This document shows, one piece after another, positions 1 through 26,000 of a DNA stretch of 26,000 bases. The DNA lies in the IMG/VR virus record IMGVR_UViG_3300031659_000079, positions 1-26,000 of that record; one strand, given 5' to 3'. The notes beneath the pieces were generated by a model. The model was not told where the DNA came from. It searched no databases and saw only the letters and a list, made by a program, of their open reading frames with translations. The DNA comes from a virus. The position numbers and the translations under genes are program-made. Within the stretch, counting starts at the first letter, position 1, and every line of letters begins with the position of its first letter.

Positions 1-51
1 TAGGTAATGTTTTATAATTAGAAATAAATGAAGAAACCTGTCGAAAAAGGG

Positions 52-79
52 TTGACTTTTGTCACCATTGTGCTATAAT
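52..79 (+). promoter_or_regulatory. sigma70-type early promoter
   Basis: TTGACT (52-57), a 16-nt spacer, and TATAAT (74-79) preceded by TG, which makes an extended -10 element. It sits about 35 nt upstream of the first start codon of a long run of overlapping small genes on the same strand. It is the only strong promoter seen before 4410, so it probably drives the whole early block. Bases 1-51 hold no gene I can support; a stop codon of an upstream gene could lie there. Confidence 0.8.
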
Positions 80-114
80 AGTATCTGAAATTGAGTAATA
101 AGAGAGAGAAAGAT

Positions 115-348
115 ATGAAAAAGTTAACTTATGTTTTAAAATTTCGTTCTACTGGTGAAGTATGTCTTCGCGGTGGGGTATATGACAGCATAGATGATGC
201 TCTTGATGGTCGTTTGCTGAAGAATCTATTCGACATTTGTTATGTTTTTCCTGTTGTTCAAGACGTTCAACAAGTTACCAACCCGGATTTGATTCTCGAT
301 CCTACCAAACCAGCATACATTGTTCAAACTTTTGGAGTAACAGCATGA
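115..348 (+). CDS. hypothetical early phage protein, 77 aa
   Basis: First gene of the early operon. An upstream in-frame TTG exists at 91, but the ATG at 115 is preferred because a purine-rich Shine-Dalgarno stretch (agagagagaaag) lies just before it and the protein then begins MKKLTYVLKF. No signal peptide, membrane segment or known motif is visible; the protein has a beta-strand-like N-terminus and a mixed C-terminus. The stop overlaps the next start (ATGA), so translation is probably coupled. I do not recognise the family. Small early proteins in this position often act on the host, but nothing here shows that. Confidence 0.75.
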   Translation: MKKLTYVLKFRSTGEVCLRGGVYDSIDDALDGRLLKNLFDICYVFPVVQDVQQVTNPDLILDPTKPAYIVQTFGVTA

Positions 349-578
349 GTCAATCTACTATAACACAGAAGCTAATCACTATTAGCATAGCAATTATCAT
401 ATTTGCTGGAATTATTATCGCGATGGATTCTGCACTTGCAACTCCTATCGTGCAAGTCAGCGACTCAACCAAGGAGTGTGTCAACGTGATAAACTTTGAA
501 TCAACATTCTTTGCAGATGAAGAAGTTTACACATGCGAAAGTTTGCCCACTAAGTATACTCACGAGTGGGTTCGATAG
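345..578 (+). CDS. small exported or membrane-anchored protein
   Basis: 77 aa starting at the ATG that overlaps the previous stop. Residues about 8-30 form one strongly hydrophobic segment (QKLITISIAIIIFAGIIIAM) followed by SALA-T, which could be a signal-peptidase site or leave an uncleaved anchor. The mature part has two cysteines (ECVNV and YTCESLP) and ends in a KYTHEWVR-like tail, a pattern I associate with small exported proteins of marine phages. Function unknown. A periplasmic or inner-membrane location is inferred from the hydrophobic segment. A longer in-frame start at 237 lies inside the upstream gene and is unlikely. Confidence 0.7.
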   Translation: MSQSTITQKLITISIAIIIFAGIIIAMDSALATPIVQVSDSTKECVNVINFESTFFADEEVYTCESLPTKYTHEWVR

Positions 579-580
579 AT

Positions 581-1039
581 ATGAAATACAGCGTTGTAGG
601 CGGGACAAAATTTCAGCGACATGTTGCCAAGGCAACGATTGACTACATGAGCAACAGGCTCAAGTTGACCAGATTTCCATCTCTTAATTTAGAAGTAAAA
701 TTAAAATCATTGGAAGATGGATATAAAGGATACTGTAGTGCTGAACCTATTGGTGATAAGGTCATCAAGCCACGGAGTTTTGTTGTAGAGATTGAACGGG
801 GTTGTACCCTGATGGAATTCATTACAACCATTTGTCACGAGATGACACATGTGAAACAATACGCCTACGGTGAGATACAAGAAGACTTTAGGCGTGGTCG
901 TAGTCGATGGAAGTCCAAAGAGGTTCCCGGGCGCACGGCATACAAAGACCAGCCGTGGGAGAAAGAAGCATTTAAGTATGAAGCACAATACGCCCATGAA
1001 GTTTTAAAAATGGTCGATATCAACTTTAACGGAGAGTGA
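581..1039 (+). CDS. SprT-like zinc metalloprotease
   Basis: 152 aa. The core motif is CHEMTHVKQY, with H86, E87 and H90 forming the HExxH zinc and catalytic site of the SprT/gluzincin type. A downstream acidic helix (PWEKEAFKYEAQ, about 125-136) could supply the third ligand. The size matches the compact SprT-like proteins common in phages; eukaryotic relatives (SPRTN) cleave DNA-protein crosslinks. In a phage it may clear proteins from DNA or target a host protein; that role is inference. The ATG at 581 was chosen over a GTG at 566 because the latter overlaps the previous gene and adds only five residues. Confidence 0.8.
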   Translation: MKYSVVGGTKFQRHVAKATIDYMSNRLKLTRFPSLNLEVKLKSLEDGYKGYCSAEPIGDKVIKPRSFVVEIERGCTLMEFITTICHEMTHVKQYAYGEIQEDFRRGRSRWKSKEVPGRTAYKDQPWEKEAFKYEAQYAHEVLKMVDINFNGE

Positions 1040-1040
1040 T

Positions 1041-1226
1041 GTGAAACAACTTAGGATTACTTCTTGCGATGATAGTCATAAGTGGTATGCAAATAAAGTA
1101 GGGCAACTTGTCCCTCTGCTGGCGATTGAAGTCAGAGAATACAAGTCACTTCAGGATGACGGCGTTTGCGCAGGTCATCGATTTGTAAACTTTGTGTCCA
1201 AGACGGATGCAGTGATAGAGGAATAA
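1041..1226 (+). CDS. hypothetical small protein, 61 aa
   Basis: GTG start two bases after the previous stop, with GGAGAG about five bases upstream. The protein (MKQLRITSCDDSHKWYANK...) reads as a small beta-rich domain with a KWYANKVGQ segment near the N-terminus and a VxFVSKxDA end, resembling short phage proteins that carry a compact SH3-like fold. No catalytic motif is visible. Gene spacing and the ribosome site support it as a real member of the early operon. Confidence 0.65.
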   Translation: MKQLRITSCDDSHKWYANKVGQLVPLLAIEVREYKSLQDDGVCAGHRFVNFVSKTDAVIEE

Positions 1227-1228
1227 TT

Positions 1229-1438
1229 ATGACAATGCCAAAAGAAAGACGCAACGCGATTATCCGCACCAGACAATTTTTAAATGATTTAATGGACCCC
1301 AAGAAGACACCAAATCTACCAAGCTCGGTTCGTAAGAATGCGTATAGTTGCTCGAAGCATTATCCCACAGAGTACGATATGGATAATGCAGCAGCAGATG
1401 CACCAAATGTTTTCGGTAAGAAGGAGCTGCAATCATGA
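1229..1438 (+). CDS. conserved small protein, BPSL0761-like
   Basis: 69 aa from the ATG at 1229, behind an AGAGGA ribosome site. The pattern MPKERR..AI..TR.FL.DL.....P..PSSVR..A...SKHYPTEYD matches a widespread family of small bacterial and phage proteins (BPSL0761-like: PxER, TRxFLxxL, PxxVRxxA, LxHYP). The family has no established function that I know of. The stop overlaps the next start by the ATGA pattern. Identification is by remembered motif order only. Confidence 0.7.
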   Translation: MTMPKERRNAIIRTRQFLNDLMDPKKTPNLPSSVRKNAYSCSKHYPTEYDMDNAAADAPNVFGKKELQS

Positions 1439-1824
1439 GCGACATAGTATATAATGCAATCCGCACACCCGACGGCACGATATTAGAAAGCCATCATCGG
1501 CATGACTATAAGACACATGATGATGCCAATGGATATGAGTATATGGTTGATGGTGGTCTCGACTATGTTCGATCTAGTGCTAACGGTGATGAGGAATACT
1601 TAACAGTTTCTATTGATGATTCACATGAATTGGTACGAGAGTCAGTGAAATGGGGAACGTATGGCATCAATGGTGACCAACCCCTGACACATATTAAACT
1701 ATCTGAGATGGATACCGACCACATAGAGGCATGTCTTGGTGTTGTTTCTCATATGTGTCCTCAGTACAGAACAGCAATGAACAATGAATTGGAATATCGA
1801 ACCAGGGGAACTAGCGATGAATAG
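1435..1824 (+). CDS. conserved phage protein of unknown function
   Basis: 129 aa, starting in an ATGA overlap with the previous gene. The segments NAIRTPDGT, HRHDYKTHDDANGYEYMVDGG and TDHIEACL resemble a protein family found in many unrelated large phages; the family is conserved but unassigned. The sequence is acidic and soluble, with a histidine-rich HHRHDYKTH patch that could bind metal. No enzyme motif is identifiable. Its position in the early block suggests a role in takeover or DNA metabolism, but this is only inference. Confidence 0.75.
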   Translation: MSDIVYNAIRTPDGTILESHHRHDYKTHDDANGYEYMVDGGLDYVRSSANGDEEYLTVSIDDSHELVRESVKWGTYGINGDQPLTHIKLSEMDTDHIEACLGVVSHMCPQYRTAMNNELEYRTRGTSDE

Positions 1825-2230
1825 CACAGTACAGAACATCACGTTTAATCGAAAAGTATGGGCATCCCAGGATGACTTCACGGGGTCACTGGCAAAATGC
1901 CTTATAAGACATTCGCCGTATACTGTGCCAGCAAACTTAGAAACCTGTATTGGGAGATTCTTCGTGTTGGTTGGAAATGTATTCGACTTCAGCACTAATG
2001 GTCAGGCTGAAATAGACCTAGACACACTAACCGATCATGTGTACAATATTATGGAATCGATTCCTGAAATAACAGCACTCGGTGTGCCTATCAATTCGGA
2101 GGATGGCTTTATAGATACCATGTTAGTGGCACAAAATATTACTTGCGAGATTGCAGGCAAGTTAGATGCTGACCGCTGGCTAGAACTGACCCCTCCAACA
2201 TCCATCATCGAGGACCAAGATGATGAGTGA
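1817..2230 (+). CDS. hypothetical early protein, 137 aa
   Basis: The ATG at 1817 (MNSTVQNITF) is preferred over the ATG at 1784 because AGGGG lies at suitable spacing before it and the overlap with the upstream gene shrinks to 8 nt. The product is soluble, with alternating helical and acidic stretches and a very acidic end (SIIEDQDDE). No recognised domain. It ends overlapping the start of the next gene. Confidence 0.65.
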   Translation: MNSTVQNITFNRKVWASQDDFTGSLAKCLIRHSPYTVPANLETCIGRFFVLVGNVFDFSTNGQAEIDLDTLTDHVYNIMESIPEITALGVPINSEDGFIDTMLVAQNITCEIAGKLDADRWLELTPPTSIIEDQDDE

Positions 2231-2492
2231 TACAGACAACGCAACGGAAGCCGCATCTTCCATATTGCGAGTTATTGAAGCGATGCATGCCAAGAACTAC
2301 ACAGGTGGAGATAGAGCCACTTACACAAACAGCGGCATCAATGGAATGGTCTTGGTCAACGGTGAAGACATTAACTCCGCATCTGTTTGCAGAGCGTTAG
2401 AGAAAGAGAACGCCAAGCTACGAGAGCAAGCCGCGATAGACAAAAACTTTATAGAGCAGTATCAGTCCGAGCTAGGAGAATGTAATGAGTGA
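2220..2492 (+). CDS. hypothetical protein with C-terminal coiled coil
   Basis: 90 aa. Two adjacent ATGs (2220 and 2223) are possible; a GAGG upstream suits either. The N-terminal half has a helix (ATEAASSILRVIEAMHAKNY). Residues about 58-85 (ALEKENAKLREQAAIDKNFIEQYQSE) have heptad-like spacing, suggesting a short coiled coil for dimerisation. Overlaps both neighbours. Function unknown; similar short leucine-zipper-like ORFs are common in phage early regions. Confidence 0.65.
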   Translation: MMSDTDNATEAASSILRVIEAMHAKNYTGGDRATYTNSGINGMVLVNGEDINSASVCRALEKENAKLREQAAIDKNFIEQYQSELGECNE

Positions 2493-2793
2493 TAAGACAC
2501 AGTTTGTATTAGTAGAAACCATATCACAATATCGTATGCGATATGTGGTCGAAGTGCCTGTCGGCGTTGATGATTATGATAACGACAGATCACTATGGGC
2601 ATTAGATACTGTCACATGCGATGAAGCTAAAGAGTTTTCTCAGGAATGGTTAGGGGAAACTATCCTCTCACATCGAGTAGTTAACAAAGAAGAAGTATTA
2701 GAAATACATGCTACGGATCATCCAGACTGGATTTATCAGACTGATGAAGAGAAGTTCGGGGCGTTTGTTACAGAATGGATTCAACCAAAATGA
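2485..2793 (+). CDS. hypothetical early protein, 102 aa
   Basis: ATG at 2485 with AGGAGA upstream, overlapping the previous stop by 8 nt. The protein begins with a beta-strand-like segment (TQFVLVETISQYRMRYVVEVP) and continues with an acidic, tryptophan-containing middle (SLWALDTV, FSQEWLGE). The strand-rich start and the EWLGE..LSHRVV segment resemble small phage proteins of unknown role. No catalytic residues can be named. Confidence 0.65.
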   Translation: MSDKTQFVLVETISQYRMRYVVEVPVGVDDYDNDRSLWALDTVTCDEAKEFSQEWLGETILSHRVVNKEEVLEIHATDHPDWIYQTDEEKFGAFVTEWIQPK

Positions 2794-2996
2794 ACATACA
2801 TTGCATACTATGTGAGGTACAACAGCCAATGTTTGATGATACATCAGTTCACCCATCAGACGGCACCGCGTTTTATACTAGTGGTCATTATGGTTCAACT
2901 GTGTTTGATCCAATGGACGGCACTGTCGCTGAAATTGTAATATGCAATTTATGCATGTTAGGACACAAAGAAAAATTTTTGTACATTAGGAAATAA
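2790..2996 (+). CDS. small zinc-binding-like protein (two CxxC pairs)
   Basis: 68 aa from the ATG at 2790, which overlaps the previous stop as ATGA; a longer start at 2775 is less likely. Two knuckles, CILC (near residue 5) and CNLC (near residue 54), are spaced as in a four-cysteine zinc ribbon. The intervening region carries FYTSGHYGSTVFDP, typical of small phage zinc proteins. The metal site is inferred from the cysteine pattern; function is unknown. Confidence 0.7.
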   Translation: MNIHCILCEVQQPMFDDTSVHPSDGTAFYTSGHYGSTVFDPMDGTVAEIVICNLCMLGHKEKFLYIRK

Positions 2997-2998
2997 AA

Positions 2999-3652
2999 AT
3001 GAAAGTTAAAATTGGCAAGTATCCAAGTCGCTGGGTCAGTAATGTACACACGCGATACATGGAGAAGAAGTATGGATTGGTGGGAAGCACTGACAACATC
3101 ACTCCCATAGATCATGCACTAGAAAAACTAGAGGACGTGTTGCAAAGCGTATACAACTACACTGGCAATCTAGTATTGGACCGATTACATCAGCGAGTCG
3201 ATGTTCGTATTGATCCATGGGATACTTGGAGCATGGACCACACTCTTGCTCCTATCATATTGCCTATGCTGCTGCAACTTAAAGCAACACAACATGGCGG
3301 CGGCTTGGTAGATATGAAAGATGTGCCTAAAGAACTTCGTGCCACTAAGAAACAGATTGACGTATTCAACGAAACCGGAAAGATAGATGACAAATATTTT
3401 AAGCGGTGGTCGTGGGTTCTAGATGAAATGATTTTTGCATTCCAAAGCAAATTGGATGATAGTTGGAAAGAGCAGTTCTGCACAGGCGAACAGGATCTTG
3501 CATGGGAGCCACAGAAAAATGGCACGACTGAAATGACTAAAGGCCCGAGCCACACATTTGAAATTGATTGGGCTGGAATAGAAGAATATCAAAAACGAAT
3601 TTCAAATGGGTTCAGCCTATTCGGAAAATATTTTGAGGCACTTTGGGATTAG
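2999..3652 (+). CDS. conserved phage protein of unknown function, 217 aa
   Basis: Begins MKVKIGKYPSRWVSNVHTRY and contains WSMDHTLAPIILPMLLQLK, KRWSWVLDEMIFAF and ISNGFSLFGKYFEALWD. This motif order is familiar from a family present in many marine and enteric large phages, always as an uncharacterised protein of about this length. A tryptophan-rich helical protein without transmembrane segments. AGGAAA precedes the ATG. Conservation across phages suggests a basic role, but none can be assigned from sequence. Confidence 0.8.
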   Translation: MKVKIGKYPSRWVSNVHTRYMEKKYGLVGSTDNITPIDHALEKLEDVLQSVYNYTGNLVLDRLHQRVDVRIDPWDTWSMDHTLAPIILPMLLQLKATQHGGGLVDMKDVPKELRATKKQIDVFNETGKIDDKYFKRWSWVLDEMIFAFQSKLDDSWKEQFCTGEQDLAWEPQKNGTTEMTKGPSHTFEIDWAGIEEYQKRISNGFSLFGKYFEALWD

Positions 3653-3955
3653 ATGTTACATAAGGAACATTATATAGACCATCTGTATACCGTGCTGCAG
3701 GAAGAATGCGCCGAATTGATTGTTGCAATTAGTAAGCGTAAACGATTCGGGGAAACCTCATTCGATCCTGTTGATGTTAATAAAGTTACTCAGCAAGAGA
3801 AGATCAACCTAGAGATCAATGATGTGTTTGCTCTTATTGGAATGCTTGACTCGCAGGGTGAAACTGTACATGAAGATACCGCCAAGCAACACACAAAGAT
3901 GTATAAAGTCAATGGATATTATTTAGACACTCTCGCGAAAGATAATTTATTGTAA
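3653..3955 (+). CDS. MazG-like nucleotide pyrophosphohydrolase
   Basis: 100 aa; the ATG directly follows the previous stop. The sequence carries EECAE (residues 17-21) and ExND (54-57), matching the EExxE...ExxD metal-binding signature of the MazG/dUTPase-like all-alpha NTP pyrophosphatase superfamily, plus the SKRKRFG segment usual between the helices. Such enzymes hydrolyse (d)NTPs to monophosphate and pyrophosphate. In phages they have been proposed to trim modified or damaged nucleotides or to alter host (p)ppGpp levels. Substrate cannot be told here. The domain is short but complete in motif content. Confidence 0.65.
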   Translation: MLHKEHYIDHLYTVLQEECAELIVAISKRKRFGETSFDPVDVNKVTQQEKINLEINDVFALIGMLDSQGETVHEDTAKQHTKMYKVNGYYLDTLAKDNLL

Positions 3956-4123
3956 ATGTTTAAGATAGATAAAGAGATTATATGGCACATGACATGTAGC
4001 TGTTGCAAGATGTATTGGACGTATGCGACCATGGACGATGTCGATTTAAATAATTATTTTTTCTGTCCCTTATGTGGAGAGAAACAGAAAGCGGAGCATA
4101 TCCGGGAGAAGCGGAATGAGTGA
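3956..4123 (+). CDS. 55-aa zinc-ribbon microprotein
   Basis: The ATG lies one base after the previous stop (TAA then ATG), and the frame ends at 4123 overlapping the next gene. Translation begins MFKIDKEIIWHMTCSCCKMY and later contains YFFCPLCGEK. The paired CSCC and CPLC motifs about 23 residues apart form a plausible four-cysteine zinc ribbon. Close packing between coding neighbours, the ATGAGTGA junction and the zinc pattern support it as genuine. Role unknown; it may be a small transcription- or translation-binding factor, which is speculation. Confidence 0.7.
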   Translation: MFKIDKEIIWHMTCSCCKMYWTYATMDDVDLNNYFFCPLCGEKQKAEHIREKRNE

Positions 4124-4352
4124 AGAACGGTATGAATATTCTGAAGGACTGGGCTGTACATGTGGCGCATTGTCTTCAGGTGAATGCGGCTGCACTGGGA
4201 TAGACTGGCGAAGTGCGAGGGAGATCCAGTTGGAAGTAGAGAACGCTAGGATGCATAAAGCACTAACACTGCTACGAGATTGGATTTTATCACCAACTGT
4301 CACTCTGAACTCGGTCCGTGATATAGCTAGAGAAGCACTGAGGGAAGTATGA
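4116..4352 (+). CDS. hypothetical Cys-rich N-terminus, helical C-terminus
   Basis: 78 aa from the ATG at 4116, behind CGGGAGAAG; an upstream in-frame ATG at 4074 lies inside the zinc-ribbon gene and is less likely. Cysteines cluster at CTCG and ECGCTG in the first third, followed by a long helix (WRSAREIQLEVENARMHKAL) with heptad character. This arrangement is common in small phage proteins of unknown function. The stop overlaps a further very short frame at 4349. Confidence 0.65.
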   Translation: MSEERYEYSEGLGCTCGALSSGECGCTGIDWRSAREIQLEVENARMHKALTLLRDWILSPTVTLNSVRDIAREALREV

Positions 4353-4414
4353 TTATATACATGGAAAGTTATTGGCCACGCCCGCCACCACCCTCAACTA
4401 TCTATCTAGTATAA
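4349..4414 (+). CDS. possible 21-aa proline-rich peptide
   Basis: An ATGA overlap with the previous stop opens a 21-residue frame containing WPRPPPPS. AGGGAAG lies just upstream and may serve as its ribosome site. It would end the early operon. Evidence is only the coupling pattern and ribosome site, and it may be untranslated trailer. Confidence 0.3.
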   Translation: MIIYMESYWPRPPPPSTIYLV

Positions 4415-4417
4415 ATA
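4410..4417 (+). promoter_or_regulatory. T4-type late promoter box TATAAATA
   Basis: Exact TATAAATA, about 59 nt before the lipoprotein start at 4476 and at the end of the early block. In T4 this octamer is read by the gp55/gp33/sliding-clamp-modified polymerase; a gp33 gene is present in this window. It would start the lysis-type block at 4476-7270. Confidence 0.65.
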
Positions 4418-4475
4418 CAATATGCAATATGCACAAATGAATAGTTAATAATTTAAACACACAGTGGAGAAAAAC

Positions 4476-5201
4476 ATGAGATTAAAATTAATATTTGCAA
4501 CACTTATTACAACCATGCTGATTGGTTGTGCATCAAATGATAAGGTGTCGTCTATCGGCACAACAACTGAATACGATTCTACAGGCAACGTCATTAGAGT
4601 GACGAGTCAACCGATCGGCGAGAAGTCATACGCTAAATTGAAATCAGTTGAAGCGGCTGAACGATCAAATCAAGCATATTATCTTTCTGAGGGGAAGAAG
4701 TATGAAAATTTGACCGACGGCCGCGATATCGCTCTAGTAGAGGCAATCGGCCTTCTCGGTAAGAAGCGACAGCCAACAAACTTCAATGATACACTAGTGG
4801 CTGAATCGAATGCTTCCGTAGCTAAAACTCAAGCGATTACAGGCGGCATTATAGGCTTAGGTAAAACTATCGCTGGAGTTGCTTTGGGTGTTAAGGGATT
4901 CGATACACTTGACAGCGTACTAAGTACTGCGGTCGATAATGCAGGCACTAACACTACTAACACAAGCACCACAACATTAACGGATTCGACTCTTGCTGAT
5001 TCAGCTATTGGTCCTAATGCAAGTGCAACAGGCGCAGCTACTGCTTCTGGTGGATCTGTTATTGCCGATCGATCTGTTACGGGCGACATCAATCCGAACT
5101 CTGGAAACACAACTACAACTACTGATACTGTTGATGAATCTGTTGATGAACCTATTACTATCTTGCCACCTATTACTGTCTTCCCAAATGGCCCACTCTA
5201 A
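4476..5201 (+). CDS. phage lipoprotein with Thr/Asn/Ser-rich C-terminus
   Basis: 241 aa from ATG 4476, with GTGGAG upstream. The N-terminus MRLKLIFATLITTMLIGCAS is a lipoprotein signal with lipobox LIGC. The middle has a Gly/Ala-rich hydrophobic segment (AITGGIIGLGKTIAGVALGV, about 120-140), possibly membrane-interacting. The last 80 residues are low complexity, rich in T, N, S, D and A. It is predicted to be exported and lipid-anchored. In a phage this may be a superinfection-exclusion or envelope-remodelling protein, or part of lysis; the sequence does not decide between these. The late-promoter position favours lysis or the virion phase. Confidence 0.75.
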   Translation: MRLKLIFATLITTMLIGCASNDKVSSIGTTTEYDSTGNVIRVTSQPIGEKSYAKLKSVEAAERSNQAYYLSEGKKYENLTDGRDIALVEAIGLLGKKRQPTNFNDTLVAESNASVAKTQAITGGIIGLGKTIAGVALGVKGFDTLDSVLSTAVDNAGTNTTNTSTTTLTDSTLADSAIGPNASATGAATASGGSVIADRSVTGDINPNSGNTTTTTDTVDESVDEPITILPPITVFPNGPL

Positions 5202-5226
5202 TTGATGAGTTAGACTGATAATTCTA

Positions 5227-5637
5227 ATGAAGGACTCAGTTAATGTAAGCAACGCGGCCAAGTCTACGATATGGGATCGTATGGCTTCGGTCGTTCGCGA
5301 TGATTATGGCAATGGTAGTTGGGTCGGCATTTTGTTGGTTACAAGTATAATTGCCATCGTTTCTGGAACGGCTTCTGTTTGGTTGAATGATAGACTGAAT
5401 AACAACTTCCACTTAAAACAGATAACCGACATCACCACAAATTTTGAGAACGAACTTACTACAGAACGAGAAGCTCGAAAAGCTGTAGAGGACCTGAACA
5501 AGAAGGCGCAGAAGGATATTGACACCGCATATATTGTGTCAACTGCACTTCAGGAATCGGTATCAATCTTGAGGGCCAGAAATGAGGAAGCTAGTAATTG
5601 TCTTGGGCTTGTGATACCAAATCAACTGCGGCAATAA
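5227..5637 (+). CDS. membrane-anchored coiled-coil protein, i-spanin-like
   Basis: 136 aa. One transmembrane segment at about 33-52 (VGILLVTSIIAIVSGTASVW) follows a charged N-terminus. After it comes a long heptad-like helix (ENELTTEREARKAVEDLNKK and onward) that would sit in the periplasm. This topology matches inner-membrane spanins (Rz type), and the next gene encodes a small lipoprotein, the usual partner. The pairing is inferred from topology and adjacency, not similarity. It could instead be a general envelope protein. Confidence 0.65.
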   Translation: MKDSVNVSNAAKSTIWDRMASVVRDDYGNGSWVGILLVTSIIAIVSGTASVWLNDRLNNNFHLKQITDITTNFENELTTEREARKAVEDLNKKAQKDIDTAYIVSTALQESVSILRARNEEASNCLGLVIPNQLRQ

Positions 5638-5656
5638 ATCGAAACCTGTTTGCGCT

Positions 5657-6016
5657 ATGAGAAGATACATAACAGCCGCATTGATTGTCGCATTGTTTAG
5701 CGGATGTGCGACCCAACAATCAATCAAGACAGTTACAGAGTATGCATTATTACCTGAGACTTACAAGCGACCGCCGATGATTCATGTGATGCCTGATCAG
5801 GATATTCCTCTTCGAGATTACATCACTGAAGCGACGGCATCACGCCTAAAGTATTGTCAGTTGTATACATACTACAAAGAAGTAGTTCGGACTACCACGT
5901 TTGGAGTCACTGTCATTAAAGATTTGATTCAAGGTGAACATTGTCCAACATGCTCTACGACAGAATGTAAAGCCCAGATGAATGAGTACTTAGGGCGTTT
6001 GGGTATAGTCAAGTGA
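5657..6016 (+). CDS. small lipoprotein, possible o-spanin
   Basis: 119 aa. MRRYITAALIVALFSGCATQ is a lipoprotein signal with lipobox LFSGC. The mature part contains a proline-containing stretch (YKRPPMIHVMPDQDIP) and four further cysteines near the C-terminus (CQLY, HCPTCSTTEC). It sits 19 nt after a membrane-anchored coiled-coil gene, suggesting an outer-membrane/inner-membrane spanin pair used in the last step of lysis. The C-terminal cysteine cluster is not typical of Rz1, so the call is tentative. The stop overlaps the GTG of the next gene. Confidence 0.6.
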   Translation: MRRYITAALIVALFSGCATQQSIKTVTEYALLPETYKRPPMIHVMPDQDIPLRDYITEATASRLKYCQLYTYYKEVVRTTTFGVTVIKDLIQGEHCPTCSTTECKAQMNEYLGRLGIVK

Positions 6017-6330
6017 AGGGAGATTATTATCCAGATAGTTGGGTAATCATCAAGATTAAAGAAATCGACTTGTATCAAATTATTGCAGGATGGAGTGGTG
6101 GATATGCTACGGGTGACTATGAAAGAATTAATAGTGGTATCACCCACGTAGAAGATGCATCAAGACACTGGCGTTTTTATGGCGCCAGTGGTAGTTGCTA
6201 TGTAGTACGCAAGAAAGGATATGCAACGAACATGCAAATGCGCAGGTCGGTCATCTACAATCAAATAAAAGACCACATAGAATTACTAGATAAAGACACC
6301 GACTGGGTGAATATAAAATGGGAAACGTGA
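6013..6330 (+). CDS. conserved phage protein of unknown function, 105 aa
   Basis: GTG start overlapping the previous stop as GTGA. The pattern DSWVIIKI...YQIIAGWSGGYATGDYERINSGIT...YGASGSCYVV resembles a small family seen in many phages (AGWSGGYxxGDxWRxNSGI), never characterised to my knowledge. A soluble beta-rich domain. It lies between lipoprotein and hydrolase genes, but nothing shows a lysis role. Confidence 0.75.
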   Translation: MKGDYYPDSWVIIKIKEIDLYQIIAGWSGGYATGDYERINSGITHVEDASRHWRFYGASGSCYVVRKKGYATNMQMRRSVIYNQIKDHIELLDKDTDWVNIKWET

Positions 6331-6545
6331 ATATACAAGAAGTACTTGACACACTAGAGGGCGACTGTCGGCCTCAGAGTACTATAGGATTTAGTTGGCA
6401 TGCCAAGGGCATAGGCTTCGGTGAGTTTGTCTTTATCTGGAATGCTGAAAAGAATCGACTGGACATGGACACTGAATGCATGAGCAAAGAATTTATTAAA
6501 CGGATGCTTTGTCAGATGGTTGATGAAGCAACTGATATAGGATAA
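6318..6545 (+). CDS. hypothetical protein, 75 aa
   Basis: The ATG at 6318 overlaps the end of the upstream gene by 13 nt; no strong ribosome site, so translation may be coupled. Begins MGNVNIQEVLDTLEGDC and has a strand-rich centre (GIGFGEFVFIW) and a helical end. Function unknown. Confidence 0.6.
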   Translation: MGNVNIQEVLDTLEGDCRPQSTIGFSWHAKGIGFGEFVFIWNAEKNRLDMDTECMSKEFIKRMLCQMVDEATDIG

Positions 6546-6643
6546 AAGAGGTAACACCAAAGCGGGTAATCCGCGACCCCTAGTATGCTACTTAGGTTAG
6601 ATACAACAGGCTAAATAAAAGACCCGATTATAAAGGAGAATAT
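6546..6643 (+). other. intergenic stretch with small hairpins
   Basis: No gene seen. It holds two modest inverted repeats (GCGGGTAATCCGC near 6563, and CCTAG...CTTAGG near 6580-6597), neither followed by a clear T tract. AAAGGAG just before 6644 is the ribosome site of the hydrolase gene. Confidence 0.4.
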
Positions 6644-7270
6644 ATGTTAGACTCGTTGATAAACAGAAGAATGGTATTATTTGTGTGGTGCGCGTATATA
6701 TTATCTCTGCACATGGTGCCGATATCGAAAGAACCAGTGACCATTGTTGCCGCCACCGAATTCGTTGGTCCGCCATTGCCGCAAGTCTTAATCGTTGAAG
6801 CACCTGTAGTCGTGCCCGAAACTCAATCTCCAAAAGATGTGCCATTGCAGGTTGTGGCATTCCCAGAACAATCAGTGCGTTATAAAACTGTGGATGTGTT
6901 TTGTCTAGCTAAGAACATCTATCACGAAGCAGGCATAGAACCAATGATAGGCAAATATGCAGTAGCGCAGATCACTATCAATCGCCTTCTAAGCAAAAAA
7001 CATCCCGACAGTATATGTGGAGTCGTGTTAGCTCGGTACCAGTTCTCGTGGGCCAATGACAAATATGCTCACTGGACTTGGCCGCGAGGAAAGAACTGGG
7101 AAGAGGCATACCGCATCGCGTTTAATGTACTAGAACACGATGAACGAGTGGTTGGATTAGAAGACTCTGACCACTATCATGCAGACTATGTAAATCCTAA
7201 TTGGTCTCGTAAAATGACAGAGGTTGCAACCATCGGTAGACATATTTTCTATTCAGGGAAATTAGATTAA
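6644..7270 (+). CDS. SleB/CwlJ-type cell-wall hydrolase (endolysin)
   Basis: 208 aa. A basic N-terminus and hydrophobic segment (residues about 9-27, RMVLFVWCAYILSLHMV) look like a signal-anchor, then a Pro/Val-rich linker to about 80. The hydrolase domain covers about 85-205: CLAKNIYHEAG (probable catalytic E95), YAVAQITINR, CGVV....QFSWAND, HYHADYVNPNW and IGRHIFY, all hallmarks of the Hydrolase_2 (SleB/CwlJ) family. Members cleave the glycan strand of peptidoglycan. With the anchor it could be exported by the host Sec system without a holin (SAR or signal-anchored endolysin type). Good AAAGGAG ribosome site. Confidence 0.85.
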   Translation: MLDSLINRRMVLFVWCAYILSLHMVPISKEPVTIVAATEFVGPPLPQVLIVEAPVVVPETQSPKDVPLQVVAFPEQSVRYKTVDVFCLAKNIYHEAGIEPMIGKYAVAQITINRLLSKKHPDSICGVVLARYQFSWANDKYAHWTWPRGKNWEEAYRIAFNVLEHDERVVGLEDSDHYHADYVNPNWSRKMTEVATIGRHIFYSGKLD

Positions 7271-7279
7271 AAAAAAGTC

Positions 7280-7308
7280 TTGACATAGGACACTTAATTT
7301 GTTATAAT
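7280..7308 (+). promoter_or_regulatory. sigma70-type promoter of the orphan RNA
   Basis: TTGACA (7280-7285), 17-nt spacer, TATAAT (7303-7308): a consensus-grade promoter just after the hydrolase stop. No coding gene follows until 7598, and that gene has a separate promoter, so this one appears dedicated to the structured region at about 7315-7521. Confidence 0.85.
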
Positions 7309-7309
7309 A

Positions 7310-7317
7310 TATAAATA
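7310..7317 (+). promoter_or_regulatory. T4-type late box TATAAATA fused to the promoter
   Basis: Exact TATAAATA starting two bases after the sigma70 -10 box. If functional, the same RNA could be made late in infection by the modified polymerase, with a start shifted about 9 nt downstream. The same arrangement occurs at the tmRNA gene. Confidence 0.55.
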
Positions 7318-7521
7318 GAAACACTGATGAAGACCTGAGTAAGTCTCTATCATCTACTTTTTAAACTTCTCCGAGTCATCTCTCAAAGCGTTTTAGTGAC
7401 TCGTTAAACCCTGAGCATGGCAAACTGCTCCGAGGCGCGCACCCGAAAGGTAAATTCAGGTGCTGTTAGCGACTCGATCGGAGGGTCCTGGGCATGACCG
7501 GTCATAAACTGCCTTTCTTTA
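7315..7521 (+). ncRNA. orphan structured noncoding RNA, about 200 nt
   Basis: No supported ORF. Helices readable by eye: a 9-bp hairpin with a 3-nt bulge (7326-7334 with 7343-7346 and 7350-7354); a 7-bp hairpin CGAGTCA/TGACTCG (7372-7378 with 7397-7403); GAGCA/TGCTC (7413-7417 with 7426-7430); GCACC/GGTGC (7439-7443 with 7459-7463); and CTCCGA/TCGGAG (7428-7433 with 7478-7483) closing over the last. The end has a GGCA...TGCC hairpin containing a 12-bp palindrome (7494-7505) followed by TTTCTTT, resembling a terminator. It is bounded by its own promoters and by an independent promoter for the next gene. No motif of tmRNA, RNase P, SRP, 6S or a named riboswitch was recognised. Ends are approximate. 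Confidence 0.6.
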
Positions 7522-7538
7522 TTCTACCTAAATACTAC

Positions 7539-7567
7539 TTGACACAGGCATCTTTTTGTGTCATAAT
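7539..7567 (+). promoter_or_regulatory. sigma70-type promoter of the glycosyltransferase block
   Basis: TTGACA (7539-7544), 17-nt spacer, CATAAT (7562-7567). About 30 nt upstream of the ATG at 7598, which has GTGGAG as ribosome site. Confidence 0.8.
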
Positions 7568-7597
7568 GTATCTGTACTATGAACATGTGGAGAATAT

Positions 7598-7954
7598 ATG
7601 TCAGACGAAACACCTAAACCAGAAGTAAAAGAAAGCGCAGGATATGAAAATTTTCTTGGGCAGAAATCAAAAGAGTATGAAGCACCTTCTCTGTCCGATG
7701 TACTTGGATTTGATGCAGAGGATGTACGCGGCGGGGTCAATCCAGTTAAAGACCATTGGATTGATATGCCAGAGTATGAGCATAAGAAAGATGCTGGTCC
7801 GCACAAGACTATCTATGTACATTTTCGTACTGAAGAAGAGTACCAAGAATTTGCCAAGCTGATTGAACAGGGGCTCACCAAGAAGACGAAGAGTATCTGG
7901 TATCCTAAACTCGACAAGACCGCGAACTCGCTGTTACGTTGGATGGAAGATTAA
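7598..7954 (+). CDS. conserved phage protein beside DNA-modifying glycosyltransferases
   Basis: 118 aa, soluble and acidic at the N-terminus. The C-terminal part carries KDHWIDMPEYEHKKD, IYVHFRTEEEYQEFAKLI and TKKTKSIWYPKLD, a pattern I associate with a small phage family (HWxxMPEY...TxKTKSIWYP) that often lies near ParB-like or glycosyltransferase genes. Function not established. It overlaps the next gene by one base (TAATG), so it is probably translated with it. Co-location suggests a role in DNA modification, but this is inference. Confidence 0.7.
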   Translation: MSDETPKPEVKESAGYENFLGQKSKEYEAPSLSDVLGFDAEDVRGGVNPVKDHWIDMPEYEHKKDAGPHKTIYVHFRTEEEYQEFAKLIEQGLTKKTKSIWYPKLDKTANSLLRWMED

Positions 7955-8823
7955 TGGTTGACAAAATTTTCATACCAACATGTAATCGAGTAGACTCTCA
8001 GATTACATATGACAATCTCCCTGATGTACTTAAAGAGAAAGTCTGTATGGTTGTGCAAGCATGGGAGCGTGATCAATACACATACCCATGTGAGTATATG
8101 GTGCTACCCGATACTGATGAGTATCATTTTTCTCATTACTATTGTATGGCAAAGACCCGCAAATTAATCTATGAAGCTGGTCAAGATATGACCTATGCGG
8201 TAATAGATGATGACTTGCTGTTCGGTAGGCGCAATGCGAAATATTGGAATGGTGGCGAATCGACTCAAGAAATGTCCAAGCGAAAGTGTACACACGATGA
8301 CACACTGGAAATGTTCGACCGCTACGATGAATGGCTTGATGTTCCTGGAGTTACTATATGTGGATGTGGGCATGACGAGAATGCGCCAAGTGGCAGAGAG
8401 TTTGCCACGAACACATCTTTGGGTAGTGCATTGTGGATTAATGGTAAGGATTTCAAGGATGAATTGCCCGACCTCGATCTTGTTAATGTAAGAATCGGAG
8501 AAGACACATACTTCATATTGCAGATGTTAAGTAGAGGCTACGGCAACCGAGTAAGCCAAGAGTTTATCTTTTACAACCAATCTGTCAAAAAGAAGAAACT
8601 TATTAAGAGCGACATATGGGATACTCAATCATTTGAAGATACCCATCGCGACCATAAATATATTGCGAGTAAGTTCCCTGACACATTTAAGATTCTATAT
8701 GATGAAAATGGTGAGAGAGTCAAGGGCGGCTTCAGGAATTGTGGTAAGTTAAGTATTATGTGGACAAAGACATTTAAGCCAAAGACAGTTTCACTTGAGG
8801 AATTATTTAATGACCAACAGTAA
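7954..8823 (+). CDS. GT-A-like glycosyltransferase, probably DNA-base modifying
   Basis: 289 aa from ATG 7954 (MVDKIFIPTCNRVDSQ), which overlaps the upstream stop; an in-frame ATG at 7939 lies inside that gene. The N-terminus IFIPTCNRVDSQITYDNL is the nucleotide-sugar-binding start of a GT-A fold. YAVIDDDLLFGRRN (DDD at 85-87) is the expected DxD-type metal/sugar site. A later IGEDTYFILQMLSRGY fits the ED-containing acceptor helix. Followed immediately by a TET-associated-type glycosyltransferase, which suggests both act on hypermodified DNA bases. Acceptor and sugar cannot be told. Confidence 0.7.
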   Translation: MVDKIFIPTCNRVDSQITYDNLPDVLKEKVCMVVQAWERDQYTYPCEYMVLPDTDEYHFSHYYCMAKTRKLIYEAGQDMTYAVIDDDLLFGRRNAKYWNGGESTQEMSKRKCTHDDTLEMFDRYDEWLDVPGVTICGCGHDENAPSGREFATNTSLGSALWINGKDFKDELPDLDLVNVRIGEDTYFILQMLSRGYGNRVSQEFIFYNQSVKKKKLIKSDIWDTQSFEDTHRDHKYIASKFPDTFKILYDENGERVKGGFRNCGKLSIMWTKTFKPKTVSLEELFNDQQ

Positions 8824-9745
8824 ATATCCGATTTACATAATTTCAAAGGGTAGACAAGAATCAATGTTTACCTCTCGCTCCCTAGCTAGAATGAATGTAC
8901 CACATTTCATAGCAATTGAGCCACAAGATTATGATGCATATGTTATAGCACTGAAAGAGTTTAGCTTGCAGGCGGTTGTTACGCTGCTGGTCTTGCCCTT
9001 CAGTAATCATGGTGATGGTCCAGGGCGCGCCCGTAATTGGTGTTGGGATCATTCAATCGAAAATGGATACGATGCACACTGGGTGTTGGATGATAATATT
9101 CAGGACTTCTATCGCTTCAATAACAACATTCGGATACGAGTAGGATCAGGTGTGTTCTTCCGAGTAATGGAGAAGTTCTTTGACCGATACGACAACATTT
9201 ATATTGCTGGTCCTCAGTATAGGTTTTTTATTGCGCCTAATCAGAGCTATCCACCGTTCGTCACCAATACTCGTATTTACTCTTGTCTTCTTATTCGCAA
9301 CGATTGTAAGCACAGATGGCGTGGACGGTATAATGAGGATACCGACATCTGTTTACGAGTCCTTAAAGACGGAGATTGCACAGTCCAATTCAATGCATTC
9401 TTGCAAGGAAAAGTAGCAACTCAAACCGTGAAGGGTGGTAACTCAACTGAATTCTACCACAAGGAGGGTCAAGAAGAAGGCATGACTGAAGAAGAAGTAG
9501 CCACGAAGGTTGCTGAATCTGGTGAGAGATATAATGTCAAGGGAACTATAAACAAGTCTCAGATGCTAGAGGACATGCATCCTGATGTCGCTAGAGTCGT
9601 GTGGAGATACGGTAGATGGCATCACTATGTTGATTACTCATCATTCAAGAAGAACAAGTTGATACGCAAAGAAGGTGTGCCGTTGATACGAGGAGTGAAT
9701 GAATATAATATGAAATTAGTTACATTAACTGAAAAAATTACTTGA
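8810..9745 (+). CDS. TET-associated-type glycosyltransferase (TAGT-like)
   Basis: 311 aa from ATG 8810, overlapping the previous gene by 14 nt, with GAGG upstream. Motifs in order: YPIYIISKGRQES (about 6-18), VPHFIAIEPQDYDAY (30-44), LPFSNHGDGPGRARNWCWDHS (62-82), HWVLDDNIQDFYRFN (90-104, DDN as metal/sugar site), TRIYSCLLIRND, RWRGRYNEDTDICLRVLKDG and KGGNSTEFY. These match the glycosyltransferase family found next to TET/JBP dioxygenases in phages, thought to add sugars to modified DNA bases. No dioxygenase is visible in this window, so the substrate base must be made elsewhere in the genome or differ. Confidence 0.85.
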   Translation: MTNSKYPIYIISKGRQESMFTSRSLARMNVPHFIAIEPQDYDAYVIALKEFSLQAVVTLLVLPFSNHGDGPGRARNWCWDHSIENGYDAHWVLDDNIQDFYRFNNNIRIRVGSGVFFRVMEKFFDRYDNIYIAGPQYRFFIAPNQSYPPFVTNTRIYSCLLIRNDCKHRWRGRYNEDTDICLRVLKDGDCTVQFNAFLQGKVATQTVKGGNSTEFYHKEGQEEGMTEEEVATKVAESGERYNVKGTINKSQMLEDMHPDVARVVWRYGRWHHYVDYSSFKKNKLIRKEGVPLIRGVNEYNMKLVTLTEKIT

Positions 9746-9770
9746 CACCAAGCGTAAAACCAGCTATACT
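9742..9770 (+). promoter_or_regulatory. sigma70-type promoter
   Basis: TTGACA (9742-9747), 17-nt spacer, TATACT (9765-9770). It starts within the stop region of the glycosyltransferase and leaves an A/T-rich leader of about 67 nt before the ATG at 9844, with AGGAAA as ribosome site. Confidence 0.8.
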
Positions 9771-9843
9771 ATATGTGTAAGTTGATAATCTAATGATACT
9801 TGCTTAATTAAACTTTAAAAACTAGATAGGAAACTATAATATT

Positions 9844-10131
9844 ATGACCGTTACAATTAAAAACAGCAAAACTACAACAAAAACTGCAACAAAGTCAAGC
9901 CGTGTATTGGGTGCGTTACAGGCAGGTGAAGCCTTAACCGCGAAGCAAATCAAGTCTCGCTTTGGTGTAGGCAATGCTCGTGCATTGGTATCGAACCTTC
10001 GCATGACTGGTTATTCTGTGTACGGCAATGCCCGCACGAATAGCAAGGGTGAGACCAAGACTTTTTATCGCTTGGGTCAACCATCACGCGCAGTTGTTGC
10101 TGCTGGATATCGCGCTCTTGCTAGTGCGTAA
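9844..10131 (+). CDS. small winged-helix-like DNA-binding protein
   Basis: 95 aa, basic. A Lys/Thr-rich N-terminus is followed by RVLGALQAGEALTAKQIKSR and the FGVGNARALVSNLRMTGYSV segment, reading as helix, turn and recognition helix, then a wing (YGNARTNSKGETKTFYRLG). It ends SRAVVAAGYRALASA. Very similar-looking small proteins are abundant in marine T4-like and other marine phages. Likely sequence-specific or architectural DNA binding; target unknown. It is transcribed alone, between its own promoter and a strong terminator, which implies high independent expression. Confidence 0.8.
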   Translation: MTVTIKNSKTTTKTATKSSRVLGALQAGEALTAKQIKSRFGVGNARALVSNLRMTGYSVYGNARTNSKGETKTFYRLGQPSRAVVAAGYRALASA

Positions 10132-10160
10132 GTATGTGAAATGATATCAGATTGATATCC

Positions 10161-10191
10161 GAGAGGGGCGTTAATAGCGTCCCTCTTTTTT
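10161..10191 (+). terminator. rho-independent terminator between convergent genes
   Basis: A 10-bp stem (10161-10170 with 10178-10187, two G-U pairs), 7-nt loop, and run of T to 10191. It ends the transcript of the DNA-binding gene and lies just before the end of the minus-strand gene at 10196. Confidence 0.85.
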
Positions 10192-10195
10192 GGTC

Positions 10196-11104
10196 TTAAA
10201 CCATCTCTGATATTTTACGACTGCCCAATGGTTGTATTGCGAATCTTGCCCCGACAACTCCAAAGTTATTTCGATCACCCTTATACATTGCCATCAATAC
10301 TGGCTCAAACTCCCTTTGCATCTCTTCACCATTAAAGTGGACATGATTAGATTTGAACTGATAGCTTTTGCCTCGCTCTTCTAACATCACTGGACCCTGG
10401 ATCAATATACTAACATTCTGTTGACCCAGTACTTTCCCATAGTCTACTCCATAGACACTCATGTTCTTTAGATTTTTGTCTTTAATCTTTCGTGCAACTG
10501 TTGTTGCTCGTGGAATTCTACCCTCAAACTTCTCCGATACATCCTTGGCAAATTGTTTAATCTCATTATGATTTTTCATTGCTGCTTCAGTCATGCCTCC
10601 CCACTGTTGGAAGTCCTTCGCTGTTCTGCCATCTTTATGGGATATCCATACACGCTCTTTGCCATCATTATCAACTAAATGGAAATCTGACTTGGGTGTG
10701 CCGGGAGTTGTTGCAGCACCCGCGATATTGTATGTCTTGTTACCCACTCGGATTGGCACCGTCGCGCTACTTAGTTTATTCTTCAACTTCGAAATCTGTT
10801 CTTGTAGGCTAGTCAATTGTATGTCTTCTTTGGTAGTTCCAAAGCCAGCACCCTTGCCACCAAACTCCGATGTCTTTTCTAGTTTACCAAAAGCATATTG
10901 ATTACCCTTTGTATCCAATAATCCAATCTTATTCAGAGTAGCCGAATCGCCTTTCTTGACAGCATTGATGATGGCATTGTTTGGGACAAGTTTTACTTTT
11001 GTCCCACCATTCATCTCAAACAACTCATTACCCTCATACTTGCGAAGGAATATTTTAGTGCGCCAATCGTATTTGAATAATTCTGTTGCTGTCAGACTCG
11101 ACAT
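10196..11104 (-). CDS. conserved marine-phage protein of unknown function, 302 aa
   Basis: Last gene of the 14645-10196 minus block. Recognisable segments: WRTKIFLRKYEGNELF, GKGAGFGTTKED, a short helical stretch (TSLQEQISKLKNKL), then PVRV-like strands and TPKSDFHLVDNDGKERVWISHKDG. The last, with an Asp followed by W-I-S-H-K, could be a variant PD-(D/E)XK nuclease core, and QQWGGM follows. Proteins with SDF...VWISHK...FQQWGG occur in cyanophages and related phages and are generally annotated as hypothetical or nuclease-like. The ATG at 11104 follows a GCGGGG-containing leader. Moderately sure of conservation, unsure of activity. Confidence 0.65.
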   Translation of the reverse strand: MSSLTATELFKYDWRTKIFLRKYEGNELFEMNGGTKVKLVPNNAIINAVKKGDSATLNKIGLLDTKGNQYAFGKLEKTSEFGGKGAGFGTTKEDIQLTSLQEQISKLKNKLSSATVPIRVGNKTYNIAGAATTPGTPKSDFHLVDNDGKERVWISHKDGRTAKDFQQWGGMTEAAMKNHNEIKQFAKDVSEKFEGRIPRATTVARKIKDKNLKNMSVYGVDYGKVLGQQNVSILIQGPVMLEERGKSYQFKSNHVHFNGEEMQREFEPVLMAMYKGDRNNFGVVGARFAIQPLGSRKISEMV

Positions 11105-11107
11105 TGT

Positions 11108-11584
11108 TTATTGCCCCGCTAGTGGATTTTCTAATGCTTCTTCAATTGATGTTCTGATAGAATTGCGAATATCAGTAAGTTCTTTTGAGGTGTCTCGTTC
11201 TAGTTGATACACTCGTTTGTCCGAACTTCTTACGTCCGAGAATAAACTTTGTAAGTCACCATCGATTCTATTTATGCTCTCCCGCATCACGGTAGATGTG
11301 TTATTAAACGCACCAATCTCTGTTCCTAGTGCATCTATAGTAGACTCTGATGCACTAATACTAGTATTCTGACTCTCTATAGTTTCATGCAATACAGCCA
11401 AATCTAGATTTATGTCCGTTAAGTCTGGTGCCTCATACTCGGTTATCATGACTTTCATATCCATGTAATCTTTGTATATCTCGAATCCTCCATACAATGC
11501 ACCCACAGTTGTTGATAATGCCATTACTACCGCGAGCATTTTTCCGCCCTTGAATGAGATTCCGCCGATTTCTACTTCTGCCAT
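11108..11584 (-). CDS. membrane-anchored coiled-coil protein, 158 aa
   Basis: One N-terminal hydrophobic segment at about 15-36 (MLAVVMALSTTVGALYGGFEI), then a mostly helical remainder with heptad-like ESQNTSISASESTIDALGTE and DLQSLFSDVRSSDKRVYQLE stretches, ending LENPLAGQ. AGAGGA is a clear ribosome site. The layout suggests an inner-membrane protein with a long periplasmic or cytoplasmic coiled coil. It is made with two exported proteins, so envelope interaction is plausible. No family recognised. Confidence 0.65.
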   Translation of the reverse strand: MAEVEIGGISFKGGKMLAVVMALSTTVGALYGGFEIYKDYMDMKVMITEYEAPDLTDINLDLAVLHETIESQNTSISASESTIDALGTEIGAFNNTSTVMRESINRIDGDLQSLFSDVRSSDKRVYQLERDTSKELTDIRNSIRTSIEEALENPLAGQ

Positions 11585-11596
11585 TTTACTATCCTC

Positions 11597-13705
11597 TTAT
11601 TTGTATTGGGATCTTATCATTGTCTGCATAATGCCGTGACTTTTACTGAAAAGATTGTAATGAGTTGTTGTGTTATCTGATATTTCTACGCCAGAGTACA
11701 CCTGTTCGTCTTGGTATATCACTGAAGTGTATTGTAGTGTTGTATAGTATGCATCAAGATTTGCACCAGATGCTAGTACAGATAATGCAAGCATTTGCCC
11801 AGATGCTGCGGCGTTAGAGTCTTCCATGTTTTGGACTCGGGTGGACTCGGCTATTCTCTCAGCAAGAGATGGTGCCTTCGGCACTTCCACCACTGCTTGC
11901 TCAGTGATAGTCTCTGATATCGAAAATCCTATAGGTGCCGAGTCTCCCAGTGCGATATTTTGCTGCATATCCTGGCTATTTTGTGTAAATTGTTCATTTT
12001 GAGTACCAGTTTCAGTACCAATACCGATTTGGCCCGTCATGGCACCGAACCCACCCACATCTGACGCGAAAAATTGCTGTTCGGCACTACTAAATGATGA
12101 ATCACCACCGAAGTAGTTGCCACCAGAGCCGCTACCATCCGAGTTATTGTAGCTGCCAGAGGACTGACTACCACTCGAACTCACACTTGCAGCCTCAGCA
12201 TTGCGTACTAGTTCGCTTGATTCACGGACAGAAATCGATATTGCTCGGTTGTTACGCCTCGAACCAATGATTTTCTTCTCTTGCACTACGGTACCGAGTT
12301 TTTCTTCTAGTGATTCTTCTAGTGGATCAAGAACGGCAACCGATTCGAGTTCCTTTTCTATTGACTCTTCTTCTAAGAACTCTTCCTCGAAAATGTCAGT
12401 GATTTTCATATCATCTAGGAGAATTTTTTTCTCTTCCTCGGCAAATACATCTACCATTTCACCGGCAGCTTTTGCTACTTGCTCGACTGATATTTCGCCA
12501 TCGGCGCTGATTGCATCGGCTGGTGAAAAGGGCAGTGCTGAATAAACTTCCTCTGGTGGTCCAACTGTCTCAGCGTATCCGTTTCCTCCACCAATTGCAC
12601 TGCCTCCGCCAAAGTCGAGAATAGCTGCGCCTAGTGGATCAAGTCCAGGTGCACCGATGTTAGTATATCCTTGATTGGGATCTTCTTGACCATTGGGTCC
12701 AGAGAACGGAGATTCTTCTTTAAATTGACCATCGTCCATAGAAGGATCTGAATTTTTGTCTGGTTCACCAGTGTTCTGATTATCATATGGTGCATCCTTT
12801 TTATCAGTTTCTGCCATCGCAATTGCTGCGGAATATCCAGTACACGAAGGCGAAAATAGAGGATCAAGTGTACATTGATCATCAATATATGCTTGCCCGT
12901 ATCCATCACATGAGGTATCATATAGGGAGTTGATTGAACATTGTTGCGCTAGATATGCAGCTTCATAACCAGAACATGTAGGCGATGATAGTGGATCAGA
13001 TGAGCATGGATCGTAGACTGTCTCGGTTATAGTGCCATCTGGACTTACTTCCCAGTCTTGGATATTCACGCCTGTTGTTACTTGAGTACCATATTCAATC
13101 AGAGGCTGATATTGATTAATCTCACCAGCTTGCACATCACCCGTTATTCCTGTCCATACAGTTGATGTGTTTATATTAGTGTCACCATATGTGGTTAATA
13201 TTTGACCAGACTGTTGTAATTCAAGTCCAAAATCACTATATCTAGCACCGCCCTCTTGTTGTTCCGCATTACCATAGATTGAGTAGTATTCAACCATGTT
13301 ACTCCATCGATATTTCTGATAGTCTGATCCTGAATCAATGAAATATTTTGTTGTATCATCGGGAGCGATATCAGACCACAATGGAGCTACCATGTAACTG
13401 AAAGCCTGTGCATTTAGATTGCCGAGATTGTATGCATCCCATGCAGACTGTGGATTCCAGTTCTTTGGAGCGCAATACATGTTTGCAGGATTACAGCCTG
13501 TGCCCGCAGTAGGATCAAACAATCCCACCACTCCATTATCATACATTATTGAGTGAGTGAATACTTGCCCATATAGTGGAAAGCCAAAGTTCAGTGGAAC
13601 GTAGACATACGAATCGTCCACTATAATAACTTCTACTTCATCGGCTGTTGCTTCACCAAAACATAATAATAAGCCGATCAGTAAACTACTTACAAGTTTT
13701 TTCAT
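11597..13705 (-). CDS. large exported protein with Cys repeats
   Basis: 702 aa from ATG 13705 (MKKLVSSLLIGLLLCFGEAT, a signal peptide); a GTG at 13720 would add five residues. Residues about 25-230 form a beta-rich extracellular domain (VPLNFGFPLYGQVFTH, MVAPLWSDIAP) resembling a nidogen-like domain. About 230-300 hold three tandem modules of the form C...DPL.SPTCSGY.AAY..QC. Then a low-complexity acidic and Gly/Ser region and a C-terminal segment with SLAERIAESTRVQ and a helical, mixed end. Predicted to be secreted or surface-exposed rather than a classic tail fibre. The frame overlaps the end of the upstream gene, so expression is coupled. It might bind host or neighbouring cells; that is inference. 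Confidence 0.7.
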   Translation of the reverse strand: MKKLVSSLLIGLLLCFGEATADEVEVIIVDDSYVYVPLNFGFPLYGQVFTHSIMYDNGVVGLFDPTAGTGCNPANMYCAPKNWNPQSAWDAYNLGNLNAQAFSYMVAPLWSDIAPDDTTKYFIDSGSDYQKYRWSNMVEYYSIYGNAEQQEGGARYSDFGLELQQSGQILTTYGDTNINTSTVWTGITGDVQAGEINQYQPLIEYGTQVTTGVNIQDWEVSPDGTITETVYDPCSSDPLSSPTCSGYEAAYLAQQCSINSLYDTSCDGYGQAYIDDQCTLDPLFSPSCTGYSAAIAMAETDKKDAPYDNQNTGEPDKNSDPSMDDGQFKEESPFSGPNGQEDPNQGYTNIGAPGLDPLGAAILDFGGGSAIGGGNGYAETVGPPEEVYSALPFSPADAISADGEISVEQVAKAAGEMVDVFAEEEKKILLDDMKITDIFEEEFLEEESIEKELESVAVLDPLEESLEEKLGTVVQEKKIIGSRRNNRAISISVRESSELVRNAEAASVSSSGSQSSGSYNNSDGSGSGGNYFGGDSSFSSAEQQFFASDVGGFGAMTGQIGIGTETGTQNEQFTQNSQDMQQNIALGDSAPIGFSISETITEQAVVEVPKAPSLAERIAESTRVQNMEDSNAAASGQMLALSVLASGANLDAYYTTLQYTSVIYQDEQVYSGVEISDNTTTHYNLFSKSHGIMQTMIRSQYK

Positions 13706-14645
13706 CGGGATACTTCTCACAGAAGTCTTCCTTTTTCCAAACTTTATAGGATATGTTCTTATTGTCTTCTAGTGTAGTTTGAGCGGGCCGCGCAATGCCG
13801 TCAGGTAGACGATCAGGATTATTCTCCCATGCAACCAATGCCTCATCGCCGATTCTTCCTTCAAACGGGCAAGGGGTGCCAGCCATCATCATGGCATTCC
13901 AAACTCTTTCGTCTTGACACATTAATGATACTGATGCAACCTTCATGCCCATATCATATAGCGTTTTGGAGAGTTTGATGCGTTCACAGTTTTCATCTCG
14001 TACTGCTTTACCAGCAGACATTCCGAATATCTGTGTTTGAACTGCACCAGAGATTCCGGTTGTACATAGATCCTGTGAATAGGATGATCCAATACTGGGA
14101 GCGACGGCTGAAGGTGGAGGAGAGTTTATGGTGGTCTCACTCACGTTCCTATTTATGTTTTCGTTCTTGTTGTTCGTGTTGACATCAGATTTGGATGTCG
14201 AGTTGTTAGTATTGGTGTTGTTGCTGGTATTATCAGACGTGCTGTTTATAGACTGATTTATATTACTGTTGTTGTTATTGTTGTTAGTATTGGTGTTGTT
14301 GCTCGTGCTGTTATTCCAACCAGTGTATGATGTGTTGTTGGTATTGTTACTGTCTAGTGTCGTGTTGTTAGTGTTGTTATTGTTACTCGTATTGCTGATT
14401 ATGCTGGTGTTATTGTTATTATTTGTACCAGTATACGTTGTGTTGTTATTGTTATTATTTGTACCAGTATACGTTGTGTTGTTATTGTTGTTATTGGTAT
14501 TTGTGTTGGTAGAATCCACCGTACTTGTTGATGTAGTATCGGTGTTTATATTCGTGGTCGTATCCGTAGTCTGTGCCTGTGCGGATACGAAGGGGAATAC
14601 GAGTAAGGTGCATATGATAGCTACCTTTTTGATGATGTTGGGCAT
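13686..14645 (-). CDS. exported Asn/Thr-rich protein with Cys domain
   Basis: 319 aa. Signal peptide MPNIIKKVAIICTLLVFPFV...AQA. Residues about 26-180 are almost only N, T, S and D with a 12-residue repeat (TTYTGTNNNNNN) present about two to three times. The C-terminal domain (about 190-319) contains DLCTTGISG, GKAVRDENCERIKL, VSLMCQDERVWNAMMMAG and TPCPFEGRIGDEA, with cysteines probably forming disulphides after export. Similar C-terminal domains occur in marine phage proteins of unknown function. GGAGG precedes the ATG. Likely a secreted or surface protein with a long flexible stalk; role unknown. Confidence 0.75.
   Translation of the reverse strand: MPNIIKKVAIICTLLVFPFVSAQAQTTDTTTNINTDTTSTSTVDSTNTNTNNNNNNTTYTGTNNNNNNTTYTGTNNNNNTSIISNTSNNNNTNNTTLDSNNTNNTSYTGWNNSTSNNTNTNNNNNNSNINQSINSTSDNTSNNTNTNNSTSKSDVNTNNKNENINRNVSETTINSPPPSAVAPSIGSSYSQDLCTTGISGAVQTQIFGMSAGKAVRDENCERIKLSKTLYDMGMKVASVSLMCQDERVWNAMMMAGTPCPFEGRIGDEALVAWENNPDRLPDGIARPAQTTLEDNKNISYKVWKKEDFCEKYPDEKTCK
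14408..14489 (-). repeat. 36-bp tandem repeat in the Asn/Thr-rich region
   Basis: Bases 14408-14453 are identical to 14444-14489, giving a perfect 36-bp period over about 2.3 copies. In protein it is a 12-residue unit, so copy-number change keeps the frame. The surrounding 14180-14520 is a longer imperfect run of the same composition. Confidence 0.85.
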
Positions 14646-14763
14646 GATGCCTCCAGTGGACTTAATGTAAGATGTAGTCTACAAAGTTCACTCGACTTGA
14701 CTATCTAGTCGTGAATATACTTCAGATTCCTATTGACTTATATAAGAAGTTGCGTTATATGGT

Positions 14764-14771
14764 TATTTATA
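14764..14771 (-). promoter_or_regulatory. T4-type late box for the exported-protein block
   Basis: TATAAATA on the minus strand, about 119 nt upstream of the ATG at 14645. The intervening 14646-14763 has no ORF. It is the only exact late box upstream of this four-gene block. A weak plus-strand sigma70-like pair (TTGACT 14733-14738, TTATAT 14755-14760, 16-nt spacer) overlaps the same region and could serve the genes at 14807 onward. Confidence 0.5.
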
Positions 14772-14806
14772 ATATAGCCTAATTGCGCTGCTGTTCGCAT
14801 AAATAT

Positions 14807-14935
14807 ATGGTTGACTTTCAGAAATTAGTGAAAGCAGAGGAAAGAACTTTGAAAAAACTGGCCCGATCAACTACTGAACCCATGAAAAAATATTCTGAAG
14901 ATTTATGTGATTTACTTAGAATGGAAGACAGATAA
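14807..14935 (+). CDS. 42-aa charged helical microprotein
   Basis: Frame from ATG 14807 to TAA 14935, beginning MVDFQKLVKAEERTLKKLAR and ending CDLLRMEDR. Highly charged and probably one or two helices. It has no clear Shine-Dalgarno sequence; a CATAAATA variant late box ends one base before the ATG. It is supported mainly by codon-like composition and its place before another gene, so it remains a candidate. Confidence 0.4.
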   Translation: MVDFQKLVKAEERTLKKLARSTTEPMKKYSEDLCDLLRMEDR

Positions 14936-14949
14936 GCATAAATAGAAAT

Positions 14950-15255
14950 GTGAGTAACATCGTAAAATTTCCCAGTAGCGCACCAGCCGCACCCACCGGA
15001 TACAGGATCAATCTGTACACTGAGGAAGAGGTATCGATTGTTCTCTTGTGTTGTAACCTAAAAGAAGATCAAGACAGTATCAAGAAATACATGAAAAGCG
15101 ACCTGAGAACACTTGACCCTGTCTTTGTTATTAATCGAATGTATGGGTGTATTGACGGCACTCTCTTATCACGAGAATCAAAGGAGACCATTAAAAAGAT
15201 AACCAACGCAATCGAAGTTATCTCCCTATCAGCTTATAATGAGGCAACAATATAA
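14950..15255 (+). CDS. hypothetical protein, 101 aa
   Basis: GTG start, with CATAAATA about 6 nt before it (14937-14944). The N-terminus MSNIVKFPSSAPAAPTGYRI is flexible; the rest is helical (EEVSIVLLCCNLKEDQDSI and SKETIKKITNAIEVISLSAY). It sits 49 nt before PhoH on the same strand. No known family or motif recognised. Confidence 0.6.
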   Translation: MSNIVKFPSSAPAAPTGYRINLYTEEEVSIVLLCCNLKEDQDSIKKYMKSDLRTLDPVFVINRMYGCIDGTLLSRESKETIKKITNAIEVISLSAYNEATI

Positions 15256-15304
15256 CGGCACGACCTCATTAATTTTTCTTCAATAACTAACCCGGGAACC
15301 CAAT

Positions 15305-16075
15305 ATGGCAAGACGTAAATCTAATCTCCACGTAGTTGAACAAGAGTATTATGATAATGATAACGTTAGAACACCATCGAAAAATAATCAGTGTAAGTTG
15401 ACACTGAATGATCTTAAAACAATAGGAGCCATGACAGAAACGCAAGACCAGTTCTTTTCACAGTACAGTAGAGGCGCAACAGCAATGTTGCTACATGGAG
15501 CAGCCGGAACAGGGAAAACATTCATTGCACTGTATCGAGCAATGGAAGAAGTTCTAGATCCAAAAAGTAAGTATGAAAAAGTAGTAATTGTTCGCTCGGC
15601 CGTCGCAAGCCGCGACATTGGTCACCTCCCCGGAGATCAAGAAGAGAAAACCGCAGTCTACATGCAACCCTATGTAGAAATCTGCGAGAAGTTATTCCCA
15701 AAAAAGAAAAACGCATTCAAAAGACTCATCGATCAAAATTCTGTGGAATGGATGATAACGTCATACGTCCGTGGCATCACCTTGGATAAAGCCATTGTTG
15801 TAGTTGATGAATGTCAGAATATGAATGATATGGAAATGAATTCTGTGCTGACAAGACTGGGAAACCGCAGCAAATTACTAATGTGTGGTGACTTCAGACA
15901 ATCGGACTTATATCGAGCCAACGATAAGTCGGGTCTACAGAAATTCATGGTCATAGCAGAGGACATGAAAGCCTTCAAGATATTTGAGTTTGGTCCAGAA
16001 GATATTGTCAGGAGTAAGTTCGTTCGGGAGTATATTCTTGCTAGAATGCGATATGAAGACCAGTATGGAGTTTAA
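15305..16075 (+). CDS. phoH: PhoH-like P-loop ATPase
   Basis: 256 aa. Walker A GAAGTGKT (about 65-72), Walker B VVVDECQN (165-172), and GNRSKLLMCGDFRQSD as the sensor/motif III region; VIVRSAVASRDIGHLPG is the characteristic PhoH segment after Walker A. This matches the PhoH family, very common in marine phages. The cellular role remains unsettled: RNA-related helicase or ATPase activity and phosphate-starvation links have been proposed. The N-terminal 40 residues are variable. The leader 15256-15304 has GGGAAC before the ATG. Start by position and family length. Confidence 0.95.
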   Translation: MARRKSNLHVVEQEYYDNDNVRTPSKNNQCKLTLNDLKTIGAMTETQDQFFSQYSRGATAMLLHGAAGTGKTFIALYRAMEEVLDPKSKYEKVVIVRSAVASRDIGHLPGDQEEKTAVYMQPYVEICEKLFPKKKNAFKRLIDQNSVEWMITSYVRGITLDKAIVVVDECQNMNDMEMNSVLTRLGNRSKLLMCGDFRQSDLYRANDKSGLQKFMVIAEDMKAFKIFEFGPEDIVRSKFVREYILARMRYEDQYGV

Positions 16076-16093
16076 ATAAAGTAAAAATAATGG

Positions 16094-16122
16094 TTGACAA
16101 TGGGTAGATTATGTAGTATAAT
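16094..16122 (+). promoter_or_regulatory. sigma70-type promoter of the exonuclease
   Basis: TTGACA (16094-16099), 17-nt spacer, TATAAT (16117-16122). The ATG of the next gene at 16130 lies only eight bases after the -10 box, where transcription would normally start, so the mRNA may have no leader. Confidence 0.85.
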
Positions 16123-16129
16123 ATACATT

Positions 16130-16792
16130 ATGAAAACATTCGAACACATTGAACTACCTAATCTACCCTCGTTGACTCGACAGAACATTGACGGCAGGCG
16201 CATGTATCTGACTGAAAGCGGTGAGAAATATCCTTCTGTCACATCTGTTCTTTCAGTTCGTGGCAAGGCGGGCATTCAGCAGTGGCGCCAACGGGTAGGT
16301 GCGGAAGAAGCTGATAAGATATCAAGGAAAGCATCCACCAGAGGGACCAGAATACACTCTTTATGTGAAGACTATCTCAACAACAAACAACTTCCCGAGT
16401 TGTCCATGATGGACAGAGACATGTGGAACACCTTCTGCCCCATTGTTGAGCGCATCGACAAGATTCATGCGGTCGAACCTTTTCTCTTTAGTAATCATTT
16501 AGGCATGGCAGGTCAGTGTGATGCTATTGCAGAGTTTGATGGTAAGCTATCAGTTATAGACTTCAAGACATCTCGCCGCACGAAATATCACTCTTATATA
16601 TCCAACTACTTTGCACAGTGTGCCGCGTATGCTATCATGTATGAAGAGATGACTGGCATTGCTATCAACCGAACTGTGGTTCTTATTGCAGTTGAGGGTG
16701 ACTCGCCACAAATATTCATTGAGAAGCGCGACAACTATGTCCCGCATCTCCTAGAAACAAAGCGCATGTTTGACAATGGCGAAAGTGATTAA
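16130..16792 (+). CDS. PD-(D/E)XK exonuclease (RecB/Cas4/MGME1-like)
   Basis: 220 aa from ATG 16130; the frame is open upstream to 16094, but that stretch is the promoter. Catalytic signature in order: RGTRIHSLCE (H76), GMAGQCDAIAE (D131), LSVIDFKTSRR (D144 and K146, the D...DxK core) and QCAAYAIMYEE (Q163, Y167). This is the RecB-like nuclease arrangement seen in mitochondrial MGME1 and phage exonucleases. It probably degrades or trims single-stranded DNA ends in replication or recombination. It lies near the replication genes gp59 and gp32. Confidence 0.85.
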   Translation: MKTFEHIELPNLPSLTRQNIDGRRMYLTESGEKYPSVTSVLSVRGKAGIQQWRQRVGAEEADKISRKASTRGTRIHSLCEDYLNNKQLPELSMMDRDMWNTFCPIVERIDKIHAVEPFLFSNHLGMAGQCDAIAEFDGKLSVIDFKTSRRTKYHSYISNYFAQCAAYAIMYEEMTGIAINRTVVLIAVEGDSPQIFIEKRDNYVPHLLETKRMFDNGESD

Positions 16793-16796
16793 CCAC

Positions 16797-16825
16797 TTGA
16801 CAACACACGCTTTTTATGTTATTAT
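16797..16825 (+). promoter_or_regulatory. sigma70-type promoter of the tmRNA gene
   Basis: TTGACA (16797-16802), 17-nt spacer, TATTAT (16820-16825). It starts four bases after the exonuclease stop. Transcription would begin near 16832, just upstream of the acceptor piece. Confidence 0.85.
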
Positions 16826-16830
16826 AAATA
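16823..16830 (+). promoter_or_regulatory. T4-type late box TATAAATA overlapping the tmRNA promoter
   Basis: Exact TATAAATA sharing three bases with the sigma70 -10 box. It gives the tmRNA a possible second, late start. The orphan RNA at 7315 has nearly the same composite design. Confidence 0.55.
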
Positions 16831-16831
16831 C

Positions 16832-17140
16832 TAGATTCGATGATGCATGATGCATAGTTTTGTTTGGACTCGGGGGCAGTACCCGACAGCTCCACCATAA
16901 TTACTTTGTTGCGTAAAAACAACAAACTTACGGCATAGAGTAATTATGAAGGGGCTGAACTAGGATTCGACAAGCAAGATAAAGTTATGTGGAGAATAGG
17001 TCAATGCTAAAGACCTTGAGGTTTGGGCGTTCCCGGACGGAGAAGCAAAATCCATAAATGCCAACGATGACGCATTTTTACTAGCCGCATAGGTTAGTTG
17101 AGGCATGGGAACCACCTTATAATCAAACGGTCCCACTTAT
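16832..17140 (+). ncRNA. ssrA: circularly permuted (two-piece) tmRNA
   Basis: The acceptor piece comes first: helix strand 16858-16866, T-arm with 5-bp stem 16870-16874/16882-16886 and 7-nt loop, acceptor strand CAGCTCC 16887-16893, A94 discriminator, encoded CCA at 16895-16897. An intervening segment 16898-16950 folds into TAATTACT/AGTAATTA and a 7-bp inner hairpin. The coding piece begins GGGGCTG at 16951, which pairs fully with CAGCTCC including a G.U at the third pair, the alanine identity element; CAAGCAAGA (16971-16979) pairs with 16858-16866 as helix 2. A GTTTGGG/CCCGGAC hairpin precedes the reading frame at 17060-17092, encoding ANDDAFLLAA then TAG. A TGGGAACC/GGTCCCA stem (about 17106-17135) ends the piece. 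It would rescue stalled ribosomes and tag peptides for degradation. Outer ends approximate. Confidence 0.92.
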
Positions 17141-17171
17141 CCTCTCTTTACATTATATACAGAATTGATCA

Positions 17172-17525
17172 ATGATAGAAATCCAATCACACATTTCCCC
17201 TAGATTATCAGTTACTGATCTTGCTGTAGAAAAAGTTCAAAGTCTCCAGAGAAGTGAGAATGCAGATGACCTCAAACTTCGAGTGTGCGTTACAGGCGGC
17301 GGATGTTCTGGTCTTGAGTATGGGTTCTCCTTCGAGAAAGAACAAGAAGAGGATGATACGCTGATTAGTCGGAACGGCGTAACAGTGTTGATCGACCCCA
17401 TGAGTTTTCAATATTTAACTGATGCAACGATTGACTATGATGTTGGTTTGATGGGTTCTGGATTTTTGATTGTCAATCCCAATGCGAAGTCTACTTGTGG
17501 TTGCGGCTCTTCATTTTCAATTTAG
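17172..17525 (+). CDS. HesB/IscA A-type iron-sulfur carrier
   Basis: 117 aa. The three conserved cysteines are present: C45 in GGGCSGLEYGF and C109/C111 in STCGCGSSF, the cluster-binding set of A-type carriers (IscA, ErpA, HesB). The length is usual and the domain complete. It would receive and deliver Fe-S clusters in the cytoplasm, perhaps to a phage or host enzyme during infection. HesB-like genes are known from some marine T4-like phages. No clear Shine-Dalgarno sequence lies before ATG 17172, and no separate strong promoter is seen, so it may be transcribed with the tmRNA. Confidence 0.92.
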   Translation: MIEIQSHISPRLSVTDLAVEKVQSLQRSENADDLKLRVCVTGGGCSGLEYGFSFEKEQEEDDTLISRNGVTVLIDPMSFQYLTDATIDYDVGLMGSGFLIVNPNAKSTCGCGSSFSI

Positions 17526-17554
17526 TTGACATTGCTTGTTTTCTGTGTTATAAT
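17526..17554 (+). promoter_or_regulatory. sigma70-type promoter of gp33/gp59
   Basis: TTGACA (17526-17531), 17-nt spacer, TATAAT (17549-17554), starting right after the HesB stop. It leaves a leader of about 100 nt with a TATTGT/ACAATA inverted repeat and a 6-codon frame (MKTRLY) before the gp33 start at 17661. Confidence 0.85.
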
Positions 17555-17660
17555 ATACAACTAGATACAAACTCAACATATTGTTTGATATGATACAATA
17601 AATCATGAAAACAAGACTTTATTGAGTCATAAGAATACCTCTAAACCAAAGGATATATTA

Positions 17661-17945
17661 ATGAACAATCCGATCGACAATAAGATAAAACAAACAACGA
17701 TGACTGATCAGTTTCTGATAACAAAGGAGTTCAGTACATCAAATGATTTCTCCCAACACATTGAGAAGTTGGCTAATATATCTAATAGTTACATCGATGC
17801 TATTGTCGGCTACTGTGACAAGCGGGACATTGAAATTGAGAGTGTTAAGAAACTCCTATCTGTCTCCCTGAAAGACAAAATTAAGAATGAAGCTGAAGAG
17901 TTGAATCTCCTTAAAGGTGGAAGAGGCGGTAAGCTACCAATATGA
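17661..17945 (+). CDS. 33: gp33-like late-transcription coactivator
   Basis: 94 aa from ATG 17661 (MNNPIDNKIKQ), with AAAGGA at good spacing; an in-frame TTG at 17622 is less likely. The core YIDAIVGYCDKRDIEIESVK, then LLS..LKDKIKNEAEELNLL, matches gp33 of marine T4-like phages. In T4, gp33 bridges RNA polymerase and the sliding clamp, and with gp55 activates TATAAATA promoters. Such boxes occur repeatedly in this window. It overlaps gp59 by ATGA, as 59 and 33 are neighbours in T4-like genomes (here in the order 33 then 59). Confidence 0.85.
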   Translation: MNNPIDNKIKQTTMTDQFLITKEFSTSNDFSQHIEKLANISNSYIDAIVGYCDKRDIEIESVKKLLSVSLKDKIKNEAEELNLLKGGRGGKLPI

Positions 17946-18571
17946 TCGACCCGTTTGAACTTTACAAATTGTACCTTGCACTGAAGCTACACTTTACCAA
18001 GAAAGATTATGACATCACCAAAACCAAGGGTGCTGTTAGAGTAAAGAAAGAAACTTTTCTGAAGAGAAGAGATTTAATATCGATTCGCAAATTAGCCAGA
18101 GATTACAAGCGGTCTGAGATGATTGACTTTCTTGTAGCCAACTTTGTGTCTGGTGAGAAATGGGGTGGGCTGTTTGATGTTGAGGCAGGCAAGCGATATC
18201 AAGAATGGCTCCACAGGAAGACTAAGCGCGAATACATTTTCGAACAGGACGTTGATAAGATACTACTAGAGATGGAGAAGAACAATATATCTAATCCTTT
18301 TTATGCAAAAAATTCGCAACACCCCTTGACATTCAGACTTTATTTTGCTAATATAGTAACTATAGAGTCACTAGTAATACTGGATAAGACTTTTAATTAT
18401 GTAGATTCGAATTCGGCTGATATCTTTATGGATGATTTATGTTTGATCATCAAGAAGTATCGACCGTTTATAAGAATAACCGACAAGATGATGTCTGTTA
18501 TAACACCTCTTGAAACCATTATAAATAAGGAGATAGAAACATATAATGACCAAGAAAAGCCGCAGTCATAA
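17942..18571 (+). CDS. 59: gp59-like helicase loader
   Basis: 209 aa. The N-terminus MIDPFELYKLYLALKLHFTK, followed by DYDITKTKG..RV.KETFLKRRD and LARDYKRSEMIDFLVANFVSG, is the typical gp59 start, and the length is close to T4 gp59 (217 aa). gp59 binds fork DNA and gp32-coated single strand and loads the gp41 helicase. Its linkage here to gp33 and gp32 matches the T4 replication cluster. Very strong family match by motif order. Confidence 0.93.
   Translation: MIDPFELYKLYLALKLHFTKKDYDITKTKGAVRVKKETFLKRRDLISIRKLARDYKRSEMIDFLVANFVSGEKWGGLFDVEAGKRYQEWLHRKTKREYIFEQDVDKILLEMEKNNISNPFYAKNSQHPLTFRLYFANIVTIESLVILDKTFNYVDSNSADIFMDDLCLIIKKYRPFIRITDKMMSVITPLETIINKEIETYNDQEKPQS
18520..18527 (+). promoter_or_regulatory. 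T4-type late box inside the end of gp59
   Basis: TATAAATA located 26 nt before the small gene at 18546 and about 240 nt before gp32. T4 gene 32 is also transcribed from a late promoter. It lies in coding sequence, so it may be chance. Confidence 0.4.
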
Positions 18572-18731
18572 ACATGTGAGTGACGAACGCCGTGTTCGTA
18601 GAGTTGAGAGTGAATTTAAAACTCCTCTTGACAAACACAAGCACAAACTGTATAATGAGTACTTGTATGAGGATGATGACTTTTATGATGATGATACAAC
18701 CAACCATACTTCGCAAATACACCGCAAATAA
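18546..18731 (+). CDS. small charged protein between gp59 and gp32
   Basis: 61 aa. A basic N-terminal half (TKKSRSHKHVSDERRVRRVE) and a very acidic centre (YEDDDFYDDDTT). AAGGAG lies upstream, though with a long spacing. It overlaps the gp59 end by 26 nt. Similar small basic-then-acidic proteins occur between these two genes in marine T4-like phages, as I recall. Charge separation suggests protein-nucleic-acid or protein-protein bridging at the fork, but this is inference. Confidence 0.65.
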   Translation: MTKKSRSHKHVSDERRVRRVESEFKTPLDKHKHKLYNEYLYEDDDFYDDDTTNHTSQIHRK

Positions 18732-18751
18732 AACCCAATACACCGCAAATA
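18712..18751 (+). repeat. three CGCAAATA repeats in the gp32 leader
   Basis: CGCAAATA at 18712-18719, 18723-18730 and 18744-18751; the last two are longer matches (ACCGCAAATA). They lie in the end of the small gene and the A-rich leader just before the gp32 ribosome site GGAGA. In T4, gp32 represses its own translation by binding an unstructured A/U-rich repeat leader after a pseudoknot. This could be an equivalent operator; not proven. Confidence 0.6.
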
Positions 18752-18763
18752 CGGAGAAACAAT

Positions 18764-19690
18764 ATGTCCTTTAATAACCTTTCTGATCTCAGATCAGCCC
18801 GTGGTAACTTCGACTCTCTTATGAAAGAAGTTGAGAAGATGAACACAGGCAATTTTCAGTCTAACAAAGACGATGGCAACATCTGGAAGCCAACAGTCGA
18901 TCAAGCGGGTAACGGTTACGCTGTTATTCGATTCCTTCCTGCACCCCAAGGAGAAGATTTGCCCTGGGTTCGCATGTGGAATCATGGCTTTCAAGGTCCC
19001 ACTGGAAAGTGGTACATCGAAAACTCTTTGACCACTCTCCAACAGCAAGACCCTGTTTCTGAATTGAACAGCGAATTGTGGAACAGTGGTTCTGATGCAT
19101 CCAAAGAGATTGCACGGAAGCAGAAGCGTAGGCTTGCTTACTTCGCCAACATTGTGATTGTTAAAGATCCAGCTAATCCTGACACTGAAGGAAAAGTGTA
19201 CATGTACAAGTTCGGCAAGAAAATCTTTGACAAGATCATGGAAGCTATGAAGCCTGAGTTCGAGGATGAAAGCCCGCTCAATCCCTTTGATTTTTGGGAC
19301 GGCGTAAACTTCAAGTTGAAGATTCGCCAAGTGGAGGGTTATCGCAACTATGATAAGTCTGAGTTCGAGCAAACACCAGAAGCAGTAGCAGAAGGTGACG
19401 AAGCTATAGAAGCAATTTGGAAACAACAACACTCTCTTGCAGAGATGGTAGATCCAAAGAACTTCAAGTCATATGACGAACTGAAGGATAAACTCACGTT
19501 GGTACTTGGTGGCAAAGCTGTTCCTGCTCCAGCATCAGCGCAAACAGGTGATGTAGAAGATGACCTCTTCGTGGCTAAGAGTAAGCCTACTTTGGTCAAT
19601 ATTGAGCCATCTGAACCTGTGGTAACAGTCTCTAGCAGCACGGATGACGAAGATGCAATGTCATACTTTGCAAAGCTCGCTGAAGACTAA
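18764..19690 (+). CDS. 32: gp32-like single-stranded DNA-binding protein
   Basis: 308 aa. A basic LAST-like N-terminus (SDLRSARGNFDSLMKEVEKM) for cooperativity, core GYAVIRFLPAPQGEDLPWVR, NHGFQGPTGKWYIENSLTT (H74), LAYFANIVIVKDPANPD, and an acidic C-terminal tail (STDDEDAMSYFAKLAED) used to contact replication partners. T4 gp32 holds zinc with one His and three Cys; here the three cysteine positions read S, D and S (about 88, 96, 99), so the zinc site looks lost, as in other marine relatives. It coats ssDNA in replication, recombination and repair. Strong GGAGA ribosome site; terminator follows. Confidence 0.95.
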   Translation: MSFNNLSDLRSARGNFDSLMKEVEKMNTGNFQSNKDDGNIWKPTVDQAGNGYAVIRFLPAPQGEDLPWVRMWNHGFQGPTGKWYIENSLTTLQQQDPVSELNSELWNSGSDASKEIARKQKRRLAYFANIVIVKDPANPDTEGKVYMYKFGKKIFDKIMEAMKPEFEDESPLNPFDFWDGVNFKLKIRQVEGYRNYDKSEFEQTPEAVAEGDEAIEAIWKQQHSLAEMVDPKNFKSYDELKDKLTLVLGGKAVPAPASAQTGDVEDDLFVAKSKPTLVNIEPSEPVVTVSSSTDDEDAMSYFAKLAED

Positions 19691-19710
19691 TAAATAGCAG
19701 GAATGCTTTG

Positions 19711-19740
19711 AGGGGGAGGCTTTTTGCTTCCCCCTTTTTT
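19711..19740 (+). terminator. rho-independent terminator after gp32
   Basis: A 9-bp G/C-rich stem (19712-19720 with 19726-19734), T5 loop, and T6 tract 19735-19740, just after the gp32 stop. Strong by eye. Confidence 0.92.
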
Positions 19741-19750
19741 GGAATACTTT

Positions 19751-19768
19751 GGAGCCAGTCTAGGCTCC
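19751..19768 (-). terminator. hairpin at the end of the minus-strand tail block
   Basis: Perfect GGAGCC...GGCTCC inverted repeat with 6-nt loop, overlapping the last codons and stop of the 557-aa gene. On the minus strand no T tract directly follows, so it may be a weak terminator or an RNA-stabilising hairpin. Confidence 0.4.
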
Positions 19769-21433
19769 GTTAACAAATCTCGCTGAGCCTAATGCACCCG
19801 ATTTCATTTGATCACCCAGTACAACAGTCACCGCGGGTGCCGCCACTGTTGTTTGCCCTTTGCCACCACCACTTGTGGTGTTGTTAACTATTATAGGTTG
19901 ACCCCCACCAGAATTAGCGGATGCCGCATTATCTGTCGCGGTTGCAACTGATGCAGAGTTGAGATTAGCTCCGGTATTAGTATTTGCCGTTGCGCCTGAA
20001 GTTAAGCGACTTCTTGGATTTATATCTCGACTAGATCCACGGCCACGACGGCCGTGTGATGGTATTCCTACTCCAGTATCACTTGCTGATGTAGCGGGGG
20101 TTTGAGTTTCGAGTCCACCCGATGCCGCACTATTAGATCCTATAGCTCCATTCATCTCTTTTTTCTGTTCTTCAGGACCAAGCCCTATAAATGATGCTAT
20201 TTCGTCCTTAATTATCCCACCTATCAAAGCCGACCGTTCGAGTTTCTTATCTTGCTCTGGATCAGTTTCGGGAAAATACGTCTTACCGTCGCCATTAAAA
20301 TCAATTCCTTTATATATATCTCTTCCTAAGTTGGTGACAGCAGCAGCAATTGCAACTGGCGTACCGAATCCCGTGAACGATGTCAATGCAGCAGCAGTAT
20401 CGATTCCCGCGCCAACAAAATCTCCTCGTACCATGCGATACATTGCAGCCCCGCTGCTTGCAAGCGCACCAAGCAGAGGAACACCTTTCGCTGCTGTGAA
20501 TGCTATTCCTTTTTTTGCTTGTGTTTTAATAATAGCTTTTAAAGCACTTGGTTTCGGTGGCGCGCCAGGTGGCTTGAATGATTTAGGAGTCAGTGATGTT
20601 GGCAAAGGAGGTTTCTTAGCAGAAAATTTACTAAGCACGTTATTAAACACATTACCAGCTTTGTTAGCCACTGCTCTGCCAGCACTAGATATACCATTTA
20701 TAGCACTTGCACCAATGTTCGCAGCACCTTTCAATACTGACGGCGCCGATTTTATGGCAGCAGAAAACATCGACTTTTTGTTGCCCTCACTATCTAGTGC
20801 ATCTGACAATGCTTCTCTACCATTCTCGGGCGACACGCCAGCTGAATTTGTAGCATCGGTTAACTTACCCATTGCAAGGAGCAGCGCACCCATGCCAGCT
20901 AATCCCACTATGCCTCCCTTCTTTGCTGCGGCGCCATGTGCGCCCAACTTAGAACCGAATCCTGCTTTAATTGATTCTTCTGAGACAGGTGTTGGCTTAT
21001 CTATCTTTTGCGCTACAGTCTTTGCATTAATCTCCTTGAGTTCTTCTTTAATTTCTATCAACTCGCGTTCAAGATCGTTTAGATTTTCAGAACTAGACTC
21101 AAGCGCAGTTCGATTAACGGTGCTATTTTTTCCGTTATTCTCTGCGGCTTTTGCTCCAACAAATCTTCCTTGTCCGACGACATTTCCACCCATCGTTGGA
21201 GTAGACGCTGATATATTAGCACCGACTAAACCACCGAACCCAGTTGATACTTGTCCGTCTGATTTTTCATCTGAACCTGACCCTGCGCCCGCGAGTTTGG
21301 CACCTGCATATCCTGCCGCAGCTCGCTTGCCAAATCTGCCAGCCATTCTTAATGCACCACCACCAACTGCGGCTGTACCGCGAAGGGCGCCGTATGCCAA
21401 TCTTCCTGCTCCTAGTAATAGTGGTAAAGCCAT
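19760..21433 (-). CDS. virion protein, candidate tape measure (gp29 analogue)
   Basis: 557 aa, rich in Ala, Gly and Ser. Residues 1-50 are Gly/Ala-rich amphipathic; a coiled coil is likely at about 117-140 (LERELIEIKEELKEINAK); hydrophobic patches lie at about 172-190 and 310-370; DFNGDGKTYF (378-387) resembles a calcium-binding loop; the rest is low complexity. It is the last gene of a tube protein, gp26, gp51 block, where T4 places its hub and tape-measure genes. T4 gp29 is 590 aa, a similar length. No direct sequence match recognised, so the tape-measure role rests on position, size and composition; another internal virion or membrane-active protein is possible. Confidence 0.5.
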   Translation of the reverse strand: MALPLLLGAGRLAYGALRGTAAVGGGALRMAGRFGKRAAAGYAGAKLAGAGSGSDEKSDGQVSTGFGGLVGANISASTPTMGGNVVGQGRFVGAKAAENNGKNSTVNRTALESSSENLNDLERELIEIKEELKEINAKTVAQKIDKPTPVSEESIKAGFGSKLGAHGAAAKKGGIVGLAGMGALLLAMGKLTDATNSAGVSPENGREALSDALDSEGNKKSMFSAAIKSAPSVLKGAANIGASAINGISSAGRAVANKAGNVFNNVLSKFSAKKPPLPTSLTPKSFKPPGAPPKPSALKAIIKTQAKKGIAFTAAKGVPLLGALASSGAAMYRMVRGDFVGAGIDTAAALTSFTGFGTPVAIAAAVTNLGRDIYKGIDFNGDGKTYFPETDPEQDKKLERSALIGGIIKDEIASFIGLGPEEQKKEMNGAIGSNSAASGGLETQTPATSASDTGVGIPSHGRRGRGSSRDINPRSRLTSGATANTNTGANLNSASVATATDNAASANSGGGQPIIVNNTTSGGGKGQTTVAAPAVTVVLGDQMKSGALGSARFVNGA

Positions 21434-21445
21434 TTTCTTATCTCT

Positions 21446-21685
21446 CTAGTGTTTCTGTTTGTCTGCTTTTTTCTTGAGGTGGTCGATTAACATTCCGACA
21501 TACACTTCCCTTTCCCAGGGTATCCAACTTTCTATTTCTGTTAATGAATAATTATGTTCTTGCATCAATAGAAAGTTAGTCTTGAAGAAGTTCTCCAAGG
21601 TTTCATGAGAAAGGGCTAGACGAAAAAATCCAAATACCCATTCATGTATAAAGAACTTTCTTTCAGACATTCTTTGTTGTTGCAT
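21446..21685 (-). CDS. 51: gp51-like frame, probably made by -1 frameshift from gp26
   Basis: Open frame overlapping the gp26 end by 70 nt. The part after gp26 (LALSHETLENFFKTNFLLMQ, then the EIESWIPWEREVYVGMLIDH segment) resembles the hub-assembly proteins that follow gp26 in T4-like phages. In-frame ATGs at 21685 and 21670 lack a Shine-Dalgarno sequence. The frame is -1 relative to gp26, and a T TTT TTC heptamer at 21628-21622 lies three codons before the gp26 stop, so a gp26-gp51 fusion of about 293 aa is likely. T4 gp51 is much longer, so the symbol is by position and resemblance only. Confidence 0.55.
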   Translation of the reverse strand: MQQQRMSERKFFIHEWVFGFFRLALSHETLENFFKTNFLLMQEHNYSLTEIESWIPWEREVYVGMLIDHLKKKADKQKH

Positions 21686-22326
21686 GTAAATTTAACTTCA
21701 TGCTCTAATACTGGCATAGTCTCAAAGAAGTTTTTAACATTTTCAAACTCCTTCAATGTCATGTTCTCTATATACTCTAATTTTTCCGTCGCCGATAAAT
21801 CGGAACAGTTGATAATCTCATCTTCGGTGTGTATCTCTAAAAGACAATTTGCCGCGGCATCATATATATCAGTAATCTGTTCCGCGCCACCGATTGATAC
21901 TAGATCAAGTGCGCTTGGATAGCTCATTTGCAACTGTCTTGTATCACCTATCTTTATGGGATTATGATGATCATTGCTTTGTTGAATCTCAAAATCCCGT
22001 AAGTCAAGTTCGCCTGGCGTCATCTCTTCACAGTATCCACATGTAAAGTTTACACCGAACACGGGTGATATTGACTGTGATCTAAGTTCAATGAAGACCT
22101 TCTGTAAGTCAAACACGGGCAGTTCATCACCCTGTACTTCTCCAAAAGAACAGTTTGTTATCACTTGTTGTATGCCAGCTATAAGATCAGCCATATCTTC
22201 TGACTGAGTTGCTAGTACGAGTATCTTTTCTTCCTTTACTAGAAAGGGTCTAAACTTAAACTTCTTTCTTTGTCTTGATAGAATCTCAATATCAAAAAGG
22301 GGTTGATCACTTTGTGGTATAGCCAT
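21616..22326 (-). CDS. 26: gp26-like baseplate hub protein
   Basis: 236 aa with AGGAG before the ATG. The segments MAIPQSDQPLFDIEILSRQ, KFRPFLVKEEKILVLA, LPVFDLQKVFIELRSQS and FFETMPVLEHEVKFTC match the T4 gp26/T4_baseplate family found in myoviruses. CGYC (96-99) and C215/C220 form a probable zinc site, as in other members. gp26 acts in assembly of the baseplate hub. It follows a gp19-family gene and precedes a gp51-like frame, as expected for the hub cluster (26-51 in T4). Confidence 0.85.
   Translation of the reverse strand: MAIPQSDQPLFDIEILSRQRKKFKFRPFLVKEEKILVLATQSEDMADLIAGIQQVITNCSFGEVQGDELPVFDLQKVFIELRSQSISPVFGVNFTCGYCEEMTPGELDLRDFEIQQSNDHHNPIKIGDTRQLQMSYPSALDLVSIGGAEQITDIYDAAANCLLEIHTEDEIINCSDLSATEKLEYIENMTLKEFENVKNFFETMPVLEHEVKFTCNNKECLKESSLYMNGYLDFFV
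21622..21628 (-). promoter_or_regulatory. candidate -1 ribosomal frameshift site U UUU UUC
   Basis: In the gp26 frame the codons are GAT TTT TTC GTC TAG. The heptamer T TTT TTC fits X XXY YYZ, and slipping back one base gives TTT TTT CGT CTA, exactly the gp51-like frame. No clear downstream pseudoknot was found by eye. Confidence 0.55.
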
Positions 22327-22340
22327 TATATGCTCCTAAA

Positions 22341-23039
22341 TTAAAATATTTCATCAAATGTATCATCAATTGTATTTTTTATGCTGTTTTTGAGTTGTCC
22401 CGTGAGTGTTCCAAAATTAAGATTAAGAATCTGGCCAAGAAGACTTCTTCTATCTCCCTTCTCGCCGGGTTTCCACTTGAGGAATGAGAATGTGACTGTC
22501 ATTCTTGCAACACCCTCGCCTGCCGCGTGCCCTAGTGGTGTCAACGACAGAACTCTCGGGAATGCTTCATGTAAAGTCCACTCGCCGATGATTTCATCTT
22601 GGCGATTGAGTGAGTAAATTGTTATCTCTCCCGTATAGTCTCCATAGAACTTCACTTCTTTCGTTACGGGATTTACTATTTCTTTCATCCACGATTCAAA
22701 GTATTGTCTGGCATTCCAATCAGTATCAGTAAGGAATGTTATTGCGGCAGTATCACCGTAAAATTCCATATTAGAAACTCTATTCTCTGTCCATGTACCA
22801 ATTTTAACGGGAGTGTATGTCAGATTCAATCCAGGAACAGACACTTCTTCAACCATCATGGACATTTCGCGCTCGTCTGCATCGATTCCCAGTGGACCGT
22901 TGATATAACAGGCGAATCGATTAACTCGTGTTAAGTCATTGCGCCTAACATGTGATACCATATTATTTAGACTGAATACAGGCTTTTTCTTTTTGGCAGC
23001 TTTGGCTTCTGGCTCGGCGGGGCTGGTATCAGTTGACAT
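22341..23039 (-). CDS. gp19-family tail tube or tube-initiator protein
   Basis: 232 aa. After a Lys/Ala/Pro-rich N-terminus, the core RVNRFACYINGPLGIDADER, VEEVSVPGLNLTYTPVKIG, DTAAITFLTDTDWNARQYFE, FYGDYTGEITIYSLNRQDEI, and LHEAFPRVLSLTPLGHAAGE follows the T4 gp19 tube pattern. The basic and hydrophobic ends (about 1-30 and 210-232) are extra relative to plain gp19, and resemble gp54-like initiators. It could be the tube protein, a paralogue or the initiator; position beside gp26 favours the latter. GAGAG precedes ATG 23039. Confidence 0.75.
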   Translation of the reverse strand: MSTDTSPAEPEAKAAKKKKPVFSLNNMVSHVRRNDLTRVNRFACYINGPLGIDADEREMSMMVEEVSVPGLNLTYTPVKIGTWTENRVSNMEFYGDTAAITFLTDTDWNARQYFESWMKEIVNPVTKEVKFYGDYTGEITIYSLNRQDEIIGEWTLHEAFPRVLSLTPLGHAAGEGVARMTVTFSFLKWKPGEKGDRRSLLGQILNLNFGTLTGQLKNSIKNTIDDTFDEIF

Positions 23040-23054
23040 CTTATTTTCTCTCAG

Positions 23055-23062
23055 TATAAATA
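23055..23062 (+). promoter_or_regulatory. T4-type late box for gp4
   Basis: TATAAATA 29 nt before the gp4 ATG at 23092. It faces the minus-strand late box at 23085-23092, so the two transcripts would start about 10 nt apart and overlap. Confidence 0.7.
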
Positions 23063-23084
23063 ACTGTTGAACTTCTTATAAGAG

Positions 23085-23092
23085 TATTTATA
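23085..23092 (-). promoter_or_regulatory. T4-type late box for the tail block (minus strand)
   Basis: TATAAATA read on the minus strand (23092 to 23085), about 45 nt upstream of the tube-protein ATG at 23039. It overlaps the first base of the gp4 start codon. Confidence 0.7.
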
Positions 23093-23535
23093 TGACCTAT
23101 ACGAAAAATCTCCACCAGGGGCGATTTAATCCGAAAAACCCTACAAAATATCGGGGTGATGTAACGAAGATTATGTATAGGTCTGGATATGAAGTAAAAT
23201 TTATGAATTGGTGTGACAGAAACGCTGATGTTACCGAGTGGAATTCAGAGGAGGTAGTGATACCATATCGCTCACCGATGGACAATAAAGTACATAGATA
23301 TTTTATCGATTTTTATATTAAAGTCAATGGAAAGCAGTACCTCATTGAAGTTAAACCAGACAGATACACTAGGCCACCACCTATACCCAAGAGAAAGACC
23401 AAGAGATTTCTGAATGAGGTTGCACAGTTTGCAGTTAATGAAGCAAAGTGGAAATCTGCAAGAGAATTTTGTTTGGATAGAAACTTAGAATTTAAAATAA
23501 TTACAGAGAAAGAGCTAGGGATCTCTTATAAATAA
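23092..23535 (+). CDS. 4: gp4-like head completion protein
   Basis: 147 aa, near the T4 gp4 length (150 aa). MTYTKNLHQGRFNPKNPTKY, RSGYEVKFMNWCDRN..VTEW, SEEVVIPYRSPMDNKVHRYF, DFYIKVNGKQYLIEVKPD are the hallmark segments of gp4. The WNSEEV...D...IEVKP spacing gives a TnsA-like PD-(D/E)XK fold, so nuclease activity is possible. gp4 completes the DNA-filled head so that the neck and tail can attach. Confidence 0.93.
   Translation: MTYTKNLHQGRFNPKNPTKYRGDVTKIMYRSGYEVKFMNWCDRNADVTEWNSEEVVIPYRSPMDNKVHRYFIDFYIKVNGKQYLIEVKPDRYTRPPPIPKRKTKRFLNEVAQFAVNEAKWKSAREFCLDRNLEFKIITEKELGISYK
23527..23534 (+). promoter_or_regulatory. T4-type late box at the gp4 end
   Basis: TATAAATA overlapping the gp4 stop. 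The next ATG is at 23540, close to where transcription would start, so either the transcript is nearly leaderless or the box is fortuitous. Confidence 0.4.
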
Positions 23536-23539
23536 TGTT

Positions 23540-24112
23540 ATGAGCAATCCATTTCAACAGATACGAACAAACGCAGGTGACCAGAAGAAGAGTTTCGACT
23601 GGTACATGAGGCAAGTAGGCACTGTAGCCAAGGGTATTAACTCCTCGAATACTGCAATGCAGTCTGATATTGGTGAGTTTGCAAATAAAGTAGATTTTGG
23701 GCAGATGTATCTTTTCGCGTACAACCCAAAACATAAAAACACCTTGCCATACTACGATAGATTTCCGTTGTGTCTTCCTATCGAGCCAGCAGCAGGTGGG
23801 TTTGTTGGAATGAATCTACATTATCTACCATATGGCTTACGGGCACAATTGCTCGGCAAACTGCTTGAAACATCAAATGATAAAACCTTGACAGCCGATT
23901 CTAAGATGCGATACAACTGGGGCATGCTAAAGAATGCTTCCAAATTTCCAGAAGTTAAAGCATGTACTAAGAGATATTTGGCATCACAAATGCAGTCTAG
24001 ATTCTTGAAAGTTAATCCACAAGATTGGAAAGCGGCTATCTTTTTGCCCGTCGACGATTTCCAAAAAGCATCAGCGGCAAAAGTACACCGATATTCTAGA
24101 GAGATGATCTAA
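23540..24112 (+). CDS. conserved structural-type phage protein, 190 aa
   Basis: Soluble protein with DFGQMYLFAYNPKHKNTLPY, YDRFPLCLPIEPAAGGFVGM, NLHYLPYGLRAQLLGKLLE and a C-terminal KVNPQDWKAAIFLPVDDFQK segment. The central MYxFxYNPK...LPYYDxFPL...GGFxGxNLHYLP pattern is known to me from T4-like cyanophages and relatives, where it is called a structural or hypothetical protein. Located between gp4 and gp48. Probably virion or assembly related; specific role unknown. Confidence 0.7.
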   Translation: MSNPFQQIRTNAGDQKKSFDWYMRQVGTVAKGINSSNTAMQSDIGEFANKVDFGQMYLFAYNPKHKNTLPYYDRFPLCLPIEPAAGGFVGMNLHYLPYGLRAQLLGKLLETSNDKTLTADSKMRYNWGMLKNASKFPEVKACTKRYLASQMQSRFLKVNPQDWKAAIFLPVDDFQKASAAKVHRYSREMI

Positions 24113-25284
24113 TGCCAAAAGAAGCGGCTTATAAAGCACCCACGCAAATGATGTTGTCGTATCCACCAACTATAGGAAACGCACCCGACTCAGTATTACA
24201 ACAACAATTGCACTCTGTCCAGTTTACCATTATCGCACGGGAATTTTCTAGAATGGGTCTAGCTGCTACAGCAGACGGCAGCGGCGTGGTGCATGGAGGT
24301 GATGGAATTGCAATAGAAGCAGGCGCAGTCGAGCGACTGGCAACGCATGTTGGAACAGTTGGTGCCGGTGTCGGTGCAGTGGCAAATCCAGTGGGAACAA
24401 CAGCCGGATTGATCGCGTGGTGGGCTGCAACATCCATTTCTGGTACATCCACTGCGGAGATGAAGACTAAAGCCAAAGAGGTGCTTGCGGCCATAGTTAA
24501 GCCAAACAGAAGAATAAAAACAAAAAATATTGTGAAGCTGCATATTCCTCAATCGCCCCAAGAACAATATACTGCCGGTTGGTCTGATGTTGAGTTTGGA
24601 TTGGCAGGAGCCTACATGGATTCTCCGGGATCAAGTCTTATTACTGACATCGGTGCCGCGATACAAGGCACAGGAGCAGCCCGAGATAGAGCAGTTAGAC
24701 AATTAGCCAGCATGTCAAATATTGCAAGTGCGGCTGGATTTGACTTTAAATTACAAGACGCATTGGAACTACAAACAGGCAAGGTGCCCAATCCCTATAA
24801 AGAACAACTGTTTAAGAGTATGGACTTTAGGACATTCGCGTTTCAATTTAAATTTGCGCCAAAGAACATCGGCGAATTGCAATCTGCATATGCGATAATA
24901 AATATATTCAGACAGAACATGCATCCAGAAAGATCCGATGATAAATTCTTTATCATGTATCCCGCCGAGTTTGCAATTGAATATCAATACAAGAATCAAA
25001 AAAATACGTGGTTAACAAAAATTGCTGACTGTGCGTTGATCGACATGAAAGTAGATTTTGGTGCAGGTGGAGCATTTAATTCAATACAACGCACATCGGG
25101 TGCACCCACCGAAATTACAATGACTCTTCAGTTCAAAGAATTGGTATTGTTGACCGCACAACATTTTGATGACAACCCATTCAATGGTCCAGCGGATGCT
25201 ACTAGTGGCGCCGCCGCCGTAGGTGATGTCACCGCCCCGGGCACGGTTGATGCAACTGTCGAAAGCACCAGTACTATCAAATAA
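24112..25284 (+). CDS. 48: gp48-like baseplate tail-tube cap
   Basis: 390 aa (T4 gp48 364 aa). The diagnostic region is LELQTGKVPNPYKEQLFKSM then FRTFAFQFKFAPKNIGELQS, IFRQNMHPERSDDKFFIMYP and FAIEYQYKNQ, shared by gp48/gp54-type proteins. An Ala/Gly-rich hydrophobic stretch at about 80-112 (VGAGVGAVANPVGTTAGLIA) is usual for these proteins. gp48 sits on the hub and starts the tail tube. The ATG overlaps the upstream stop by one base (TAATG); the Thr/Ala-rich last 30 residues are variable. Confidence 0.85.
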   Translation: MPKEAAYKAPTQMMLSYPPTIGNAPDSVLQQQLHSVQFTIIAREFSRMGLAATADGSGVVHGGDGIAIEAGAVERLATHVGTVGAGVGAVANPVGTTAGLIAWWAATSISGTSTAEMKTKAKEVLAAIVKPNRRIKTKNIVKLHIPQSPQEQYTAGWSDVEFGLAGAYMDSPGSSLITDIGAAIQGTGAARDRAVRQLASMSNIASAAGFDFKLQDALELQTGKVPNPYKEQLFKSMDFRTFAFQFKFAPKNIGELQSAYAIINIFRQNMHPERSDDKFFIMYPAEFAIEYQYKNQKNTWLTKIADCALIDMKVDFGAGGAFNSIQRTSGAPTEITMTLQFKELVLLTAQHFDDNPFNGPADATSGAAAVGDVTAPGTVDATVESTSTIK

Positions 25285-25299
25285 GGAGGATAACCAATA

Positions 25300-25806
25300 A
25301 TGTTTTTTTCAATGTTCCCATTAATGCAAATAGAAATAGACGGTCAGTTTATAAGTTATCCTGACATCTTCCGCCGTGTAGGAAAGAATAAATATCTGGA
25401 GAATCAAATTTATTTGGACAGATACACAGTCATAAACGGAGAAAATCCAGAGCATATTGCACACCGACTCTATGGCAACCCCCAATATCATTGGATAATT
25501 CTACTAACAAACAACATAATAGATGTATATCACGACTGGCCTCTATCAACACACGACTTGGTAGAAACAACCAAAGACGAGTATGGGGCGACCGCTCTTG
25601 ATGATATACATCACTACGAGTTTGCCGGAGAAGATAGAATTCAAGTTGACTATGATGCAGACCTACTCAGTGCTGGTACCATTAGGTCAATTAGTAACTA
25701 CGATCATAATGTCAGAAAAAATGAAAGTAAAGCCGAGATATCCCTGTTGAAGCCTGAATATGTTCTCCAGTTTACTGGTCAATTCAAACAACTAATAAAG
25801 AAATAA
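25300..25806 (+). CDS. 53: gp53-like baseplate wedge protein
   Basis: 168 aa, with AGGAGG before ATG 25300. Residues from about 35 on (YLDRYTVINGENPEHIAHRL, YGNPQYHWIILLTNNIIDVY, HDWPLSTHDL) are the gp53 signature, with a LysM-like YxVxxGEnPExIAxxxYG start. gp53 joins neighbouring wedges around the hub in T4. Short for a T4 gp53 (196 aa) but complete in its core. Confidence 0.92.
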   Translation: MFFSMFPLMQIEIDGQFISYPDIFRRVGKNKYLENQIYLDRYTVINGENPEHIAHRLYGNPQYHWIILLTNNIIDVYHDWPLSTHDLVETTKDEYGATALDDIHHYEFAGEDRIQVDYDADLLSAGTIRSISNYDHNVRKNESKAEISLLKPEYVLQFTGQFKQLIKK

Positions 25807-25809
25807 ATT

Positions 25810-26000
25810 ATGGCAAGTGAAGCAGCAGGAGCAATTGAATGGGATGAATTATTTCTCACCGTGGTTGGTGATGTTAGTATTGATTTAAAACCTTTTGTTC
25901 AGAACATAAAAATATATGAGAACATTAGCCAACATTGTTTGTTTGTAGAACTTGGCATTGCAGACTCGGTTAATATCATAGGCAAATTAGATCTGGACGG
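25810..26000 (+). CDS. start of a baseplate/hub-like structural protein (partial)
   Basis: Starts three bases after the gp53 stop and runs off the window after 63 codons. MASEAAGAIEWDELFLTVVG, then SIDLKPFVQNIKIYENISQH and LFVELGIADSVNIIGKL, resembles the N-terminal barrel of gp27-like hub proteins and similar cyanophage structural proteins. The call is weak because only the first 63 residues are visible. Confidence 0.55.
   Translation, partial: MASEAAGAIEWDELFLTVVGDVSIDLKPFVQNIKIYENISQHCLFVELGIADSVNIIGKLDLD

Follow-up and report, generated by a model that had tools for sequence, protein, structure and literature searches.

A marine T4-like myovirus carries a complete, circularly permuted tmRNA gene that very probably functions as the phage's own: it would be transcribed from a dual promoter, processed by the host, charged with alanine, used with host SmpB to tag products for proteolysis, and supplied independently of the host. 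The window (the whole 26-kb stretch of DNA that was analysed) is a virus fragment from this phage, and the gene lies on its plus strand at 16834-17140. A circularly permuted, two-piece tmRNA had been proposed in a sequence-only reading of this DNA. ARAGORN and Rfam now agree on that call, and covariation among relatives and a conserved place in T4-like genomes, including those of cultured phages, support it. We also consider a wider proposal, to which we give an even chance: that in marine T4-like phages a permuted tmRNA is maintained behind a promoter of its own, in which a sigma-70 -35 element is fused to the late octamer, an arrangement that would provide rescue during the whole infection, and that the tRNA-like half (T-loop plus D-loop) is swapped between lineages as the promoter and tag part are kept.

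Structure of the tmRNA gene and covariation among relatives

ARAGORN called a permuted tmRNA at 16834-17140 with the tag ANDDAFLLAA, the same tag that had been read from the letters at 17060-17092. The Rfam model of permuted tmRNA (RF04321, tmRNA_permuted; curated cut-off 47 bits) matched the gene over the full length of the model with 100.1 bits (E 1e-18). The alphaproteobacterial model (RF01849, alpha_tmRNA; cut-off 50 bits) scored 68.5 bits, with a match spanning only model positions 82-179 of 355, the tRNA-like half. The check by ARAGORN and covariance models that the sequence-only reading had proposed was therefore positive with both. As that reading had described, the CCA-ending piece, which ends at 16897, lies 5' of the GGGGCTG coding piece, which starts at 16951, and an intervening segment separates them (Table 1). 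The 7-bp acceptor helix, formed by GGGGCUG (16951-16957) and CAGCUCC (16887-16893) with a G·U third pair, and the 5-bp T-stem with its 7-nt loop (16870-16886) are likewise present in the letters. The tag frame has an alanine resume codon, GCC, a hydrophobic end in -AA and a UAG stop. The unaided minimum-energy fold of the whole tmRNA stretch recovers the acceptor stem, the T-stem and helix 2 (z = -3.98; none of 100 shuffles was equally stable). Two features, a precursor hairpin in the intervening segment and a promoter, are additional to the first reading.

Table 1. Features of the permuted tmRNA gene and its surroundings, in window positions
Feature	Positions	Strand	Basis and remarks
T4-like exonuclease, PHROG 298, conserved upstream neighbour	16094-16792	+	PHROG match, synteny
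Sigma-70-type promoter TTGACA-N17-TATTAT, 11/12 consensus matches	16797-16825	+	Motif; TTGAC kept in 7 aligned close relatives
T4-type late promoter octamer TATAAATA, overlapping the sigma-70 -10	16823-16830	+	Motif; ATAAATA kept in all 7 aligned sequences
Acceptor piece of permuted tmRNA (helix 2 5' side, T-arm, 3' acceptor strand, discriminator A, CCA)	16834-16897	+	Sequence, ARAGORN, Rfam, fold; 5' end approximate
Helix 2, 5' strand UUUUGUUUG, partner 16971-16979	16858-16866	+	Sequence, covariation, fold
T-stem UCGGG/CCCGA (16870-16874 with 16882-16886) and 7-nt alphaproteobacterial-type T-loop GGCAGUA	16870-16886	+	Sequence, Rfam
3' acceptor strand CAGCUCC (16887-16893), discriminator A, CCA ending at 16897	16887-16897	+	Sequence, Rfam
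Intervening segment, 53 nt, its ends a 12-bp precursor hairpin prolonging the acceptor stem	16898-16950	+	End-pairing test in relatives, fold
Coding piece (5' acceptor strand GGGGCUG, alpha-type D-loop, helix 2 3' strand, pseudoknot region, tag frame, 3' stem)	16951-17140	+	Sequence, ARAGORN, Rfam, fold; 3' end approximate
Helix 2, 3' strand CAAGCAAGA	16971-16979	+	Sequence, covariation, fold
Tag frame ANDDAFLLAA (17060-17089, first codon GCC), then UAG	17060-17092	+	Sequence, ARAGORN
IscA/ErpA-like iron-sulphur carrier, PF01521, 65 bits, between tmRNA and gp33	17172-17525	+	Pfam match
gp33-like late-transcription coactivator, PF16805, conserved downstream neighbour	17622-17945	+	Pfam match, synteny

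For comparison we gathered 128 permuted tmRNAs, 91 of them unique and nearly all viral among the matches listed, drawn from IMG/VR with one protein search and two DNA patterns, and from cultured phages. Pair counts omit L012 and L013, in which the ARAGORN placement looked wrong (GGAGTGG acceptor), and L075, in which the tag looked wrong. In the 91 unique viral tmRNAs all seven acceptor pairs and all five T-stem pairs are standard, a result that is partly conditioned because the two search patterns demanded CTCC ends and the parser demanded at least 6/7 acceptor and at least 4/5 T-stem pairs. The search patterns left the fifth and sixth acceptor pairs and the first two T-stem pairs free. At these positions the 91 tmRNAs have four to five (acceptor) and four (T-stem) different standard pair types, with no exceptions.

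The tests of helix 2 and of the intervening segment were free of parser selection. Pair 2 of helix 2 is standard in 89/91 (shuffled mean 40, maximum 56) and pair 3, which is U-A in the window and A-U in L001, in 78/91 (shuffled mean 60). Past the third pair the signal fades, and the 9-bp length is therefore particular to the window copy. Thus the 9-bp helix first described is present here (10 bp in the minimum-energy fold), but in relatives only about the first three pairs are consistently kept. The two ends of the window's intervening segment form a 12-bp helix, and of 71 relatives 85% can pair the segment's own ends over 8 bp or more, compared with 13% for ends taken from different phages. 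A hairpin kept while its letters differ is as expected for a precursor in which cleavage would occur at either side of the acceptor stem. Taken over the relatives' sequences, covariation supports the acceptor stem, the T-stem, helix 2 and the putative precursor hairpin; the compensatory pairing in homologues on which the sequence-only reading had staked its call is kept.

Genomic place and comparison with known tmRNAs

Phage genes lie on both sides of the window tmRNA: PhoH, the exonuclease, the IscA-like protein, gp33, the gp59 helicase loader and gp32 surround it, and T4-like tail and baseplate genes follow further on. Among named phages, the most similar gp32 proteins (~55-57% identity) include those of Pelagibacter phage HTVC008M, cyanophages and Melnitz. 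In close IMG/VR relatives, whose exonucleases are 71-93% identical to the window's, the gene immediately 3' of the exonuclease is a permuted tmRNA; in more distant relatives the tmRNA lies between the exonuclease and gp33. The order phoH-exonuclease-tmRNA-gp33-gp59-gp32 recurs in many contigs and cultured phages. This conserved place among phage genes therefore marks a syntenic, phage-owned gene and not host contamination, and the earlier statement that a phage carries the tmRNA holds.

The IscA-like gene gave no tblastn match in sister contigs L001-L008. It was found elsewhere in L011 (509-823) and in L135, and relatives of it occur in only 11 of 50,697 phage records. Two long frames in the window, at 11597-13720 (-; 707 aa) and 19760-21433 (-; 557 aa), have no PHROG or Pfam match.

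The tmRNA genes of Bacillus phage G, mycobacteriophages Bxz1 and Wildcat and other phages listed before 2015 (PMC4131195) are likewise phage-carried. They are not known to depart from the standard, unpermuted gene order. Mycobacteriophage DS6A also has a tmRNA-related RNA, but one with little beyond the tRNA-like domain (PMC4131195); in the window both pieces are complete. Permuted phage tmRNA genes are common, and the window gene belongs to a published kind. One survey counted 133 unique phage tmRNA structures; 53 were two-piece, and 50 of these 53 were marine or aquatic (PMC9004378, 2021-2022). The remark that phage examples are rare is contradicted by this survey and by a single degenerate T-arm pattern, which gave at least 120 matches in IMG/VR.

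The closest published parallels are Melnitz (Methylophilales, MZ577097) and Mosig (Pelagibacter, MT647606), T4-like marine myoviruses that, like the window, have a permuted tmRNA between a PD-(D/E)XK exonuclease and a late-transcription coactivator (PMC9004378), annotated as SsrA in this exonuclease-gp33 interval. They differ from the window in the intervening segment and in the tag (ANDNYVPVDYALAA in Melnitz and GEDNFALAA in Mosig, against ANDDAFLLAA), and only the window has the IscA-like gene directly 3' of the tmRNA. Both were reported with a glutamine riboswitch accompanying the tmRNA (PMC9004378). In the window Rfam found no glutamine riboswitch at its curated cut-offs, and relaxing the threshold to E 10 in the region of the tmRNA gave none either.

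With the alphaproteobacterial permuted tmRNA (RF01849, within RF04321) the window gene shares the gene order, the T-loop GGC(A/G)GUA, the D-loop, the G3·U acceptor and a tag ending in AA. It differs in its longer intervening segment and phage-type promoter, the alpha model matches the tRNA-like half only, and the mRNA part is closest to that of sister phage contigs, unlike alphaproteobacterial tmRNA. The five nearest contigs (L001-L004 and L008), with exonucleases 91-93% identical to the window's, all carry the tag ANDEVFALAA in place of ANDDAFLLAA and share the window's promoter and mRNA part (78-88% and 70-80%, respectively, in L001-L003). In all five the T-loop is of the standard type (UUCGANU) and the D-loop differs from the window's; in the window both loops are of the alpha type. 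Assigned to rough classes, T-loop and D-loop types go together in 88/91. In the exonuclease tree the window groups with L001, L004 and L008 (support 100/98), and the T-loop type requires seven changes in total. The permuted order puts the tRNA-like part in one stretch of ~120 nt. That T-loop and D-loop changed together relative to the closest relatives points to exchange of the tRNA-like module between lineages, which would be the simplest reading of these sequences.

The similarity of the tmRNA did not reveal the host: 385 genomes, from the class of the Rhodobacteraceae MAG G001 (FZLS01), gave only short T-arm and acceptor matches, none decisive. Such similarity would not settle the question, because Melnitz has an alpha-like tmRNA and a non-alpha host. 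G001 itself has eight contigs with permuted tmRNA matches, at least two of them with TATAAATA upstream, and these are probably phage contigs binned with the bacterium. L152 was considered as a cellular (Rhodobacteraceae) tmRNA and rejected; it is one of these eight permuted tmRNAs, its promoter is of the phage type with TATAAATA, and it is therefore probably binned phage DNA.

A sigma-70-type promoter overlapping a late octamer

The spacing between the -35 element and the octamer is 27 in the window and 24 in most relatives that have the late motif; the TATTAT -10 and the TATAAATA octamer therefore overlap here with a 3-nt offset. Across the relatives, ATAAATA is found upstream in 46 of the 88 unique tmRNAs with enough upstream sequence (~0.04 expected per 120 nt), nearly always 41-51 nt before the T-arm. 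A TTGA(C/T) element lies 24 nt upstream of the late motif in 33/47, which puts TATAAA at the optimal sigma-70 spacing for a -10 element. The octamer TATAAATA itself occurs 8 times in the 26-kb window against 1.7 expected, several times ahead of structural genes.

Motif counts over related sequences, which overstate independence because of that relatedness, place TATAAATA in 31/37 strong sigma-70-like promoters (TTGACA or TTGACT, 17 nt, at least 5/6 of TATAAT) at tmRNAs and in 5/187 elsewhere on the same contigs, and a -35 element at 39/43 tmRNA-associated TATAAATA octamers and at 15/166 elsewhere. A plain strong sigma-70 promoter is thus an insufficient description. Melnitz (L196) has TTGACA-N17-TATAAATA, the same fused type, ahead of its tmRNA. 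The natural inference from these motifs is that the tmRNA would be transcribed both early, by the host enzyme, and late, with gp55, gp33 and the clamp.

What tmRNA tags is the growing chain on a stalled ribosome, not a completed protein. This argues against the early-only role proposed for Melnitz, in which the tmRNA would tag and destroy host proteins early in infection for their amino acids. The authors put the Melnitz gene behind an early promoter (PMC9004378), and a near-consensus sigma-70 promoter is indeed present at the window tmRNA. Nevertheless, in the window, in Melnitz and in the great majority of the strong tmRNA promoters counted above, the sigma-70 promoter is joined to the T4 late octamer, and we regard an early-only role as unlikely. 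The published rationale for phage tmRNA rests on an early-only promoter, while the conserved combination of sigma-70 and late elements is found in the cultured Melnitz as well; with the fused promoter, the timing and purpose of ribosome rescue for phages become a matter that a simple time course could address.

The late promoter is TATAAATA in T4 and NATAAATA in cyanophage S-PM2, and overlapping early and late promoters have been suggested to constitute the middle mode in RB49 and S-PM2 (PMC2984593). The fusion of a sigma-70 -35 element to the late octamer at tmRNA genes looks new; neither it nor the exchange of loop modules was found in the literature examined, most subscription papers lying outside it. 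A second fused promoter, TTGACA-N16-TATAAATA, lies at window positions 23033-23062 (+), ahead of a frame at 23092 and beside tail and baseplate genes.

Proposed function and unannotated copies

From a promoter open to both the host sigma-70 polymerase and the phage late (gp55/gp33/clamp) polymerase, a single transcript would start near 16834. In the precursor, the hairpin of the intervening segment would prolong the acceptor stem, and host tRNA-processing enzymes would excise 16898-16950, leaving two RNAs that helix 2 and the acceptor stem hold together. Once mature, the tmRNA would be charged with alanine by host AlaRS via the G3·U pair, be bound by host SmpB and enter ribosomes stalled on broken mRNA, which is likely abundant during destruction of host nucleic acids. 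It would add ANDDAFLLAA, the ribosome would be released at UAG, and the -LAA end would direct the tagged product to host proteases. The phage would gain a tmRNA supply independent of the host chromosome and would keep ribosomes free as host DNA and mRNA are destroyed.

SmpB was not found in nine phage records (this 26-kb fragment, Melnitz, Mosig, HTVC008M and five other IMG/VR records) by a search that was positive in 10/14 control genomes; the phage tmRNA therefore probably uses host SmpB, although, the record being a 26-kb fragment, an SmpB gene could lie elsewhere in the same phage. The functions first suggested, ribosome recycling and proteolysis through the phage's own tag, are plausible, and the conservation of -LAA ends, found in 60/75 distinct viral tags, would fit rescue together with proteolysis.

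Alternatively, the phage tmRNA might be a decoy that acts by titrating SmpB or EF-Tu of the host, thereby blocking host trans-translation, as for the tag-less DS6A domain. A phage molecule with only the tRNA-like domain does strongly inhibit tmRNA, perhaps through SmpB titration (PMC4131195, PMC11915505), but the viral set keeps the mRNA part, the tag frame and the -LAA end, none of which a decoy would need, and we consider this role quite improbable. The kept G3·U acceptor, tag frame and -LAA ends argue instead for real trans-translation with degradation of the product. Least probable of all is a passive relic, a host ssrA acquired by imprecise excision or recombination and having no role: ssrA is a common integration site of mobile elements (PMC9004378, PMC11915505) and the window T-arm and acceptor match cellular alpha tmRNAs well, but the gene is complete with its own promoter, sits in one and the same interval throughout a deep tree of T4-like phages, has helices maintained through compensatory change, and gives only short matches in the 385 genomes of one class (best ~30-46 nt around the T-arm). 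Retention with intact helices over so many lineages would disfavour a relic and leaves a functional, phage-owned tmRNA as our preferred reading.

Annotations miss some of the permuted tmRNAs (128 gathered, 91 unique), including some in cultured phages. HTVC008M (L198, KC465899.1) has an unannotated one with the tag ANFNEYALAA between its annotated exonuclease and gp33 (record positions 144755-146004). Ruegeria phage vB_RpoS-V10 (L155, at about record positions 9234-9269) has another, with the tag ANINNAPMEMAIAA, in an unannotated stretch. DSS3P8, RcXuper and Sinorhizobium phage Phosso have T-arm matches that are likewise without annotation.
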